From Bacillota bacterium (GTDB taxonomy: Bacteria > Bacillota > Clostridia > Oscillospirales > Oscillospiraceae): a stretch of 64,000 bases of DNA. A program made the translations under genes and the position numbers. Within the stretch, counting starts at the first letter, position 1, and every line of letters begins with the position of its first letter. Under the pieces are notes generated by a model. That model was not told the origin of the DNA and ran no database searches. It worked only from the letters and a program-made list of their open reading frames with translations. Where the stretch lies: NCBI GenBank assembly GCA_030535235.1, contig JAUNCL010000007.1, positions 29,174 through 93,173 on the forward strand, given 5' to 3'. Shown piece by piece: positions 1 to 64,000 of the stretch.

Positions 1-513
1 GGAGAGCCGGAAGAAGTAGGCCTCCTCCTCGGCATCCTGGACCTCCCGGCCGCAGTCGGGGCACTTGCCCTCCACCAGCTGGCTCTCGGTCCAGAAGGAC
101 TCGCAGGGCTTGCAGTACTTGCCCACATACTTGCCCTTGTAGATGTCGCCCTTCTCGTACATCTTCTTAAAGATCTTCTGGATGGCTTCTACATGGTAGT
201 CGTCGGTGGTGCGGATGAACCGGTCGTTGGAGATGTTCATCAGCTTCCACAGGTCCAGCACGCCCCGGGGGCCGGTGACGATGTTGTCCACGAACTCCTG
301 GGGGGTGACGCCGGCCTCCTTGGCCTTGTCCTCGATCTTCTGGCCGTGCTCGTCGGTGCCGGTGAGGAACATGACGTCGCAGCCCTGGAGCCGCTTATAG
401 CGGGCCATGGCATCGGTGGCCACGGTGCAGTAGGTGTGGCCGATGTGGAGCTTGTCCGAGGGGTAGTAGATGGGGGTGGTGATATAAAACTTTTTCTTCT
501 GATCTCTTTCCAT
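1..513 (-). CDS. metG: Methionyl-tRNA synthetase, N-terminal part (cut by window edge)
   Basis: Class I aminoacyl-tRNA synthetase that charges tRNA-Met in the cytoplasm. Only the first 171 codons lie in the window; the 3' part, including the expected KMSKS loop, continues beyond base 1. The HIGH motif is visible at residues 23-26 (LHIGHTYC). The zinc-binding connective region follows as two CxxC knuckles (YCKPCES and GKCPDCG). The ATG at 513 is preceded by GGAGGA at a good distance. The start and family are secure; nothing can be said about the C-terminal dimerisation domain. Confidence 0.95.
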   Translation of the reverse strand, partial: MERDQKKKFYITTPIYYPSDKLHIGHTYCTVATDAMARYKRLQGCDVMFLTGTDEHGQKIEDKAKEAGVTPQEFVDNIVTGPRGVLDLWKLMNISNDRFIRTTDDYHVEAIQKIFKKMYEKGDIYKGKYVGKYCKPCESFWTESQLVEGKCPDCGREVQDAEEEAYFFRLS

Positions 514-572
514 TGTGTATTCCTCCATGCGCACAGAGCGCTGTTTTTTCAAGATATCGCAGCCCGGGATGG

Positions 573-690
573 CATAATACAACCCGCCCCGTCGTAGGGG
601 CGCTTCACGAAGCGCCCGAAACGTGGCAATTCCCCTCCACGCAGCACGGGCGATTCATGAATCGCCCCTACGAAATGGGTGGAGGGCGGT
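573..690. repeat. ~115-bp palindromic intergenic repeat, copy 1
   Basis: Contains two near-perfect palindromes, one around GGGGCGCTTCACGAAGCGCC and one around GGGCGATTCATGAATCGCCC, separated by about 30 bp. A second copy with the same order, spacing and flanks lies at 33622-33738, so the unit is the whole ~115 bp rather than either hairpin alone. The outer ends are loosely inverted (ACCC-rich left, GGGT-rich right). It is non-coding and sits upstream of metG. A miniature mobile element or a structured repeat are both possible. Confidence 0.75.
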
Positions 691-705
691 CCAAGCCCCA
701 GGTAG

Positions 706-725
706 GGAACGGGCATGCCCGTTCC
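706..725. repeat. Perfect 20-bp palindrome GGAACGGGCATGCCCGTTCC
   Basis: A self-complementary 20-mer just 3' of the 118-bp repeat. Identical copies occur at 12954, 15377, 23591 and 51753, and a shortened one at 30184. Most are followed by CCTACA or CCTGC. All are intergenic or touch a stop codon. Confidence 0.85.
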
Positions 726-747
726 GCCGGGTTTTACAGGGGATAAT

Positions 748-1617
748 TCAGGGGTCCTCCTTCTCCGGCGCCGGGCCGCAGCCGGGGCAGGTCTGGCAGG
801 CGCCGCCGCAGGCGGGCTGGCCCTCAGGGGGCTGGGGCTTGCCGTCGTTGGTCAGCAGGGCCGAGGCCATGGACAGCAGGTAGAAGATCATGGCCAGCAG
901 CAGGGCCGCATCCGCCAGGGGCAGGCCGTCCCCCAGGACCATGATGCCCAGGGCGGGCCCCAGCAGGCAGGTGATGAGGGCTCCCGTCACCTGACCCTTG
1001 CCGAAGGCGAAGCCCGGCAGCAGGCAGCAGGCCCCCATGGACAGCATGGCCGCCAGCAGGAAGAAGACATAGCCCTCCAGCACCGGGTCCTGGGCCCAGC
1101 TCTGGTAGTTGGCCATGACCCACAGGCAGCAGGTCAGGCCGGGCAGCAGCACCCAAACGGACTTCACCTGCCGGCCCTTCCCCATGGCCTGGACGGTGAA
1201 CCAGATCCCCGCCGCCGCGGCCAGGCAGACCACCCCCAGGATGGGCCGCAGGATGCCCACCGCCCGGGTGCCGGTGTAGAGGTCCATCGGGGCGGAGACA
1301 AAGGCCTCCACATTGAGGAAGCCACCCGCCAGCAGCAGGACCGCCCCGGCCATCATCCCGGAGAGCTGGACCAGGCCGGAGGGCCGGAAGGCGGCGGTGT
1401 AACAGGTTTCAAAGGTGCGGTGTTTTCCCAGGCTCAGGCCGATGAGGACCAGGGCGACCACCGCCGCCACCGCCCACATGGCCCAGGTGGCCGGCTGGCC
1501 GGGGATGGACAGGCCGGTGCCCGGTTCAAAGGCGGTCTTGAGCTGGAAGCGCCGGACCACCAGCCCCACAACGCCCCCCGCCGCGGCGACGGCGGGGAGG
1601 ACCACTGCTTTTCGCAT
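748..1617 (-). CDS. Polytopic membrane protein of unknown function
   Basis: A 289-residue protein with about eight hydrophobic segments. I do not recognise the family. The C-terminal tail is short and cysteine-rich (CGGACQTCPGCGP), carrying CxxC-type spacing that might bind a metal or form disulfides. The start chosen is the ATG at 1617 (MRKAVVLP), because AAGGAG lies just upstream; the reading frame is open 16 codons further but without a ribosome site. It is transcribed divergently from the DEAD-box helicase, with about 260 bases between them, and appears monocistronic. The pattern of tryptophan- and alanine-rich helices suggests an integral membrane protein and nothing more specific. Confidence 0.7.
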   Translation of the reverse strand: MRKAVVLPAVAAAGGVVGLVVRRFQLKTAFEPGTGLSIPGQPATWAMWAVAAVVALVLIGLSLGKHRTFETCYTAAFRPSGLVQLSGMMAGAVLLLAGGFLNVEAFVSAPMDLYTGTRAVGILRPILGVVCLAAAAGIWFTVQAMGKGRQVKSVWVLLPGLTCCLWVMANYQSWAQDPVLEGYVFFLLAAMLSMGACCLLPGFAFGKGQVTGALITCLLGPALGIMVLGDGLPLADAALLLAMIFYLLSMASALLTNDGKPQPPEGQPACGGACQTCPGCGPAPEKEDP

Positions 1618-1777
1618 AAAAAAGAACTCCTTTCGCGGGAAACCAAGGAGAGTCAAAGTTCCCAAAAAATCGGTACTTTACATCTTACCACATAATATGG
1701 GAAAACGCACGGAGATTTTATGGTTTTGGAAAATTTTTTTGTCCCCGCCCCGGTTTTGCAAACTCGCATCCTCCCTC

Positions 1778-1806
1778 TTGCAACCTGGCCCCTATTGTGA
1801 TATGAT
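1778..1806 (+). promoter_or_regulatory. Sigma-A type promoter for the DEAD-box helicase operon
   Basis: TTGCAA (-35) and TATGAT (-10) with a 17-base spacer. The expected start lies about 70 bases upstream of the helicase ATG. The remaining gap (1618-1777) holds the divergent upstream region of the membrane protein gene; I saw no other clear element there. Confidence 0.65.
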
Positions 1807-1880
1807 TCCTATATTATAGACATATTTTGTAAAAGAATCTGCCAACTCAAGAAATCATGGCAGGGTAAAGGAATTGTTTT

Positions 1881-3023
1881 ATGGAAATCAACGGCATTGA
1901 GGTCGAACTGGACCTCCGATACAGTGAAATGAATCTCTCCGAGGGGATCATGAAGGCCCTGGATCAAAAGGGCTTCACCCTGGCCACCCCCGTGCAGGCC
2001 GGGGCCATCCCCTGTTTCAAAGACGGCAAAGACGTCATGGCCAAGGCCCCCACCGGCTCTGGCAAGACCTTTGCCTTCGGCATCCCCATGATCGAGGACA
2101 CCGACCCCGAGGGCACCGACATCACCGGCCTCATCCTGGCCCCCACCCGGGAGCTGGCCCTCCAGATCCAGGACGAGCTGCGCTCCCTGTGCGCCTATCT
2201 GCCCGGCATCCGCATCGCCTGTCTCTACGGCGGTCAGCCCATCGACCGGCAGATCACCACCCTGAAGAAGCGGCCCCAGATCATCGTGGCCACCCCCGGC
2301 CGCCTCATGGACCACATGAAGCGCCGCACCGTCCGCCTGGGCAAGGTGAAAACCGTGGTGCTGGACGAGGCCGACCGGATGCTGGACATGGGCTTTATCA
2401 AGGACGTCACCCGCATCCTGAAGCAGATCCCCAACCGGAAGAACCTGGGGCTCTTCTCCGCCACCATCTCCCGGGAGGTCATGGATATCTCCTGGGTCTA
2501 CCAGCGGGACCCGGTGGAGATCGTGGTCCGGCCCGTGGAGGAGAACAAGCCCAAGATCAGCCAGTACCGCATCAAGGTGGACATGGGCGGCAAGGTGGAC
2601 CTGCTGGTCCGCATTCTGGAAGAGAAACAGCTGGACCGGGTCATCGTCTTCTGCAACACCAAGAACACCACCGACCGGATCACCGGTCTGCTGAAGATGA
2701 AGGACGTCTCCGCCCAGTGCATCCACGGGGACCTGAGCCAGAAGGTCCGGGAAAAGGTCCTCTCCTCCTTCCGCAAGGGGGAGCTGCGGGTGCTGGTGGC
2801 CACCGACGTGGCCGCCCGGGGCCTGGATATCGACGATGTGGACGCCGTCATCAATTATGATATCCCCGAAGAGGGGGAATACTACGTTCACCGCATCGGC
2901 CGCACCGGCCGGGCCAAGAACCAGGGCGCGGCCTACAACCTCCTCTCCTCCGTCACCGAGGAGATCCGGCTGGACGCCATCGTCCGCAACAATCAGTACG
3001 AAATCGAGACCATTACTCTATGA
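1881..3023 (+). CDS. DEAD/DEAH-box ATP-dependent RNA helicase
   Basis: Superfamily 2 RNA helicase that unwinds or remodels RNA at the cost of ATP. All signature motifs are present in order: Q motif (TPVQ, about 36-39), motif I APTGSGKT (56-63), PTRELA, TPGR, DEAD (162-165), SAT (193-195), the motif V region ATDVAARGLD, and HRIGRTGR (337-344). At 380 residues it is just the two RecA-like cores, with no RNA-binding C-terminal extension such as DbpA or CshA carry. The start ATG follows AAAGGA. Its stop overlaps the start of the next gene by ATGA, so the two are translationally coupled. Which RNA it acts on cannot be told. Confidence 0.95.
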   Translation: MEINGIEVELDLRYSEMNLSEGIMKALDQKGFTLATPVQAGAIPCFKDGKDVMAKAPTGSGKTFAFGIPMIEDTDPEGTDITGLILAPTRELALQIQDELRSLCAYLPGIRIACLYGGQPIDRQITTLKKRPQIIVATPGRLMDHMKRRTVRLGKVKTVVLDEADRMLDMGFIKDVTRILKQIPNRKNLGLFSATISREVMDISWVYQRDPVEIVVRPVEENKPKISQYRIKVDMGGKVDLLVRILEEKQLDRVIVFCNTKNTTDRITGLLKMKDVSAQCIHGDLSQKVREKVLSSFRKGELRVLVATDVAARGLDIDDVDAVINYDIPEEGEYYVHRIGRTGRAKNQGAAYNLLSSVTEEIRLDAIVRNNQYEIETITL

Positions 3024-3940
3024 TATCTTTTGAACCACCCAGTCTCTCCGACCGCTGCTGGGCCACTGCCCTGGCAGCGGTAGAGGGCACCCCCCTCTGC
3101 GACTACAGCTTTCCCGTCCTCTTCTGCTGGCAGGAGACCTATGGCATTCAGATCGCCCGCCTGGACCGGCGGATGCTGGTGAAGCTGGGCTCCTCCCGGG
3201 GGCCGGCCTATCTGTGGCCTGTGGGAGAGGGGGACCCCACCCCGGCTCTGGAGGCCCTGACCCGGGAGGCCCACAGCCAGGGCGGCCCGCTGCGGCTCAT
3301 CTGCCTGGGCCAGTACCACAAAAACTGGCTGGCCGACCGCTACCCCGGCCGCTTCGCCTTTGCCGAGGTCCGGGACAGCTTTGACTACCTCTACTCCGTG
3401 GACCGGCTGGCCGACCTGCCCGGGAAAAAGCTCCACGCCAAGCGCAACCACATCCACCGGCTGGACGACCGCTGCCCCGGCTGGACCTGGGCCCCCCTGA
3501 CCGACGGGGACATCCCCGCCTGCCTGGCCATGAGCGAGGCCTGGTATCAGGAGGCCCGGCTCCGGGACACCCCCGACGCCCTCTCCACCCTGGAGGACGA
3601 GCACCGGGCCCTGGTCCTGGCCATGGAACACCGCCGGGCCCTGGGTCTGGAGGGCGTGGTCCTCCGCTGGCAGGGGGAGGTCTTTGCCTTCTCCCTGGGG
3701 GCTCCCCTGACCGAAACCGTCTTCGACGTCCACTTCGAGCGGGCCAGAAACGACATCCAGGGGGCCTACCCCGCCGTGAACCGCTCCTTCGCCCGGTATG
3801 TGCGGGACCGCTATCCCCGGATCCGCTACCTGAACCGGGAGGACGACATGGGCATCGAGGGCCTGCGCAAGGCCAAGCTGTCCTACTACCCAGACTATCT
3901 CCAAGTAAACTTCTGCGCCGTGGAAACGGAGGCAGTTTAA
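3020..3940 (+). CDS. DUF2156 family protein (phosphatidylglycerol lysyltransferase C-domain-like)
   Basis: A 306-residue soluble protein with the DUF2156 fold, which is GNAT-like and related to the catalytic domain of MprF/aminoacyl-tRNA-dependent transferases. Recognisable features are the central region with KKLHAKRNHIHR and the C-terminal stretch that starts at IQGAYPAVNRSFA and ends at RKAKLSYYPDY, typical of this family in Clostridia. There are no membrane segments, so it is not a full MprF. Its ATG overlaps the helicase stop codon by four bases, and a GNAT acetyltransferase follows 72 bases later. DUF2156 and GNAT genes are often paired, which suggests linked small-molecule or aminoacyl transfer. 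The substrate is unknown. Confidence 0.85.
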   Translation: MISFEPPSLSDRCWATALAAVEGTPLCDYSFPVLFCWQETYGIQIARLDRRMLVKLGSSRGPAYLWPVGEGDPTPALEALTREAHSQGGPLRLICLGQYHKNWLADRYPGRFAFAEVRDSFDYLYSVDRLADLPGKKLHAKRNHIHRLDDRCPGWTWAPLTDGDIPACLAMSEAWYQEARLRDTPDALSTLEDEHRALVLAMEHRRALGLEGVVLRWQGEVFAFSLGAPLTETVFDVHFERARNDIQGAYPAVNRSFARYVRDRYPRIRYLNREDDMGIEGLRKAKLSYYPDYLQVNFCAVETEAV

Positions 3941-4012
3941 ACGGGGTATGTCACCGAAGATCGAAGGATCCTCCTTGATGAAGCCCCATCTTTACGTAAG
4001 GAGGAAATCATC

Positions 4013-4891
4013 ATGATCAACATCCGCCAAGCAACGCCCGAGGAGCTTCCCCAGATCAAGGACCTGTGGAAGAAGTGCTTCGGAGACCCCAGCGCCTATA
4101 TCGACGTTTTCTTCCAAAAATTTGCCGAGCCCAACCAGGTCCTGGTGGTGGAGGAGGACGGGGAGATCAACTCCATGGCCGTCATGCTCCCCTCCACCAT
4201 GGAGCTGTCCGACGGCAATGAGGTCCCCGTGGGCTACGTCTACGCCCTGGCCACCAACCCCTATATGCAGGGCAAGGGCCACGCCCGCCAGCTGCTGGCC
4301 TACGCCGATCAGTACCTGAAGGAGAGAGGCATGAAGGCCATGGTCCTGGTGCCCGCCTCCCCCTCCCTCCACCGGTTCTTCGACGCCCTGGGCATGGACG
4401 AGTGCTTCTCCACCCGGAAGGTGGAGCTGCTCACCTCCAACCTCACCGGCAACATCGAGGGGGCCTCCATGGAGGTCATCTCCCCCGGCCAGTACAACGA
4501 GATCCGGGAGAGCTTCCTCATGCGCACCTTCCACATGACCTACACCGACCACATGGTTCAGTTCCAGCAGATCGGCAGCCACCTCTCCGGCGGCGACCTG
4601 TACAAGATCGTGGTGGACGACGAGGTGGGCTGCGCCGCCATTGAGTACGTCCAGCAGCGCCGCCTGCTGGTGAAGGAGCTCATCATCTCCCCGGAGAAGA
4701 TGGCCAAGGCGGTGGAGATCATCGCCAGCCAGATGCCGGCCTCCCGCTACCATGTCCGCACCCCCGCCTTCTGGGACGGCCTGCCCGGCAGCTATCCCCA
4801 GTCCTTCGGCATGATCAAGTGGTATGACCAGGCCCTGAAGACCAAGTGGTTCACCCGCCAGGACGCCTACCTGGGCCTGGCCTTCGACTGA
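4013..4891 (+). CDS. GNAT family N-acetyltransferase
   Basis: A 292-residue acetyl-CoA-dependent transferase. The N-terminal half carries the GNAT core: strand with VGYVYALATNP, then the acetyl-CoA loop MQGKGHARQLL (Q/RxxGxG/A type). The C-terminal half is a second, degenerate domain of the sort found in two-domain GNATs (Eis-like or MSHD-like). AAGGAGG lies just upstream of the ATG. It follows the DUF2156 gene and is closed by a strong terminator, so it is the last gene of the three-gene helicase operon. The acceptor substrate is not evident. Confidence 0.88.
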   Translation: MINIRQATPEELPQIKDLWKKCFGDPSAYIDVFFQKFAEPNQVLVVEEDGEINSMAVMLPSTMELSDGNEVPVGYVYALATNPYMQGKGHARQLLAYADQYLKERGMKAMVLVPASPSLHRFFDALGMDECFSTRKVELLTSNLTGNIEGASMEVISPGQYNEIRESFLMRTFHMTYTDHMVQFQQIGSHLSGGDLYKIVVDDEVGCAAIEYVQQRRLLVKELIISPEKMAKAVEIIASQMPASRYHVRTPAFWDGLPGSYPQSFGMIKWYDQALKTKWFTRQDAYLGLAFD

Positions 4892-4908
4892 ATTTCCATC
4901 CTGTTGCA

Positions 4909-4950
4909 AAGAGACGCCGCTCCACGCGGCGTCTCTTTTGTCTTTTTTTC
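4909..4950. terminator. Bidirectional rho-independent terminator
   Basis: Perfect stem AAGAGACGCCGC with a 5-base loop, followed by a T-rich run on the + strand. It lies between two convergent genes (GNAT on +, lrgB on -) and can serve both. Confidence 0.85.
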
Positions 4951-5643
4951 TCAATAAAACAGCGCGAAGAGGTTGGCGCCCACCACGGTGAGCAGGCCGG
5001 CCACCACGATGGACAGGCTGCTCATGGCCCCCTGGACCTGGCCCATCTCCATGGCCCGGGCGGTGCCCACGGCGTGGGTGGCGGTGCCGATGCCCACCCC
5101 CTGGGCGATGGGGTCGGTGATCCGCAGGAGCTTGCAGAAGCCCTCGGCGAAGATATTCCCCAGCACCCCCGTGAGGATGATGACCACCACCGCCAGGGAC
5201 ACATGGCCCCCCAAAATCTCCGTGACCCCGATGCCGATGGCGGTGGTGATGGACTTGGGCAGGAGGGTCACATACATGGCGTGGTCCAGCCGGAAGACCA
5301 TCGCCAGCAGCAGGATACAGCACAGGCTGGCCAGGACCCCCGCCAGAATCCCCAGGCCCACCGCCTTGGCGTTCTGTCGCAGAAGGGCGAACTGCTCATA
5401 CAGGGGCACCGCCAGGCAGACGGTGGCGGGGGTGAGCAGGTAGCTCAGATACTTGGCCCCCTCGTTGTAGACCTGATAGTCCATCCCCGTGACCGCCAGA
5501 AAGGCGATGACCAGCACGATGGCCACCAGCAGGGGGTTGAAAATGGCCAGCTTCCACCGCTTTTTCACCAGAAGCCCCACGCTGTAGGCCGCCAGGGACA
5601 GGAAAAATCCGAAAAACAGAGATTCGGCCAGCAGCTCAGTCAT
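4951..5643 (-). CDS. lrgB: LrgB/CidB family membrane protein
   Basis: A 230-residue polytopic membrane protein of the LrgB/CidB/YohK family. Family members work with an LrgA/CidA partner in control of murein hydrolase activity and in export or overflow of small organic acids such as pyruvate. The family-typical C-terminal segments are visible, including KSITTAIGIGV and the GVGIGTATHAVGTARA stretch. The ATG follows GGGAGGGGAGG. It overlaps the 3' end of the upstream lrgA-like gene by 8 bases, the usual two-gene arrangement. No adjacent LytSR-like regulator is present. Confidence 0.92.
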   Translation of the reverse strand: MTELLAESLFFGFFLSLAAYSVGLLVKKRWKLAIFNPLLVAIVLVIAFLAVTGMDYQVYNEGAKYLSYLLTPATVCLAVPLYEQFALLRQNAKAVGLGILAGVLASLCCILLLAMVFRLDHAMYVTLLPKSITTAIGIGVTEILGGHVSLAVVVIILTGVLGNIFAEGFCKLLRITDPIAQGVGIGTATHAVGTARAMEMGQVQGAMSSLSIVVAGLLTVVGANLFALFY

Positions 5644-6004
5644 GGTCCTCCCCTCCCTTCTTTCCCCGGCGGATGACCGTCTGGGTCACCAGACCTGCCG
5701 CCCCCATGACCACAAAGGTGGACACCGCCGTGATGACGGCGATGGGCAGCAGGTTGGGCTTTAACACATCCCAGGCCTCCAGCAGGCCCACGGCGGCGGG
5801 CAGGAAAAGGATGGGCATGATCTCAATGAGAAAGGTGCTGGTCTCCCGGATGGACGCCAGCTTCAGCAGCCCCGACTGCAGGCAGGCGAAGAGGATGACG
5901 ATGCCGTAGATACTGGCCGGGATGGGCAGGGGCAGCACCAGGCTGAGCAGCTCCCCCAGGCAGGAAATGGCCAGGATGATGCCGAACTGTTTCAGATATT
6001 TCAA
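5636..6004 (-). CDS. lrgA: LrgA/CidA family holin-like protein
   Basis: A 122-residue membrane protein with about four hydrophobic segments, matching the CidA/LrgA holin-like family. The characteristic N-terminal region runs from GELLSLVLPLPIPAS into a helix, followed by FLPAAVGLL. The start I prefer is TTG at 6004 (Leu-Lys-Tyr read as Met-Lys-Tyr), because AGAAGG is 9 bases upstream and this gives the normal family length. The next in-frame ATG upstream would add an unlikely 12-15 residue basic tail. The gene overlaps lrgB and presumably forms an operon with it. Confidence 0.88.
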   Translation of the reverse strand: MKYLKQFGIILAISCLGELLSLVLPLPIPASIYGIVILFACLQSGLLKLASIRETSTFLIEIMPILFLPAAVGLLEAWDVLKPNLLPIAVITAVSTFVVMGAAGLVTQTVIRRGKKGGEDHD

Positions 6005-6109
6005 ACAAACGCGCCTTCTTTCTGTTTTTTCGCACCAGAGCATCATAGCACGGGAGAGAGGTAGAAGGCAACGGCTTTTTTCTCTTACGCCGCCTGCCCT
6101 GCCGAAATG

Positions 6110-6147
6110 CCCAACGGGCGGCAGTGGGAAGACTGCCGCCCGTTGGG
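6110..6147. terminator. Strong 16-bp hairpin downstream of the SLH phosphoesterase gene
   Basis: Perfect stem CCCAACGGGCGGCAGT with a 6-base loop, between the 3' end of the large SLH gene and lrgA. The T-run is on the proximal side of the stem when read on the - strand, so it is not a textbook terminator. It may instead stabilise the 3' end. Confidence 0.5.
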
Positions 6148-6171
6148 TAAAAAAGAGAGATAGAGGGGGAA

Positions 6172-9100
6172 TTACGAAGCAAGGTTCGTAAGGAAACGAT
6201 AGAGAATTGTGGCCAGCTGGGCGCGGGTGGCGCTGCCGGCGGGGACCAGGCCGGTGTCCGTACCCTGGATCAGGGAGGCGCCCACGGCCCACTGCATGGA
6301 AGCCACAGCGTAACCGCTGACCTGCGTTCCGTCACCGAAGCCGGAGAGGTCGCCCTGCCCGGTAAGGTCATAGCCCTTGATCTGGCTGTAGCGGTACAGC
6401 ATGACAGCAAGCTGCTCCCGGGTGATCTCCTGGTCAGGGGCAAAGGCGGTCTCGCTGACGCCGTTGACGATGCCCTGTTCGGCAGCCCAGGCCACAGCCC
6501 CGGCATAGTAGTCGCTTTCCTTCACATCTGCAAAGGCTGCGCCGGTCTTAGCCTGAGGCTCATTTTCCATGCGCCACAGCATGGTGGCCACCATGCCCCG
6601 GGTGGTGGAAACGGAGGGACCGAAGGTATCATCGGTCATCCCCTTCATGATGCCCTTCTCCTGGACGAAGGCCACGCCGTCATAGAACCAGTCGCCGGAC
6701 TTCACATCGGTGAAGGGCAGCTTCGCGGGTTCGGGATCGGGGGTGGGTTCGGGCTGGGGCTTCCCAGAGGGCTTGCCGGAGGAGGAGCTGCCGCCGGTGC
6801 TGCCAGTGCTGCCGCCCTGTGTGGGTACGGTCAGTTCATAGGCGGCCAGGGTGCCGGAGACCTCGCAGGCGGTCAGCAGCAGGGGCTGGCCGGTCTTGCT
6901 GTTCGCAGCAGAGATAAAGCACAGGCCCTCGGGGGAGACGTCGCCCTTGATAGCAGCATCAAATTCGCGGGAGTTGATGTAGTTGACGAACTTGGTGTTT
7001 GCCGGGTCGGTGATGTCGTAGACCATCACGCCGCCGATGCGCTCCAGGGCGATGAAGGCGTAGGTCTTGCCGTTCACAACGCCGGTGACAACGCTCTCCG
7101 GCTCGGGGCCTTTTTTGCCGGAGCGGTTGTCCAGACTGATCTTGTCGTTGGAGCAGTTAAAGTAATCGGGAAGTTCCTTTGCGGTGATCGTTTCAAAACC
7201 GCTGCCGCTGTCGTAGACCAGCGTCAGGCCGGTTTCGGTTGCCTCGTAGATAGAGAAGGAGCGGCCGCCGAAGACATAAGCCTTGCTTTCGTCCAGACCG
7301 TCCCACAGGTTGGCGTTGAACCAAACGACTTTGCTATCCAGCGCCACATTACCGGTGGGTGAGGTCTTCCCCTCGGACTCATTGCCCAGACCTGTCCAGT
7401 CGGCGCGGCTGTCGCCCTCGTTGGCGGTCAGGAGGTAGGTCTTGCCGCCGATGGTGGTCACGGAAATGCCGTCGGGCATCCGGATGCCATAGACATGCTC
7501 GTAGTTTTTCAGTTCGATGGTGTCATTCTTCTGCAAATCGACCTTGGTCACGCCGTAATCCTGGAAGCCCAGGGGATACACCCCGGTAAAGATTTTATTT
7601 GCGATATCCAGCACGGCGATGGCATTGGCCTCCTGGAGGGAGACGTAAGCGGTGTTGCCGGAGACGGCGATGTATTCCGGCTCAAAGTCGGTGGAGGGCT
7701 GGGTGTTCTCCTGAATCAGCACGCCAGCGTCGGTCAGTGCGCTCCGCTTGTCGTCGAAGCTGTCGAAATACACGGTGTTGGCGGTCAGGGTGTTGTCCGC
7801 GCCGATGGTGACGATGGAAACAGAACCCTTGGGGTCAGTTGCATCCTTACCCCCTCTCGGCTCGCCCTCGTCAGCGGAGAGGATGGTGCTGTTGTCTGCG
7901 AAGGTCACCATATCGGGCTGGACGCCCACGGTAGCGGTAGAGAGCAGTTTCAAGGAGCCGTCCTTGTCGCAGTTAAACAGTGCTACGGCACCCTGCTCCG
8001 CGTAATTCTCGGCCTGAATGGCCACGGCCAGCTTGCTGCCATCGGGAGAGATGGCCACGGAGGTCATATCGCCGTAGGCAAACCCGCTCACAAGGGACTT
8101 CACATCATATTCCTTGCCGTTCAGGGACACAACCTTGTTCCCGTCCAGCTTGCCGTTCAGGTCCACGGCGATCAGCTTGCCCTTGACGCCGCTGACGGCA
8201 TAGGCGAAACCGTTGACGGGGTTGTACTGCACGATCTCCAGGCTGCCGCCGTCCTCATTCATAGCCCCGGAGTTATAGCGGCCCGCCAGCTCCAGCTTCA
8301 GGGAGCCGTTCTCGTTGTAATAGCCGGTCACACGGGTATCGCCGGTGACGACGGGGATGTTGCGGTTGATGGTGAAGGTATCCACCACCGCCATATCGCT
8401 GGTGCGGTAGGTGGTGATGGTGAGCTGCTGGTCGGAGACCGTCACCTTGGAGACATTGGCGGCGCTTTCCTGATTCTGGACAGCGGAAAAACCGAATGTC
8501 TCATTCAGGATTCCATAGGTCTTGGAGCCGGAACCGGAGTTGGCGGTGACGTACAGAATGCCGGTGGGGTCGGTGATGGAGGAATAACCCTCGTCATCGT
8601 AGATGGCCTTGTCGGTCATGGGGGTCGTGCCGTCCATCATGTAGGTACGGCAGTACACATGGTCATGGCCCTGCAGCACCACATCCACATCCAGCTCCTT
8701 CAGAACCGGGATAATCTGGGCCTTGAAGCCATTCTCATTGTCAATGTAGCCGTCATGGGCATGGCTGGCCACGGTAAAGAGGGTGTGGTGGAACATGACG
8801 ATCTTCCACTGAATGTTCTCATCCTTGGTGGCTTCGATGGCCGCCTCCATAAATGCTTTATGTCCGTCCGCCGTCTGAACATTGCTGTTGAGCACCATAA
8901 ACAGCACGTTGTTATAGACAAAGTAGTAGTCGCCGCCTGCGGCAGTCCGTCCGTACTCGGCAGACTCGTTGGGTACATTGAAGTGCTGGCTGTAGGCATT
9001 GGAGCCGGAGTCGTGGTTGCCAATGGCGGTGGCCACAGGCAGGCTGGTCAGGACATCATGATCCAGATAACCGTCGTACTGGTTCTCGTCAGCGGCGGTG

Positions 9101-10197
9101 TTGACCTGATCGCCCGCAGACAGCAGGAAGGACACATCAGAGAAGATCCCGTTGGTGCCGATACTGTTCAGGGTGTTGCCCCAGCCCTCTGCGTCGTTGC
9201 TCACATTGCCGCTTGCGCCGATCTGGGGGTCGCCCACGAAAGCGAAGGAGAAGGCTCCGCCGTCATCGGTGGTGAAGTGATAGCTTTCGCTGGTGTGGCC
9301 CGCATTGCTGAGCTGATAGTAATAGGTCTTACCGGCAGCCAGTCCGGTGGCAGTTGCCTTGCAGCTGTACTGCCCATCGTTGGCGACAGAGGTGTCCGCC
9401 TCGATGGTCTGTGCTCCAGTCATAGCGGCGTTGTCCGCCACCAGCAGCTCCGCATCGGACAGCGGGGAGTACCAGGTGAAATTCACCTTGCTCTCATCTG
9501 CGCCCATGGACAAGCTGATATTGGAATGATAGTCCACTTCCTCGTCGGACAGGGACAGGTCGGTGAGATGGAACCAAACGTCGGAGCTGGACGCACGGCC
9601 CTGGTGCAGCTCCACGGCGATGGTGTTTGCTCCAGTGTGAAGGATGCTCAAATCGAGCAGTTCAAAGGAAACCGTCTTGGGCGTGCCGGCGTTGGAGCCA
9701 CCGTACTGGAGATTGGCAGAAATGTCGCTGTCATCAAAACCGGCAACCTTCACGCCATTGATATATACGGTGGCCGCATCGTCATACTGGAGCGTGCCGT
9801 TCAGCTTGGTCATGCCCTCCAGAGAGGTCACGTTAAAGGTGGTGCGGAAGAAGTAGGCGGGGGTGTCGTTGGAACCGTCGCAGCCGGTCAGTACGGTAGC
9901 GGCCGTATAACCGGTTTCCAGTGCAGCGGCACCTTTTTTCGATCCGAAGGGACCGGCAGCCGCTTTCCAACCGTCCGTGTTGAAGGTCTCGGCAGTCCAA
10001 CTGGTGCGGTCATAGCCTGCTTGCGTTGAATCGCCTGCCGGGTCAGTGCCGTCGTCCAGATAGGACCAGACGGTGTCAGTGCCGATGCTCTCAGGCAGGG
10101 TCTGGGTCTCGCCTTCGTTCCCGGCAGCCAGCGCAGCCGTGGGGAACAGGCCCAGAACCATGATGAGGGTCATCAGCAAACATACAAATCGTTTCAT
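6172..10197 (-). CDS. Secreted SLH-anchored metallophosphoesterase with choice-of-anchor I-like propeller
   Basis: A 1341-residue exported protein. It opens with a signal peptide (MKRFVCLLMTLIMVLGLFP to ALAA). A carbohydrate-binding-like and an Fn3-like N-terminal region precede a purple-acid-phosphatase type calcineurin-like domain, with metal-ligand motifs GDPQIG, SAGDQVN, GNHDSG, FHHTLF and GHDHVY at about residues 320-540. Next comes a long beta-propeller-like domain of the choice-of-anchor I type (RYNSGAMNEDGG onward). A Ser/Gly/Pro linker leads to three SLH domains at the C-terminus, which tether it to the cell wall. Start ATG 10197 is chosen for AAGGAGAGG and the signal peptide. Likely a surface phosphomonoesterase or phosphodiesterase; substrate unknown. 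Confidence 0.9.
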   Translation of the reverse strand: MKRFVCLLMTLIMVLGLFPTAALAAGNEGETQTLPESIGTDTVWSYLDDGTDPAGDSTQAGYDRTSWTAETFNTDGWKAAAGPFGSKKGAAALETGYTAATVLTGCDGSNDTPAYFFRTTFNVTSLEGMTKLNGTLQYDDAATVYINGVKVAGFDDSDISANLQYGGSNAGTPKTVSFELLDLSILHTGANTIAVELHQGRASSSDVWFHLTDLSLSDEEVDYHSNISLSMGADESKVNFTWYSPLSDAELLVADNAAMTGAQTIEADTSVANDGQYSCKATATGLAAGKTYYYQLSNAGHTSESYHFTTDDGGAFSFAFVGDPQIGASGNVSNDAEGWGNTLNSIGTNGIFSDVSFLLSAGDQVNTAADENQYDGYLDHDVLTSLPVATAIGNHDSGSNAYSQHFNVPNESAEYGRTAAGGDYYFVYNNVLFMVLNSNVQTADGHKAFMEAAIEATKDENIQWKIVMFHHTLFTVASHAHDGYIDNENGFKAQIIPVLKELDVDVVLQGHDHVYCRTYMMDGTTPMTDKAIYDDEGYSSITDPTGILYVTANSGSGSKTYGILNETFGFSAVQNQESAANVSKVTVSDQQLTITTYRTSDMAVVDTFTINRNIPVVTGDTRVTGYYNENGSLKLELAGRYNSGAMNEDGGSLEIVQYNPVNGFAYAVSGVKGKLIAVDLNGKLDGNKVVSLNGKEYDVKSLVSGFAYGDMTSVAISPDGSKLAVAIQAENYAEQGAVALFNCDKDGSLKLLSTATVGVQPDMVTFADNSTILSADEGEPRGGKDATDPKGSVSIVTIGADNTLTANTVYFDSFDDKRSALTDAGVLIQENTQPSTDFEPEYIAVSGNTAYVSLQEANAIAVLDIANKIFTGVYPLGFQDYGVTKVDLQKNDTIELKNYEHVYGIRMPDGISVTTIGGKTYLLTANEGDSRADWTGLGNESEGKTSPTGNVALDSKVVWFNANLWDGLDESKAYVFGGRSFSIYEATETGLTLVYDSGSGFETITAKELPDYFNCSNDKISLDNRSGKKGPEPESVVTGVVNGKTYAFIALERIGGVMVYDITDPANTKFVNYINSREFDAAIKGDVSPEGLCFISAANSKTGQPLLLTACEVSGTLAAYELTVPTQGGSTGSTGGSSSSGKPSGKPQPEPTPDPEPAKLPFTDVKSGDWFYDGVAFVQEKGIMKGMTDDTFGPSVSTTRGMVATMLWRMENEPQAKTGAAFADVKESDYYAGAVAWAAEQGIVNGVSETAFAPDQEITREQLAVMLYRYSQIKGYDLTGQGDLSGFGDGTQVSGYAVASMQWAVGASLIQGTDTGLVPAGSATRAQLATILYRFLTNLAS

Positions 10198-10341
10198 GTT
10201 TCCTCTCCTTTTTCTTGGGTATTCATGAGGGTTGATAGGGACTTGCTTCAACCGTATGGTATTCCAAACCAGCAGGTCCCTTCCACCCGAAACCCGTAAA
10301 GGATCGGTTCAGCGCAGGTTAAACTTTTTTCCACTATGTAA

Positions 10342-10370
10342 AACGGAGAAGGGGGGCTCCCTTCTCCGTT
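10342..10370 (-). terminator. Terminator of the C39-like gene
   Basis: Stem AACGGAGAAGG pairing with CCTTCTCCGTT, followed on the - strand by TT. It lies just after the stop at 10386. The rest of the 10198-10385 gap is the upstream region of the SLH gene. Confidence 0.7.
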
Positions 10371-10385
10371 CGAAATTTTATGGAA

Positions 10386-11075
10386 TTATGCCAGGGCCAT
10401 GGCCTGCTGGATCAGGCAGGCGGCGGTCTCCTCTTCCTCCGGGTGGCTGAGACCCTCCAGCAGGTCGGTCACCGAGCTGTCGGCAGCGGAGATTTGGGGC
10501 AGAGCCATCTCCGGATCCACCGCCTCCAGGGCCACATCGGGGGTGACCACATACCAGTAGGCGTAGGAGTTCTCCACCCGGGTGCCGTGGGCCTGGTCGA
10601 TGGGCACCCGGCCCACCGCCACGTTCTGGGCGGGGTCGGCGCAGTAGAAGACGCCGTCGGTGTAGTCGGTGAGCAGGATGCCGTGGGGCACGCCGGGGGC
10701 GTGGAGGACGAAGCCCTCGGGATGCTCGGCCAGCAGGTCAATGAGGATCTGCCGGTTGGCCTCGCCCCCGGGCAGGCGGCCGTGGTTGACCTTCATGCCG
10801 TCGTACTCAAACTTGTAGGGCAGGCCCCGCCCGCCGATCCAGAAGGCCTCCCGGCAGGAGGCCTCGGTGATGGCGGCCCAGTCCTGGTCCCCCCGGAGCA
10901 TCGCCGTCCTTCTGAGCATCATGGCGGTGGAGGCCAGGGTGCAGGTGCCGTTGCGCTCCTGCTTCAAAAAAACCTGGTCCTGGTTGATGTCATCCAGGGT
11001 GGCTGCCAGGGTGGCCGGCGCCAGGGACAACATCATGATTACCGTCAGTACAATGCTCAAAATGCGACTTCGCAT
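10386..11075 (-). CDS. Exported C39-like (papain-fold) peptidase-family protein
   Basis: A 229-residue protein with a clear signal peptide (MRSRILSIVLTVIMML to LAA). The mature part starts with QVFLKQERNGTCTLAS, which has the layout of Peptidase_C39_2 domains: a Gln followed by the candidate nucleophile Cys. The matching His lies in GVPHGILLTDY, followed by DGVFYCADPA, where the family has an Asp/Asn-Pro. So the Gln-Cys-His-Asp set appears present. Start ATG 11075 has GGAG upstream; a GTG ten codons earlier is less likely. Substrate unknown. The call as an active peptidase is inference; some members are only structural. Confidence 0.7.
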   Translation of the reverse strand: MRSRILSIVLTVIMMLSLAPATLAATLDDINQDQVFLKQERNGTCTLASTAMMLRRTAMLRGDQDWAAITEASCREAFWIGGRGLPYKFEYDGMKVNHGRLPGGEANRQILIDLLAEHPEGFVLHAPGVPHGILLTDYTDGVFYCADPAQNVAVGRVPIDQAHGTRVENSYAYWYVVTPDVALEAVDPEMALPQISAADSSVTDLLEGLSHPEEEETAACLIQQAMALA

Positions 11076-11343
11076 CCAATCACTCCAATTCAGAAATTCA
11101 ATCACAAAAAATCCGGTCCAATGTTACAATTTCAAGCATCCATGTAACATTTGTAACCGCTTTGTAATCATAGCACAGATTTTCCCGGATGAAAACCCCT
11201 TTTCCGCAACTTTTTCCGTGATTTTGTTTCTAAATTGTAAATTTCAAGCTCGAACTTCATCCCTCCTTGTCGGGCTGCACAATCCTATCTGTATACTCCA
11301 CCGAGGGATTGGGGATTTTGTCAGGCGGACAAAGCGCCGCCTC

Positions 11344-12201
11344 TCACCCCTCCGGCAGGGGGACGGGACAGAAAATGGCCAGGGCCGCGGCGTTCTCCTC
11401 CGCCGCCCAGACCCGGGTGAAGGCAGCCAGCAGGCCGGTGGTCTGGCCGCTCCGGGGGGCCGGAGAGCCGGCGTCCCCCTCTCCCTCCACCGACAGCCGG
11501 ACCGGACAGTCGGCCAGGGCCCCCCGGAGCCGGCGGCAGAAGGTCTCCAGGGCCTCCGCCCGCTCCTCTGCCGGGGGCAGGGCGGTCTGCTCCCCCTGGG
11601 CGGGGTAGCAGCAGTGGGTCAGGAGGATCTCGTCAAAGCCCAGCCGGGCCAGCTCCCGGCAGACCCCGATGAGATAGCTCTGGACCTGGGGCTGGGCCGG
11701 GTCCAGCCAGCCGGTGCGGGTCTCGTCCAGCCAGGGGGAGCCGCTGGCCCGCTCCAGGCCCATGCCCTCCATCCCGCCGGCCGCCCCGTCCCGCAGGCAG
11801 GACACCAGGGCCACCGTGTACCGTTCCGGATCCCCGTTCAGGGCCATCAGGGCGGCGTTCCGGGCCGGGTCCCCGGAGGACACCCCCAGGTCGGCCGCCA
11901 GCTCCAGGGAGGACACATAGCCCAGCGTACCGTCCCCCGCCTTCATGGTCACCGCCACTGCCCCGGTCTCCGGCGCCCGATCCAGCTCCTCCGGGGACAG
12001 CAAAACCGCCTGGGTGGGCAGGGGGGCCTCCTCCACCGGGATGACCACCGGGGCGGAGGCGGGCTGGGCGGGCTCCGTCCCCAGCGCCGGGTCCAGGCTC
12101 CCCTGCCGGCACAGCAGAAGAAACCCGCCGGAGACCACCCCGGCGGTACACAATATAATAAAAAGCAGTCGCCCCATCCAGGCGCGGAGCCGGTCCCCCA
12201 T
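11344..12201 (-). CDS. Putative glycoside hydrolase-like secreted/anchored protein (DUF4015-type)
   Basis: A 285-residue protein with an N-terminal membrane segment (LLFIILCTAGVVSGGFLLL) acting as signal anchor. The later part carries TGWLDPAQPQVQSYLIG and LARLGFDEILLTHCCYP, which match the 'WLDP...V..Y...GFDEI..D..R.P' pattern of DUF4015 putative glycosidases. In this copy the usual Asp of FDYVRFP is THCCYP, so the active site may be altered. ATG 12201 is preceded by AAGGAGG. It lies downstream of yaaL-bofA on the same strand with a 25-base gap, so it probably shares that transcript. A role in spore or cell-envelope sugar chemistry is plausible but unproven. Confidence 0.65.
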   Translation of the reverse strand: MGDRLRAWMGRLLFIILCTAGVVSGGFLLLCRQGSLDPALGTEPAQPASAPVVIPVEEAPLPTQAVLLSPEELDRAPETGAVAVTMKAGDGTLGYVSSLELAADLGVSSGDPARNAALMALNGDPERYTVALVSCLRDGAAGGMEGMGLERASGSPWLDETRTGWLDPAQPQVQSYLIGVCRELARLGFDEILLTHCCYPAQGEQTALPPAEERAEALETFCRRLRGALADCPVRLSVEGEGDAGSPAPRSGQTTGLLAAFTRVWAAEENAAALAIFCPVPLPEG

Positions 12202-12226
12202 GACGCCCTCCTTTTCCAAAAAGCAC

Positions 12227-12487
12227 TTATGTACCCACCCATTTCAGCAGCAGGAGCAGACCCAGCCCCGGAACCCCCAAAAGCCCCAGAGCCAGGGCGT
12301 TGAAGGCGTTGACCCCCAGGGCCAGACCCGCCGCCAGGCCGCTCTGGGACCACAGGGCCAGAAAGCCCAGCCCCACCGCCGACCGGGCCAGCAGCTTCAG
12401 CAGCCACTTCAGGGGCCGGTGGAACACCGCCACAAACAGCAGGCTGAACATGATGATGGACAGCCAGGGACCTTCCGTCAGGCTCAT
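12227..12487 (-). CDS. bofA: BofA family pro-sigma-K processing regulator-like protein
   Basis: An 86-residue membrane protein with two to three hydrophobic segments. The C-terminal signature GVNAFNALALGLLGVPG is the conserved BofA motif. In Bacillus, BofA sits in the outer forespore membrane and inhibits SpoIVFB, delaying activation of sigma-K. Clostridia often keep bofA even where the pathway differs. It overlaps the upstream DUF2508 gene by four bases (ATGA), which is the same yaaL-bofA order seen in Bacillus. This is good evidence for sporulation capacity. Confidence 0.88.
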   Translation of the reverse strand: MSLTEGPWLSIIMFSLLFVAVFHRPLKWLLKLLARSAVGLGFLALWSQSGLAAGLALGVNAFNALALGLLGVPGLGLLLLLKWVGT

Positions 12488-12690
12488 GGACCTTCCTCCT
12501 TTTCCAGGTTCTTCATCTGCCGCAGCAGATAGGTGTGCTTTGCCCGCAGGGCGCTGATCTCATAGAGGTAATACTCCAGCAGATCCCGGTCCGCCGTCTC
12601 GTCAAAGCCCGCCCGGGCCGCCGCCAACGCCCGGGTGGTCTCCTCCAGACCCAGCCGCAGCCGCTGGGCCCGGGACGTCTGCTTCCCCAT
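12484..12690 (-). CDS. DUF2508 (YaaL-type) small protein
   Basis: A 68-residue, highly charged helical protein. It fits the DUF2508/YaaL family, which lies immediately upstream of bofA in many Firmicutes. The pattern DLLEYYLYEISALRAKHTYL is typical. The start is ATG 12690, with GGAGGA upstream. The stop overlaps bofA by four bases, so they are coupled. Function is unknown in all members that I can name. Confidence 0.82.
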   Translation of the reverse strand: MGKQTSRAQRLRLGLEETTRALAAARAGFDETADRDLLEYYLYEISALRAKHTYLLRQMKNLEKEEGP

Positions 12691-12823
12691 GGGCCATTCC
12701 TCCTGTCCTTTCAATATATGGATAGCCTGTACGGATATGCCGGGGATTATACGGAGATATCAATTTTCAAAAAAGCTCTTCCCTTAAATTTTGTATGTGG
12801 TATAATGAAGTATAATAAGATAC

Positions 12824-13019
12824 CAGCTTGTCGAAAAAGACTTGCCGCGTTGTCTGTCGCACCGTAGGGCGGGGGCTTGCTCCCGCCGTGACCCGAAGGG
12901 CAGAAACTACGCCTCTGCGCGCCCAGCCGGTGGGCGCACCATGGAAGGCCTGCGGAACGGGCATGCCCGTTCCCTACATAGGGTAGTTCGGAATGGTACA
13001 CGACTTTCTCGACAGACTG
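12824..13019. repeat. MITE-like element with ~20-bp terminal inverted repeats
   Basis: The ends (CAGCTTGTCGAAAAAGACTT at 12824, and the reverse complement of the right end, CAGTCTGTCGAGAAAGTCGT) match at 15 of 20 positions. Inside are GGCGGG...CCCGCC and GCGCCCAGCCGGTGGGCGC hairpins and the 20-bp GGAACGGGCA palindrome. Modules of the same element recur at 30086-30246 (left module inverted) and 40732-40795 (middle module only). No transposase is encoded. The 359-base gap 12691-13049 otherwise holds only AT-rich sequence upstream of yaaL and, between the element and the next ATG, 30 bases of leader. Confidence 0.72.
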
Positions 13020-13049
13020 ATGATTTCCCACGACGAAGAGGTACTTACT

Positions 13050-15239
13050 ATGAAAACACATCTGCGCAAACCCCTCTCCCTCCTGCTGGCCCTGGTGCTG
13101 GCCCTGAGTCTCACCGCCCCCGCCCTGGCGGCCAAGGTGCCGGTGACCGGCGTCACCCTGGACCAGACCACCCTGGCTCTGACCCCCGGGGACAAGGCCA
13201 CCCTGAAGGCCGAAGTCTCCCCCAAGGACGCCGACGACTACACCATCGAGTGGAAATCCCTCATGACCTCGGTGGCCACCGTGTCCTCCTCCGGGCAGGT
13301 CACCGCCGTGAAGGAGGGGACCACCACCATCACCGCCACGGTGCGAAACACCGGCTTCATGGCCATGTGTACCGTCACCGTGGAGAAGGACTACGTCTCC
13401 GCCGTGACCATCACCCCCACCGGCCCGGAAAGCCTCCCCGTGGGGGCCACCCGGCAGCTCACCGCCGCCGTGACCTACGCCCACAACACCGGCAAGCAAG
13501 GGGTGGTGTGGAGCTCCGCCGACCCCGCCGTGGCCACCGTGTCTGACACCGGCCTGGTCACCGCCGTGAAGGAGGGGGAGACCGCCGTCATCGCCCAGTC
13601 CAAGGACACCGACCGGGACGGCCGCACCCTCTCCGCCCTCTACCAAGTCACCGTCACCAAGGCCGACCCGGACGCCGCCGACGCCGTGCTCACCCTGGCC
13701 GACACCGCCGTCACCCGGGAGATCGGCCGCCTCCAGTCCCTCACCCTCACCGCCCCCAAGGCGGTCATCCGCAGCGGGGACAAGGACCTCACCAACAACT
13801 ACGCACTCACCTACGCCTGGACCGACGGGGAGGGCAAGTCCCTCTCCACCCAGGAGACCCTCCTGGTGACCCCGGTGGTCCTCCTGCCCCAGCAGTACAC
13901 CTGCGCCGTCACCGCCGTCAGCAAGACCGACAGCACCCGGGTCCTCACCGCCTCCTGCGTCTACACCGTGAATGTTCTCCCCGGCACCGTCCTGGGGGGT
14001 TCCGTGACGGTGGAGGGGGGCTCCGTGAAGCTGGGGGACCTGAAGGATGTGAACGGCAACTCCATCCCCGACCAGCTCTCCAGGGGGCTGGCCGAGTCGG
14101 AGTTCACCCCCGCCATCCCCGGCCTGACCCACGTGATCTTTGACCTGGGCTCGGTCACCGGGGCCGAGGCCGGCAAGCTCAACGTGGAGGCCGCCACCCC
14201 CTACGTCCTCTCCGGCGAGGGCAAGGCCCTGGCCGACGTGACCTTCCTGCCCACCAAGGCGGGGACCTACGAGATCGAGTTCACCGCCTACGGGGAGACC
14301 ACCTACCACGGCCAGCTGGAGATCGTGGTCACCGGTCAGGTCCCCCCGGCCGATGACGCCATCCCCTGCGCCAGCTCGGGCTTCACCTTCACCGGCTCCG
14401 ACTTCTTCCACAGCGACGATGCCGACCCGGTGGTCTCCATGGTTTTCGGGACCCCCACCGCCGGCAAGCTTCTGCGGAACTTCATCAAGGGCAGCGGCAC
14501 TCCCGACGACGGCGCCCGGTACTACACAGACTCCGCCTCCCAGGGGGACTATCACGTGTCCACCCTGTCCTACCTGCCCTCCGCCGGCTACGCCGGAAAT
14601 GTGGAGATCCCCGTGACCCTCCGGACCCGGTCCGGCAAGGAGATCCAGGAGACCATCCGGGTGAATGTCACCAGCAAGACCACCTCCGCCCACTTCTCCG
14701 ACGTGACCCCTGACACCGTGGGCAGCTGGGCAGCCAACGCCGTGGACTTCGCCTACGACTGCGGGCTGGTCAACGGCGTGGAAGAGGGCCTGTTCAGCCC
14801 CAACACCCCCATGACCCGGGCCATGCTGGTCACCGTCCTCTACCGGGCGGCAGGCAGCCCCCAGGCGGCAGTCACCACCAACTTCACCGACCTGACCGAG
14901 GAATACTACTATAACGCCGTGGTGTGGGCCAACGTGATGGGCATCGTCAACGGCACCTCCGACACCACCTTCAGCCCCAACGACCCCGTGACCCGGCAGC
15001 AGATCGCCGCCATCCTGTACCGCTACGCCGGCGCCACCGGCAGCATCCCCCAGGCCCAGGGCAGCCTGAACGCCTACGCCGACAAGGATCAGGTGGACGC
15101 CTACGCCGTCACCCCCATGACCTGGGCGGTGGGCAAGGGCATCATCTCCGGCATGACCGACACCACCCTGGAGCCCCAGGGCAAGGCCACCCGCGCCCAG
15201 GTGGCTGTCATCCTCCACCGGTATCTCATCGGCCAGTAA
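13050..15239 (+). CDS. Secreted Ig-like (BIG2) and SLH-domain surface protein
   Basis: A 729-residue exported protein. Signal peptide at 1-29 (MKTHLRKPLSLLLALVLALS to ALAA). Two BIG2-type Ig-like domains follow (VTGVTLDQTTLALTPGD...TVTVEKDY, then VSAVTITPTGPESLP...), then a third Ig-like region and a segment of mixed beta strands. Three SLH repeats close the protein (HFSDVTPDTVG, NFTDLTEEYYYN, LNAYADKDQVDA), which should bind secondary wall polymer. ATG 13050 is chosen for the signal peptide and an upstream AGAGG. Only 30 bases separate it from the MITE-like repeat, so its promoter must lie within or beyond that element. Confidence 0.9.
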   Translation: MKTHLRKPLSLLLALVLALSLTAPALAAKVPVTGVTLDQTTLALTPGDKATLKAEVSPKDADDYTIEWKSLMTSVATVSSSGQVTAVKEGTTTITATVRNTGFMAMCTVTVEKDYVSAVTITPTGPESLPVGATRQLTAAVTYAHNTGKQGVVWSSADPAVATVSDTGLVTAVKEGETAVIAQSKDTDRDGRTLSALYQVTVTKADPDAADAVLTLADTAVTREIGRLQSLTLTAPKAVIRSGDKDLTNNYALTYAWTDGEGKSLSTQETLLVTPVVLLPQQYTCAVTAVSKTDSTRVLTASCVYTVNVLPGTVLGGSVTVEGGSVKLGDLKDVNGNSIPDQLSRGLAESEFTPAIPGLTHVIFDLGSVTGAEAGKLNVEAATPYVLSGEGKALADVTFLPTKAGTYEIEFTAYGETTYHGQLEIVVTGQVPPADDAIPCASSGFTFTGSDFFHSDDADPVVSMVFGTPTAGKLLRNFIKGSGTPDDGARYYTDSASQGDYHVSTLSYLPSAGYAGNVEIPVTLRTRSGKEIQETIRVNVTSKTTSAHFSDVTPDTVGSWAANAVDFAYDCGLVNGVEEGLFSPNTPMTRAMLVTVLYRAAGSPQAAVTTNFTDLTEEYYYNAVVWANVMGIVNGTSDTTFSPNDPVTRQQIAAILYRYAGATGSIPQAQGSLNAYADKDQVDAYAVTPMTWAVGKGIISGMTDTTLEPQGKATRAQVAVILHRYLIGQ

Positions 15240-15326
15240 ACAAGACAAGCCATCACAAAAGGGAGAGATTCACCGCCCGGGAGTCTCTCCCTCTCCCTTT
15301 CCCCGGAGGAGATCCCAACGTGGGGC

Positions 15327-15396
15327 GGGCCGATGTGGTCATCGACCCCTACGAAACGGATGGTTCCTCCCGGGGGGGAACGGGCATGCCCGTTCC
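15327..15396. repeat. Two palindromic repeats between the SLH gene and the topoisomerase gene
   Basis: First is GGGCCGATGTGGTCATCGACC at 15327-15348, also found at 63933. Second is the perfect GGAACGGGCATGCCCGTTCC palindrome at 15377. Both carry the CTACG/CTGC flanks seen elsewhere. I see no coding sequence here. Confidence 0.75.
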
Positions 15397-15495
15397 CTGC
15401 CTGGGGGCAGGGCGTTTCCCCCAGGTCCTGCCCCTTGACATGAGGCGCAAACATGGATTATGATTAAAGGTACTCAACTGACAAGGAGAAATCCC

Positions 15496-17481
15496 ATGGC
15501 AAAAACCAAGCAGGAATACGGCAACGAATCCATCTCCATGCTGGAGGGGGCCGACCGGGTCCGAAAGCGGCCGGGGGTCATCTTCGGCTCCGACGGGCTG
15601 GAGGGCTGCGAGCACGCCGTGTTCGAGATCCTCTCCAACGCCATCGACGAGGCCCGGGAGGGCTACGGCACGGAGATCATCGTCACCCGCTTCCGGGACG
15701 GCCGGGTCCAGGTGGAGGACTTCGGCCGGGGCTGCCCCGTGGACTGGAACGAAAAGGTGGGCAAATTCAACTGGGAGCTGGTCTTCTGCGAGCTCTACGC
15801 CGGCGGCAAGTACGAAAACGCATCCGGCGAAAACTACGAATACTCCCTGGGGCTCAACGGCCTGGGCGCCTGCGCCACCCAGTACGCCTCCGCCTTCATG
15901 GACGTCACCGTCCGCCGGGACGGCAAGCGCTACGACCTCCACTTTGAAAAGGGCAGTCTGGTGGGCGAGATGAAGGTCTCCCCCGCCGACCGGAAAAAGA
16001 CCGGCACCTCCATCACGTGGCTCCCCGACCTGGAGGTCTTTACCCAGACCGATATCCCCGCGGACTTCTTCACCGACGTCCTCCACCGCCAGGCGGTGGT
16101 CAACGCCGGCCTGGTCTTCCGGTTCAAAAACCAGGGGGAGCAGGGCTTTGAGGAGACCATCTTCTCCTACGAGCACGGCATCGCCGACTACGTGGCCGAG
16201 CTGGCCGGCGAGAACCCCCACACCCCCGTCCAGTTCTGGTCGGGGACCGGCACCGGCCGGGACCGGGCCGACAAGCCGGAGTACAAGGTCAAGTTCTCCT
16301 GCGCCTTCTGCTTCTGCCCCTCGGTGAAGGTGGTGGAGCACTACCACAACTCCTCCTGGCTGGAGCACGGCGGCGCGCCGGAAAAGGCCATGCGCTCCGC
16401 CTTCCTCTCCGCCATGGACGGCTGGCTGAAGCAGAACGGCAAGTACAACAAAAACGAGGCCAAGATCACCTGGCCCGACATCCAGGAGACCCTGATCTTC
16501 GTCTCCAATAACCTGTCCACCCAGACCTCCTACGAGAACCAGACCAAGAAGGCGGTGAACAACAAGTTCATCCAGGAGGGCATGACCGCCTTCCTCCGGG
16601 AACACCTGCAAATTTTCCTCCTGGAAAACCCCCAGGCGGTGGAGGAGGCCGCCCGGCAGATTTTGGTGAGCAAGCGCAGCCGGGAGGCCGGGGAAAAGGC
16701 CCGCCTCACCATTAAGAGCAAGAGCCTGGCCGGCTCCGTGGACATCGCCAACCGGGTCCAGAAGTTCGTGGACTGCCGCACCAAGGACGTCTCCCGCCGG
16801 GAGCTCTACATCGTGGAGGGCGACTCCGCTCTGGGCTCCGTCAAGCTGGGCCGGGACGCGGAGTTCCAGGGGGTCATGCCCGTCCGGGGTAAGATCCTCA
16901 ACTGCCTCAAGGCAGACTACGGGAAAATTTTCAAGAGCGAGATCATCACCGACCTCTTAAAGGTGGTGGGCTGCGGCGTGGAGGTCAACGACAAGCACAA
17001 CAAGGACCTCTCCCTCTTCAACCTGGAAAATCTCCGGTGGAACAAGATCGTCATCTGCACCGACGCCGACGTGGACGGCTACCAGATCCGCACCCTCATC
17101 CTCACCATGCTCTGGCGGCTGACCCCCACCCTCATCGAAAAGGGCTACGTGTACATCGCCGAGTCCCCCCTCTATGAGATCACCGCCGGGAACAAGACCT
17201 GGTTCGCCTACACCGAGAAGGAAAAGGCCGACGTCCTGGCCAGGCTGGAGGGGAAAAAGCCCCTCATCCAGCGGTCCAAGGGTCTGGGCGAGAACGACCC
17301 GGAGATGATGTGGATGACCACCATGAACCCGGACACGAGACGGCTCATCCGGGTCATGCCCACCGACGCCGAGGCCACCGCCCGGGTCTTCGACCTGCTG
17401 CTGGGAGAGAACGCCCAGGGCAGAAAGGAGCACATCGCCGAAAACGGCTGCAAATATCTGGACCTGGCGGATATCTCCTGA
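15496..17481 (+). CDS. Divergent type IIA DNA topoisomerase, B subunit (GyrB/ParE-like)
   Basis: A 661-residue ATPase and cleavage-domain subunit. GHKL motifs are present: EILSNAIDEA (44-53), EDFGRG (74-79) and GLNGLGA (119-125), with QTK at 349-351. The TOPRIM domain holds EGDSALGS (Glu441) and TDADVDGYQ (522-530). The usual EGDSAGGS and VDGxHI forms are changed to ALGS and VDGYQI, so it is off the main GyrB/ParE lines. Start ATG 15496 has AAGGAG. The A-subunit partner lies 2.1 kb downstream with two unrelated genes between. Most likely the second, ParE-like enzyme of this genome; calling it gyrase or Topo IV would be a guess. Confidence 0.88.
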   Translation: MAKTKQEYGNESISMLEGADRVRKRPGVIFGSDGLEGCEHAVFEILSNAIDEAREGYGTEIIVTRFRDGRVQVEDFGRGCPVDWNEKVGKFNWELVFCELYAGGKYENASGENYEYSLGLNGLGACATQYASAFMDVTVRRDGKRYDLHFEKGSLVGEMKVSPADRKKTGTSITWLPDLEVFTQTDIPADFFTDVLHRQAVVNAGLVFRFKNQGEQGFEETIFSYEHGIADYVAELAGENPHTPVQFWSGTGTGRDRADKPEYKVKFSCAFCFCPSVKVVEHYHNSSWLEHGGAPEKAMRSAFLSAMDGWLKQNGKYNKNEAKITWPDIQETLIFVSNNLSTQTSYENQTKKAVNNKFIQEGMTAFLREHLQIFLLENPQAVEEAARQILVSKRSREAGEKARLTIKSKSLAGSVDIANRVQKFVDCRTKDVSRRELYIVEGDSALGSVKLGRDAEFQGVMPVRGKILNCLKADYGKIFKSEIITDLLKVVGCGVEVNDKHNKDLSLFNLENLRWNKIVICTDADVDGYQIRTLILTMLWRLTPTLIEKGYVYIAESPLYEITAGNKTWFAYTEKEKADVLARLEGKKPLIQRSKGLGENDPEMMWMTTMNPDTRRLIRVMPTDAEATARVFDLLLGENAQGRKEHIAENGCKYLDLADIS

Positions 17482-17541
17482 GCCCGCCGGTTCCACCGCT
17501 CCGTCCCTTTCCACCCCAAACCAAGAAAAGGAGGAATCACC

Positions 17542-19233
17542 ATGAAGAAACTGCTCGCGTTGTTCCTGTCTCTGGCTATGGCGCTGAGCCTGGCCGTCCC
17601 CGCCTTCGCCGTAGAGGATCCCACCCCCGACACCCCCGCCGAGGAGGAGGTGGTCTACATCCCCACCGACTATGAGCAGGGCCAGGAAACCGGCTTTGAC
17701 CAGAGCTACCCCAAGGGCTATGAACAGGGCCTGGCCGACGGCAAGCTGGGCCAGCCCAACATCCCCGCATACGAATCCACCGAGGGCGACACCTTCGACG
17801 ACGGCTATGCCGACGGCTGCTCCCTGGGCCTGAACATCGGCTACTGCGACGGCTATCAGGAGGCCTCCGGCCGGGACGCTGAGACCGACGTCCAGCTTCT
17901 GGCCAAGGGCGGCGTACCCGGCCAGGTTAACGTCATGTTCGACGGCCAGTGCGTGGCCTTCCCCGACACCGCCCCCAAGATCGTCAACAGCCGCACCATG
18001 ATCCCCGTCCGGGCCGTCATGGAGAACCTGGGCCAGCAGGTGGCGTGGGACCCCGACACCCGCACCGTGACCATCACCAGCCGCACCGTGGAGCAGGTGA
18101 TCTGCCTCACCATCGGCAGCACCACCGCCACCGTCACCCGGGGCGAGTTTGACAAGGAGACCTACACCCTGGACGCCCCCGCCTACATCGACGGCGGCCG
18201 CACCATGGTCCCCCTGCGCTTCCTGTCCGAGACCTGCAACTACACCGTCCTGTGGGATAAGGACTACCGCACCGCCGTGGTGGTGGATGATGACGCCCTC
18301 CTGGCCGAGGTCGACAGCAAGTTCACCCACCTGAACAGCCTCATGGCCAGCCAGCTGGAAAGCCAGGCCGGGAAGAAGTACCAGCAGATGGACACCCTCT
18401 CCGGCAAGGTCACCCTCTGTGACGAGAACGGCAAGGCCTCTGCCTTCCCCTTCTCCATGACCTCCACCTCCTACACCGATGGCCAGAGCTGCAAGATGGA
18501 GCTCTCCTTCAACCTGAAGGAGGCCATTACTGCCCTGGTGGAAACCTTCCCCGAGCTGACCGAGGGCGTGAACGTGGACCTGAACACCGCCCTGCGCACG
18601 GACCTGTCCAAGATCCCCGCCACCCTTCTGCTGACCGCCGAGGGCAAGGTCTACTTCCAGATGCCCCTGCTGAACAATCTCCTGGGGCTGGAAAATGAGA
18701 ACACCTGGCTGTGCCTGGGCAGCACCGGCATGGACCTGAGCAAGCCGGAGTCCCTCACCATCGGTCAGGCTGTCCTGTCCCCCCTGCTCACCGACAGCAA
18801 CGCATTCTACTGCCAGGAGGCCCTGGAGCTGTCCGTGGCCATGTTGGAGGCCATGTTCGGCGACCAGGCCGCCAAGGTCAGCGGCAGTTCCGTCACCTGG
18901 ACCCTGGACGGCAAGGCCCTGGCTGCCGCCATGGGTGGTGAGCTGCCCGAAGAGGCCGCCGCCCTGCTGGACACCTTCTCTATGATCATGACCATGGACA
19001 AGAGCGGCGCCTACAACATCACCGGCAGCTGGAAGGCTGACATTGAGGGCAAGTCCCTGGACCTGGACCTGAAGTGCAAGGGCGACCTGACCGGCGGCAC
19101 CGGCGGCTTCTCCTGCTCCATCCAGGACCTGTTCGCCCTGGAGCTGGCCACCACCACCACCATCAAGACCGTCACCACCCTGCCTTCCCTGACCCTGCCC
19201 GCCGGGGCCGTGGTGGAGGACCTGGGCATCTGA
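17542..19233 (+). CDS. Secreted protein with copper-amine-oxidase N-terminal-like (stalk) domain
   Basis: A 563-residue exported protein. Signal peptide MKKLLALFLSLAMALS to AFA. Then a tyrosine-rich stretch (DYEQGQETGFDQSY and similar), and a clear CuAO_N1-like repeat pair at about 130-250 (VNSRTMIPVRAVMENLG, and GGRTMVPLRFLSE). The rest is a long beta/alpha region I cannot assign. The domain is usually a surface adhesion or stalk module, not a catalytic oxidase. It lies between two subunits of one topoisomerase, with good AAGGAGG, and is probably co-transcribed with them. The link to DNA topology is not obvious. Confidence 0.85.
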   Translation: MKKLLALFLSLAMALSLAVPAFAVEDPTPDTPAEEEVVYIPTDYEQGQETGFDQSYPKGYEQGLADGKLGQPNIPAYESTEGDTFDDGYADGCSLGLNIGYCDGYQEASGRDAETDVQLLAKGGVPGQVNVMFDGQCVAFPDTAPKIVNSRTMIPVRAVMENLGQQVAWDPDTRTVTITSRTVEQVICLTIGSTTATVTRGEFDKETYTLDAPAYIDGGRTMVPLRFLSETCNYTVLWDKDYRTAVVVDDDALLAEVDSKFTHLNSLMASQLESQAGKKYQQMDTLSGKVTLCDENGKASAFPFSMTSTSYTDGQSCKMELSFNLKEAITALVETFPELTEGVNVDLNTALRTDLSKIPATLLLTAEGKVYFQMPLLNNLLGLENENTWLCLGSTGMDLSKPESLTIGQAVLSPLLTDSNAFYCQEALELSVAMLEAMFGDQAAKVSGSSVTWTLDGKALAAAMGGELPEEAAALLDTFSMIMTMDKSGAYNITGSWKADIEGKSLDLDLKCKGDLTGGTGGFSCSIQDLFALELATTTTIKTVTTLPSLTLPAGAVVEDLGI

Positions 19234-19251
19234 CAGAAAGGACCCCTTTCC

Positions 19252-19464
19252 ATGGATAACAAGCAAGCCAGAAAAACCGGCCGGACCATCATCGTCTGCG
19301 GCTGCGTCTTCATCATTCTCTCCCAGCTTTGGATCGGCCTGGCCTTCATCGCCGTGGGCCTGCTGTGCATGGCTGTGCTGGGCCGCTGCCCCCACTGCGG
19401 CCGGCAGCTCATCACCCTGCCCCCCAGCGTTCACCAGTGCCCCAAGTGTCATAAACCGCTATAA
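19252..19464 (+). CDS. Small membrane protein with zinc-ribbon CxxC motifs
   Basis: A 70-residue protein. Two hydrophobic segments (TIIVCGCVFIILS and LAFIAVGLLCMAVL) are followed by a compact zinc-ribbon: CPHCGRQL and CPKCHKPL. It starts 18 bases after the preceding stop with AAAGGA upstream, so it likely belongs to the same transcript. No family name can be given; such proteins are often membrane-tethered partners or regulators. Confidence 0.7.
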   Translation: MDNKQARKTGRTIIVCGCVFIILSQLWIGLAFIAVGLLCMAVLGRCPHCGRQLITLPPSVHQCPKCHKPL

Positions 19465-19595
19465 AGCCCCCCTTATCTAAGGGGGGAGGGCCAGCTTTGC
19501 TGGCGGGGGGATTCCCGTTTACCACCAACGTATGGGGTGAACCGGAATCCCTCCACCGCCTTTCGGCGGTCCCCCTCCCTTTGACAAGGGAGGCT
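19465..19595. repeat. Paired inverted repeat (CTCCCTT...CGGCGAAAGGCGG type)
   Basis: Two units in opposite orientation. The left one (19468-19515) has CCCCCTTA...AAGGGGGG plus GCCAGCTTTGCTGGC. The right one (19545-19592) has CCGCCTTTCGGCGG and CCCTCCCTTTGACAAGGGAGG. The spacer holds ACCACCAACGTATGGGGT. This resembles the dimeric repeats at 33479, 36651, 43401, 45602 and 50330. The right unit ends in a T-run and might also terminate transcription. Confidence 0.7.
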
Positions 19596-19635
19596 TTTTG
19601 ATTGCAGAACCCTTTTACACGAGGTAACAACAGCT

Positions 19636-21885
19636 ATGGCAAAAAAGAAGAACCCGGACCAGGGGAAGAAGCGGGTGAATCCCGAGGGGGTCATGGGCCT
19701 GAAGGCCCAGGTCCTGGAGCAGCCCATCACCGACACCCTGGAACTCAACTACATGCCCTACGCCATGTCGGTCATCATCTCCCGGGCCATCCCGGAGATC
19801 GACGGCTTCAAGCCCTCCCACCGGAAGCTCCTGTACACCATGTACCAGATGAAGCTCCTCTCGGGCAGCCGCACCAAGTCGGCCAACGTGGTGGGGGCCA
19901 CCATGAAGCTCAACCCCCACGGCGACGGCGCCATCTATGAAACCATGGTCCGCCTGTCCAGGGGCTACGGCGCCCTCCTCCACCCCCCGGTGGACTCCAA
20001 GGGCAACTTCGGCAAGGTCTACTCCCGGGACATGGCCTACGCCGCCTCCCGTTACACCGAGGTCAAGCTGGACGGCATCTGCGAGGAGCTCTTCAAGGAC
20101 ATCGACAAGAACGTGGTGGACTTCGTCCCCAACTACGACGGCACCCTCACCGAGCCCGTCCTGCTGCCCACCACCTTCCCCAACATCTTAGTCTCCGCCA
20201 ACATGGGCATCGCCGTGGGCATGGCCTCCAACCTCTGCGGCTTCCACCTGGGGGAGGTCTGCGACGCCGCCATCGCCCGGATCAGGGACCCGGAGGCCGA
20301 TCTCCTGGAGGTCCTCAAGGCCCCCGACTTCCCCACCGGCGGCCAGCTCCTCTACGACCGCCGGGAGATGGAGACCATCTACCGCACCGGCCGGGGCTCC
20401 TTCAAGGTCCGGGCCAAGTGGCGGTATGTGAAGGCGGAGAACCTCATCGAAATCTTTGAGATCCCCTACACCACCACCGCCGAGGCCATCATCGACAAGG
20501 TAGCCGAGCTCATCAAGACCGGCAAGATCCGGGAGATCTCCGACATGCGGGACGAGACCGACCTGTCCGGCCTGAAGCTGGCCATCGACCTGAAGCGGGG
20601 GACCGACCCGGACAAGCTCATGCAGAAGCTCTTCCGGTCCACTCCCCTCCAGGACTCCTTCTCCTGCAACTTCAACATCCTGGTGGACGGGATGCCCAAG
20701 GTCATGGGGGTGGGCGAGATCCTGGACCGCTGGACCCAGTGGCGGTCGGACTGCGTCCGCCGGGCGGCCCAGTTCAACCTGGCCCAGAAGCGGGACAAGC
20801 TCCACCTCCTTCGGGGTTTGGCCGCCATCCTGCTGGACATCGACAAGGCCATCGCCATCATCCGGAACACCGAGCTGGATTCTATGGTGGTCCCCAACCT
20901 GATGGAGGGCTTCTCTCTGGACCGCATCCAGGCGGAGTACGTGGCGGACATCCGCCTGCGGAACATCAACAAGGAATACATCCTCAAGCGCACCGCCGAG
21001 ACCGAGCAATTAGAGAAGGACATCGCCGACCTGGAGGACCTCATCGCCAAGCCCGCCCGCATCCGCAAGGAGATCATCAAGGAGCTGGAGCGGGTGAAGA
21101 AGAAGCACGCCGCCCCCCGCCGGACGGAGATCCTCTACGAGGACCAGCTGGCCGAGATCGAGCCGGAGGAAGAGACCGTCCCCGCCTATCCCGTCCACCT
21201 GTTCCTGTCCAGGGAGGGGTACTTCAAAAAGATCACCCCCCAGTCCCTGCGGATGTCCGGGGAGCAGAAGTACAAGGAGGGGGACGGCCCGGCCTTCCAC
21301 TGGGAGACCACCAACGCCGCCGAGCTGATGCTCTTCACCGACAGGCAGCAGTGCTACAAGACCTGGGTGAACACCTTCGACGACGCCAAGGCCAGCGTCC
21401 TGGGGGACTACCTCCCGGCCAAGCTGGAGATGGAGGAGGGGGAGACCATCCTGTGGGCCTGCCTGCCCGGTCCCTACGCCGGCCACCTGCTCTTCTTCTT
21501 TGAAAACGGCAAGGTGGCCCGGGTCCCCCTCTCCGCCTACCAGACGGTGACCCGCCGGAAGAAGCTCACCGGGGCTTATTCGGACAAGAGCCCCTTAAAG
21601 GCCGTCCTGTACCTGCCGGAGGCGACCGAGGAGGAAGTGGTCCTCTACTCCACCGATGGCAGAGCCCTGCTGTTCCCCACCGACCAGGTGCCCTTAAAGG
21701 CCACCCGCTCCACCCAGGGAGTCCAGGTGATGACCCTGAAACGGACCAACACCGTCCAGACTGCCCGGCCCCTGGCCGACACCCCCATCGTCAACAAGAG
21801 CCGCTACAAGGCCCGCAGCCTCCCCGCCGCCGGGGCCTTATTAAAGGCCGAGGACCAGGGGGACACCCAGCTGTCATTGCTTTGA
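19636..21885 (+). CDS. Divergent type IIA DNA topoisomerase, A subunit (GyrA/ParC-like)
   Basis: A 749-residue breakage-reunion subunit. The catalytic tyrosine is Y140 in AASRYTEVK. The winged-helix region begins at GFKPSHRKLL. In the quinolone-binding stretch HGDGAIYET, the residue equivalent to E. coli GyrA Ser83 is Gly98 and the Asp87 equivalent is Glu102. The C-terminal half has beta-pinwheel-like repeats but no clear QRRGGKG GyrA box, so it is more like Topo IV than gyrase. Start ATG follows GAGGTAA. It lies 2.1 kb downstream of the B subunit in the same direction. Most likely partner of that subunit. Confidence 0.87.
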   Translation: MAKKKNPDQGKKRVNPEGVMGLKAQVLEQPITDTLELNYMPYAMSVIISRAIPEIDGFKPSHRKLLYTMYQMKLLSGSRTKSANVVGATMKLNPHGDGAIYETMVRLSRGYGALLHPPVDSKGNFGKVYSRDMAYAASRYTEVKLDGICEELFKDIDKNVVDFVPNYDGTLTEPVLLPTTFPNILVSANMGIAVGMASNLCGFHLGEVCDAAIARIRDPEADLLEVLKAPDFPTGGQLLYDRREMETIYRTGRGSFKVRAKWRYVKAENLIEIFEIPYTTTAEAIIDKVAELIKTGKIREISDMRDETDLSGLKLAIDLKRGTDPDKLMQKLFRSTPLQDSFSCNFNILVDGMPKVMGVGEILDRWTQWRSDCVRRAAQFNLAQKRDKLHLLRGLAAILLDIDKAIAIIRNTELDSMVVPNLMEGFSLDRIQAEYVADIRLRNINKEYILKRTAETEQLEKDIADLEDLIAKPARIRKEIIKELERVKKKHAAPRRTEILYEDQLAEIEPEEETVPAYPVHLFLSREGYFKKITPQSLRMSGEQKYKEGDGPAFHWETTNAAELMLFTDRQQCYKTWVNTFDDAKASVLGDYLPAKLEMEEGETILWACLPGPYAGHLLFFFENGKVARVPLSAYQTVTRRKKLTGAYSDKSPLKAVLYLPEATEEEVVLYSTDGRALLFPTDQVPLKATRSTQGVQVMTLKRTNTVQTARPLADTPIVNKSRYKARSLPAAGALLKAEDQGDTQLSLL

Positions 21886-21925
21886 CGCCGGTATGCCACA
21901 TATCCTTCCGAAAGGAGGCAGACCC

Positions 21926-22609
21926 ATGAGAAACTCCATCCTCTGCGCCCTGTTGGCGGCCTGCCTCCTGCTGGCGGGCTGCGGCTCCATGCTGGAGCGC
22001 AGCTACGCCTCCACCACCCCCCATGTGCAGTTCTCCGACGAGGACCAGGACCCCTCCATCCTCCGGGCGGATACCTACCAGGGGTTGGTCTCCGCCCTCC
22101 TCCATCTGGTGGGCCAGGGGGAGCAGGAGGGGGTCATCCGGCTGTATCAGTATATCAGCGTCACCGGCTCCGCCGCCAGCGACGTGGACCGGGCCTGCCT
22201 GGAGGTCACCCAGGAGGACCCCCTGGGGGCCTGGGCCGTGGATTACATCAAGTACGACGTGGGCCAGACCACCGCCTACTATCAGGTCACCGTGAAGCTG
22301 GCCTACACCAAGACCCCCGAGGAGATCGGCCAGGTCATCTCGGTGACCGGCTCCTCGGCCATTGCCCAGGAGCTGGCCGCCCTGCTGCCCACGCTGCCCC
22401 AGCAGATCGTCTTCCGCATCAGCTACTTCACCGGGGAGGACAGCGCCGAGGTGGTCCGCCAGGCGGTGCTGGAGGCCTACGCCAACCAGACCCAGCCCCT
22501 GCCGCCCCTGGAAGCGATCACCGTGAATCTCTACCCCGACCAGGGCCAGCAGCGGGTGGCCGAGATCCTCCTCACCTGGGGGCAGGAGGCAGGCAACAAA
22601 AAATTTTAA
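21926..22609 (+). CDS. Lipoprotein of unknown function
   Basis: A 227-residue protein with a clear lipobox (LLLAGC, cysteine at about residue 18), so it should be lipidated and surface-exposed. The mature part has YQGLVSALLHLV, repeated beta-strand regions and a predicted globular fold, with no motif I can name. ATG 21926 has AAAGGAGG. It follows the topoisomerase A subunit by 40 bases and may be on the same transcript. The only thing tying it to the topoisomerase genes is position. Confidence 0.7.
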   Translation: MRNSILCALLAACLLLAGCGSMLERSYASTTPHVQFSDEDQDPSILRADTYQGLVSALLHLVGQGEQEGVIRLYQYISVTGSAASDVDRACLEVTQEDPLGAWAVDYIKYDVGQTTAYYQVTVKLAYTKTPEEIGQVISVTGSSAIAQELAALLPTLPQQIVFRISYFTGEDSAEVVRQAVLEAYANQTQPLPPLEAITVNLYPDQGQQRVAEILLTWGQEAGNKKF

Positions 22610-22627
22610 ATTTTTCAAAAATAGTTG

Positions 22628-22656
22628 TTGACAAATCGGCATGAGCGTGGTAGGAT
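22628..22656 (+). promoter_or_regulatory. Strong promoter of tRNA-Gly
   Basis: Consensus TTGACA and TAGGAT with a 17-base spacer, located just before the tRNA gene. The transcript would start about 5-8 bases upstream of the mature tRNA. Confidence 0.8.
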
Positions 22657-22669
22657 ATCTCTTGTCGAT

Positions 22670-22745
22670 GCGAGTGTAGCTCATCTGGTAGAGCGCCACC
22701 TTGCCAAGGTGGAGGTAGCGAGTTCGAGCCTCGTCACTCGCTCCA
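22670..22745 (+). tRNA. tRNA-Gly (GCC anticodon)
   Basis: A full cloverleaf can be drawn. Acceptor GCGAGTG pairs with CACTCGC, the D arm is GCTC...GAGC, the anticodon arm is CCACC-TTGCCAA-GGTGG with GCC in the loop, and the T arm is GCGAG-TTCGAGC-CTCGT. The CCA end is encoded. It reads glycine codons GGC and GGU. It has its own promoter and terminator, so it is transcribed alone. Confidence 0.97.
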
Positions 22746-22750
22746 GGAAT

Positions 22751-22786
22751 AAAAAAATCACACCCTGTTGGGTGTGATTTTTTTAT
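22751..22786 (+). terminator. Rho-independent terminator of tRNA-Gly
   Basis: Stem AAAAAATCACACCC with a 4-base loop and a run of seven T's directly after the tRNA. Confidence 0.9.
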
Positions 22787-22823
22787 TCCTGGAATGGATC
22801 ATCTTGATTCCTCTCTTTTTTTC

Positions 22824-22873
22824 ATGCAAGATTCTTTTTGAATCTTGCATATTTCATAAAATAGGCGTATGAT
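22824..22873 (+). promoter_or_regulatory. Promoter with overlapping perfect inverted repeat (candidate operator)
   Basis: TTGCAT (-35, 22845-22850) and TATGAT (-10, 22868-22873) with a 17-base spacer. A perfect 10-bp inverted repeat ATGCAAGATT/AATCTTGCAT with a 7-base spacer at 22824-22850 overlaps the -35 box. Either a repressor site for the kinase-like gene or simply a hairpin; position argues for an operator. Confidence 0.55.
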
Positions 22874-22945
22874 GGGAGAGAAATACTCTACCCCGGCACA
22901 ACGACAGCGAATGGAACCAGACGCATCTCAAAGGGAGGAATCACC

Positions 22946-23527
22946 ATGAGTAAGCAGATCATCACCATCGGACGACAGTGCGGAAGCGGAGGACACATCA
23001 TCGGGCAGGAGATCGCCAAAAAGCTGGGCATCCCCTTCTACGACAAGGAATTTCTGGAAAACGAGGGCCTGCGGGAATCCGCCCGGGAGCCCTCCTGCAC
23101 CAGTTTGCTCTTCGGTCTGGCCACCGGGATGTACGACGGCTACATCCTCAGCAAGTCGGAGGAGCTCTCCCCGGCGGAGCAGGCCGACGCCTGCCAGGCC
23201 GACCTCATCCGAAGCCTGGCGGAGAAAGGCCCCTGCGTCATCGTGGGCCGGTGCGCCGACTTCATTCTCCGGGACCGGGCCGACTGCCTGAAGGTCTTTG
23301 TCCACGGAGAGTTAGAGGACCGGGTCCAGCGTCTGGTCACCGAGGACCACCTCTCCCAGGAGGATGCCCAGCGGCAGATCAGGAGCAAGGACTCCATGCG
23401 GGCCAGACACTATCAGTTCGTCACCGACCAGCCCTGGGGCAAGTCGGAAAACTACCACCTGACCCTGGACAGCAGCGTGCTGGGCATCGACCGCTGCATC
23501 GACCTCATCCTGGCCTGCTGCCAGTAA
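22946..23527 (+). CDS. Cytidylate kinase-like family protein
   Basis: A 193-residue P-loop protein. The Walker A region is GRQCGSGGHIIGQ, as in the Cytidylate_kin2 family, which differs from the true Cmk. Later features include PCVIVGRCADFIL (the GRCADFIL strand common in this group) and the LID-like RARHYQF. It has a strong AAAGGGAGG and a clean promoter 70 bases upstream. Whether it phosphorylates CMP is not certain; many clostridial genomes carry this type as a second copy next to the true cmk. Confidence 0.85.
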   Translation: MSKQIITIGRQCGSGGHIIGQEIAKKLGIPFYDKEFLENEGLRESAREPSCTSLLFGLATGMYDGYILSKSEELSPAEQADACQADLIRSLAEKGPCVIVGRCADFILRDRADCLKVFVHGELEDRVQRLVTEDHLSQEDAQRQIRSKDSMRARHYQFVTDQPWGKSENYHLTLDSSVLGIDRCIDLILACCQ

Positions 23528-23536
23528 ATTTGTACC

Positions 23537-23571
23537 AAAGCCTCCCTCTCACAGGGGAGGCTTTCCTTTTT
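23537..23571 (+). terminator. Rho-independent terminator after the cytidylate kinase-like gene
   Basis: Stem AAAGCCTCCC with GGGAGGCTTT, followed by CCTTTTT. Confidence 0.85.
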
Positions 23572-23590
23572 GTCCATACGGCTCACCGGC

Positions 23591-23610
23591 GGAACGGGCA
23601 TGCCCGTTCC
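23591..23610. repeat. Perfect GGAACGGGCATGCCCGTTCC palindrome abutting a stop codon
   Basis: Identical to copies at 706, 12954, 15377 and 51753. Its usual 3' extension, CTACA, supplies the stop codon (complement of CTA at 23611) of the - strand gene that ends here. Confidence 0.85.
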
Positions 23611-24114
23611 CTACACGGAAATATCCTGATTTCTCGTTCCCAACTCCACTTCCTCCGGCGGGACCCCCAGCAGGAGCTGGACCCCAGCCCCGGCCAGGAC
23701 GTAGAGGGGAGAGACCCGCTCCCCCCGGGGCAGAAAGAACTCCTGGCAGTCCAGGCAGTCCCCGCCCAGGGTCACCACCTCCCGCTGGAGGACCAGCCCC
23801 ATCTTCTCTTCCCCCAGGCTGGACAGGGTCAGGGAGTCCTTGGGGCTCATGCCGTAGCTCACCGCCCAGCCGGCGGTCATCTCCCCCGCCAGAGGGGACA
23901 GCCGCCCCGGCACCAGCAGGGCCCGGCAGCGCAGGGGCAGGCTGCTCTCCTCCCGCCGCATGTCCGGGGAGACCACCAGCAGGTCGGCCGGCTCCTCTGG
24001 GGGCAGGCAGCCGGCGGGGCAGAGCTCCACCCCCTCCCGCAGGCCCTCCGGCAGGCTGTGGGCCAGAAAGTCCGACAGCTCCGTGCCCCTCTCTAAAATT
24101 CCGATGGTAACCAT
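23611..24114 (-). CDS. Unknown protein, about 167 residues
   Basis: No family recognised. The sequence begins MVTIGILERG and has a Rossmann-like N-terminal half (ADLLVVSPDM, RALLVPGRLS), then a glycine-rich strand (REVVTLGGDCLDCQEF) with a CLDC pair. No signal peptide or membrane segment. I prefer ATG 24114 over 24120, since AAGGAGG is only 2 bases from the first and 8 from the second. The last codons and the stop are formed by the 3' flank of an intergenic palindrome, which suggests the original C-terminus may have been cut or extended. It is divergent from proS, whose promoter is on the other strand. Confidence 0.6.
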   Translation of the reverse strand: MVTIGILERGTELSDFLAHSLPEGLREGVELCPAGCLPPEEPADLLVVSPDMRREESSLPLRCRALLVPGRLSPLAGEMTAGWAVSYGMSPKDSLTLSSLGEEKMGLVLQREVVTLGGDCLDCQEFFLPRGERVSPLYVLAGAGVQLLLGVPPEEVELGTRNQDISV

Positions 24115-24186
24115 GTACATTCCCTCCTTTTCTCCCTATAGTATGGGGAAAAAATGGCGGATTTATCCCGGAAAGTACGGATGTTC

Positions 24187-24215
24187 TTGACTTTTTCCCC
24201 TATCAGTCATACAAT
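24187..24215 (+). promoter_or_regulatory. Promoter of proS
   Basis: TTGACT and TACAAT with a 17-base spacer, about 60 bases upstream of the ATG. The leader is too short for a T-box riboswitch and none is seen. Confidence 0.7.
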
Positions 24216-24276
24216 ATTTTTTACCCGTACACCAAAACCTCATGCGTGAGATTCTCATAAAAAAGGATGGAACACT

Positions 24277-25719
24277 ATGGCTAAGGACAACAAGAAGAAA
24301 GTAGAACAGATCACCGACATGGAGGTGGACTTCGCCCAGTGGTACACCGACGTGTGCAAGAAGGCCGAGCTCATCGACTACTCCTCCATCAAGGGCATGT
24401 TCATCTACCGACCCTATGGCTACGCCATCTGGGAAAACATCCAGAAGGAACTGGACCGCCGCTTCAAGGAGACCGGTCACGAGAACGTGGCCATGCCCAT
24501 GCTCATCCCCGAATCCCTCCTCCAGAAGGAGAAGGACCACGTGGAGGGCTTCGCCCCTGAGTGCGCCTGGGTGACCTACGGCGGCAGCGATCCCCTGGAG
24601 GAGCGCTACTGCATCCGCCCCACCTCCGAGACCCTCTTCTGCGAGCACTTCAAGAACATCATCCAGTCCCACCGGGACCTGCCCAAGCTGTACAACCAGT
24701 GGTGCTCCGTCCTGCGCTGGGAGAAGACCTCCCGTCCCTTCCTGCGCCACCGGGAGTTCCTGTGGCAGGAGGGTCACACCATGCACGCCACCGCCGAGGA
24801 GGCCAAGGCCGAGACCCAGCAGATGCTGAACGTCTACGCCGACTTCCTGGAGAACGTGCTGGCCATGCCCGTGGTCAAGGGCCAGAAGACCGAGAAGGAG
24901 AAGTTCAACGGCGCTGAGGAGACCTACACCGTGGAGTGCATGATGCACGACCGCAAGGCCCTCCAGTCCGGCACCAGCCACTACTTCGGCGACGGCTTCG
25001 CCAAGGCCTTCGACATCACCTTCACCGGCAAGGACAACCAGCCCCATCATCCCCACCAGACCTCCTGGGGCGTGTCCACCCGGATGATCGGCGGCATCAT
25101 CATGACCCACGGCGACAACAACGGCCTGGTGCTGCCCCCCCGCATCGCCCCCATCCAGGCCATGGTCATCCCCGTGGCCCAGCACAAGGAGGGTGTCATC
25201 GACGCCGCCACCGCCCTGATGGAGCGTCTCCAGGCCGCCGGCATCCGCACCAAGATGGATGCCTCCGACCAGTCCATGGGCTGGAAGGCCGCCGAGTATG
25301 AGATGAAGGGCATCCCCCTGCGGGTGGAGATCGGCCCCAAGGACATGGAGAAGAACCAGTGCGTCCTGGTCCGCCGGGACAGCGGCGAGAAGGTCTTCGT
25401 GAGCCTGGACCAGCTGGAGAGCACCGCCCTGGCCCTGCTGGACGCCATCCACGAGGGTCTGTTCAACCGGGCCAAGAAGAACCTGGAGGACCACATCTTC
25501 CCCGCCCACTCCCTGGAGGAGGCCAAAAAGCTCCAGGAGGAGAACGGCGGCTTCATCAAGACCATGTGGTGCGGCCAGCTGGACTGCGAGCTGAAGATGA
25601 AGGAGGAGGGCGGCATGACCTCCCGCTGCATCCCCTTCGAGCAGGAGCACCTGGGGGACACCTGCCCCATCTGCGGCCGGGCCGCCAAGAAGATGATCTA
25701 CTGGGGCGTCGCCTACTAA
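24277..25719 (+). CDS. proS: Prolyl-tRNA synthetase (short, archaeal/eukaryote-type)
   Basis: Class II synthetase that charges tRNA-Pro. At 480 residues it lacks the bacterial INS editing domain between motifs 2 and 3 and is of the 'ProS type 3' group used by many Clostridia. Class II motifs are seen: [12 protein letters not shown] (motif 2 region start), [20 protein letters not shown], and the motif 3-like [20 protein letters not shown]. The C-terminal zinc-binding-like domain has the pattern [15 protein letters not shown] and [10 protein letters not shown], and the final Tyr typical of the group (VAY). AAGGAT upstream; monocistronic between promoter and terminator. Confidence 0.96.
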
Positions 25720-25737
25720 ATTTTATCATTACGCCAA

Positions 25738-25775
25738 CGGCTCCCTCAAAAGAGGGAGCCGCTTCGTTTATTTTC
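25738..25775 (+). terminator. Rho-independent terminator of proS
   Basis: Stem CGGCTCCCTC with an AAAA loop and GAGGGAGCCG, followed by a T-rich stretch. Confidence 0.85.
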
Positions 25776-25817
25776 ATCGTGGGTGTGGGCCTCCGGTGGG
25801 GCCCCGGTCTGAAATGA

Positions 25818-25846
25818 TTGACGCAAGGGAATGATTCAGATATAAT
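25818..25846 (+). promoter_or_regulatory. Promoter of the toxin-antitoxin pair
   Basis: TTGACG and TATAAT with a 17-base spacer. The predicted start is about 27 bases before the antitoxin ATG, so the leader is short. Confidence 0.8.
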
Positions 25847-25879
25847 AAAGGCAGAATAATGACCGAAAGGGGTGCTGAC

Positions 25880-26146
25880 ATGGTAATCAAATCGGCAACC
25901 ACCCTGCGCAACGAGTATGACAGCGTAGTCACCTTGGCAAAAAGCAGACAAGAGCCCGTGTTCGTGACCAGAAACGGCGAAGGCGAAATGGTATTTCTGC
26001 CCATCGAGCTGTGGGAAAAACGGGAAGCGGAATTGAATCTTCTGGATAAACTCCTCAAGCGGGAACAAAGCCGCATCGCCGGCGCGAAAACCTTCTCCAT
26101 GGAGGAGATGACGGAACTGGCGGAGGCAGAGCTGCGTGAAGGTTGA
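25880..26146 (+). CDS. Phd/YefM-type antitoxin
   Basis: An 88-residue DNA-binding antitoxin. The N-terminal Phd/YefM fold is visible as IKSATTLRNEYDSVVTLAKS followed by EPVFVTRNGEGEMVFLP, the family's most conserved region. The tail is long and charged (EEMTELAEAELREG), typical of the toxin-binding extension. ATG 25880 follows AAAGGGG with 7 bases. The gene overlaps the toxin by 11 bases. The repressor of its own promoter would be the TA complex; no operator can be defined by eye. Confidence 0.88.
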   Translation: MVIKSATTLRNEYDSVVTLAKSRQEPVFVTRNGEGEMVFLPIELWEKREAELNLLDKLLKREQSRIAGAKTFSMEEMTELAEAELREG

Positions 26147-26447
26147 ATGGTTGTATGAAGCCCAGATGGAGTTCAGGGAGCTTCTGACCTACTACAAAAC
26201 CAACGTGGGGACAGCCAGCGCCCGGAAATTCTCCCGCAAAATTTTGGATTCGGTCCGCCAACTGGAGCAGTTCCCTGAGATGGGGGTGCTCAAAGAGGAG
26301 CGGCTGCTGGGCAGGTATGGGTTCCGCGCCCTCTTTGTGGGGCAGTATGTCTGTGTTTACCGCATCGACGGAGATACGGTCTATATCTACCATTTGGTGG
26401 ATGCCAGGACCAATTATATGTATCACATCTTTGGCATTGAGCCATAA
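26136..26447 (+). CDS. RelE/ParE-family toxin
   Basis: A 103-residue basic protein with the RelE/ParE fold: a first strand (VEWLYEAQMEFREL), a helix ending TYYKTN, and the core FPEMGVLKEERL...YGFRALFVGQYVCVYRID, then the C-terminal VYIYHLVDARTNY. The last part is the RelE-like region that carries catalytic residues in mRNA interferases, but I cannot assign ParE (gyrase) or RelE (ribosome) activity from sequence. The start is GTG, overlapping the antitoxin by 11 bases, as expected for a coupled pair. Confidence 0.87.
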   Translation: MKVEWLYEAQMEFRELLTYYKTNVGTASARKFSRKILDSVRQLEQFPEMGVLKEERLLGRYGFRALFVGQYVCVYRIDGDTVYIYHLVDARTNYMYHIFGIEP

Positions 26448-26451
26448 AATA

Positions 26452-26503
26452 AAACCCCACCCTCACGGCTTCTGCGGGCCTGTGAGGGTGGGGTTGTGTT
26501 CTG
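26452..26503. terminator. Bidirectional terminator between the TA pair and the ABC operon
   Basis: A 14-bp stem (AACCCCACCCTCAC/GTGAGGGTGGGGTT) with a 15-base loop. The T-run is better on the - strand (TTTTATTTT), closing the ABC operon; it also ends TA transcripts. Confidence 0.85.
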
Positions 26504-26511
26504 CTATAAAT

Positions 26512-27234
26512 TTACAGCACCTTGGCCAGGAAGCTCCTGGTGCGCTCCTCCTGGGGGTTGTTGAAGATCTCGGCGGGGGTGTTCTGCTCCACGATCCTGC
26601 CGTCGGCCATGAAGAGGACCCGGTCCCCCACCTCCCGGGCAAAGCCCATCTCGTGGGTGACCACCACCATGGTCATGCCGTCCTCGGCCAGCTGCTTCAT
26701 GACGTCCAGCACCTCGCCCACCATCTCGGGGTCCAGGGCGGAGGTGGGCTCGTCGAAGAGCATGACCTTGGGCTTCATGGCCAGGGCCCGGACAATGGCG
26801 ATGCGCTGCTTCTGGCCGCCGGAGAGCTGATTGGGATAGGCGTCGGCCTTGTCCACCAGGTCCACCACCTTCAGCAGGCGCATGGCCTCCTCGTCGGCCT
26901 CGGCCTGCTTCATGAGGCCGGTCTGGACGGGAGCCAGGGTGATGTTCTTCCGGATGGTCATGTTGGGGAAGAGGTTGAAGTGCTGGAAGACCATGCCCAT
27001 CCGCTGCCGCATCTTGTTGATGTCGGTCTTGGGGTCGGTGATGTCCACACCCTCAAAGGTGATGGTGCCGGCGGTGGGGTTTTCCAGCAGGTTCAGGCAC
27101 CGCAGGAAGGTGGACTTGCCGGAGCCGGAGGGGCCGATGACCACCACCTTCTCCCCGGGATAGATGTGCTCGGAGATATCCTTCAGGACCTCGTGGTCCC
27201 CAAAGGACTTGGAGAGATGTTTAACGTCGATCAC
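26512..27234 (-). CDS. Polar amino-acid ABC transporter ATP-binding protein
   Basis: A 240-residue ATPase of the GlnQ/HisP type that energises uptake. Walker [10 protein letters not shown] (about 34-42), the Q-loop in [13 protein letters not shown], signature LSGGQKQR, Walker [15 protein letters not shown], and the H-loop VTHEMGFA are all present. GTG start with AAGGAGG 10 bases upstream. It overlaps the permease by 14 bases. The operon order on the transcript is binding protein, permease, ATPase. The substrate is a polar amino acid or amino-acid-like compound, not more precisely known. Confidence 0.95.
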
Positions 27235-27988
27235 CTTGACGCAGCCTCCTTTCCAGAATGCCCAGCAGCCAGGTGAAGATCATCACCAGCACCAGGTAGA
27301 TCGCGGCGGTGCCCAGCAGGGGGAACATCTGCTCATAGGTCCGGTTCATAACGCCCCGGGCGGCGTAGAGCAGTTCCTTGCCGCCGATGACCGTGATGAG
27401 GGAGGTGTCCTTCAGCAGGACGATGAACTCGTTGCCCAGGGCGGGCAGAATGGCCTTGATGGCCTGGGGGATGATGATAAAGCGCATGGTCTGGAAGTAG
27501 TTCAGACCCAGGGACCGGCCGGCCTCCATCTGGCCCTTGTCCACGGACATGAGGCCGCCCCGGATGATCTCGGCCACGTAGGCGCCGGAGTTGATGCCCA
27601 GGGTGAGGGTACCCACCATGGTGAAGTTGCGGCTGTTGGCGAAGATCAGCATGGCCATGATGAGCAGCTGGACCATCATGGGGGTGCCCCGGATGACGGT
27701 GACGTAGATCTTACAGATCAGATTCAGGATAAACAGGACGGGGTTCTTGTGACCGGGGCGCTGCTGGTCGTGGGCGGTGCGGATCATGGCCACCAGGATG
27801 CCCAGGACGATGCCCAGCACCAGGGCCATGGCGGTGACCAGCAGGGTGGTGCCGACGCCCTGGATGTACTGCTGCCAGCGGTCGGCCTCAAGAAAGGCCC
27901 GGTAGAACTTCAGGAAAAAATCCTGCCAGAAGGTCAGGTCCTGGGCGGGCAGAGCGGACAGGGCTTCAAAGGTGGAAGTCAGGTCCAT
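27221..27988 (-). CDS. Polar amino-acid ABC transporter permease
   Basis: A 255-residue inner-membrane permease with five or so hydrophobic segments. The EAA loop is visible at about 190-205 ([21 protein letters not shown]), and the N-terminal part carries [13 protein letters not shown], as in the HisM/GlnP family. ATG 27988 is chosen for AGGTG upstream; a GTG four codons earlier is less well supported. It overlaps the ATPase gene and follows the binding protein gene by 139 bases, which hold two hairpins. Confidence 0.95.
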
Positions 27989-28028
27989 AGGGGGGATCAC
28001 CTCTCTCTAAATAGTGTGATTGGGACGG

Positions 28029-28105
28029 TTTTGCCGGTTATCGAAAAAAGCCCTGGGGACTTGCTTCGATAACCGGCAAAAGGGGCGGCGCGGTGGCCGC
28101 CCCTT
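28029..28105 (-). terminator. Two hairpins between binding protein and permease genes (attenuator-like)
   Basis: Read on the - strand the first is AGGGGCGGC/GCCGCCCCT followed by TTTT. The second is a 16-bp stem TTTTGCCGGTTATCGA/TCGATAACCGGCAAAA with a 21-base loop. This is the usual place for a partial terminator or an RNA-stabilising structure that keeps binding protein levels above those of the membrane parts. Confidence 0.65.
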
Positions 28106-28127
28106 CGGAAAAAATCCGGTATTTTGC

Positions 28128-28943
28128 TTACTCTGCGGCGATGTACTTGTCCAGAATGGTCTGGATGGTGCCGTCCTCGGTCAGCTCAGCCAGAGCGGCG
28201 TTGACAGCCTCCACCAGGGCGGTGTTGCCCTTGGCAAAGCCGATGGCGTAGTTCTCGGTGACATACTCGGTGTCCAGGATGGTCAGGCCGGCATTGGCTT
28301 CCACGAAGGCCTGGGCAGGAGCCTTGTCGATGACCACGCAGTCCACCTGGCCGTTCATCAGGGCCTGGACGGCGGTGATGCCGTTGTCATAGGCGGTGAC
28401 ATGCTCTTCGCCGTAGTCGTCGGTGCAGTAGATGTTGCCGGTGGTGCCGCGCTGGGTGCCGATCATCTGCTCACCCAGGTTGTCCAGGGTGACGTCGGAG
28501 CCTTCCTTCACGATGATCACCTGCACGCCGGTGGCATAGCTCTCGGAGAAGTCCATGACGGCCAGACGCTCGTCGTTGACGGTGACACCGGCCATGACCA
28601 TGTCGCTCTTGCCGTTCTGGGCGGCCATCAGGGCGGCGTCAAAGTCCATGTCGTCGATCTGGAGCTCCAGGCCCAGCTTGTCGGCGATGGCCTGGGCGAT
28701 CTCCACGTCGATGCCCTCGTACTCGCCGGCGTCGTTGGTCATCTCATAGGGAGGGAAGGCGGCGTTGGTGGACATGGTCAGCACGCCCTCGGTAACGGTG
28801 GTCAGGGTGCCCTCCTCAGCGGGCTCGGTGACCTCGGTGCCCTCGGTCTCGGGGGCGGGCTCTTCTTTGCCGCCGCAGGCGGTCAGAGCGCAGACGGACA
28901 GCAGCATGGCTGCGGCCATCAGGACAGAAAGAAACTTCTTCAT
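28128..28943 (-). CDS. Polar amino-acid ABC transporter substrate-binding lipoprotein
   Basis: A 271-residue lipoprotein that captures the substrate outside the cell. Signal peptide with lipobox LTAC (Cys at about 22), then a long acidic linker (EEPAPETEGTEVTEP). The SBP_bac_3 fold is seen in TNAAFPPYEMTND, EGIDVEIAQAIADKLG, and QVIIVKEGSDV. ATG 28943 has GAGG upstream; a longer open frame has no ribosome site. First gene of the three-gene operon, with a clear promoter. Confidence 0.95.
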   Translation of the reverse strand: MKKFLSVLMAAAMLLSVCALTACGGKEEPAPETEGTEVTEPAEEGTLTTVTEGVLTMSTNAAFPPYEMTNDAGEYEGIDVEIAQAIADKLGLELQIDDMDFDAALMAAQNGKSDMVMAGVTVNDERLAVMDFSESYATGVQVIIVKEGSDVTLDNLGEQMIGTQRGTTGNIYCTDDYGEEHVTAYDNGITAVQALMNGQVDCVVIDKAPAQAFVEANAGLTILDTEYVTENYAIGFAKGNTALVEAVNAALAELTEDGTIQTILDKYIAAE

Positions 28944-29004
28944 TTTGTAACCTCTTTTCAAATTTTCATTGGTTGGCGCAATCAGCCAACTTAAGAACAC
29001 TTGG

Positions 29005-29033
29005 ATTATACGCAGGATTCAATAAAAATGCAA
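29005..29033 (-). promoter_or_regulatory. Promoter of the amino-acid ABC operon
   Basis: On the - strand: TTGCAT and TATAAT with a 17-base spacer, about 55 bases upstream of the binding-protein ATG. Confidence 0.75.
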
Positions 29034-29074
29034 GGGGGGCCGGAGGGCTTTTCTATATATTCGGCAAATTGCAA

Positions 29075-29107
29075 GAAAAGGGCAGTGTGGTTTTCACCAC
29101 ACTGCCC
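29075..29107 (-). terminator. Terminator of the crotonase gene
   Basis: Stem GGGCAGTGTGG/CCACACTGCCC with a 6-base loop followed by TTTTCTT on the - strand. Confidence 0.85.
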
Positions 29108-29178
29108 AATTTCAACAAGATAAATATTCACTTTCAGCGAATATTGTATATTCCTCGACTCCGGGGAGGCAGGGAATA

Positions 29179-29955
29179 TCAGATGAAGTTTGCCTTGCGC
29201 TTCTCCAGGAATGCGCCCAGGCCTTCCTCGGCGTTGGCGTGCATACGGACGGCGGCCTGATCGGCGGTCTCTTCCTTCAGCAGCTGCTCCAGGGTGGTCT
29301 CGTGAGCCTTGTTCATCAGGGCCTTGGACTTGGTGTAGCAGTTCAGGGGGCCGCGGGCGATCTTGGTGGCCAGCTTCATAGCCTCGTCCATCAGCTGATC
29401 GGCGGGATAGACATAGTTGGCGATGCCCAGGGTCTTCATCTCGTCAGCCTTGACCACGCGCTGGGTCAGCATCAGCTCCTTAGCGATGTTGGGGCCAACA
29501 ACGCGGGGCAGCAGGTAGTGGCAGGCGCAGTCGGGGATCAGACCGACCTGACCGAAGGCCACGATGAACATGGCGTTGTCAGCCACCAGAGCGATGTCAC
29601 CAGCCATCAGCAGGGAGGTGCCGGCGCCGGCGATAGCGCCGTGAGCAGCGGTGATGACGGGCTTGGGGAAGGTGTTCAGCAGGGTGGTGAAGCCGCCGGC
29701 CACGGTCATGAAGTCAAAGAAGGCTTCCTCGGTGGTGATGGACTTCATCTCAGCGATGTCGCCGCCGGCGCAGAAAGCGCGGCCCTCGGCGTTCAGGATG
29801 ACGCAGCGGACAGCGTCGTCAGCCTTGGCAGCCTCGAAAGCGGTGGTCAGATCGGCGAAGATCTGCTTGTTCAGGGAGTTCATAGCCTTGGTGCGGTTCA
29901 TGCTGACAACAGCAACGGCGCCTTCCACGCGATACAGGACGGTTTCGAGTTCCAT
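29179..29955 (-). CDS. Crotonase-family enzyme, PaaG-like isomerase rather than hydratase
   Basis: A 258-residue acyl-CoA enzyme. Oxyanion-hole segments are CAGGDIAEM and HGAIAGAGTSLLMAGD. The two glutamates of enoyl-CoA hydratase (rat Glu144 and Glu164) align with Ser (GAGTSLL) and Phe (VAFGQVG), so hydratase chemistry is unlikely. The Asp in GLIPDCAC aligns with the catalytic Asp of PaaG-type isomerases and is kept. So it probably moves a double bond or rearranges an acyl-CoA. It stands alone, with its own promoter and terminator, and no acyl-CoA dehydrogenase or thiolase is nearby. A generic name 'enoyl-CoA hydratase' would be misleading. Confidence 0.85.
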   Translation of the reverse strand: MELETVLYRVEGAVAVVSMNRTKAMNSLNKQIFADLTTAFEAAKADDAVRCVILNAEGRAFCAGGDIAEMKSITTEEAFFDFMTVAGGFTTLLNTFPKPVITAAHGAIAGAGTSLLMAGDIALVADNAMFIVAFGQVGLIPDCACHYLLPRVVGPNIAKELMLTQRVVKADEMKTLGIANYVYPADQLMDEAMKLATKIARGPLNCYTKSKALMNKAHETTLEQLLKEETADQAAVRMHANAEEGLGAFLEKRKANFI

Positions 29956-30023
29956 AGTAATCGTGCTCCTTTATTTTTATTCTTGGGTCATACAGGAAAA
30001 AATCCCATGCTAATACAAAATAA

Positions 30024-30052
30024 ATTATACCACAGCCTTTTGCCGTTGAAAA
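30024..30052 (-). promoter_or_regulatory. Promoter of the crotonase gene
   Basis: On the - strand: TTTTCA and TATAAT with a 17-base spacer, about 70 bases before the ATG. Confidence 0.6.
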
Positions 30053-30085
30053 GGATATTTTGTAATTTCTTTTGGGTTTCCCACA

Positions 30086-30246
30086 GGGGCGTGGTTTCAG
30101 CCCTTCGGGTGTCGGCGGGAGCAAGCCCCCGCCCTACGGCGTGACAGCCAACGCTGCAAGGCTTTTTCGATAAGGGACGCAGCGGAACGGGCCCGTTCCC
30201 TGCATGGGGTTGTTCGGTATAGTACACGACTTTCTCGACAGACTGA
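30086..30246. repeat. Rearranged copy of the MITE-like element
   Basis: 30086-30174 is the reverse complement of the left module of the 12824-13019 element (GGCGGGAGCAAGCCCCCGCC and the GCTTTTTCGATAAG end). 30184-30246 is the right module in direct orientation, including the short palindrome GGAACGGGCCCGTTCC and the end ACGACTTTCTCGACAGACTG. So one module is flipped relative to the other. It fills most of the 334-base gap 29956-30289. The rest is the crotonase promoter and a hairpin (GCCGCCTTCC/GGAGGCGGC) at 30251-30275. Confidence 0.75.
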
Positions 30247-30289
30247 AATTTCGCCGCCTTCCATTTGGGAGGCGGCGAGATTTTTTCTC

Positions 30290-31696
30290 TTATTTCAAAA
30301 ACATCCGCAGGAGCTTTTCGTTGATCTTCTGATAGGGCATATACCGCATGGGCAGGTCCATCCAGGTGGCCTTATCCACAATGGACCGGTAGTGAGTGAA
30401 GGTGTCAAAGCTCTTCTTGCCGTGGTAGCTGCCCATGCCGCTGGCTCCCACGCCGCCGAAGCCCATGTGGTGGGTGGCCAGGTGGATGATGGTGTCGTTG
30501 ACACAGCCGCCGCCGAAGGAGCAGTTGTTCATGACCTGCTCCACCGTCCGCTTGGACTTGGTGAAGAGGTACAGGGCCAGGGGCTTCTCCCGGTGGTTGA
30601 TGAAGTCGATGGCCTGGTCCAGGGTCTCGTAGGGGAGGATGGGCAGGATAGGCCCGAAGATCTCCTCCCCCATGGGCTTGGAGTTGGCCTCCAGGGTGTC
30701 CGCCACCAGGGTGGGGGCGATCCAGCCGCTCTCCCCGTCGGGGTCGTTCCGGTGGCCGCCGCCGAAGAGGATGTGCTCCCCCTCCAGCAGGCCCTGGAGC
30801 CGGTTGAAGTGCTTGCGGTTGATGATGCGGACGAACTCCGGGTTCTCCATGGGCTCCCTGCCCAGCATCCTCACGAACTGCTTTTTCAGCTGGGCCACCA
30901 GCTCGTCCTTCACCGTCCGGTCCACCAGACAGTAGTCGGGAGCCACACAGGTCTGGCCGGCGTTCAGCAGCTTGCCAAAGGCCAACCGCTTGGCGGTGAG
31001 GGGGATATTGGCCGTCTTGTCCACGATGACGGGACTCTTGCCACCCAGCTCCAGGGTCACGGGGGTCAGGTGGCGGCTGGCCTTTTCCATGACCAGCTTG
31101 CCCACGTCCACGCTGCCGGTAAAGAAGATGTAGTCGAACCGCTGCTCCAGCAGGGCGGAGTTCTGCTCCCGGCCCCCCTCGATGACGGCCACCCACTCCG
31201 GCGGGAAGACGGCGGCAATGAGGTCGGCCAGGGCGTGGCTCACGTTGGGGGCGTAGGCGCTGGGCTTCAGCACCACGCAGTTGCCCGCCGCCACCGCCCC
31301 GAAGAGAGGCTCCAGGCTCAGCAGGCAGGGGTAGTTCCAGGGGGACATCACCAGGGTCACCCCGTAGGGCTCCGGCAGCTCATAGCTTTTGGCGGCGAAC
31401 TGGGGCAGGGGGGTGGGCTTCCACTGGGGCTTGGCCCACCGGGGCGTCTTTTTGATGAGATACCCGATCTCATCCAGACACAGGCCCACCTCGCACATGT
31501 AGCCCTCAAAGTGGGACTTGTTCAGGTCGGCCTGCAGGGCGTCCAGCAGCATGGTTTCCCGGTCAAGGATCTCCTGGCGAAGCCGCTCCAGGGCTTTGAC
31601 CCGGACGGAGACCGGCCGAGTGGCGCCGGTGCGGAAGTAAGCCCGCTGACGGGCCACGGTTTTCTCAATGGTATTCACCTGGGTGGCAGCGTTCAT
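30290..31696 (-). CDS. Aldehyde dehydrogenase (class 3-like)
   Basis: A 468-residue NAD(P)-dependent enzyme that oxidises aldehydes to acids. Catalytic Cys250 in NAGQTC and Glu216 in ELGGKSP, with the nucleotide-binding FFTGSVDVGK. Length and lack of the N-terminal extension place it in the class 3 (YwdH/ALDH3-like) group, which often accepts medium or long-chain aldehydes. ATG overlaps the upstream alcohol dehydrogenase by four bases. Together the two can take an alcohol to a carboxylate or, with reverse flux, an acid-derived aldehyde to alcohol. Confidence 0.95.
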   Translation of the reverse strand: MNAATQVNTIEKTVARQRAYFRTGATRPVSVRVKALERLRQEILDRETMLLDALQADLNKSHFEGYMCEVGLCLDEIGYLIKKTPRWAKPQWKPTPLPQFAAKSYELPEPYGVTLVMSPWNYPCLLSLEPLFGAVAAGNCVVLKPSAYAPNVSHALADLIAAVFPPEWVAVIEGGREQNSALLEQRFDYIFFTGSVDVGKLVMEKASRHLTPVTLELGGKSPVIVDKTANIPLTAKRLAFGKLLNAGQTCVAPDYCLVDRTVKDELVAQLKKQFVRMLGREPMENPEFVRIINRKHFNRLQGLLEGEHILFGGGHRNDPDGESGWIAPTLVADTLEANSKPMGEEIFGPILPILPYETLDQAIDFINHREKPLALYLFTKSKRTVEQVMNNCSFGGGCVNDTIIHLATHHMGFGGVGASGMGSYHGKKSFDTFTHYRSIVDKATWMDLPMRYMPYQKINEKLLRMFLK

Positions 31697-32880
31697 GACC
31701 AGACCTCCTCGAGAATGGCGATGATATCAGGGTAGTCCGCCTGGGCGGGGTTCACCACGATGGCCCCGTCGTTGAGGGCCTTTTTGGCCACGGCGTCGAA
31801 GTCGGACCGGTTCACCTTGCCGGTGTCCTGGAGGCAGGTGGGCAGGCCGCAGAGGTCGGCCAGCTCCCGGCGGAGCTTGGTCAAAAACTCGATGGTCTTC
31901 TCCGCCCGCTGGTCCGCCGGGGTCTGGGCATAGACCTCGGGACCGGCCAGGTGGAGGAGAAGCTCGCCGTAGCGGTCCCGGCACACAGGCAGGTTATACT
32001 TCATCACGGCAGGCAGCAGGATGGTCATGGCGTCACCGTGGGCCACCCGGCAGACTCCGCCCAGGGCGTGACCGATGGCGTGGACCAGCCCCACCATGGA
32101 GTTGGAAAAGGCCGCCCCGGCCAGGAGGCTGCCGTTGGCCATGACCATGCGGGCCTTCCGGTTCTTCCCCTCCCGGACGGCCACCGGCAGGGCCCGGACG
32201 ATCTGGCCCATGGCCTTCTCCGCAAAGGCGTCGCTGACCGGGTTCCGCTGGAGGCAGGTGGCCGCCTCGATGGCGTGGACCAGGGCGTCGAAGCCGGTGG
32301 AGGCGGTGATGCGGGGGGGCAGGGTCTCGGTCATCCGGGGGTCCAGCACCGCCACGTCGGGCAGGAGGTGGTAGCTGATGAACTCCATCTTCACCTTGGT
32401 CTCATGGTTGGCGATGACCGAGACAATGGTGGCCTCGCTGCCGGTGCCGGCAGTGGTGGGGACGGCCACGAAGGGGACGTGCTCGCCCCGGGGCAGGACC
32501 TCGCAGCCGGCGGACTCCAGCAGGTCGTGACCCGCCTGGGCCAGGACCATGCCCACCCCCTTGGCGGTGTCAATGACCGACCCGCCCCCCAGGGCGATGA
32601 GGGCGTCGCAGCCCAGCTGGCGGTAGAGGGCGGCCACCTGGTTCACCACCTGGACGGAGGAGTCCGGAGGAACCTGGCAAAAGGTCTCCACGGAGGTCAT
32701 GCCCCCCTGGGCCAGAGCGCCCAGGAGAATTTTTACCGAGCCCACCTTCTCCAGCCCCTGGTCGCTGAGCAGGAGGGGCCGGTGGGCCCCCAGGGTGTTC
32801 AGCTCGTGGGGGATGTGCTCTAAGGCCTCCGCCCCGGAGAGAATTTTCCCGGGCAATTTGAATTCATAGTAAGCTCCCAT
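31693..32880 (-). CDS. Iron-containing alcohol dehydrogenase
   Basis: A 395-residue group III ADH. The NAD-binding GGGSVIDTAKG and the metal-ligand region GFDALVHAIEA (Asp, His) and GLVHAIGHALGG (His, His) are complete. The start ATG has GGGGAGG upstream. It is 6 bases from the SCP2-like gene and overlaps the aldehyde dehydrogenase by ATGA, so the three form a tight operon. Substrate chain length cannot be read from sequence. The SCP2-like partner suggests a lipophilic one. Confidence 0.95.
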   Translation of the reverse strand: MGAYYEFKLPGKILSGAEALEHIPHELNTLGAHRPLLLSDQGLEKVGSVKILLGALAQGGMTSVETFCQVPPDSSVQVVNQVAALYRQLGCDALIALGGGSVIDTAKGVGMVLAQAGHDLLESAGCEVLPRGEHVPFVAVPTTAGTGSEATIVSVIANHETKVKMEFISYHLLPDVAVLDPRMTETLPPRITASTGFDALVHAIEAATCLQRNPVSDAFAEKAMGQIVRALPVAVREGKNRKARMVMANGSLLAGAAFSNSMVGLVHAIGHALGGVCRVAHGDAMTILLPAVMKYNLPVCRDRYGELLLHLAGPEVYAQTPADQRAEKTIEFLTKLRRELADLCGLPTCLQDTGKVNRSDFDAVAKKALNDGAIVVNPAQADYPDIIAILEEVWS

Positions 32881-32886
32881 CTCGGT

Positions 32887-33375
32887 TTACCTCCCCAACA
32901 GCACCGCCTGATAGACCCGGGCGGCGCAGACTTCTTTCTTCGGCAGCCGTTTCAGCAGCCGCTTGGCCCAGAAGGAGGGGAAGAGATACCCCTCCACCAG
33001 GTCGATACATCGGACGAAGGGCATGGCCAGCCCCATGTCCCCCCGGAGGACAAACTTGTGCTGGGCATAGGCCCCGGCCACGCTGAGCTGCCCGGTAAAG
33101 ACCTTAAAGGCGTCGGCGGGGCTTTTGAAGCGGATGGTCACATCCCCCTGGGTGTCCTTGGGCAGCTTCTGGAAGCCGTCCTTGGTGCCGGTGATGGTGA
33201 ACCCGGCAGCGCCGGGGACCTCCAGCCGCAGGGTCTTCCCCTGGGGCCAGTTTTTGGCCTCCGCCCGGATGCGGCTGTCTTTCCGGGACAGGTATTTCAA
33301 GGCGCGCAGCAGGCAGCCGGAGACCAGGCTGCAGGTGGCGCACTGCAAACAGGTTTTCACAGATCCATGGGACAT
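32887..33375 (-). CDS. SCP2-like lipid-binding domain protein
   Basis: A 162-residue protein. The core ('FTITGTKDGFQKLP', 'VTIRFKSPADAFKVFTGQ', 'HKFVLRGDMGLAM') resembles SCP2-type sterol/lipid-binding domains. The N-terminus has a cysteine cluster (CLQCATCSLVSGCLL), not usual in the family. No signal peptide. ATG 33375 has GGAGGGG upstream. It is the first gene of an operon with the alcohol and aldehyde dehydrogenases. It could present a hydrophobic alcohol or aldehyde to those enzymes. The family assignment is by pattern only and should be tested. Confidence 0.65.
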   Translation of the reverse strand: MSHGSVKTCLQCATCSLVSGCLLRALKYLSRKDSRIRAEAKNWPQGKTLRLEVPGAAGFTITGTKDGFQKLPKDTQGDVTIRFKSPADAFKVFTGQLSVAGAYAQHKFVLRGDMGLAMPFVRCIDLVEGYLFPSFWAKRLLKRLPKKEVCAARVYQAVLLGR

Positions 33376-33478
33376 AGATCCACCCCTCCTTTGGTATACA
33401 ATGGTTACCTATTTAATGATATATAATACTACGAATTAGATACGATTGCAAGGGGAGGAAGCGCAGAGGGGTTCCTCC

Positions 33479-33617
33479 ACCTCCTTGCCTCCCCCTCTGG
33501 GGGAGGTGGATTCGCCCGAAGGGCGAAGACGGAGAGGGCTGCTCCGTATCGGCAGTAATTTGCCCTCTCAGTCACGGCTGCGCCGTGCCAGCTCTCCCAG
33601 AGGGAGAGCCAAGGGGG
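33479..33617. repeat. Dimeric inverted repeat (CTTGxCTCxCCC...GGGAGAGCCAAG)
   Basis: Two ~55-bp units head to head. Each unit holds a CTCCC...GGGAG hairpin, a second variable hairpin (GTGGATTCGCCC... and CACGGCTGCGCCGTG) and a GAGAGGG box. The outer ends are inverted copies of CTTGGCTCTCCC. Similar pairs lie at 36651, 43401, 45602 and, turned outside-in, at 50330. It fills part of the 430-base gap 33376-33805. Confidence 0.75.
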
Positions 33618-33621
33618 CTCA

Positions 33622-33738
33622 TCATACAATCCACCCCATCGTAGGGGCGCTTCATGAAGCGCCCGAAATGTAGCAGATATCCTCCACGCAGCCCGGGCGA
33701 TTCGTGAATCGCCCCTACAAAATGGGTAGGTGGTGGTC
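33622..33738. repeat. ~115-bp palindromic intergenic repeat, copy 2
   Basis: Same order of modules as 573-690: GGGGCGCTTCATGAAGCGCC, a ~30-base spacer with CCTCCACGCAGC, then GGGCGATTCGTGAATCGCCC. It sits next to the dimeric repeat. Confidence 0.75.
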
Positions 33739-33770
33739 ATACAATCCACTTCTACCATCTTTTGGATACC

Positions 33771-33800
33771 CAAAAAGCCTCCCGGGCGGGAGGCTTTTTG
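33771..33800. terminator. Terminator of hydG
   Basis: Stem AAAAAGCCTCCC/GGGAGGCTTTTT, symmetric with T-runs on both strands. It ends the hyd operon. Confidence 0.85.
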
Positions 33801-33805
33801 CTGTC

Positions 33806-35254
33806 TCAGAACCGGAAGTCTCTCCGGTTGGAGTTCTTGATATCCCGGATATTGCTCTCGGCGATGGCCCGGACCTTCTCCTTGGGGATGCGCTGAAGCT
33901 CCCGCTCGATGGTTTCATAGCCCACCTTCTTGGTCTCCTCGGAGGCGTAGTCCTCCAGGTACTCCGTCAGGGTCATCAGGGCGTTGGGGTGGCAGCAGTT
34001 CAGGATCTGGCCGTTCTTGCACAGGGCCATGAACCGGTCGCCGGTGCGGCCCTCCCGGTAGCAGGCGGTGCAGAAGGAGGGAATGTGGCCGCTGTCCATG
34101 AGCCACTTCACCACCTCGTCCAGGGAACGCTGGTCGGACACGTCGAACTGCTCGGTGTCGTGGGGCCGCTCGGCCTCGGTGTAGCCGCCCACGGAGGTCC
34201 GGGAGCCGCCGCTGACCTGGGAGATGCCCAGCCGCAGCAGCTTGGAGCGAACTTCTTCGGACTCCCGGGTGGAGATGATCATGCCGGTGTAGGGCACCGC
34301 CAGACGGATGCAGGCGGTGATCTTGGCGAAGGTGTCGTCGTCGATGGAGTTGTCGAACTCGTCGGGGTCGATGTCGTCGGCTTTCTTCACCCGGGGGACG
34401 CTGATGGTGTGGGGGCCTACCCCGTGGACGGCCTCCAGGTGCTCGGCGTGCATGATGAGGCCGGCGAACTCATACTTGTAGCCCTCCAGGCCGAAGAGGA
34501 CGCCCAGGCCCACGTCGTCGATGCCGCCCTCCATGGCCCGGTCCATGGCCTCGGTGTGGTAGGCGTAGTCGTGCTTGGGGCCGGTGGGGTGGAGGTACTC
34601 ATAGCTCTCCTTGTTGTAGGTCTCCTGGAAGAGGATGTAGGTGCCGATGCCGGCGTCCTTCAGCTTCCGGTAGTTCTCCACGGTGGTGGCGGCGATGTTC
34701 ACGTTCACCCGGCGGATGTCGCCGTTCTTGTGGTGGACGCTGTAGATGGTCTTAATGCACTCCAGGATGTACTCGATGGGGTTGTTCTTGGGGTCCTCAC
34801 CGGCCTCGATGGCCAGACGCTTGTGGCCCATGTCCTGGAGGGCGATGACCTCCTGGCGGACCTCCTCCTGGGTGAGCTTCTTCCGGGGGATGGTCTTGTT
34901 TTTCAGGTGGTAGGGACAGTAGAGACAGCCGTTGACGCAGTAGTTGGACAGGTACAGGGGGGCGAAGATGACGATGCGGTTGCCGTAGAAGGCCAGCTTG
35001 ATCTCCTCGGCGATCTGGTACATCTTCTCGATCTTTTCGGGGATCTCGCAGGCCAGCAGCAGGGAGGCCTCCCGGTGGGTCAGGCCCTGGCAGGTGACGC
35101 CATTGCCGTTGGGCTTGGGCCGGGCCTTTTCCAGAATTTCGTCGATGAGGGCCACGTTGTTCTTGTTTTCCTCCGCCCAGGCCAGGGTGTCCAGGATCTC
35201 CTGGTGGTTGATGAATTCCTCTGCTTTCAGAGAGCTGGGGTCATAGATTGCCAT
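33806..35254 (-). CDS. hydG: [FeFe] hydrogenase H-cluster maturase HydG
   Basis: A 482-residue radical-SAM tyrosine lyase that makes the CO and CN ligands of the H-cluster. The SAM cluster motif is C106xxxC110xxC113 (CVNGCLYC). The C-terminal auxiliary cluster region has FCTACYREGRTGDRF and then NCCHPNALMTL, as in HydG and not in ThiH. Length fits. It follows hydE by 42 bases. No hydF or hydrogenase gene is in the window; they must lie elsewhere. Confidence 0.97.
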   Translation of the reverse strand: MAIYDPSSLKAEEFINHQEILDTLAWAEENKNNVALIDEILEKARPKPNGNGVTCQGLTHREASLLLACEIPEKIEKMYQIAEEIKLAFYGNRIVIFAPLYLSNYCVNGCLYCPYHLKNKTIPRKKLTQEEVRQEVIALQDMGHKRLAIEAGEDPKNNPIEYILECIKTIYSVHHKNGDIRRVNVNIAATTVENYRKLKDAGIGTYILFQETYNKESYEYLHPTGPKHDYAYHTEAMDRAMEGGIDDVGLGVLFGLEGYKYEFAGLIMHAEHLEAVHGVGPHTISVPRVKKADDIDPDEFDNSIDDDTFAKITACIRLAVPYTGMIISTRESEEVRSKLLRLGISQVSGGSRTSVGGYTEAERPHDTEQFDVSDQRSLDEVVKWLMDSGHIPSFCTACYREGRTGDRFMALCKNGQILNCCHPNALMTLTEYLEDYASEETKKVGYETIERELQRIPKEKVRAIAESNIRDIKNSNRRDFRF

Positions 35255-35296
35255 TGCGTTTCTTCCTTTCTTTTGGGTCAGGGTCTTCCTTCCCCA

Positions 35297-36349
35297 TTAG
35301 ATTTTTTTAATATCTCCCCGGTGGGTCACCAGGGAATAGCCCACCGACTCCATGCGGGCCGACAGGCATCCTCTGCACTGGGCGGATTCCTCGCCGGTGC
35401 AGATTTTATTATCGTAGAGGGCGTATTTCTTCCGCACGGCCACCGGGGACAGGTTGGGCATGACCACGTTGGCCCCGGCCCGGACCCCCATCTCCCGTCC
35501 CGTGGGGTGGATGGTCCCCAGGGCGGTGGTGGCCGGGAGAAGGATGGCCGGCGAGATGAGCCGGATGATGGACAGCAGATAGCAGGTCAGGGCCACATCC
35601 CCCGGAGGGCAGTCCCGGAAGGGGGTATCCCGGTGAGGGATGAAGGGGCCGATGCCGCACATGTCCGGCTGAAATTCCTCGATGAATTTCAAATCCTTGG
35701 CCAGAGTTTTCGGGGTCTGGCCCGGGGAGCCCACCATGAAGCCGCAGCCCACCTGATAGCCGATCTCCTTCAGGTCCCGCAGGCATTCCATCCGGCGGGC
35801 GAAGGACATGGCCGGGGGGTGGAGGCTCCGGTAATGGGCCTCGTCGGCGGTCTCGTGGCGGAGAAGGTAGCGGTCGGCCCCGGCGTCAAAGAGCCGCTGG
35901 TAGCTCTCCCGGGACCGCTCCCCCAGGGAGAGGGTCACGGCGCAGTCCGGCCAGCGGGCCTTGATCTCCCGGATCAGGGGGCAGAGGACCTGGTCAGTGA
36001 AATAGCCGTCCTCCCCCCCCTGGAGGACGAAGGTGCGGAAGTCCAGGGCGTAGCCCTCCTGGCAGCAGGCCAGGATGTCCTCAGGGGTCAGGCGGTAGCG
36101 GTCGCAGTTTGCGTTGCTCCCCCGGATGCCGCAGTAGAGACAGTCATTTTTGCAGATGTTGCTGATCTCGATGAGGCCCCGGGTGTAGACCTCCCTGCCG
36201 TAGACGGCCTCCCGGGCGGTCCGGGCCAGCTGGGCCAGCAAATCGGCGGCCTCCTGATCCCGGGCCGTGATGAGGGCCTCGTATTCGTCCAAAGTCAGGC
36301 TGTGGTTCTCTGCCAGAGCCTGGATGAGGGTGCGGATGTTCTTATTCAT
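35297..36349 (-). CDS. hydE: [FeFe] hydrogenase H-cluster maturase HydE
   Basis: A 350-residue radical-SAM enzyme that acts in assembling the dithiomethylamine-bridged di-iron precursor. Motif C66xxxC70xxC73 (ICKNDCLYCG) is preceded by EISN, as is usual. Near the C-terminus, SAQCRGCLSAR and GYSLVTHRGD are typical of HydE. It overlaps the upstream TM1266-like gene by 8 bases, and the ribosome site is weak, so translation is likely coupled. Confidence 0.97.
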   Translation of the reverse strand: MNKNIRTLIQALAENHSLTLDEYEALITARDQEAADLLAQLARTAREAVYGREVYTRGLIEISNICKNDCLYCGIRGSNANCDRYRLTPEDILACCQEGYALDFRTFVLQGGEDGYFTDQVLCPLIREIKARWPDCAVTLSLGERSRESYQRLFDAGADRYLLRHETADEAHYRSLHPPAMSFARRMECLRDLKEIGYQVGCGFMVGSPGQTPKTLAKDLKFIEEFQPDMCGIGPFIPHRDTPFRDCPPGDVALTCYLLSIIRLISPAILLPATTALGTIHPTGREMGVRAGANVVMPNLSPVAVRKKYALYDNKICTGEESAQCRGCLSARMESVGYSLVTHRGDIKKI

Positions 36350-36599
36350 GGCTGATCACATGGGAGAAGGCGGTTTTGACGCTGACCCCCGGGAGCTTGC
36401 CGATCTTCCCGGACAGGGCGGAGATCTCGTCCTGGGGGGCGTCGATGGCGATGCTGATGATGTGGATGCTCCGCTGGCGGTAGGGGATGCCCATGCGGCC
36501 GATGATGTACTGGCCGTAGTCGTGGAGGATGGCGTTGATGGTCTCTGCGCTCTCGCTGTTCTCCACGATGATGGACATGACGGCCACTCTGGTCTCCAT
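36342..36599 (-). CDS. TM1266-type putative regulator of the hydrogenase system
   Basis: An 85-residue protein of the ACT-like, NikR-C-like TM1266 family that is found almost only beside hydE/hydG and hydF. Visible features are VAVMSIIVENSESAE, YGQYIIGRMGIPYR and the ending HVISHE. ATG 36599 has a strong AAGGAGG. It is the first gene of the operon and overlaps hydE by 8 bases. Role is inferred from context; it may sense a ligand or dimerise as an effector domain, since no DNA-binding part is present. Confidence 0.9.
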   Translation of the reverse strand: METRVAVMSIIVENSESAETINAILHDYGQYIIGRMGIPYRQRSIHIISIAIDAPQDEISALSGKIGKLPGVSVKTAFSHVISHE

Positions 36600-36650
36600 G
36601 AAATACCTCCTTGGGAAATTTGGATTTTTGGGGTGGTGGCAGACCCACAC

Positions 36651-36826
36651 CCTTGCCTCCCCCTTTGGGGGAGGTGGCACAGCTCTATGGAGCTGTGACG
36701 GAGAGGGCGACTCTGTCCAGCAGGTTTTACTCCATCCTGTCCGGTCGGCAGTCTCATACCCCGCATCACCCTCTCAGTCAGCGCTTCGCGCTGCCAGCTC
36801 TCCCAGAGGGAGAGCCGAGGGGATGG
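36651..36826. repeat. Dimeric inverted repeat, with larger spacer
   Basis: Units start CCTTGCCTCCCCC on the left and end GGGAGAGCCGAGG on the right, with GACGGAGAGGG and CCCTCTCAGTC boxes inside. The spacer is about 60 bases. It fills part of the 414-base gap 36600-37013; the other parts are the PBP2 terminator and an AT-rich stretch with no feature I can name. Confidence 0.7.
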
Positions 36827-36847
36827 AATGACCCACATAAGCACGAC

Positions 36848-36883
36848 AAAACCCCGCCTTTTCGGGAAAGGCGGGGCGAAAAA
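36848..36883 (-). terminator. Terminator of the maf-mreCD-PBP2 operon
   Basis: Stem CCCCGCCTTT/AAAGGCGGGG with a short loop, followed by TTTTG on the - strand. Confidence 0.8.
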
Positions 36884-37013
36884 GTACAACAAAACCAACG
36901 GGGAGGGTTCCCCGCAGAGGATGGAAGATGGCCCGCACCTTTCACGCAGAGTTTTGATCTTTGTGTCAGGTCGATTTGGAGCCATTCTACCACAGTTTTG
37001 AAAAAAATGCAAG

Positions 37014-38693
37014 TCAAGAAAGATATTCTTTCAAAATGGCGGCGGCGGTCTCTCCCAGGGCCGAGCCGCTGCCCCCCTGCTCCACCACAATGGCCAGGGC
37101 GATCTGGGGGTCGTCGTAGGGGGCGAAGCACACCAGCACCGCGTTGGCCAGCTCGGCTCCGGCCACCTGGGCGGAGCCGGTCTTGGCCCCGGCCTCCACC
37201 GGCAGGTCCCGGAAGGCCGCCGCCAGGGAGCCGGATCGGGTCACCGCCCCCATCCCCGCCTTGATGGCGGCCAGGTTTTGGGGGGATATCTCCAGCTTCC
37301 CCAGGGTGACGGTTTCATAGGGTCCCTCCCCTTCTGTCTTCTTCAGAATGTGGACCTGCCGCCGCTCCCCGCCGCTGACCAGGGTGGCGGTCATGTGGGC
37401 CAGCTGGAGGGGGGTGAAGCGGTTGTTCTCCTGGCCGATGGCGGCGGAGAGGACGCTGCCCTCATACCAGGTTCCCCCCACGGAAGCCGTGTAGTCCGGC
37501 CCGGCCACCACCCCGGCCTTCTCCCCCGCCAGCTCGATGCCCGTTTTCACCCCCAGGCCCAGGGCGCGGGCGTACCGGTCCAGAGTCTCAATGCCCACCC
37601 GGCGGCCGGCGTCGTAGAAAAAGATGTTGCAGGAGTCGGCGATGGCCTCGGAGAGGGTCTCCAGGCCGTGGGTCCGCCCCTCCTGGCGGTAGAGCCAGCA
37701 CTGGGGCTGGGGGCTTTTGTAATAGGTGTACCGCCCGGTGTCCAGGATCTGGGTCTCCGGGGTCAGGCAGCCCTCCTCCAAGGCCGCGGCGGCGGTGACC
37801 AGCTTGAACGCAGAGCCGGGGGCGTACAGGCCCTGAACCACCCGGTTCATCAGGGGGGTGTCCGGGTCCCGGGACAGGGTCTCATAGTCGGCGGAAAAGG
37901 CAGCGGTGTCGTAGTCCGGCAGGCTGACCATGGCCAGCACCCCGCCGTCGGACACATCCAGGGCCACCGCCGCCCCCCCGGTGGCCTGGGGGTGGCGGTC
38001 CAAAAAACTTTGGAGGGCCGCCCGGGCGGCTGCCTGGAGGTCCTTGTCCAGGGTGAGGGTCACATCCCGCCCCGGCTGGGGGGTGACAGAATAGCTCTCC
38101 CCGGTGACCTGTCCGTTCCGGTCGGTCTCCAGGACCTTGGTGCCGGGGGTTCCGTGGAGGAGGGACTCAAAGGCGGCCTCGGCCCCGTCCTTCCCCACCT
38201 GGGCGTCCATGGGGTAGCCCGCCTCCTGATAGACCTCCCACTCCTCGGGGCTCATGGCCCCCACCCGGCCCAGGAGGTGGGGGGCCAGGTCGCCGCTGCC
38301 CGAGCGGGTAACCCGGGGAGTGAAGGAGATTCCCGTCAGCCCCTCCTCCCGGATCCGGGCCATCAGGCGGCTGGTGACAGGTTCGATGGACCCCTCTCCG
38401 GTCCAAGTGACCTCTTCCTCTTGGCAGAGGATTTTCAACCGCCGGAGCACCGCCTCGTCGCAGTGCTCCTCCAGGTCGGCCCGCCAGGTGACGGCGTCCT
38501 GGGCCAGGATTTTCCCGTTCCGGTCCAGGAGTTTGCCCCGGGCGGCGGGGACGGTCTCCACCCGGGCGATGCTCCGCTGGGATCTCTCATAGTAGGCCGC
38601 CCCGGAGACCACCTGGAGGTTCCAGAGGACCACCCCGAAGGCCGTCAGGATGGCCAGGAAAAACCCGGCGGCGGAGATGAGACGAGCAGACAT
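37014..38693 (-). CDS. mrdA: Penicillin-binding protein 2-like transpeptidase
   Basis: A 559-residue class B PBP that cross-links peptidoglycan in the elongation (rod) complex. One membrane anchor at about 6-28, a dimerisation domain (RGKLLDRNG), and the transpeptidase domain with SxxK at S294-K297 (APGSAFK), SxN at 354-356 (SCN), and KTG at 504-506. ATG 38693 has AAAGGAG. It is the last gene of maf-mreC-mreD-PBP2, the place of mrdA/pbpA in many Firmicutes. Elongation role is inferred from the operon and could be checked against any other class B PBP in the genome. Confidence 0.92.
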   Translation of the reverse strand: MSARLISAAGFFLAILTAFGVVLWNLQVVSGAAYYERSQRSIARVETVPAARGKLLDRNGKILAQDAVTWRADLEEHCDEAVLRRLKILCQEEEVTWTGEGSIEPVTSRLMARIREEGLTGISFTPRVTRSGSGDLAPHLLGRVGAMSPEEWEVYQEAGYPMDAQVGKDGAEAAFESLLHGTPGTKVLETDRNGQVTGESYSVTPQPGRDVTLTLDKDLQAAARAALQSFLDRHPQATGGAAVALDVSDGGVLAMVSLPDYDTAAFSADYETLSRDPDTPLMNRVVQGLYAPGSAFKLVTAAAALEEGCLTPETQILDTGRYTYYKSPQPQCWLYRQEGRTHGLETLSEAIADSCNIFFYDAGRRVGIETLDRYARALGLGVKTGIELAGEKAGVVAGPDYTASVGGTWYEGSVLSAAIGQENNRFTPLQLAHMTATLVSGGERRQVHILKKTEGEGPYETVTLGKLEISPQNLAAIKAGMGAVTRSGSLAAAFRDLPVEAGAKTGSAQVAGAELANAVLVCFAPYDDPQIALAIVVEQGGSGSALGETAAAILKEYLS

Positions 38694-38721
38694 GGCGACT
38701 CCTTTCCACAAAGACCGTGAT

Positions 38722-39156
38722 TCAACGCAGTTTCTGCCGGCGGGGCTTCCCTATTCTCCCAATCCCCGCCGCCAGGGGGTAGCAGGCCAGGGACATCCAA
38801 AACTCCAGCCAGGCCACGGACAGGGCGGCGGGCAGGCCGGCCCCGGCCACCCAGTGGCCCAGAACCAGCAGGGCCTCCGCCCCCATGAGCACCGGGGCGG
38901 TCCGAAGCCACTTTCCCCAAACGCCACTGGCATTGTGGAAAACTGCCCCGGAAATTCCCCCCATCAGGGGATACAACGCCAGGATCCAGGGGGAACACCC
39001 GGCCAGCAGGCACAGAAATCCCCCCAACAATCCACATTCCGCCCCTTTTTGTGGACCCTGTTCCATCCCCACCAGGCAGAGCAGCGGCGGCAGGACCGGG
39101 AGGACCGGCAGGCACCACTGAACCAGGAAGGCGAAAATAACCGCCAGCCACACCAT
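38722..39156 (-). CDS. mreD: Rod shape-determining protein MreD
   Basis: A 144-residue integral membrane protein with about five hydrophobic segments. It is weakly conserved at sequence level but fits MreD in length, pattern and position between mreC and PBP2. ATG 39156 overlaps the mreC stop codon (TGATG), so the two are coupled. Confidence 0.82.
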   Translation of the reverse strand: MVWLAVIFAFLVQWCLPVLPVLPPLLCLVGMEQGPQKGAECGLLGGFLCLLAGCSPWILALYPLMGGISGAVFHNASGVWGKWLRTAPVLMGAEALLVLGHWVAGAGLPAALSVAWLEFWMSLACYPLAAGIGRIGKPRRQKLR

Positions 39157-39998
39157 CACTTGTCCTCCCGGAAGGCGGTGATGACAAAGACCTCACCGAG
39201 CCGGTCCAGGTCGGCTGCCGGGGTGATCACGCCGGACTGGGTCAGCCCGCCGGGGTCCTCCGCCAGAGAGGTCACCGTCCCCACCACCAGGCCGGAGGGG
39301 TAGGTCTCCCCGGCGGCGAAGGTCACCACCCCCTCCCCCAGCTGGACGGGGTCGGCCTGGGTCAGGTTGGTGAGCTTCACCTCTCCCGTTGTCATCAGGC
39401 CCAGGTCCCCCTCCACCGAGCCCAGGACCCCGGAGTTGGTCCCCATTCCCGCCAGCCGGAAGGCCGGGTCGGTGAGGAGGGAGACCTGACACCAGCTTGT
39501 CCCCGTCTGGCTGACCCGGCCCACCAGGGCCCCGTGTTCATCCACCACGCACTGACCCGCCCGGATCCCGGCCCTCGTCCCCTTGTCCAGGGTGACGGAA
39601 CGGCGCCAGTTGTCCGGGGTCCGGGCCACCACCCAGGCGGACTCCAAGGTGAGCTGCTGGCCCGCCGCCCCCAGGTCCAGCAAGGCCCGCAGCCGCCGGT
39701 TTTCCTGCCGGGCCAGCCTGCCGGTCATGGCTTCCTGCTCCAAGGCGGCCAGGTCCTCTTTTAGCCTCTCGTTCTCCGCCCGGAGGGACTCCATCCCCCG
39801 GAACCAGGTCTCCGCCTGGTGAAGTTTCTCGGAAACGGGGGAAAACAGGCGAAGAAAAGGCCGCGACACCGTCTCCATTCCGCTGCGCAACGGTCCGGCG
39901 GTCCCGTTCAGGACCAGCGCCAGAGCCGCCGCCAGCAGGCTCAGAGACAGAGCCGCGGCGATGATGGCTATCCACTTGTGGCGGAATGGTTTTTTCAA
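39156..39998 (-). CDS. mreC: Cell shape protein MreC
   Basis: A 280-residue bitopic membrane protein: one N-terminal anchor (WIAIIAAALSLSLLAAALALV), a coiled coil (ESLRAENERLKEDLAALEQ), then the two beta-barrel extracellular domains (VTLDKGTRAGIRAGQCVV, LTDPAFRLAG and others). MreC scaffolds the elongation PBPs. The start is TTG at 39998, inferred from AAAGG upstream and a TTGA overlap with the maf stop codon. mreB does not lie in this operon. Confidence 0.9.
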   Translation of the reverse strand: MKKPFRHKWIAIIAAALSLSLLAAALALVLNGTAGPLRSGMETVSRPFLRLFSPVSEKLHQAETWFRGMESLRAENERLKEDLAALEQEAMTGRLARQENRRLRALLDLGAAGQQLTLESAWVVARTPDNWRRSVTLDKGTRAGIRAGQCVVDEHGALVGRVSQTGTSWCQVSLLTDPAFRLAGMGTNSGVLGSVEGDLGLMTTGEVKLTNLTQADPVQLGEGVVTFAAGETYPSGLVVGTVTSLAEDPGGLTQSGVITPAADLDRLGEVFVITAFREDK

Positions 39999-40588
39999 AG
40001 GGTGTCCTTTCTGGCCAGGGCCAAACAGTCCACGCCGAACTCCAGCAAAATGCGGCCCAGACGACACACCGGCAGGCCCACCACGCTGCTGTAGTCCCCC
40101 CGGATGCCCTCCACCAGGAGGGCGCCGTAGCCCTGGATGCCGTAGGCCCCGGCCTTGTCCATGGGCTCCCCGGTCTGCACATACCGGCGGATCTCCTCCG
40201 GGGTCAGGCTCCGGAAGGTCACCTGGGTCACCTCCGCCTGGGAGACCACCTTGTCCCCCTGGCAGACGGTGATGCCGGTGCACACCTCATGGCTGCGGCC
40301 GGAGAGGGCGGTGAGCATCTCCTCCGCCTGCCGGGGTGTGGCGGGCTTGCCCAGGATCTCCCCGTCCAGGACCACCACGGTGTCCGACCCGATGACGATG
40401 GCGTCGGGGGCCTCCTCCCGGGCGATGTGGAGGGCCTTCTCCCGGGAGAGGGTTTTGACCAGCTCCTGAGCGGGCAGGCCGTGGATGGCCTCCTCGTCAA
40501 TTTTCGGCGATTTGGTTGTAAACTCCAGTCCCATCTTCCCCAGCAGCTCCCGGCGGCGGGGGGATTGGGACGCTAAGACTATTTTCAT
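39995..40588 (-). CDS. maf: Maf family nucleotide pyrophosphatase
   Basis: A 197-residue house-cleaning enzyme that hydrolyses non-canonical nucleoside triphosphates. N-terminal LASQSPRRRELL is the classic motif. It also has SDTVVVLDGEILGKP and the C-terminal NTP-binding residues of the dTTP/UTP group (YGIQGYGALLVEGIRGDY). ATG 40588 has a strong CGGAGG. It heads the mre operon, as in Bacillus. A second, 7-methyl-GTP type copy may exist elsewhere. Confidence 0.92.
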   Translation of the reverse strand: MKIVLASQSPRRRELLGKMGLEFTTKSPKIDEEAIHGLPAQELVKTLSREKALHIAREEAPDAIVIGSDTVVVLDGEILGKPATPRQAEEMLTALSGRSHEVCTGITVCQGDKVVSQAEVTQVTFRSLTPEEIRRYVQTGEPMDKAGAYGIQGYGALLVEGIRGDYSSVVGLPVCRLGRILLEFGVDCLALARKDTL

Positions 40589-40689
40589 GGATTGCCTCCG
40601 TTTTTTCCATCGAATTTGGGTGAGGGGTAACATTTTTTTCAGGGGTGGGGGGTCGACCAACGCCAGATACACGACCCAAGGTGGGTTCC

Positions 40690-40795
40690 GTGTTGTAGGG
40701 GCGATTCACGAATCGCCCGCCCCCGAAGGGCAAGACCACGCCCCCGCGCGCCCAGCCGGTGGGCGCACCGTGGACGGCGTTCCGATAAAAAGGCC
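40690..40795. repeat. Mosaic repeat: palindromic module plus MITE middle module
   Basis: 40690-40735 has GGGGCGATTCACGAATCGCC as in the 115-bp family, without its left half. 40732-40795 then carries GCGCGCCCAGCCGGTGGGCGC and the ACCGTGGACGGC stretch, matching the middle of the 12824 element. The two families are joined here in a single repeat. The 329-base gap 40589-40917 otherwise has a short AT-rich stretch before maf. Confidence 0.7.
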
Positions 40796-40882
40796 GCAGG
40801 CCAGGTCAAACCAAACCCACCACCCTGGCAAATTATCATTCGCCTCAACGGGGTCCAGGGCAACAGCCCTGGTGCTCTTTTC

Positions 40883-40908
40883 CTCCCTTTTCTCCAGAGA
40901 AAAGGGAG
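40883..40908 (-). terminator. Hairpin downstream of the U32 peptidase gene
   Basis: An 11-bp stem CTCCCTTTTCT/AGAAAAGGGAG with a 4-base loop, just after the stop. The T-run is weak. Confidence 0.5.
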
Positions 40909-40917
40909 AAGAAAGAA

Positions 40918-43014
40918 TTATTCCACGCCCCGGTAGTACAACCCCCGGGTAAAACCCTCGGGGGGCTGGCCCTCGCCGGTGCGATAGGCACGGAAGATCC
41001 GGGCGCACTCCCTTGCCGTCTCCCGCAGGAAGGACAGGCGGCCCCAGGTCACTCCGGTGCGCTGCCAGTCGGCCCCCTTGTCGGCTAACCACAGCACCTT
41101 GGCGTTGAACAGCTCGTTGCGGCAGCCCCAGGCCTGCTCCACGGGGAAGTCCTCCCCCTTTCGGTCCCGGAGGGACTGGGGCTTCTCGTGGCAGTGACAG
41201 CCCTTGCCCCGGTTCTTCATGATGCAGTTCTCCGTGAGCATCAGGGGCAGGCGGCCGTAGACCAGCAGCTCGGTGTCCAGGGGCTTGCTGAGATCCCGGA
41301 TCTGGGCCAGCTTGCTCTCAAAGGACACGGTGGCCGACCGGAACCCCAGCCGGGCCAGCTCGGCGGCGGTCAGGTCGTTCACCAGCCCCAGGCCGAAATC
41401 CCCTCTTGGCACAAATCCGTACTCCTCCGCCAGGGCCAGCTGGCCGATGTGGCTGAGCAGGGCCTGGGTGACTCCGGCCTCCCGGGCGGCGGACAGCTCC
41501 TGCCGCAGCCTGGCCTTTTCCCGGTCCCAGGCCACCCGGGGCAGGATGGTCCCGAACGCTATCTCGGGGTAGGCCCGGATCAGCTCTGCCATTTCGCCCC
41601 CGTGGGCGGCGATGACGTCGCAGGGCAGATACACCAGATCAGGCCCCTGGTCCAGAATTTCCCGGGACATCTGCCCCCAGCTTCGGAAGGACAGGGACCA
41701 GCCGGGTTGGGCCGCCGTTGCCTTCTCCTTTTTTGGAGGGTGGAAGGGCAGGACCCTTCTCTCGGGGACTGCGGTGCGGGCGGCGTTCAAGTCCTCCAAA
41801 ACCTGCCGCCGGAGGCCGTTCAGGGCGGACATGGGGACGGACAGGCCGGGGTCCACCTCCGCCGTGACCCCCTGGGCAGCGTAGACCGTGCCGCCGGTCT
41901 TGGCCAGCTGAGTCTCGATCTGCTCCGGCGTGACCGCCCGGCTCCGGGCGGCCTGGGGGATCTCCCCTTGGGCGGCGGTCTCGTGGCCCCCATCGTCCCA
42001 GGCGGTGACGGTGAGAGGCTCTCCCGCCTTGACCCGGGCAGCAAACCACACCGGGGTCAGCTTGTGCTCTCCCCGGCCGTACTGGCGGCGGGCCTCCTCG
42101 AAAAGCTCTGTGGGGTCCTTGATCCCCTCAGGCCGGGTGCCGAACATGGCGGGGCCTTTCTGGTCGTCGTAGTAGCCCTGGGTGAACCCCTGGCGGGAGA
42201 AGGCGGCCTCCAACCGGCGCAGCTCCTCCCCGGTGGGCTCCCGGTTCTCCCTTAAAGCGGCGGCGTAGATCCCCGTGACGACAGAGACATACTCCGCCCG
42301 CTTCATGCGGCCCTCGATCTTCAGGCAGGCCACCCCCATGTCCCGCAAATCCCGGAGTTCTCCGGCCAGGGACATGTCCTTCAGGGAGAGGGGGTGGCTG
42401 GTCCCCTTGTCCCCCGGCCAGCGGAAGGCCAGGCGGCAGGGCTGGGCGCACAGGCCCCGGTTGCCGCTGCGGCCCCCTAAGACGGCGGAGAGGAAGCACT
42501 GGCCGCTGTAGCACATGCACAAGGCCCCGTGGACGAAAACTTCCAGCTCCACGGGGGACTTTGCGCACAGGTTTTCCATGGCGGACCTGGACAGCTCCCG
42601 GGACAGCACCACCCGGGTCATGCCCAAATCCGCGCAGGCCTTGACCCCGTCCAGGTCGTGGACGGTCATCTGGGTGGAGGCGTGGAGGTCCACGTCGGGG
42701 ACGGTCTCCCGCAGGAGCCTTGCCACCCCCAGGTCCTGGACCAGGATGGCGTCCACGCCGATGTCCGAGGCAAAGGCGGCGGTCTCCGCCGCCAGGGGAA
42801 GCTCCCGGTCCGAGAGGAGGGTGTTCAGGGTGAGGTAGACCCTGGTCCCCCGGAGGTGGCAGTAGGCCACCGCCTGCTCCAGCTCTTCCCGGGAAAAGTT
42901 TTTCGCGTTGCGGCGGGCGTTGAGGGGGCCGAAGCCCAGGTAGACCGCGTCCGCCCCGGCCTGGACCGCAGCGGTCAGAGACTCGGGGGAACCGGCCGGC
43001 GCGAGAAGTTCCAT
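40918..43014 (-). CDS. U32 family peptidase with DUF3656 (RlhA/YdcP-like)
   Basis: A 698-residue protein. The N-terminal U32 domain is clear (MELLAPAGSPESLTAAVQAGADAVYLG in part, then the HASTQMTVHD and FVHGALCMCYSGQC signature). Four cysteines (CMCYSGQC and GLCAQPC) fit an iron-sulfur cluster. The C-terminal DUF3656 domain is present. E. coli YdcP/RlhA, the best-studied member, is a 23S rRNA C2501 hydroxylase, so hydroxylation of rRNA is at least as likely as proteolysis. It starts with AAGGAGA and follows zapA by 12 bases, a common clostridial pair. Confidence 0.92.
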   Translation of the reverse strand: MELLAPAGSPESLTAAVQAGADAVYLGFGPLNARRNAKNFSREELEQAVAYCHLRGTRVYLTLNTLLSDRELPLAAETAAFASDIGVDAILVQDLGVARLLRETVPDVDLHASTQMTVHDLDGVKACADLGMTRVVLSRELSRSAMENLCAKSPVELEVFVHGALCMCYSGQCFLSAVLGGRSGNRGLCAQPCRLAFRWPGDKGTSHPLSLKDMSLAGELRDLRDMGVACLKIEGRMKRAEYVSVVTGIYAAALRENREPTGEELRRLEAAFSRQGFTQGYYDDQKGPAMFGTRPEGIKDPTELFEEARRQYGRGEHKLTPVWFAARVKAGEPLTVTAWDDGGHETAAQGEIPQAARSRAVTPEQIETQLAKTGGTVYAAQGVTAEVDPGLSVPMSALNGLRRQVLEDLNAARTAVPERRVLPFHPPKKEKATAAQPGWSLSFRSWGQMSREILDQGPDLVYLPCDVIAAHGGEMAELIRAYPEIAFGTILPRVAWDREKARLRQELSAAREAGVTQALLSHIGQLALAEEYGFVPRGDFGLGLVNDLTAAELARLGFRSATVSFESKLAQIRDLSKPLDTELLVYGRLPLMLTENCIMKNRGKGCHCHEKPQSLRDRKGEDFPVEQAWGCRNELFNAKVLWLADKGADWQRTGVTWGRLSFLRETARECARIFRAYRTGEGQPPEGFTRGLYYRGVE

Positions 43015-43026
43015 GGGGTAATCTCC

Positions 43027-43326
43027 TTACTTTTGCTTTTTCTTCTTCCAGTCGGCCAGTTCTTTGGCCAGACGGGCGTTTTCGTCCAGGGCCTGCTTGA
43101 GCTGGGCCCGGAGGTTGTCGGAGACCTGGCGCTCCTTGCTGTATTTATCGGCAATGTTCAGGGCGGTGAGAACCGCGCCGTCGGTGATGGAGAGGGCGGT
43201 GCCGGCCATGGCCTGGTCCAGCTCGTTCTTGACGATTTCCGCACACTGCTGGATGTAGCTCTCGTCCTCCTCGGCCAGGATGTTGTAGTTCTGGTTGTGG
43301 ATGCGGATGGTCACCCGGTTTGCCAT
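43027..43326 (-). CDS. zapA: Cell division protein ZapA
   Basis: A 99-residue FtsZ-ring stabiliser. The N-terminal domain has RVTIRIHNQNYNIL and the long C-terminal coiled coil (DNLRAQLKQALDENARLAKE) is complete. It has a strong AAAAGGAGG and lies directly upstream of the U32 peptidase. Length is typical of Firmicute ZapA. Confidence 0.93.
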   Translation of the reverse strand: MANRVTIRIHNQNYNILAEEDESYIQQCAEIVKNELDQAMAGTALSITDGAVLTALNIADKYSKERQVSDNLRAQLKQALDENARLAKELADWKKKKQK

Positions 43327-43400
43327 ATATGGTTCCTCCTTTTGAGGGCATTGAATCCTTTGACAGGATATTATACCACATTTCGACAGGGTTGGGTAGA

Positions 43401-43548
43401 CCCCTTGGCTCTCCCTTTGGCTCCCCTGAGAGGGGAGCTGGCAGCCGCAGGCGGTGACGGAGAGGGCAATCTGTATCGGCAGTGATTTTCCCTCTCAGTC
43501 TTCGGCCTGCGTCCGAATCCAGCTCTCCCAGAGGGAGAGCCAAGGGAG
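43401..43548. repeat. Dimeric inverted repeat in the zapA-dnaD gap
   Basis: Outer ends CCTTGGCTCTCCCT and AGGGAGAGCCAAGG are inverted copies. Inner boxes GACGGAGAGGG and CCCTCTCAGTC are as in the other copies, with a 7-10 base insertion in the left unit. It fills about half of the 306-base gap 43327-43632, between divergent promoters of zapA and the DnaD-like gene. Confidence 0.75.
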
Positions 43549-43632
43549 CGAATAACGCCAAGAACATCTTTACGAAACGCCGGTTTTCCTGTAAAATAGA
43601 GTTCAACTTCCAAAAAGAAAGGAGGCGGCGGC

Positions 43633-44583
43633 ATGGCCACCGGCCTGTTTTTACCCGGCAATATCCTCTCCCTCCACCGCAAGGCGGCGGACCGGCTCCT
43701 GGCGGCGGACAACGGGGACGCCGCCCTTCTCTATCTCTGCCTGCTGGCGGGCAAGGACGGCGCCTCCCTCAAGTGGGAGGCCCCCCGGCTGGAGGCCGCC
43801 CACAAGGCCCTCATCACCATGAAGCTGGCCGACCCGGACCAGCCGGTGACCCCAGAGCCACCCAAAAAGTTAGAGGACGACCGTCCCCCGGATTACACCA
43901 CCCAGGACATCGCCGCCGCCCTCCAGAACGGCGGGGGCTTCGCCGGTCTAGTTCCCGAGGTGGAAAAGCTGCTGGGCAAGGTCCTCTCCCCCGCCGACCT
44001 GAAGACCCTCTATCTTCTCACCGACTATTATGCCCTGCCCCCGGAGGTCATCCTGATCTTAGTGGGCTGGTGCGCGGAAAAAACCGCGAAAAAATACGGC
44101 CCCGGCCGGAAGCCCACCATGCCCCAGATCCGGCGGGAGGGACAGAAGTGGTACAAGGCCGGGGTGACCTCCCTGGACTCCGCCGACGCTTACCTCCACC
44201 GGCAGCAGCAGCTGGGCAGCCGGGGCATGGAGATCCTGGCCATCCTGGGCATCCGGGATCGGGGCCCCGTCCCCCGGGAGGAGGAGTTCCTCAGCGCCTG
44301 GATCGCCATGGACTTCCCCGACGACGTTCTGCGGCTGGCCTACGAGCGCACCGTCTTCCAGACCGGCGAGTTCCGCTGGGCCTACATGAACGGCATCCTG
44401 AAAAGCTGGGACCAGCAGGGCCTCAAAACCGTGGCGGCCATCGAATCCGGCGAGGCCCGGCGGAAGACCACGTTCCACCGCCCCAAGGCCCAGGAGCCCA
44501 GCGCCATGCCCTCCGATGACATCAGCCGCATGATCGAGGAGGCCCGCCGGGCCAGCCAACCCATCCCCGGAAAGGAGGAATGA
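43633..44583 (+). CDS. DnaD-domain replication initiation protein
   Basis: A 316-residue protein with a winged-helix N-terminal half and a DnaD domain (about 145-240). The domain ends in the signature MNGILKSWDQQGLK (YxxxIxxxW type). DnaD remodels DNA at replication start in Firmicutes. The start is ATG with AAGGAGG. It is immediately followed by a DnaC-like ATPase whose ATG lies 3 bases past this stop; the two act together as primosome components. An N-terminal tract with EPPKKLEDDRPPD looks like a linker. Confidence 0.9.
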   Translation: MATGLFLPGNILSLHRKAADRLLAADNGDAALLYLCLLAGKDGASLKWEAPRLEAAHKALITMKLADPDQPVTPEPPKKLEDDRPPDYTTQDIAAALQNGGGFAGLVPEVEKLLGKVLSPADLKTLYLLTDYYALPPEVILILVGWCAEKTAKKYGPGRKPTMPQIRREGQKWYKAGVTSLDSADAYLHRQQQLGSRGMEILAILGIRDRGPVPREEEFLSAWIAMDFPDDVLRLAYERTVFQTGEFRWAYMNGILKSWDQQGLKTVAAIESGEARRKTTFHRPKAQEPSAMPSDDISRMIEEARRASQPIPGKEE

Positions 44584-44586
44584 CCC

Positions 44587-45591
44587 ATGGCATACAGTGA
44601 AGAGATCCTCTCCCAGGCGGAGCTTCGCCTGAAACAGGCCCAGCAGGCCCACCGGGACAGGCAGGCCGCCCTCCGCCGGGAGATCGTGAAACAGGTCCCC
44701 CGGGCCGGGGAGATCGACCGGCTGCTGCGGCAGACCGCCCCCCGCATCCTGGCGGCCTCCCTGCGGAAGGGGCTGGACCGGCAGGCGGCGCTGGACGCCC
44801 TTCGCCGGGAGAACCTGGCCCTCCAGGACGAGCAGGCCGCCCTTCTGGTCCGGGCGGGCTATGAGCCCGACGCCCTGGACGAGACCCCCTACTGTCCCCT
44901 CTGCAACGACCGGGGCTGGCAGGGGGCGTCCATGTGCCAATGCCTGAAGGACCTGTGCCGGCAGGAGCAGATCAAAAGCCTCTCCTCCCTGCTGGACCTG
45001 GGGGGACAGTCCTTTGAGACCTTCCGGCTGGACTACTACGACCGGACGGTGTGGCAGGAGTTCCGCCGCTCCCCCCGGGAGAACATGGAGTTCGTCCTCT
45101 CGGCCTGCCGGAGCTACGCGGAGTTCTTTGGGACCTCCTCCCCCAAAAATCTCTTTCTCAACGGCACCCCCGGCCTGGGCAAGACCTTCCTGTCGGCCTG
45201 CATCGCCCGGGTGGTGTCGGAAAAGGGGTACTCGGTGGTGTACGACACCGCCGCCAACATCTTCTCCCGGTTCGAGGCCAGAAAATTCGCCCGGGAGGGG
45301 GAGGAAATCCGCCAGGCCGACCGGGACACCCGGCGGTATCTCCGCTGCGACCTGCTGATCCTGGACGACCTGGGCAGTGAGTTCACCACCCCCTTCGTCC
45401 AGGCCGCCCTCTATGAGCTCATCAACACCCGGCTGGTGGAGGGCAGGCACACGGTGATCTCCTCCAACTTGAATCTGGCCGGCATCCGCCAGCGGTACAC
45501 CCCCCAGGTGGCCTCCCGGCTGGAGGGGGAATACCTCTCCCTCCCCTTCTTCGGCCAGGATATCCGGCAGGTGAAGAAGCAGAGAGGGTGA
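44587..45591 (+). CDS. DnaC/DnaI-like helicase-loader ATPase
   Basis: A 334-residue AAA+ protein. The N-terminal zinc-binding-like region has YCPLCNDRGWQG with CQC after it. Walker A is GTPGLGKT at about 196-203, Walker B is LLILDDLG at about 257-264, with the sensor region ISSNLNLAGIR. DnaI in Bacillus has the same layout and loads the replicative helicase. GGAGG precedes the ATG. It is the second gene of the DnaD pair, so it should carry out helicase loading with it. Both are common outside phage too, and no phage genes are near. Confidence 0.92.
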   Translation: MAYSEEILSQAELRLKQAQQAHRDRQAALRREIVKQVPRAGEIDRLLRQTAPRILAASLRKGLDRQAALDALRRENLALQDEQAALLVRAGYEPDALDETPYCPLCNDRGWQGASMCQCLKDLCRQEQIKSLSSLLDLGGQSFETFRLDYYDRTVWQEFRRSPRENMEFVLSACRSYAEFFGTSSPKNLFLNGTPGLGKTFLSACIARVVSEKGYSVVYDTAANIFSRFEARKFAREGEEIRQADRDTRRYLRCDLLILDDLGSEFTTPFVQAALYELINTRLVEGRHTVISSNLNLAGIRQRYTPQVASRLEGEYLSLPFFGQDIRQVKKQRG

Positions 45592-45601
45592 GATGTTTGC
45601 A

Positions 45602-45762
45602 CCCTTGGCTCTCCCTCTGGGAGAGCTGGCACGGCGAAGCCGTGACTGAGAGGGCAGATTTTTGGAGGGTATTCACCACCAAACAATCGTGGTTTCGCTT
45701 TTCTACTGATTTGCCCTCTCAGTCAGCTTCGCTGACAGCTCCCCCAAAGGGGGAGCCAAGAT
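45602..45762. repeat. Dimeric inverted repeat between dnaC-like and M16 genes
   Basis: Left unit CCTTGGCTCTCCCTCTGGGAG with CACGGCGAAGCCGTG and GACTGAGAGGGCA; right unit reverses it: TGCCCTCTCAGTCAG, a small hairpin (CTTCGCTG), and GGGGGAGCCAAG. A ~60-base spacer separates them. One of the clearest examples of the family. Confidence 0.8.
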
Positions 45763-45764
45763 AG

Positions 45765-45800
45765 AAAATGACCCGCTCGTGAGTGAGCGGGTCATTTTTC
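45765..45800. terminator. Bidirectional terminator between convergent genes
   Basis: Stem GAAAATGACCCGCTC/GAGCGGGTCATTTTTC, symmetric and with T-runs on both strands. It ends the helicase-loader gene on + and the M16 gene on -. Confidence 0.9.
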
Positions 45801-45807
45801 TATTCTG

Positions 45808-47058
45808 TTATCCCAACACGATCTTCCTGTACTCCTCCACGGACCGGACCTGGCCCACGGCGGAGAGGGAGACCTGGTCCCACCGGAAGATCTCCCGGGC
45901 CAGGTCCATGACGTCCTCCCGGGTGACGGCGTCGTAGGCGGCGATGATCTCCTCGGCGGAGAGGATCTTGTCCATAAACAGCAGGGACCGCCCCGCGTGG
46001 CTCATGAGGGACTGGGTGGACTCCAGGCCCATGACCACGTTGGCCTTGGACTGCTCCCGGGCCCGCTCCAGCTCCTCGTCGATGGGGCCCTCCTCCTTGA
46101 ACTGGGTGATGACCCGGCGGATGGTCTCCAGGGCCTTGGTCTCGGTCTCCCGGTTCAGGGCGGTGTAGACGCAGAAAACCCCGGCGTCCTGGTGTCCGGC
46201 GCCGTAGGAGTAGATGGAGTAGCACAGCCCCTGCTGCTCCCGCACCTGCTGGAACAGCCGGGAGGACACGCCGCCGCCCAGGATGGAGGACAGCAGCTGG
46301 AGGGCGAAGCGCTTGGGGGAGCTGTAGGTCAGGCCGGGGAAGGCCAGGATCAGGTGGTTCTGCTCGATGGGCTTTTTGGTGGCCACGAAGGCGGGGGTGT
46401 ACACCGCCTGATCCACCCCGGGGATCTCCCCGGCCTCCAGGGCGGAGAACCGCCGGCGGATGTCCTCCAGAACCTCCTCCGTAAAGCTGCCGGTGAGGGC
46501 CACCACGGTGTTGTCCGCCCGGTAGTGGCGGCGGTGGTAGTCCCGCAGGGAATCCCCGGTCATCTGAGCCAGGGTGTCCTTGCTGCCCAGAATGGGACGG
46601 GCCAGGGAGCTGCCCCGGAACACCTCGGCGAAGAGCTTTTCGGCGCAGAGGTCATCGGGGGTGTCCTCGTACATGTCGATCTCCTCCAGGATGACCCCCC
46701 GCTCGGTCTCCACCGCCTCCTGGGTGAAGGAGGAGCGGTAGACCATGTCCCAGAGGATATCCAGGGCCTGGGGCAGGTGGTCGTCCAGGACCCGGCCGTA
46801 GAAGCAGGTGCACTCCTTGGTGGTGAAGGCGTTCATCTGGCCACCGATGGCGTCGGTTTCCCGGGCAATGTCGGCAGCGGAGCGGTTCTCGGTCCCCTTG
46901 AAGAGCATGTGCTCGATGAAATGGGCCGCGCCGGACTCCTGGGGGCTTTCCTCCCGGGAGCCGCCCCCCACCCAGATCCCCAGGGCGGCGGACCGGACCG
47001 TATCGATTTTTTCCGTGACAATACGCACCCCGTTGGGGAGGGTTTCCATGTGGACCAT
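45808..47058 (-). CDS. M16 family metallopeptidase (processing-protease-like)
   Basis: A 416-residue zinc protease. The inverted zinc motif HxxEH is at H46-E49-H50 (HFIEHMLFKGT), and the downstream ligand glutamate lies in ERGVILEEID. The C-terminal inactive half is also present. Similar to Bacillus YmxG/MlpA. It starts with AAAGGAG. The MurE-ArgB gene ends 121 bases upstream on the same strand. Cellular substrate unknown; it could be an intracellular peptidase. Confidence 0.92.
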   Translation of the reverse strand: MVHMETLPNGVRIVTEKIDTVRSAALGIWVGGGSREESPQESGAAHFIEHMLFKGTENRSAADIARETDAIGGQMNAFTTKECTCFYGRVLDDHLPQALDILWDMVYRSSFTQEAVETERGVILEEIDMYEDTPDDLCAEKLFAEVFRGSSLARPILGSKDTLAQMTGDSLRDYHRRHYRADNTVVALTGSFTEEVLEDIRRRFSALEAGEIPGVDQAVYTPAFVATKKPIEQNHLILAFPGLTYSSPKRFALQLLSSILGGGVSSRLFQQVREQQGLCYSIYSYGAGHQDAGVFCVYTALNRETETKALETIRRVITQFKEEGPIDEELERAREQSKANVVMGLESTQSLMSHAGRSLLFMDKILSAEEIIAAYDAVTREDVMDLAREIFRWDQVSLSAVGQVRSVEEYRKIVLG

Positions 47059-47179
47059 TGGGTGTTTCTCCTTTTCGAGCGTAGTATAGCTTTCGTCACC
47101 GGGCTGGATACTGAGAGGTTTTTACATACGATAGTGGCGAATTAAAGTTCTTTTTGATTCTTTTTTTCAAGAAAAAGAA

Positions 47180-49549
47180 TTACCGCTTCTTCTCCATGGT
47201 GGTGCCCAGGGATTTTTCCGAGATGGCGTCCAGCAGGACGGCGTGCTCCATGCGGCCGTCCAGGACGGTGACCGACCCCACCCCGTGCTCCACGGCGTGG
47301 ATGCAGTTCATGGTCTTGGGGATCATGCCGCCGGCGATGAGGCCGCTGTCGATGAGCTCCTTGGCCCGGGCCACATCCATCCTGGCAATGCGGGTGGACT
47401 GGTTGTGGCTGTCCACCAGGATGCCGTCGGTGTCGGTGAGGAAGACCAGCTTATCGGCCCCCACGGCCTCGGCCACGGCCCGGGCGGCGTCGTCGGCGTT
47501 GCAGTTGAGGGCGGTGCCCTCCTCCCCCCGGGCGATGGGGGAGACCACGGGCAGGTAGCCGGCGTCCAGCAGGGTGGTCAGCAGCCGGGGGTCCACCTTG
47601 GTGATGGTCCCCACCAGGCCCAGCGTTTCGTCCTTTTGCCGGGCGGTGATGAGGCCGCCGTCCCGGCCGGAGACCCCGCAGGCCCTGGCGCCGATGCGGT
47701 CCAGAGCCCCCACGATGGCCTTGTTCACCCGGGCGGACAGGGCCATCTCGGCCCCCTCCAGGGCGGCCTGGTCCGTGACCCGGTAGCCGTTTTCAAACTT
47801 GGTTTCCACGTTCATCCGGTCCAGCAGGGCGGAGATCTCCTTGCCGCCGCCGTGGACCAGAACCACCCGCACGCCCACGGACTGGAGGGCGGCGGCGTCC
47901 TCCAGAATGGTGTCGGTGGAGGCGGCGTCCAGGGCGGAGCCGCCGTACTTGATGACCAGGGTGCGGCCCTCGTAGCGGCGGAGGAGGGGGAGCACGTCCA
48001 GCAGCGCCCGGACCTTGCTCATGCCGTCCATGCCGTGGAGGACGTCGTACTCATGGAGGAACTTTTTGGAATACTCCACGTCGGAGGGGCAGTCGATGTA
48101 TTCAATGCCCCGCTTCTGGCGGGTCTCGGCCCCCTTGCCGGTGAGGATGATGATGGTGGGCTCCTGGCTGCCCAGAACGGCCTGGCGGATGGCCTCGCCC
48201 CGGTCGGGGACGATGGTGTAGTCACAGCCCTCGTTTTCCACATACTGTGCAATATCCCGGCAAATATTCTCCACGGGTTCCTCGCCGGGGTCTTCCTCGG
48301 TTAGAATGACAAGGTCCGAGTATTTGCCCGAAATTTCGCCCAAATCCTTCCGGCGGTCATAGGCCTTGTAGCCGGGGCAGCCGAAGATGGTCACCACCCG
48401 GCGGCCGGGGTACTCCTCCTTGACGGACTGGAACAGGGTCTCAAAGGAGAGCTTGTTGTGGGCGTAGTCCACGATGACCGAGACCTTCTCGTCGGCGTTG
48501 GAGTAGACCTCCATCCGGCCGGGGACCCGGGCCTTCATGAGGCCGGCGAAGGCGTACTGCTCGGGGATGCCCAGGGCCTCGCAGACCGCCAGGGCGGCCA
48601 GGGCGTTCTGGACGTTGAAGAGACCGGGCATGGTCAGGCGGAACTCCCGGCTGTACCGGGGGGTCTTGACCTTGAAGAGGATATCGCCCCCCACCTTGCG
48701 GATCTGGGAGCCGAAGATGGTGGCGGAGGGGTCCTTGGTGGAGAAGGTGATCATCCGGGCGCAGCTCTTCCGGGCGGCCTCCAGGACCCGGTCGGCGTGG
48801 TCGGAGTCCAGGTTTACGCAGGCGGCGGCGGCCTGGGCGAAGATCCGCAGCTTGGAGGAGAAGTAGTCCTCAAAGTCGGGGTGCTCGATGGGGGAGATGT
48901 GGTCGGTGCCGATGTTCAGAAAGACGGCGGCGGCGAACTCCACGTTGACCACCCGGTCGTACTTCAGGGCCTGGCTGGAGACCTCCATGGTCAGGTAGCG
49001 CATGTCGGTGGACACGCCGTTGGCGAAGTGCCGCTCTAAGTCCAGGGGCTCGGGGGTGGTCAGGTGGGACTCGAACCGCTCCACGCCGTCGTAGGTCTCG
49101 ATGCCGCCGACCACCCCGCTGGGCTTCTGCTTCTTGGCGGCCAGATACTCGTCGAAGATATACTTCAGGTAGTAGGTGGTGGAGGACTTGCCCTTGGTGC
49201 CGGTGATGCCCACCACGCTGAGCTTCCCCGAGGGGTGGTTGTAGTAGAAGTCGGCCAGCAGGGCCATGGTCAGGCGGACGTCGGTGACCTGCAGGCAGGG
49301 CAGGTCCACCCCCTCATAGGGCTTTTCCGCAATGTAGGCAAAGGCCCCCTGCTCCATGGCGGAGCGGAGGAACTCGACTTTGAAGTGGGCGCCCTTACAG
49401 AGAAACAGGGTGCCGGGGACCACCTGGCGGGAGTCGCAGCTCACCAGGGCCACCTCCCGGGTGAGAGGCGCACCGGAGAAATTGATCAGCAGGCTGTGCT
49501 TCTGCAGAAGCTGGATGTAATCCCCCAGGGGATAAAGGGTCAGGTTCAT
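47180..49549 (-). CDS. Fused Mur ligase (MurE-like) and N-acetylglutamate-kinase-like (ArgB) protein
   Basis: A 789-residue, single open frame. Residues 1-509 form a full Mur ligase of MurE type: N-domain, P-loop TGTKGKSST (117-125), TTPEPL (164-169), MEVSSQAL and the SSK lysine (K233). Residues 510-789 form a full amino-acid kinase with ArgB motifs: KYGGSALD, VHGGGKEISALL, SGRDGGLITA, LNCNADDAA, LTDTDGIL and GGMIPK. The link between them has no ribosome site before Met510. DNPR, the diaminopimelate signature of MurE, is EDPG here (419-422), and GKGHE is GKGAE (471-475), so the added amino acid is probably not DAP. Downstream of a racemase and ATP-grasp gene. Confidence 0.9.
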   Translation of the reverse strand: MNLTLYPLGDYIQLLQKHSLLINFSGAPLTREVALVSCDSRQVVPGTLFLCKGAHFKVEFLRSAMEQGAFAYIAEKPYEGVDLPCLQVTDVRLTMALLADFYYNHPSGKLSVVGITGTKGKSSTTYYLKYIFDEYLAAKKQKPSGVVGGIETYDGVERFESHLTTPEPLDLERHFANGVSTDMRYLTMEVSSQALKYDRVVNVEFAAAVFLNIGTDHISPIEHPDFEDYFSSKLRIFAQAAAACVNLDSDHADRVLEAARKSCARMITFSTKDPSATIFGSQIRKVGGDILFKVKTPRYSREFRLTMPGLFNVQNALAALAVCEALGIPEQYAFAGLMKARVPGRMEVYSNADEKVSVIVDYAHNKLSFETLFQSVKEEYPGRRVVTIFGCPGYKAYDRRKDLGEISGKYSDLVILTEEDPGEEPVENICRDIAQYVENEGCDYTIVPDRGEAIRQAVLGSQEPTIIILTGKGAETRQKRGIEYIDCPSDVEYSKKFLHEYDVLHGMDGMSKVRALLDVLPLLRRYEGRTLVIKYGGSALDAASTDTILEDAAALQSVGVRVVLVHGGGKEISALLDRMNVETKFENGYRVTDQAALEGAEMALSARVNKAIVGALDRIGARACGVSGRDGGLITARQKDETLGLVGTITKVDPRLLTTLLDAGYLPVVSPIARGEEGTALNCNADDAARAVAEAVGADKLVFLTDTDGILVDSHNQSTRIARMDVARAKELIDSGLIAGGMIPKTMNCIHAVEHGVGSVTVLDGRMEHAVLLDAISEKSLGTTMEKKR

Positions 49550-49582
49550 GGATCATAGTCCTTTCTGTCGTAAGGGTTGCGA

Positions 49583-50293
49583 TCAAATATTCCGCAGCTG
49601 TTTGCCGCAGCGGAGGATGGCCTGCTCGGCCAAAACCTCCATGGCGTCGATATAGTAAGGGGGCAGGCCGTGGAGGGTCCGGTAGACCGACAGCTCCGTG
49701 CAGCCCAGAATGGCGCAGTCGCAGCCCGCCTCCCGCAGGAAGGCGTCGATCCCGGCGAACTTCTCCCGGGAGCCGGTCTCCCCCCGCTTGATCTCGTCGT
49801 AAATGATGGACATCACGGTTTTCTGGATGTCCTCCGGGGGGGTCACTGCCGTGAGGCCGGCCTGTTCCAGCTCCTTCTGGTAGATGCCCGTCCGGATGGT
49901 GCCGTCGGTGGCCAGGATGCCCACGGTCTTCTTCCCGGCGGCCCGGATGGCCTTCACGGTCTCCCGGGGCATGTGGATGAGAGGGATGGACAGCTCAGCC
50001 TGGATGCGGTCGGCGAAAAAGTGGCTGGTGTTGCAGGGGATGGCCAGGTGGGTGCAGCCGGCCTTCTCCAACAATTTTGCGTCGGCCAGGAGATGCTGAA
50101 AGACCTCCTCCTCCCGGCCCCCTAAGATCCCGGCGGTGCGGTCGGGGATCTTGGCGTCGCTCCAGATGAGGACCCGCAGGTGCTCCTGGTCGCTCTCGGC
50201 CTGGGTGCGGTCGATGATCCGCTGATAAAACGTGTTGGTGGCCTGGGGACCCATGCCCCCCAGGACCCCCAGGATGCCTTCTTTGTTTGACAT
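49583..50293 (-). CDS. Aspartate/glutamate racemase family protein
   Basis: A 236-residue cofactor-independent racemase. Both catalytic cysteines are present: the first in AIPCNTSHFF, the second in ILGCTELSV. The GGMGPQATNTFY start is the usual one. It resembles the YgeA/RacX group and not MurI. It would convert L-Asp (or L-Glu) to the D-form in the cytoplasm. Start ATG has GAGGAAAC. The MurE-ArgB gene starts 33 bases after its stop, and the ATP-grasp gene lies upstream after a repeat, so the three likely work as a unit. Confidence 0.9.
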   Translation of the reverse strand: MSNKEGILGVLGGMGPQATNTFYQRIIDRTQAESDQEHLRVLIWSDAKIPDRTAGILGGREEEVFQHLLADAKLLEKAGCTHLAIPCNTSHFFADRIQAELSIPLIHMPRETVKAIRAAGKKTVGILATDGTIRTGIYQKELEQAGLTAVTPPEDIQKTVMSIIYDEIKRGETGSREKFAGIDAFLREAGCDCAILGCTELSVYRTLHGLPPYYIDAMEVLAEQAILRCGKQLRNI

Positions 50294-50329
50294 AGATGTT
50301 TCCTCTATCGAATGGTCTCTGGATGGAAC

Positions 50330-50455
50330 ACCCTCTCAGTCTGCTCCGCAGACAGCTCCCCCTCAAGGGGGGAGACGTTGGGCGCTCCACAAAACTTGGC
50401 TCGCCCCTTGGGGAGAGCTGGCGCCGCCGAAGGCGGTGACTGAGAGGGGGCCGTC
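50330..50455. repeat. Dimeric repeat, outside-in orientation
   Basis: Here the order is reversed compared with the other copies: CCCTCTCAGTC outside left, then GGGGGAG; then TTGGCTCGCCCC inside, and GACTGAGAGGGGG outside right. So the same units occur tail to tail. It lies between the ATP-grasp ligase and racemase genes, within their presumed transcript. Confidence 0.75.
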
Positions 50456-51664
50456 TCAGTTCTTCTTCTCGTAATACTGCTTGAACTTTTTGAAGTGGCC
50501 CAGCAGGTTCTTCTTCATGCGCAGGGTCCGGGCGAAGGCCTTGTCCTTTTCGTAGAACAGGGGGGTGACCTCTCTGCCCTCATCCATCCGGGCCTTCATC
50601 TCCTGGTGGTAGTCGGAGACGATGTAGTCAAAGGCCACCCTCCGGGGGACCACCCGCCACAGGCTGGGGTTGTCCGCCATCACGAAGGGCAGGTCCTTGC
50701 CCTCCACCCGGTCCTCCACCAGCAGCCTGGCGATGTTGTAGCCCGCGCCGGTGACATAGTAGTTGCTGCGGCCCTGGCGGCAGTTGATTTCAAAGGCCTT
50801 GAACTTGCCGTCCCGGGGGTCGTACTTGATGTCGAAGTTGGAGAAGCCCACGTAGTTCAAATCCTCCAGAAAGGCCCGGAACTTCCGGCACAGCGCCTCG
50901 TTGACCTCGGTGAGGATGACCGCGTGGTTGCCGATGCCGTGGGGGGTGTGCTCCTCCAGGAGGACATGGCCCAGGCACATGAGCTTCACCTTGGCGTTCC
51001 GGTCGGAGTAGCAGGTGAGCACCCGCATGTTGCTGTCGTCCCCGGGAATGAAGTCCTGGATGATCATGGTGTCGGGGTATCCGGCGGCGTAGACCTTGTC
51101 CAGAACCTCCTCCAGGTTCTTCCGGTCGGGGCAGGTGAAGACCTTCTCGTTGCCGGGGAAGGGGTGCTCCCAGTAGGCCACCCCGTTGGAGGGCTTGCAG
51201 ATGTAGGGGGGCTGGAAGGGCAGGTCGAAGTCGTGGCCCATCTCCTTCCGGTAGACGAAGGTGCCGGGGTGGTCGATGCCGTGCTTGTCGCACAGCTCGT
51301 AGAACTTCTCCTTGTTGATGAGGGTGTTGATGAGGTCGCCGTCGATGTAGGCGGCCACGCAGTTGGCGGGGAAGGAATCCTTGTTCTCGGCGGCCAGCTT
51401 CACGTAGCTGTCGCCGCAGCCGATGACCAGGACGGTCTTGTCGGCGAACTCCTTGGCCACCTGGGCCACGTTCTGACGGAAGGTCTCGGCGTCCTCGTTC
51501 CGGGCGCAGACCCGGTAGTCGATGATATTCGAGCCATAGGCGGGGCCGGAGGCGAACTTGCCAAAGCAGACCGACTTTACGCCGTAGGCCTCGTGAAAGG
51601 CCCGGGCCACGCTGTATACGTTGATATCCCCGCCGAAGAGCAGGGGCTGGAAGGAATGTTCCAT
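50456..51664 (-). CDS. ATP-grasp ligase (D-aspartate ligase / carboxylate-amine ligase-like)
   Basis: A 402-residue ATP-grasp enzyme. N-terminal FGGDINVYSVARAFHEAYG is the pattern of the family that contains D-aspartate ligases (Asl) that add D-Asp to peptidoglycan side chains. Nucleotide- and metal-binding parts: PPYICKPSNGVAYWE, MIIQDFIPGDDSNMRV and FEINCRQGRSNYYVT. No export signal, so it acts in the cytoplasm on a soluble or membrane precursor. ATG 51664 follows AAGGAAG. It starts a possible operon with the racemase and MurE-ArgB genes. Substrate is inferred by analogy and the racemase nearby. Confidence 0.83.
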   Translation of the reverse strand: MEHSFQPLLFGGDINVYSVARAFHEAYGVKSVCFGKFASGPAYGSNIIDYRVCARNEDAETFRQNVAQVAKEFADKTVLVIGCGDSYVKLAAENKDSFPANCVAAYIDGDLINTLINKEKFYELCDKHGIDHPGTFVYRKEMGHDFDLPFQPPYICKPSNGVAYWEHPFPGNEKVFTCPDRKNLEEVLDKVYAAGYPDTMIIQDFIPGDDSNMRVLTCYSDRNAKVKLMCLGHVLLEEHTPHGIGNHAVILTEVNEALCRKFRAFLEDLNYVGFSNFDIKYDPRDGKFKAFEINCRQGRSNYYVTGAGYNIARLLVEDRVEGKDLPFVMADNPSLWRVVPRRVAFDYIVSDYHQEMKARMDEGREVTPLFYEKDKAFARTLRMKKNLLGHFKKFKQYYEKKN

Positions 51665-51752
51665 ATTGATGCGCTTCCTTGTTTCTGTATTTTTTCCTGG
51701 AAAGACAAGGAGCCGGGTCCGGCTCCTCATGGCAGGGCGGGTTGTCACCGGC

Positions 51753-51772
51753 GGAACGGGCATGCCCGTTCC
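51753..51772. repeat. Perfect GGAACGGGCATGCCCGTTCC palindrome
   Basis: Same 20-mer as elsewhere, with TCACCGGC upstream (as at 23583) and CCTACATGGGGTGG downstream. In the 206-base gap between rel and the ATP-grasp gene; the rest of the gap has no other feature that I see. Confidence 0.85.
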
Positions 51773-51870
51773 CTACATGGGGTGGTTTATCACCCACTCC
51801 GTATGGTGACCCCGACTCCTTTTGTGTTCCCAAATTCTGTGCGGTTATACAAGCCCCGCGGCGAACGTCC

Positions 51871-54105
51871 TTATCCGCTGACCCGGGCCACCTGATAGAT
51901 GCCGTGGATCTGCTGGAGCTTGTTCATGATGGTGGTCACCTCGCTCTGGGTGCGGACCTCCACCACCAGGCTGAGCTTGGCGTAGCCGTCGGGGAGGGCC
52001 TGGGCGTTGAAGGACAGGGTGTTGATCTTGGCGGTGGCCAGGATGGTGGCCACGTCCAGGGCCAGGCCGCTGCGGTCCTTGCCGATGAGCTCGATGGTGG
52101 ATTTATAGGTGTTCAGGCTGCCGGGGTCCCAGCTGACCTTGATCCAGCGGTCCTTCTCGTTCTCCCGGCTCATGCCGTTGACGGCGTTGGGGCAGTCGCA
52201 CCGGTGGACGGACACGCCGAAGCCCCGGGTGATGAAGCCCACGATCTCGTCGCCGGGGACGGGGGTGCAGCACTTGGCGAACTTCACCATGCACTCGGTC
52301 ATGCCGGAGACAATGACGCCGGAGAAGGATTTCTTGCTGTTGCCCTGCTTGGCCACGCCGGAGTCCACGGTGGCCCGGGCGGCCTGGGCGGCCTGCTCCT
52401 GGGCGGCCTTCTCGGCGGCCAGACGCTCGGCCTGCTGGCGGTCCTGGTGGACCAGCTCCTCCCGGGCCCGGTTGGCGCACTTCTGGGCGGAGGCCCCGCC
52501 GTAGCCGATGGCGGCATACATCTCCTCCAGGGAGTTGAAGCGGACCTTTTCCAGGATGTGGGGGAGCATCTCCTCGGAGGTGAGCATCCCGATGGTGATG
52601 CCCAGACGCTTGAGCTCACCCTCAAACATGGCCCGGCCGGTGGCCACGTTCTCCTCCCGCTTCTCCCGCTTGAACCACTGGCGGATCTTGGTGCGGGCCT
52701 GGTTGCTCTTGGCCAGCTTCATCCAGTCCCGGCTGGGGCCCTTGGCGTTCTTGGAGGTGATAACCTCCACGATCTCGCCGGATTTCAGCTGGTAGTCAAA
52801 GCCCACGATGCGGCCGTTGACCTTGGCCCCGGTCATGGAGTTGCCCACCCCGGAGTGGATGGCGTAGGCAAAGTCGATGGGGGTGGCCCCGGCGGGCAGG
52901 TTGATGACGTCGGCGTTGGGGGTGAAGACGAAGACCTCGTCGGCGAAGAGGTCCACCTTCAGGGTGCGGATATACTCCTCCGCGTCGGTGTCCTGCTGGT
53001 TCTCCAGCAGGCGGCGGACCCAGGCGAAGGTCTCCTCGGTGCCCAGCTGCTTGTTGCTCATGCCCTGCTTGTACTTCCAGTGGGCGGCGATGCCGTATTC
53101 CGCCATGTGGTGCATGTCCCAGGTGCGGATCTGGACCTCGAAGGGGATGCCCTCGGTGCCGATGACCGTGGTGTGGAGGGACTGGTACATGTTGGGCTTG
53201 GGGGTGCCGATGTAGTCCTTGAACCGGCCCAGGACGGCCTTGTACATGTCGTGGATACAGCCCAGGACGGAGTAGCAGGTGGGGATATCGTCCACGATGA
53301 CCCGGAAGGCATAGAGGTCGAAGATCTCGCTGAAGGTCTTGTTCTGGGCATACATTTTGCGGTAGATGGAATAGATGTGCTTCACCCGGCCGTAGACGGT
53401 GGCCTTGATGCCCTCCTTCTCCAGGCGGGCGGTGATCTCGGTCTGGATCTTTTCCATGAAGGCGGCGTGGGCCTGGGCCTGGTGGTCCAGCTCGTCGTCG
53501 ATCTCCTTGTAGGCGATGGGGTCCAGGTATTTCAGGGAGAGGTCCTCCATCTCCCACTTCATCCGCTGCATGCCCAGGCGGTGGGCGATGGGGGCGTAGA
53601 CCTCCAGGGTCTCCAGGGATTTCTCCCGGCGCTTCCGCTCGGACTGGAACTCCATGGTGCGGATGTTGTGGACCCGGTCGCAGATCTTGATGAGCATGAC
53701 CCGGACGTCCTTGGCCATGGCCATGAGCATCTTGCGCAGATTTTCCATCTGCTTTTCCTCGATGGAGGTGTACTTCACCTTGTCCAGCTTGGTGACCCCC
53801 TCCACCAGGTCGGCCACCGCCGGGGTGAAGCGCTTGGCCACCTCCTCATAGGTGGCGTCGGTGTCCTCGATGGTGTCGTGGAGCAGGGCGGCCATGATGG
53901 AGTCTGCGTCCAGACCCAGCTCGGCCACCAGATGGGCCACCTCCAGGGGGTGGGTGATATAGGGAGAGCCGTCCTTGCGCAGCTGTCCCTCGTGGTAGGT
54001 CTTGGCATACTGGTAGGCGTCCCGGACCCGTTGCAGGTCCTCCTGGCTCATGCTTTTCAGTTTGTCTTCCAGCTCTTGGAATCGAGCGTCCAATTTGTCC
54101 TCCAT
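51871..54105 (-). CDS. relA: Bifunctional (p)ppGpp synthetase/hydrolase Rel
   Basis: A 744-residue long RSH protein that makes and destroys the alarmone (p)ppGpp in the stringent response. Hydrolase: H76-D77...E80-D81 (HDTIED) intact. Synthetase: RFKDYIGTPKPN at 294-305, with RxKD rather than ExDD, typical of bifunctional Rel. A TGS domain (VFTPNADVINLPAG) and a C-terminal ACT domain follow. Start ATG 54105 has AAAGGAAG; a GTG six codons earlier overlaps that site. It lies 52 bases after recJ, a common Firmicute order (recJ-apt-rel, here without apt). Confidence 0.95.
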   Translation of the reverse strand: MEDKLDARFQELEDKLKSMSQEDLQRVRDAYQYAKTYHEGQLRKDGSPYITHPLEVAHLVAELGLDADSIMAALLHDTIEDTDATYEEVAKRFTPAVADLVEGVTKLDKVKYTSIEEKQMENLRKMLMAMAKDVRVMLIKICDRVHNIRTMEFQSERKRREKSLETLEVYAPIAHRLGMQRMKWEMEDLSLKYLDPIAYKEIDDELDHQAQAHAAFMEKIQTEITARLEKEGIKATVYGRVKHIYSIYRKMYAQNKTFSEIFDLYAFRVIVDDIPTCYSVLGCIHDMYKAVLGRFKDYIGTPKPNMYQSLHTTVIGTEGIPFEVQIRTWDMHHMAEYGIAAHWKYKQGMSNKQLGTEETFAWVRRLLENQQDTDAEEYIRTLKVDLFADEVFVFTPNADVINLPAGATPIDFAYAIHSGVGNSMTGAKVNGRIVGFDYQLKSGEIVEVITSKNAKGPSRDWMKLAKSNQARTKIRQWFKREKREENVATGRAMFEGELKRLGITIGMLTSEEMLPHILEKVRFNSLEEMYAAIGYGGASAQKCANRAREELVHQDRQQAERLAAEKAAQEQAAQAARATVDSGVAKQGNSKKSFSGVIVSGMTECMVKFAKCCTPVPGDEIVGFITRGFGVSVHRCDCPNAVNGMSRENEKDRWIKVSWDPGSLNTYKSTIELIGKDRSGLALDVATILATAKINTLSFNAQALPDGYAKLSLVVEVRTQSEVTTIMNKLQQIHGIYQVARVSG

Positions 54106-54157
54106 ATACCGGCTTCCTTTCACATCACACGGGTGGGTTGTTCTCTTTCTCCTATCG

Positions 54158-56251
54158 TCACGCCTGGGCGTCTTTGTGGTTTGCCCAGGCGATGGCCTGC
54201 AGTTTCTGGATGATGGGGGCCTCGTAGAGGTTGACCTTCCCCTTGCCCCGGCGCTTCCGCAGCTTCACCCGCAGGGAGCCGTCCTCCTCCCGGTTGATTT
54301 TCAGCAGATCCAGCTGCTCCATCACGTCCAGGCAGACCATGGTTCGCAGGGCGGACTCCCAGAGGTCGGCCTCGTGGGCCACCTTTCGGGCCAGACGGGC
54401 GGGGGTGTCCACGATCTCCCCACTGCGGCAGGCCAGGTACCGCCAGATGCCGGCGAACTCGTCCCGCTGGGGGATCATGGCCCGGGCCTCCCGGGGGGTG
54501 AGGGGCTCTCCCCGGCGGAATTTTTCATAGAGAGCCCTCTCCCCCTGCTGCTTGGGGGTATAGGCCGGCCGCAGGTCCACCAGATGGAGCTGGACGGTGC
54601 GGGAGCCCCGGTACTCGTTGATCTGGGGGTAGAAGGCCACGTCGGCCTTGTCTCCCACTGCCAGACCGGATTTGTTTCGGGTCACGGAGAAGAAGATCAT
54701 GTCCACGGTCCGGCCGTCCCGGCTGGCCCGCATTTTCAGGTGGCGGCCGCCGCCCACGTCGGACATGCAGGTCACCGTCACCCCGGACAGGGAGAAGACC
54801 GGCTTGGGGTTGCCGGCGCCGTAGGGCTCCAGCAGGGACAGGGCCTCCACCTGGTCCACGGTGAGAATGGCGGTGTCCTCGATCTCCCCGTCGATGTGGA
54901 GGGTGGAGACCATTTTCTCACCGCCGGTGTTCTCCCGGACGATTTTTTCCATTCTGGTCCGGAAGGCGTCGATGTTCTCCTCCCGGATGGTGAAACCGGC
55001 TGCCAGAGCGTGGCCGCCGTAGCCCTCCAGCAGGTCGGCGCACTGCTCTAAGGCGCAGAAGAGGTTGAAGCCGCCGTAGGACCGGCAGGAGCCCTTGCCC
55101 TTGCCGTCCTCCTGGAGGCAGATCATAAACACCGGGCAGGCGAACTGCTCGCTGAGGCGGGAGGCCACGATGCCCACCACCCCCTGGTGCCAGGTCTTGT
55201 CGGCCAGGACCAGGCAGTCGTACTGCTTCTTCTCCCCCACCCGCTGGATGCACTGGTTGAAGATATCCAGCTCCACCGCCTGCCGCTGACGGTTGAGCTC
55301 GCAGAGCTCGTGGGCCAGGGCGTCGGCCCGGGCCACATCCTCCGTGAGGATGAGCTCCGCCGCCATGGCCGCCCGGCCCATGCGGCCGGCGGCGTTGATG
55401 CGGGGGGAGAGACAGTAGCCCACGGTGGTGGAGTTGATGGACCGGTTGAGGGTCCCGGCCTCCAGCATGAGGGAGTATAACCCCCGGCGGCGGGTTTTTT
55501 TCAGGTGGTTCAGACCCACCCGGACGATGGTGCGGTTCTCCCCCAGGAGCTTCATCACGTCGGCCACGGTGCCCACGGCGGCCAGGTCGGCGTACTCCTG
55601 AAACAGGGTGCGGAAGCTCTCCCGGCCCCCCAGGGCCATGACCAGCTTCAGGGCCACACCCACCCCGGCCAGGTCCTTGAAGGGGTACTCGCAGTCCTTC
55701 CGGTGGGGGTCCACCACGGCCACGGCGTCGGGGATCTCCTCCTTGCACTCGTGGTGGTCGGTGACGATCACATCCAGGCCTAAGCCCCGGGCGAACTTCA
55801 CCTCCTCCACGGCGGTGATGCCGCAGTCCACGGTGATGATGAGCTTTACACCCTTCCGGGCCAGCTTTTCCACTGCCTGGGGATTGACGCCGTAGCCCTC
55901 GTCCAGGCGGTTGGGGATGTAATAGGTCACATTGCCCCCACGGCTGCGGAGGTAATGGGTCAGCAGGCAGGTGGAGGTGATGCCGTCCACGTCGTAGTCG
56001 CCGTAGATCGCGATCAGCTCTCCCCCGTCCAAGGCCCCCTGGATGCGGGCCACCGCCCGGTCCATGTCCCGCATGAGGAAGGGGTCCTGGAGCTGACGCT
56101 CACTGCTGGAGAGGAGGTCGTTGGCCTCCTCCACGGTTTCCAGTCCCCGGGCGCAGAGGGTGGCCGCCACCAGGGCGGGGACCCCTCGCTCCCGCATGGC
56201 TTTATAAGGCCCTTCGGGCCTGTTTGCGATGTTCCACTGCTGATATTTCAT
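54158..56251 (-). CDS. recJ: Single-stranded-DNA-specific exonuclease RecJ
   Basis: A 697-residue 5'-3' ssDNA exonuclease for recombination and repair. DHH family motifs: GDYDVDG at 84-90, DCGIT at 142-146, DHH at 165-167. The DHHA1 domain shows GGHALAAGF. It is longer at the C-terminus than E. coli RecJ, as usual for Firmicutes. Start ATG is 52 bases upstream of nothing but an AT-rich leader; the ribosome site is weak (GAGGC). First gene of the recJ-rel transcript. Confidence 0.95.
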   Translation of the reverse strand: MKYQQWNIANRPEGPYKAMRERGVPALVAATLCARGLETVEEANDLLSSSERQLQDPFLMRDMDRAVARIQGALDGGELIAIYGDYDVDGITSTCLLTHYLRSRGGNVTYYIPNRLDEGYGVNPQAVEKLARKGVKLIITVDCGITAVEEVKFARGLGLDVIVTDHHECKEEIPDAVAVVDPHRKDCEYPFKDLAGVGVALKLVMALGGRESFRTLFQEYADLAAVGTVADVMKLLGENRTIVRVGLNHLKKTRRRGLYSLMLEAGTLNRSINSTTVGYCLSPRINAAGRMGRAAMAAELILTEDVARADALAHELCELNRQRQAVELDIFNQCIQRVGEKKQYDCLVLADKTWHQGVVGIVASRLSEQFACPVFMICLQEDGKGKGSCRSYGGFNLFCALEQCADLLEGYGGHALAAGFTIREENIDAFRTRMEKIVRENTGGEKMVSTLHIDGEIEDTAILTVDQVEALSLLEPYGAGNPKPVFSLSGVTVTCMSDVGGGRHLKMRASRDGRTVDMIFFSVTRNKSGLAVGDKADVAFYPQINEYRGSRTVQLHLVDLRPAYTPKQQGERALYEKFRRGEPLTPREARAMIPQRDEFAGIWRYLACRSGEIVDTPARLARKVAHEADLWESALRTMVCLDVMEQLDLLKINREEDGSLRVKLRKRRGKGKVNLYEAPIIQKLQAIAWANHKDAQA

Positions 56252-56348
56252 GGTTTGGCCTCAGTTCGGAAAATTTCTGCCATTGAAAACCCTCCCATTG
56301 GAAGAGAAGGAAAAATACAAACAGATATACAACTTATAGAATACCATA

Positions 56349-56386
56349 AAACCGCCCGTATCTCAATAGATACGGGCGGTTTTTCT
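56349..56386. terminator. Bidirectional terminator between recJ and the LTA-synthase-like genes
   Basis: Stem AAACCGCCCGTATCT/AGATACGGGCGGTTT with a 4-base loop and T-runs on both sides. It ends the LTA-synthase-like transcript before recJ. Confidence 0.9.
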
Positions 56387-56478
56387 GAATTTTCATGGAA
56401 CTGTAATTTTTTCACCTGCATGGAATTTTGGGGGCACTGCCCCATCGGCTCCTCTGGGAGGGGAGGCGCATTCCTGAC

Positions 56479-58245
56479 TCAGCCCTTGCTTCTGTCGTAG
56501 ATGGACACATCCTGGAACCGGCGGATGAGGTCCTTGGCCTGCTGGGAGGGTTCCATGGTGTACACCCCGTTCTCCTTCACCCAGCCGGTGGTGTGCATGA
56601 CGGGCAGGGTCCGGGCCACCTCCCGCTGGGCCTGCATGTAGGCGGAGCCCTCCCAGCCGCACAGGGTAAAGACCTGGTCCATCAGGAAGCAGGGGGACAG
56701 GTCCGGCCCCTCCCCCACGAAGTCAAAGCCCAGGGTCTCCTTGGCGGCCTGGTTGCCCCAGATGGCGTACCAGGTGCTGTAGTAGTTCAAAAAGCCCTCC
56801 TGGGTGGAGATGTCCATGTTGATGCCCAGCTCCTGGTAGATGGAGGCCCCGTTGCCCATCCAGGGCTTGTGGTCCCCGTAGAGGAGCAGGACCACCGGCT
56901 CCGCCAGGGTGTTCAGGTAGTCGGTGAGATGGGCCAGGTAGGCCCCGGTGTCCTGCATCAGGTACAGGTAGTTATTCAAGGCGTTGTCGATGTGGTCCGG
57001 GTAGTCCCCGGTGCAGTAGGAGTTCCCCCAGTAAGTAAACTCTGTTTGGTAGGGTCCGTGGCCCTGATAGGTCACGTTGAAGGAGAACAGGGGGGCGTCG
57101 TTGGCGGCAAAGTAGTCCCCCATCCGCTGCTCCAGGTCGGGGAAGAAGACGTTGTCATAGGCTACGTCCTTGTCGGCAGCCGGGAAGGAACCATAGTAGT
57201 TCTCCATGAAGAGATAGTTGTCCAGGCCCAGGTTGGGGTTCACCGACACCCGGTCGTAGAACCACTCGTGGCTGGGGTGGCCGCCGCCGGTGACATACCC
57301 CTGGTCCTTCAGATACCAGGCCACGGAGTCGGTCTTATGGGAGAAGTCGTCGTGGTAGTTTCCCCCGGTGAGGACGGCCCACTCGGTCTCGGTGGTCCCC
57401 CCGGAGAACACGTCGGCCACCAGAACACCGGAGTAGCTCTCCTCCAGCAGCCGGTGGTAGTCCCGGTACACCTCGGGGCTGATGCCCTGGATGTCAAAAA
57501 GGGAGAAGTCGGTGTAGGCCTCCAGCTGGATGGTCACCAGAGAGACCTTCCGGTCCGGGGGGATCTCCCCGTCCTGGTACCGGCTCAGGATCTCCACCGC
57601 GTCCCCCTCGCTGTAGCCATTCCGGTAGCCCACATAGTCCCCATAGCTGTGGAAAAAGGGGTAGAGCATCCCGCAGGAGAGGTAGGCCTTGGTCTCGTTC
57701 ATGGCGTACTCCCCGGCCATCTCGCGGTACAGGTCATCGTCGGGGTAGACGTCGTAGAAGCAGATGAGGCTGACCAGCCCCACCGCCGTCAGGGAGAGCA
57801 GCCGGACCTCCGGCCCGGGCCGGCCCCGGCCATAGAGGAAAAGGAGGGCTGACAGAAGGAAGATAGCCGCCAGAAAAAGGTACATAAGGGGGGTGAACTT
57901 GATTTGGTACTCCCCCGCCATCTGGGAGGCCTCCTGGAGGAGGTGCAGGTCCTTCCAAGTCAGGGGGAACCCCTGGAAGCGGATCTTAAAATAATTGCCC
58001 CCGGTGAGGAGAAAGACGGCGGCGCCGGTGAGCAGGCTGGCCAGCCAGGCCTGCCCGAAGGCCAGCCACAGGAGTCCCAATGCCAGCAGGACCGGCAGGG
58101 TGTTCAGGCAGAACAGCAGGGGGGCGCCCCCCCAGCTCACGCCATAAAAGCCGGACAGGCCCAGAGACAGGGCGCTGTAGACCAAGCCGGTGACCAGCAG
58201 CAGGGCCAGGGTCAGCCAGGAAGTTTGTTTTCGGATGTGGTGCAC
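56479..58245 (-). CDS. LTA synthase family sulfatase-like protein (2nd of a tandem pair)
   Basis: A 588-residue membrane enzyme: about five membrane segments in the first 200 residues, then an extracellular sulfatase-fold domain. Catalytic Thr is likely in FSGGTTETEWAVL. Metal-binding signatures VTIQLEAYT, HPSHEWFYDR, YQGHGPY and LLYGDHKPW are all seen. The family transfers glycerol-phosphate or a related phospho-group to surface polymers. Start is GTG, with AAGGAGG 10 bases upstream. It follows the other LTA-synthase-like gene by 53 bases on the same strand, so they are co-expressed. Confidence 0.9.
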   Translation of the reverse strand: MHHIRKQTSWLTLALLLVTGLVYSALSLGLSGFYGVSWGGAPLLFCLNTLPVLLALGLLWLAFGQAWLASLLTGAAVFLLTGGNYFKIRFQGFPLTWKDLHLLQEASQMAGEYQIKFTPLMYLFLAAIFLLSALLFLYGRGRPGPEVRLLSLTAVGLVSLICFYDVYPDDDLYREMAGEYAMNETKAYLSCGMLYPFFHSYGDYVGYRNGYSEGDAVEILSRYQDGEIPPDRKVSLVTIQLEAYTDFSLFDIQGISPEVYRDYHRLLEESYSGVLVADVFSGGTTETEWAVLTGGNYHDDFSHKTDSVAWYLKDQGYVTGGGHPSHEWFYDRVSVNPNLGLDNYLFMENYYGSFPAADKDVAYDNVFFPDLEQRMGDYFAANDAPLFSFNVTYQGHGPYQTEFTYWGNSYCTGDYPDHIDNALNNYLYLMQDTGAYLAHLTDYLNTLAEPVVLLLYGDHKPWMGNGASIYQELGINMDISTQEGFLNYYSTWYAIWGNQAAKETLGFDFVGEGPDLSPCFLMDQVFTLCGWEGSAYMQAQREVARTLPVMHTTGWVKENGVYTMEPSQQAKDLIRRFQDVSIYDRSKG

Positions 58246-58298
58246 AGGTGGTTGTCCTCCTTGGTGAGGGGAAGGTTCAAACCGTCACAGTCAGGCTC

Positions 58299-60203
58299 TC
58301 ACTTCTCCCCGTAATAATCCCCGGACAGAACCAGGTTGCTAAGGGCCGTGATCCGGGCGATCTGGCTGCTGCGCTGGGGATCGCCTGCGTCGCTGCCCAC
58401 GGCCCAGTAGGTCTGGCCGTCGTACCAGCTGCCGTCGCTGAAGAACACATAGCCCCCCTGGTCTCCCAGACCGTCGTGACCGGCCAGAAAAGCCCCCGTG
58501 GTGTCCAGGCCGAAAAGGTTGGCCACCGTGGGCAGCACGTCCAGGCTGCCGGTCACCTTGTCCACCTGTCCAGCGGGCAGATCCTGAGACCAGATGAAGA
58601 AGTCTGTGTGCTCCAGCAGATTCAACTGATCAACGCCCTTAAGTTCCATTTCCAGGTCATTATCCATTATGTACTTGTTATGGTGGTCGGCGTAAAAGAT
58701 CAGTACCGTGTCCTCCAAATGGCCGCTCTCGGTGAGCTTGTCCATCAACTCGCCGATGAACAAGTCGGTCTCTATGGCCCCCGCCACGGCGTAGACATAG
58801 TTGTCTTCCGTGCGCTGGGCCACCGCCTGAGCGGCCTGGGCATTGGCTTGGTAGATGGGATTGTCTTCCCCATACATGCCGTGTGCGGAAAAGGTGATGA
58901 CAAAGGAGTAGAAGGGCTCCCCGGCGACCATGTCCTCAAAGCCGTTGATCAAATACCGATCCAGTGAAATGCTCTCCATACCCATCTCCCAGCCGCTGGT
59001 GTAGCTTTCATAGCCTAAATTCAGGTGGATGGCCTCCCGGTCATAGACCGCGCCCTCGCTGTTGTGGAAGGACCGGGCGGTGTAGCCCGCCTGGGTAAAG
59101 AGGCTGGGCAGGGAGTAGGGATAGGCGTCCCGGAGGTACACCGAGGTGGGCAGGCCCCCGGTGGCCGGCAGCAGGCCGGTGTTGACCATGAACTCCGTAT
59201 TGAAGGTGCCGGCGGCGATGTAGGTCGGGGTGTAGTGGTTGGAGAAAGACAGGGATTCCTGCTTCAGGTTCCACAGGTTGGGCATGTAGGCCTCGGAAAG
59301 CATCCAGGTGTCGATGGCTTCCAGCTGGACCAGGATCACGTTCTTCCCGGCCAGCAGGCCGGTGTAGTCGTTTTCGGTCCGGGCAGCCTCGTACTCCGCC
59401 ACGTAGTCCTCCACCAGCTGCCGCTCCTCCCCGGTCATGGACCCGGCGGGGGCAACCTGGATGAACAGGTCCCGGGCGGTGTACTGGAACAGACCGGAGA
59501 CCATCAGGGCGTTGGTGGTGTTGATGTAGTTCTGGTAGGCGGCGTTCTCCCCGTCCTCACCGGTGTTTTTCCACATGACGGTGTCCATCTTGGGGAAGCA
59601 TAGGAAGTGGACGGCGGCCACGATGACGCCCCCTGCCGCCATAAGCAGAAGGCTCAGGAGAAGGGTCCTCTTGGTGATGGCGGCGGGGGCCGCTCTCTCC
59701 ATTCGTCCCGACAGGAGCACCAGCAGGACGGCTGCCGCCGCCGCTGTCAGAACCAAGGGTTGAAACCGGATGTAGTCGGCCTTCACAAAGCCCCCCACCC
59801 CGGAGTAGGTCAGGTCGGAGAAGGAGAAGAACCGGCTGAAGATCTCCATAAAGGCGCTGTGGGTCAGGCACAGGGCCACAAAGATCCCCACGGGCAGACC
59901 CCGCCCCAGCCACTTGACCTTCCGGGGCAGCAGGAGCACAAATCCCGCCAGGACCAGCACCCAGCCCAGGGTGAACAGGGAGGCGGGCAGGTATTTCACT
60001 CCCACGATGCCCATTCCCCGGTAGGTAAACCGCAGGGTCAGGTCCAGGCACAGGTAGGCCAGCACCAGAGGGAGCAGGTACAGGAAGGACAGAGGCCCCC
60101 CCTCCCGGCTGTACACCCGGCCCCGAAGGACACAAGCGGCGAAGGAAAGGCCATCGGCCTTTCCTTCCCCCTGTTTCTCCATTTTTTTGAATGAATGAAG
60201 CAT
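58299..60203 (-). CDS. LTA synthase family sulfatase-like protein (1st of a tandem pair)
   Basis: A 634-residue membrane enzyme with about five N-terminal helices and a sulfatase-fold ectodomain. Motifs: VILVQLEAIDTWM, the catalytic Thr in YIAAGTFNTEF, the later LIFYADHHNKY, and ITFSAHGMYG. It differs from the downstream copy by far more than recent duplication would give, so the two probably have different acceptors. ATG 60203 has GAGGAAA and a clean TTGACA promoter. Clostridial cells without glycerol-phosphate LTA may use these for other phosphopolymers. Confidence 0.9.
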   Translation of the reverse strand: MLHSFKKMEKQGEGKADGLSFAACVLRGRVYSREGGPLSFLYLLPLVLAYLCLDLTLRFTYRGMGIVGVKYLPASLFTLGWVLVLAGFVLLLPRKVKWLGRGLPVGIFVALCLTHSAFMEIFSRFFSFSDLTYSGVGGFVKADYIRFQPLVLTAAAAAVLLVLLSGRMERAAPAAITKRTLLLSLLLMAAGGVIVAAVHFLCFPKMDTVMWKNTGEDGENAAYQNYINTTNALMVSGLFQYTARDLFIQVAPAGSMTGEERQLVEDYVAEYEAARTENDYTGLLAGKNVILVQLEAIDTWMLSEAYMPNLWNLKQESLSFSNHYTPTYIAAGTFNTEFMVNTGLLPATGGLPTSVYLRDAYPYSLPSLFTQAGYTARSFHNSEGAVYDREAIHLNLGYESYTSGWEMGMESISLDRYLINGFEDMVAGEPFYSFVITFSAHGMYGEDNPIYQANAQAAQAVAQRTEDNYVYAVAGAIETDLFIGELMDKLTESGHLEDTVLIFYADHHNKYIMDNDLEMELKGVDQLNLLEHTDFFIWSQDLPAGQVDKVTGSLDVLPTVANLFGLDTTGAFLAGHDGLGDQGGYVFFSDGSWYDGQTYWAVGSDAGDPQRSSQIARITALSNLVLSGDYYGEK

Positions 60204-60240
60204 ATGATTTCCTCAGATCTCAGAATGACTTTTCAGCAGA

Positions 60241-60270
60241 AGTCTATCGTATACGATCCTTTTTTGTCAA
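60241..60270 (-). promoter_or_regulatory. Promoter of the LTA-synthase-like operon
   Basis: On the - strand: TTGACA and TAGACT with an 18-base spacer, about 30 bases upstream of the ribosome site. Confidence 0.55.
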
Positions 60271-60294
60271 TATGGCTTTTTCGGAAAATCACCC

Positions 60295-61728
60295 TCAAAA
60301 ATCCATCTTGCCGGCCAGGTAATCCTTCAGCTCGGCGATGGGCATACGGACCTGCTCCATGGTGTCCCGGTCCCGGACGGTGACGCAGCCGTCGCCGGCG
60401 GTCTCCCCGTCGCCCACGGTCTCAAAGTCCACGGTGATGCAGAAGGGGGTGCCGATCTCGTCCTGGCGGCGGTACCGCTTGCCGATGGAGCCGGCCTCGT
60501 CGTAGTCCACCATGAAGTACTTGCTCAGCTGCTGCTGGATCTCCAGGGCGGGCTCAGCCAGCTTCTTGGACAGGGGCAGGACGGCGCACTTGAAGGGGGC
60601 CAGAGCGGGGTGCAGGTGCAGGACGGTGCGGATGTCGTCGTTGCCCTTCTTATCCTGGCCCACCACTTCCTCGTCGTAGGCGTCGATGAGGAAGGCCAGG
60701 GTCACGCGGTCGGCGCCCAGGGAGGGCTCGATGACGTAGGGAATGTAGTGCTCGTTGGCCTCCTGGTCGAAGTAGGTCTGGTCCTTGCCGGAGGTGGTCT
60801 GGTGGGCGTTCAGGTCGTAGTTGGTCCGGGAGGCCACGCCCCACAGCTCGCCCCAGCCGAAGGGGAAGAGGAACTCGAAGTCGGTGGTGGCGTTGGAATA
60901 GTGGCTCAGCTCCTCGGGGTCGTGGTCCCGCAGGCGGAGGTTCTCGTCCCGCATCCCCAGGTTCTTCAGCCAGTTGTGGCAGTACTCCTTCCAGTAGCCG
61001 AACCACTCCAGCTCGGTGCCGGGCTTGCAGAAGAACTCCAGCTCCATCTGCTCGAACTCACGGGTGCGGAAGGTGAAGTTGCCGGGGGTGATCTCGTTGC
61101 GGAAGGACTTGCCGATCTGGCAGACGCCGAAGGGCAGCTTCTTCCGGGTGGTCCGCTGGACGTTCTGGAAGTTGACAAAGATGCCCTGGGCGGTCTCAGG
61201 CCGCAGGTAGACGGTGTTCTTGGCGTCCTCGGTGACCCCCTGGAAGGTCTTGAACATCAGGTTGAACTGACGGATATCCGTCCAGTTGTGCTTGCCGCAG
61301 GTGGGGCAGGGGATGTTGTGCTCCTCCACGAAGGCCTTCATCTCGGCCTGGCTCAGGGCGTCCACGGACTTGCCCAGGTCGAAGCCGTTCTCCTCGCACC
61401 AGCCCTCGATGACCTTGTCAGCCCGGAAGCGCTCCTTGCACTCCTTGCAGTCCATGAGGGGGTCGGAGAAGCCGCCCACGTGGCCGGAGGCCACCCAGAC
61501 CTGGGGGTTCATGAGGATGGCGGCGTCCAGACCCACGTTGTAGGGGTTCTCCTGGACGAACTTCTTCCACCAGGCCTTCTTCACGTTGTTCTTCAGCTCC
61601 ACGCCCAGGGGGCCGTAGTCCCAGGTGTTGGCCAGGCCGCCGTAGATCTCGCTGCCGGAGAACACGAAGCCCCGGCCCTTGCACAGGGCGACAACTTTCT
61701 CCATGGTCTTTTCAGAATTGGAAAGCAT
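60295..61728 (-). CDS. glyQS: Glycyl-tRNA synthetase (alpha2 type)
   Basis: A 477-residue class II synthetase that charges tRNA-Gly as a homodimer, unlike the alpha2-beta2 form. Features: [45 protein letters not shown] (with zinc-type CxxC), motif 2-like [13 protein letters not shown], and the C-terminal anticodon-binding fold ([12 protein letters not shown]). ATG has GGGAGGAG. A strong promoter sits 110 bases upstream. The leader has one modest hairpin but no T-box elements. Confidence 0.96.
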
Positions 61729-61837
61729 ATTGATAACTCCTCCCTCGCCGTTGGCTTCCGGCGAACATGATATTTGGTCCTATCAGGAAGCCGCCCCCTG
61801 TTTGCTCTCTTGGGCGGCAGATTGCCATAATAGTACA

Positions 61838-61865
61838 ATTATATCCAAAAACAGAGGAGTGTCAA
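61838..61865 (-). promoter_or_regulatory. Promoter of glyQS
   Basis: On the - strand: TTGACA and TATAAT with a 16-base spacer, near-consensus. Confidence 0.8.
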
Positions 61866-61898
61866 GGCGGAACCCTTTCCTTTCCCGGGAAAACCCCC

Positions 61899-63479
61899 TC
61901 AGGCCGGGAAAATATGGGCGGAGAAGCCCTTTGTTTTCTTGCTCTCATAGAGGGCGCTGTCGGCCTGCCGGCAGATCTTGTCAAAGGTCAGGTCCGGCTC
62001 TCCCCGGCAGAAGACCGCCCCCAGGCTGAGGAATATGCTGTTCTGCTTCAGCTCGGCCACGGGATGCTCGGCCAGCCACCGGAAGAATTTTGTGAAAAAT
62101 TTCTGGGCCTCCTCCTCCGTCAGGATCCGGGGCAGGTACATGATGAACTCGTCGCCCCCCATCCGCATGAGGACGTCCTCCGGGCTGCTGACCGCCTCCA
62201 TGGCCCGGGCCACGGCCACCAGGGCGGCGTCCCCCGCCATGTGGCCGTAGGTGTCGTTGATGGCCTTGAACTTGTCGCAGTCCATGATGCAGAACAGGCC
62301 GGGCATCCCCGCCCGGAGCAGGGCGTTGATGGCGGACTCCCCGGTCCCCCGGTTTTTCAGGCCGGTCATCAGGTCGGTCTCCGAGAGATGCCGCAGCCGG
62401 GTCTCGTTCTCCCGCAGGCTGGCTACCTTCTGGGCGATGCTCTCCTCGGAGCTGCAGATGGCGTCGTAGAGGACCTGGATCTCGTCCCGGGTGCGGACCA
62501 CATAGCGCTGCTTCCAGGCCTCGCTCTCCAGCCAGGTCTCCTGGTCGGCGCTCTGAAAGGCCAGGGTGTGCCTCATGATGGCGTCCGTGGGCTGGATGAG
62601 CATCGTATAGCTCATCCAGCTGGATAAAATAATGGCAAAGATGCTCACCGAGAACTCCAGGCCCAGGAGCTGGACCACAAAGGAAAAGAGGGCGAAGAGG
62701 TCCCCGTCTTCCAGAAAATCATGGGTCAGGTATTCCAAGGTGCTGTACCAGGTCACCATCACCGACAGGAGGACCAGCGCCGACAGAATGATGTACATGA
62801 TCTTATTGAACACGGAAATGCCGGCGTAGGGGACCCTCCGTTTCGCATATTCCTCCGCCAGCTCCTTGGAGGAGCAGCGGTAAAGATAACCCAGGGGGAG
62901 TCTTCCCCGGAGGACCTTGGGAAAGCAGCACAGGACCAGGGCCATCAGGAGCACCGTAATAGCCTTGTCTATCATATCCAAAAAGAGGTCCCCCAGAAAC
63001 TGGGCGGAAAAGCCCCCCAGGCCATGGTCACAGAGCCAGAATACACAGGGCGCGGAGATGGTTTTCCCCACGACTTCTCCATAGAGGTACCAGCCCATCA
63101 CCGAGCCAACCCCGCCGCCGATGGCCACCATCAGGACCCACAGGAGGACATAGCCCTGCCAGATCCTGAAGGCCCCCCGCTTGGACATCTCCGCCGCCAG
63201 GGCGGCCATGACCACCGTCAGCACCCCGAACATGATGCCCGAGGGATCGCCGAGATACCACAGGTAATTGGAGGTAAAGGCGGCCACCATGCCGGGGACC
63301 ACCCCACCCAGGACGCCCACCAGGACGCTCCCTACGTTGTCCAGATACAGGGGCAGACCCAGATGGGTGACCAGCCCGGAGAGGACCACGTTGATGGCCG
63401 TCCCGGCTGCCGTCAGCAGGACCGTATCATGGGAAAAGCATCTTTCCAGATCGACCCGATATCTTCTTCTCTTCTTCAT
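61899..63479 (-). CDS. Membrane-bound diguanylate cyclase (GGDEF)
   Basis: A 526-residue protein. The first ~200 residues have six or more hydrophobic segments with a glycine-rich pattern like the substrate-binding membrane parts of ECF transporters (LYLDNVGSVLVGVLGGVVPGM). A second membrane region, with two segments, lies at 225-290, then a helical linker. The GGDEF domain starts at LSETDLMTGLKNRG; the active site is MGGDEF (about 440), intact. So c-di-GMP synthesis is likely. The inhibitory I-site RxxD is not clear. No EAL domain. It lies upstream of glyQS and has no partner on its strand. Confidence 0.87.
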   Translation of the reverse strand: MKKRRRYRVDLERCFSHDTVLLTAAGTAINVVLSGLVTHLGLPLYLDNVGSVLVGVLGGVVPGMVAAFTSNYLWYLGDPSGIMFGVLTVVMAALAAEMSKRGAFRIWQGYVLLWVLMVAIGGGVGSVMGWYLYGEVVGKTISAPCVFWLCDHGLGGFSAQFLGDLFLDMIDKAITVLLMALVLCCFPKVLRGRLPLGYLYRCSSKELAEEYAKRRVPYAGISVFNKIMYIILSALVLLSVMVTWYSTLEYLTHDFLEDGDLFALFSFVVQLLGLEFSVSIFAIILSSWMSYTMLIQPTDAIMRHTLAFQSADQETWLESEAWKQRYVVRTRDEIQVLYDAICSSEESIAQKVASLRENETRLRHLSETDLMTGLKNRGTGESAINALLRAGMPGLFCIMDCDKFKAINDTYGHMAGDAALVAVARAMEAVSSPEDVLMRMGGDEFIMYLPRILTEEEAQKFFTKFFRWLAEHPVAELKQNSIFLSLGAVFCRGEPDLTFDKICRQADSALYESKKTKGFSAHIFPA

Positions 63480-63656
63480 TCCATATCCTCATTTTCATTT
63501 CAAAAAATATCAAAAAAAACCGATAGAATCCCCATTTTATTGTCATTATAACAGAATGACCGGAATTTGCAAAGGGGGAATATGGCCAAATAACGGCCAT
63601 ATTCTTAGGGTGCGTTGTTCCTCCATAATGGAAAACAAGTGAAAGGAGGAGAGAAC

Positions 63657-63866
63657 GTGATCTGCTTTGACCCCCTGTGGGAGACCATGAAAAAGAAGGG
63701 TGTGACCACCTATACTCTGCGGGTGACCTACAAAATGAGTCATTCCACCGTGCAGAGCCTGCAGGAAAACAAATCTGTCACGACCTATACTCTCAACCGT
63801 CTCTGCGAGATCCTGGACTGTGGACTGGAGGATGTGGCGAAATATATCCCGGACAAGAAAGAATAA
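63657..63866 (+). CDS. Small Cro/CI-type helix-turn-helix regulator
   Basis: A 69-residue protein that is almost only the XRE/Cro-like HTH: LWETMKKKGVTTYTL, then the recognition helix region MSHSTVQSLQENKSV, and LNRLCEILDCGLEDVAKYIP. The start is GTG 63657 with AAGGAGG 7 bases before; an upstream ATG would add 14 residues with no ribosome site. It is divergent from the GGDEF gene. No clear operator is visible. Confidence 0.9.
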   Translation: MICFDPLWETMKKKGVTTYTLRVTYKMSHSTVQSLQENKSVTTYTLNRLCEILDCGLEDVAKYIPDKKE

Positions 63867-63867
63867 C

Positions 63868-63901
63868 GCTCCCGTAAACGCAATACGGGAGTGTTTTTTT
63901 G
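63868..63901 (+). terminator. Terminator of the HTH regulator gene
   Basis: Stem CTCCCGTA/TACGGGAG with a 7-base loop and TTTTTTT. Confidence 0.9.
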
Positions 63902-63932
63902 CTTGTGTAGGGGTCAGTGTCACAGGTTGATG

Positions 63933-63954
63933 GGGCCGATGTGGTCATCGGCCC
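63933..63954. repeat. Palindromic repeat GGGCCGATGTGGTCATCGGCCC
   Basis: Near-perfect inverted repeat with an arm of about 9 bases. It matches the one at 15327. It is preceded by a GTGTAGGGGTC segment shared with the other repeats. Confidence 0.75.
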
Positions 63955-64000
63955 AACCCACTTTTGTCATCCCACGTTTCCAAAAAAAGAGGGAGAGACC

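Follow-up and report, generated by a model that had tools for sequence, protein, structure and literature searches.

A MurE-ArgB fusion in a candidate D-aspartate bridge cassette of an Evtepia-like member of the Oscillospiraceae

The window analyzed here, a stretch of 64,000 nucleotides, belongs to the genome of an Evtepia-like member of the Oscillospiraceae that has the spore-coat gene SpoIVA. Where the preliminary description of this DNA had placed it, we found a cassette of three genes, all on the minus strand. The identities proposed there, a Mur ligase-kinase fusion, an aspartate racemase, and an ATP-grasp enzyme, were borne out by Pfam, NCBIfam, the model fold, and cysteines aligned to the structure 1jfl. 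The features are as follows.

47180..49549, minus strand: MurE-ArgB fusion, 789 aa, a single frame with no internal stop and with full-length homologues in relatives
48095..49549, minus strand: MurE part (residues 1-485), a non-DAP-type UDP-MurNAc-L-Ala-D-Glu ligase by TIGR01085 (310.5 bits) and by its tree position beside MurEs without the mDAP Arg
48284..48295, minus strand: EDPG (residues 419-422), aligned at the position of DNPR in mDAP enzymes
48125..48139, minus strand: GKGAE (residues 471-475), its Glu kept, in the same alignment column as the Glu of GKGHE in other MurEs and equated with E. coli Glu468 / S. aureus Glu460
48023..48094, minus strand: MurE/ArgB linker (residues 486-509), with a helix (490-504) predicted in the structure model; similar in 15 relatives
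47189..48022, minus strand: ArgB / N-acetylglutamate kinase (NAGK) part (residues 510-787), by TIGR00761 (239.6 bits), PDB NAGK matches, catalytic residues, and model
49583..50293, minus strand: aspartate racemase, 236 aa, with Cys87 and Cys198, by Pfam, NCBIfam, and alignment to 1jfl
50456..51664, minus strand: ATP-grasp ligase, proposed to be an AslA-type D-aspartate ligase, by fold, gene setting, and homologues

Three Pfam domains were found in one frame of the fusion gene: Mur_ligase_M (7.6e-38), Mur_ligase_C (1.8e-26), and AA_kinase (3.6e-45). Among 60 genomes, the full-length fusion was present in 14 of the 15 other genomes of the same genus and in one genome of another genus (G034), which rules out an assembly error or a chance origin; within the family, 10 genera were found to carry it. 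The same genome has a separate mDAP-type murE (DNPR) in the division cluster and a separate argB in the arginine cluster. Thus, the fusion is not a housekeeping copy of either gene, in agreement with the special role first assigned to it, and the co-occurrence of the three genes on which that assignment depended was found in relatives. The two MurEs may divide the labor between them.

The racemase matched Pfam Asp_Glu_race (2.3e-44) and scored 231.3 with TIGR00035 asp_race (cut-off 93.1). Its Cys87 and Cys198 aligned with cysteines in the aspartate racemase structure 1jfl, which we take to be the catalytic pair. The protein was also over the cut-off of the cysteate racemase CuyB equivalog NF052483 (221.1 vs. 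190 bits); the gene context favors Asp rather than cysteate as the probable substrate. The ATP-grasp gene begins at 51763 in the list of open reading frames, but the start shared with close homologues is the ATG at 51664. Searches of NCBIfam, Pfam, and PDB gave its product no Pfam family, no PDB sequence match, and only weak PRK12767 matches, while the ATP-grasp fold was confirmed on the predicted model (mean pLDDT 93.8) by VIA-align structure comparison. It differs from PylC of pyrrolysine synthesis, with 14-16% identity and other substrates and pathway. The gene adjoins the Asp racemase gene in the window and in many relatives, and homologues were found in Lactobacillales in the gene setting expected of AslA. 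By this analogy, we propose that the enzyme is a D-aspartate ligase of the AslA type, with D-Asp as the probable ligated residue.

In the portion of PMC4155827 available to us, AslA/RacD/AsnH is the D-Asp (D-Asn) cross-bridge set of Lactococcus lactis, lactobacilli, and Enterococcus faecium, and the link to D-Asp-ligase/racemase wall chemistry drawn in the preliminary description fits this set. As there, an ATP-grasp ligase adjoins an Asp racemase, and a MurE without the Arg lies beside both in 8 Lactobacillales loci; the combination of ATP-grasp, racemase, and non-DAP MurE recurs in many Clostridia, where an AsnH-like amidotransferase often accompanies it. In contrast, the host here retains an mDAP-type MurE, the cassette MurE is fused to a NAGK and has EDPG instead of DDPG, and the genome yielded no close relative of AsnH. 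The statement that no described pathway unites these activities was therefore too strong for the ATP-grasp enzyme, the racemase, and the non-DAP MurE, already known as a D-Asp bridge set. It holds for the ArgB fusion, which is the new element: a literature search, most subscription journals being outside its reach, found no description of a MurE-ArgB fusion and, within the same bounds, nothing on the wall chemistry of Evtepia or Oscillospiraceae.

The MurE part passed the TIGR01085 murE cut-off (310.5 vs. 257.3 bits, NCBIfam). The role of the DNPR-type motif in the substrate choice of MurE was taken from the part of PMC3829189 available to us, and motifs in relatives were taken from a multiple alignment. 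In the alignment the pocket of the cassette MurE, with EDPG in place of DNPR, lacks the mDAP-binding Arg and retains two acidic amine-binding positions. In both respects it resembles the L-Lys-adding MurE of S. aureus (DNPA), from which it differs in its first motif residue, Glu, in the fused kinase, and in its score below the L-Lys-adding equivalog NF010628 (343.1 vs. 536 bits). In the tree, it grouped with DDPG-type MurEs of Lactobacillales, whose hosts are mostly Lys-type, and with the sole over-cut-off MurE of L. johnsonii. All 30 distinct fused MurEs had the first-position Glu of EDxG, as did 8 unfused MurEs, and the tree suggests that this Glu predates the ArgB fusion. It is therefore no clean ornithine signature, and the tree weakens the idea that it is an ornithine mark born with the fusion. 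The pattern has further exceptions: L119, the MurE read in G073, has neither motif; three MurEs without the Arg (L080, L081, and L082) had no ATP-grasp neighbor in view; and three genomes (G079, G080, and G081) have the ATP-grasp and racemase genes, but their single over-cut-off MurE is of the Arg type.

The ArgB part passed the TIGR00761 cut-off (239.6 vs. 151.3 bits, NCBIfam). It aligned over its whole length with the hexameric, arginine-sensitive NAGKs of Synechococcus (2jj4), T. maritima (2bty), and P. aeruginosa (2buf), and shares their catalytic residues and, in the model, their N-terminal helix (510-526). Unlike them, it lies behind a MurE. Four arginine-site residues, E19, R209, H268, and G287 in C. 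glutamicum numbering, are given in the part of PMC10464499 available to us. We mapped the arginine-site positions onto the fused ArgBs by letter and 19-residue spacing. The Gly and the His were replaced in all 17 fused copies checked (S/T at the G287 position, T/V at the H268 position); the E19 position held D in 13, E in 3, and Q in 1, the K196/R209 position was Lys in 15 of 17, and Glu was kept in 13 of 17 at the arginine-site position that we presumptively label E281. H268 was also absent in 8 of 26 housekeeping ArgB copies. With this mixed pattern at the site, the fused kinase may have lost arginine feedback. The fused ArgBs formed their own clade apart from the housekeeping copies, which rules out recent duplication of the host argB as their source.

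Taken together, these sequence comparisons lead us, with slightly more belief than doubt, to a D-Asp bridge cassette with a non-DAP MurE, probably ornithine-adding, that is supplied by a fused arginine-insensitive NAGK and would build an A4-beta wall. The racemase would convert L-Asp to D-Asp. The MurE part would add a diamino acid that lacks a distal carboxylate at position 3 of UDP-MurNAc-L-Ala-D-Glu; the NAGK fusion suggests L-ornithine as the most likely one. The ArgB part, freed from arginine inhibition, would drive glutamate carbon to ornithine with the ArgC, ArgJ, and ArgD of the cell, so that the MurE part would not run short of ornithine when arginine is abundant. The ATP-grasp ligase would then join the beta-carboxylate of D-Asp to the side-chain amine of ornithine, giving an Orn-D-Asp bridge, which is probably not amidated because no close relative of AsnH was found. 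The division-cluster MurE would continue to produce mDAP precursors, which may serve the spore cortex. Extended to the large group of gut Oscillospiraceae with spore genes, two peptidoglycan chemistries side by side, mDAP from the division-cluster MurE and Orn-D-Asp from the cassette with its arginine-insensitive kinase, are a tentative proposal that we doubt more than we believe.

It is also conceivable, although rather unlikely, that the bridge cassette works with an L-lysine-adding MurE (A4-alpha, as in most lactobacilli) and that the fused NAGK is only an oligomerization or regulatory module, such as a hexamer scaffold or an N-acetylglutamate sensor. The grouping with MurEs of mostly Lys-type hosts would suit lysine, and arginine-sensitive NAGKs are hexamers joined through the N-terminal helix (PMC10464499, in the part available), which the fusion model keeps. 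A decayed, non-kinase domain persists in two genomes (G334 and G394), and the MurE L262 sits inside the fused clade (support 95/73) yet has no ArgB. However, the eight catalytic positions checked were invariant in 17 of 17 fused copies and dN/dS of the kinase part was 0.06-0.34 in 18 of 19 computable pairs, neither of which a scaffold would need. The decay also coincides with a second argC/argB set, present in both genomes. This link amounts to a single event within a single genus, and the second arginine operon of G334 is the only place where its argJ and argD were seen, so that the set there may replace the original supply instead of adding to it. In G393 and G004, both fragmented assemblies, the fused ArgB was the only copy seen, as in G244, whose arginine contig ends inside argJ.

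A non-wall product on a UDP-MurNAc-like carrier, such as a small peptide, capsule, or signaling compound, would account for the retention of an mDAP-type MurE in the division cluster, and a distant set of ATP-grasp, MurE-like, and racemase genes does exist in other Lactobacillales (L168, L170, L171, and L172). We consider it improbable, since the cassette MurE scores above the MurE cut-off and groups with the MurE of L. johnsonii, and the genes that adjoin the cassette in other loci are those for asparagine synthase, MurT/GatD-like proteins, and alanine racemase. A fused ArgB that arose by chance and was carried along by drift as a redundant passenger is very improbable: another argB and the two decayed domains would allow it, but the fusion spans 10 genera in one separate clade with low dN/dS. 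Least probable of all is carrier-bound ornithine synthesis, in which L-Glu would be joined to UDP-MurNAc-L-Ala-D-Glu by MurE, phosphorylated on its side chain by the fused kinase, and converted to ornithine on the precursor by ArgC and ArgD; LysW-bound synthesis in Thermus and archaea is its precedent, kinases of this family use N-acylated glutamate, both domains sit in one protein, and the [LysW]-aminoadipate kinases are related, but the two acidic pocket positions suit an amine, not a carboxylate, and the kinase part scores above the ArgB cut-off and below those of LysW kinases. The earlier suggestion of an activated acidic amino acid, made by ArgB on a wall precursor, likewise gave way to ornithine supply as the likelier role, because the kinase part is a canonical NAGK and the MurE pocket without the mDAP-binding Arg keeps both acidic positions.

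Cross-linking, sensitivity to lysozyme and endolysins, and the choice of host receptor that senses the wall (mDAP for NOD1) all depend on the diamino acid at position 3. Bacillus (Lysinibacillus) sphaericus has a Lys-D-Asp vegetative wall and an mDAP cortex, and a spore former with two MurE specificities would have the same explanation here; we know of no MurE fusion in that species. If a second, Orn-D-Asp wall exists, wall-type prediction from the division cluster alone would be wrong for many of these gut bacteria. The joining of MurE to a deregulated NAGK would tie metabolic supply directly to a wall-building enzyme, with an amino-acid pathway enzyme physically part of a peptidoglycan ligase. 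In the part available to us, a 2024 review gives A4-beta walls in gut Eubacterium and assigns Oscillibacter no wall type (PMC11382707). Evtepia gabavorous is a cultured species in which the wall type can be tested.

The cassette is present as first described, and its genes and flanks were arranged as follows.

51871-54123, minus strand: relA/spoT, flanking the cassette and transcribed ahead of the ATP-grasp gene
50456-51664, minus strand: ATP-grasp ligase, first gene of the cassette
49583-50293, minus strand: aspartate racemase, second gene
minus strand: MurE-ArgB fusion of 789 aa, third gene (MurE, first ~485 residues; ArgB, residues ~510-787)
45808-47058: M16 peptidase gene, on the other flank, past the fusion

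The racemase and the fusion were separated by 33 bases, and the ATP-grasp and racemase genes by 162 bases containing inverted repeats and a repeat element (50423-50448; four genome copies with at most two mismatches, against none for the reversed control). In a structure model of the fusion, the scores (mean pLDDT 88.7, pTM 0.64) suggest that both domains fold, with their relative placement unsure. The host genome is Evtepia-like, and the same cassette was found in E. gabavorous KLE1738 (L018). The preliminary description allowed that the fusion might merely do the two housekeeping jobs in a genome with no other argB or murE; this reading falls away, since separate copies of both are present. 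The second murE (488.7 bits, motif DNPR) neighbours rsmH, a penicillin-binding protein gene, mraY, ftsW, murG and murA, and the second argB (258.9 bits) lies in an arginine cluster ordered argG, argH, argC, argJ, argB, argD, argF, the neighbours being named by reading the proteins. Among the matches listed for 14 same-genus genomes with the fusion, a separate MurE was found in at least 12 and a separate ArgB in at least 13. The fusion was absent from genome G005, which is 84% complete.

The preliminary description also named no described pathway that combines the four activities. According to a review (PMC4155827), the ATP-grasp enzyme AslA adds D-Asp to the third residue, the L. lactis aslA operon includes racD, and the D-Asp is amidated by AsnH. 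The gene sets of our loci match this pathway in three of the four activities, and the new points are the MurE-NAGK fusion and the coexistence of two MurE types. The case for assigning the ATP-grasp protein to the AslA/Aslfm type is built on its fold, its gene linkage and its relatives rather than on a characterised AslA/Aslfm sequence. A scan with this protein gave 50 loci, 10 of which (L024, L027, L029, L030, L036, L038, L039, L040, L047 and L061) had ATP-grasp, racemase and MurE consecutively with no ArgB; several others end too early to show the full gene order. An asparagine-synthase-like gene preceded the set in L029, L030, L031, L036, L038, L039 and L040, and a search for a racemase at L031 found none. 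In the order of L. johnsonii, 77 of 148 genomes had an ATP-grasp match, from full-length at 100% down to distant at ~25%. Among 50 loci read from that search (30 + 20), MurE-ATP-grasp-racemase occurred in eight (L138, L147, L148, L149, L150, L151, L153 and L157) and the ATP-grasp-racemase pair in many more; asparagine synthase adjoins ATP-grasp in L. johnsonii and others.

Other arrangements of ATP-grasp relatives were also recorded. Four Lactobacillales loci (L168, L170, L171 and L172) had a second, distant set of adjacent genes: one for an ATP-grasp protein (~25% identical), one for an Asp racemase and one for a MurE-like protein of ~525 aa that lacks the GKGxE usually present at the C terminus. 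This set may be a further system for ligating D-amino acids. Locus L175 (3218-8166; genome G142, from the Lactobacillales search) carried an ATP-grasp-racemase-MurE cassette, 52, 46 and 43% identical to the window's proteins, followed by a second ATP-grasp paralogue. In L052 (4910-9191), the ATP-grasp gene follows a MurT-like gene between two GatD-like amidotransferase genes, the first recognised by eye, which is another wall-precursor amidation link. Two ATP-grasp relatives (33-35%) lay near each other in Nesterenkonia (Actinobacteria; L058, L059), where the window's proteins as queries found no racemase or MurE beside them. An alanine-racemase-like gene, confirmed for L250 and L256, was directly upstream of the cassette in three loci of one genus (L250, L252, L256).

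Within the family, ATP-grasp occurred in 48 of 200 genomes drawn (30 of 106 genera), and 46 neighbourhoods were examined (G241 and G327 left out). MurE-ArgB was found in 18, two with a decayed kinase part and one (G034) with ATP-grasp on a different contig from the fusion; 16 had a single MurE, six an asparagine synthase without MurE, three a racemase with no MurE within the stretch, and three reached a contig end. The fusions were distributed over 10 genera. No racemase was found beside ATP-grasp in L261, L266, L267, L259, L264 and the contig-cut L230.

In mDAP MurEs, the Arg of DNPR holds the mDAP distal carboxylate and the side-chain amine is held by the first Asp and a Glu of another loop, while the lysine-adding S. 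aureus MurE has DNPA (excerpt of PMC3829189). The window MurE has EDPG at this site and keeps the amine-loop Glu (GKGAE). A tree of 76 MurEs placed 26 of the 27 Arg-bearing rows on one side and gathered 44 of the 49 Arg-less rows into a single clade (support 98/94), containing the cassette MurEs, Lactobacillales MurEs and the only over-cut-off MurE of L. johnsonii; for five members of this clade (L080, L081, L082, L124, L125), no neighbouring ATP-grasp gene was seen. The exceptions were L083, Arg-bearing at the base of the Arg-less side, and the divergent Arg-less L119, L169, L170, L172 and L173 on the Arg-bearing side. Among 30 genomes, chiefly ATP-grasp holders, 22 had two full-length over-cut-off MurEs, seven had one (G005, G063, G074, G075, G079, G080, G081), and in G061 the second was divided between two contigs. 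Wherever both copies were read (17 genomes), one had the Arg and one lacked it, the Arg-less copy not being placed in a cassette in three (G041, G045, G059). However, G079, G080 and G081 have ATP-grasp and racemase with a sole MurE of Arg type, and the MurE read in G073 (L119) has no recognisable motif, which count against a simple story.

Both its family score and its alignment with solved NAGKs identify the fused ArgB as a canonical NAGK, and the eight positions checked, which we take to be catalytic or substrate positions, were invariant in the 17 fused and 26 housekeeping copies aligned. The arginine-feedback positions compared were taken from an excerpt of PMC10464499. At G287, fused copies had Ser (16/17) or Thr (1/17) against Gly in all 26 housekeeping copies; at H268, Thr (15/17) or Val (2/17) against His (18/26); and at E19, Asp (13/17), Glu (3/17) or Gln (1/17) against Glu (19/26). 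Judged from these residues, the fused ArgB is likely free of arginine inhibition, although Lys at K196/R209 (15/17) and Glu at E281 (13/17), presumably also an arginine-site position, are kept and count against this. The fused ArgBs formed a single clade separate from all housekeeping copies and three references (100/100). Kinase-part dN/dS against the window copy was 0.10-0.34 in 13 of 15 pairs and 0.56 for the distant L078, L077 not being computable; five close pairs gave 0.06-0.15.

In one genus, the kinase part has decayed: in G334 and G394 it has no Pfam AA_kinase match and has lost the catalytic motifs, with MurE retained, while in G246 of the same genus it is still over the cut-off. Among 26 genomes, only G334 and G394 had ArgC over the family cut-off and two separate ArgBs beyond the decayed one. 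In the single-contig G334, the second set is argC-argJ-argB-argD (L271, 521-7943), adjoining genes for an ornithine-racemase-like protein (368 bits, cut-off 480) and an ArcD/NhaC-like antiporter, and this operon may be one for D-ornithine; no argJ or argD was seen in its argG-argH-argC-argB-argF cluster. Only argC and argB matches were found for the second set of G394. Though a single event in one genus, this is consistent with a fused kinase whose role is to supply ornithine and which is dispensable once that supply is rebuilt.

We infer the ornithine step because of the fused kinase, not because of the motif Glu. The first motif residue was Glu in all 30 distinct fused MurEs and Asp in an unfused sister clade of the same family (13 rows, 100/100); Glu, one carbon longer than Asp, could accommodate a substrate amino acid with one carbon fewer. 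Eight unfused MurEs also start the motif with Glu, and this residue seems to predate the fusion. The best AsnH-like match in the host genome was 34% over residues 12-177 (12 genomes searched), so the D-Asp of the cassette is probably not amidated. The overall mechanism is coherent and testable. In Bacillus sphaericus the cortex contains mDAP and growing cells use a different diamino acid; by analogy, a spore former with two MurEs might use mDAP for the cortex and the other diamino acid during growth. SpoIVA was over the cut-off in 52 of 60 genomes, the host genome among them.
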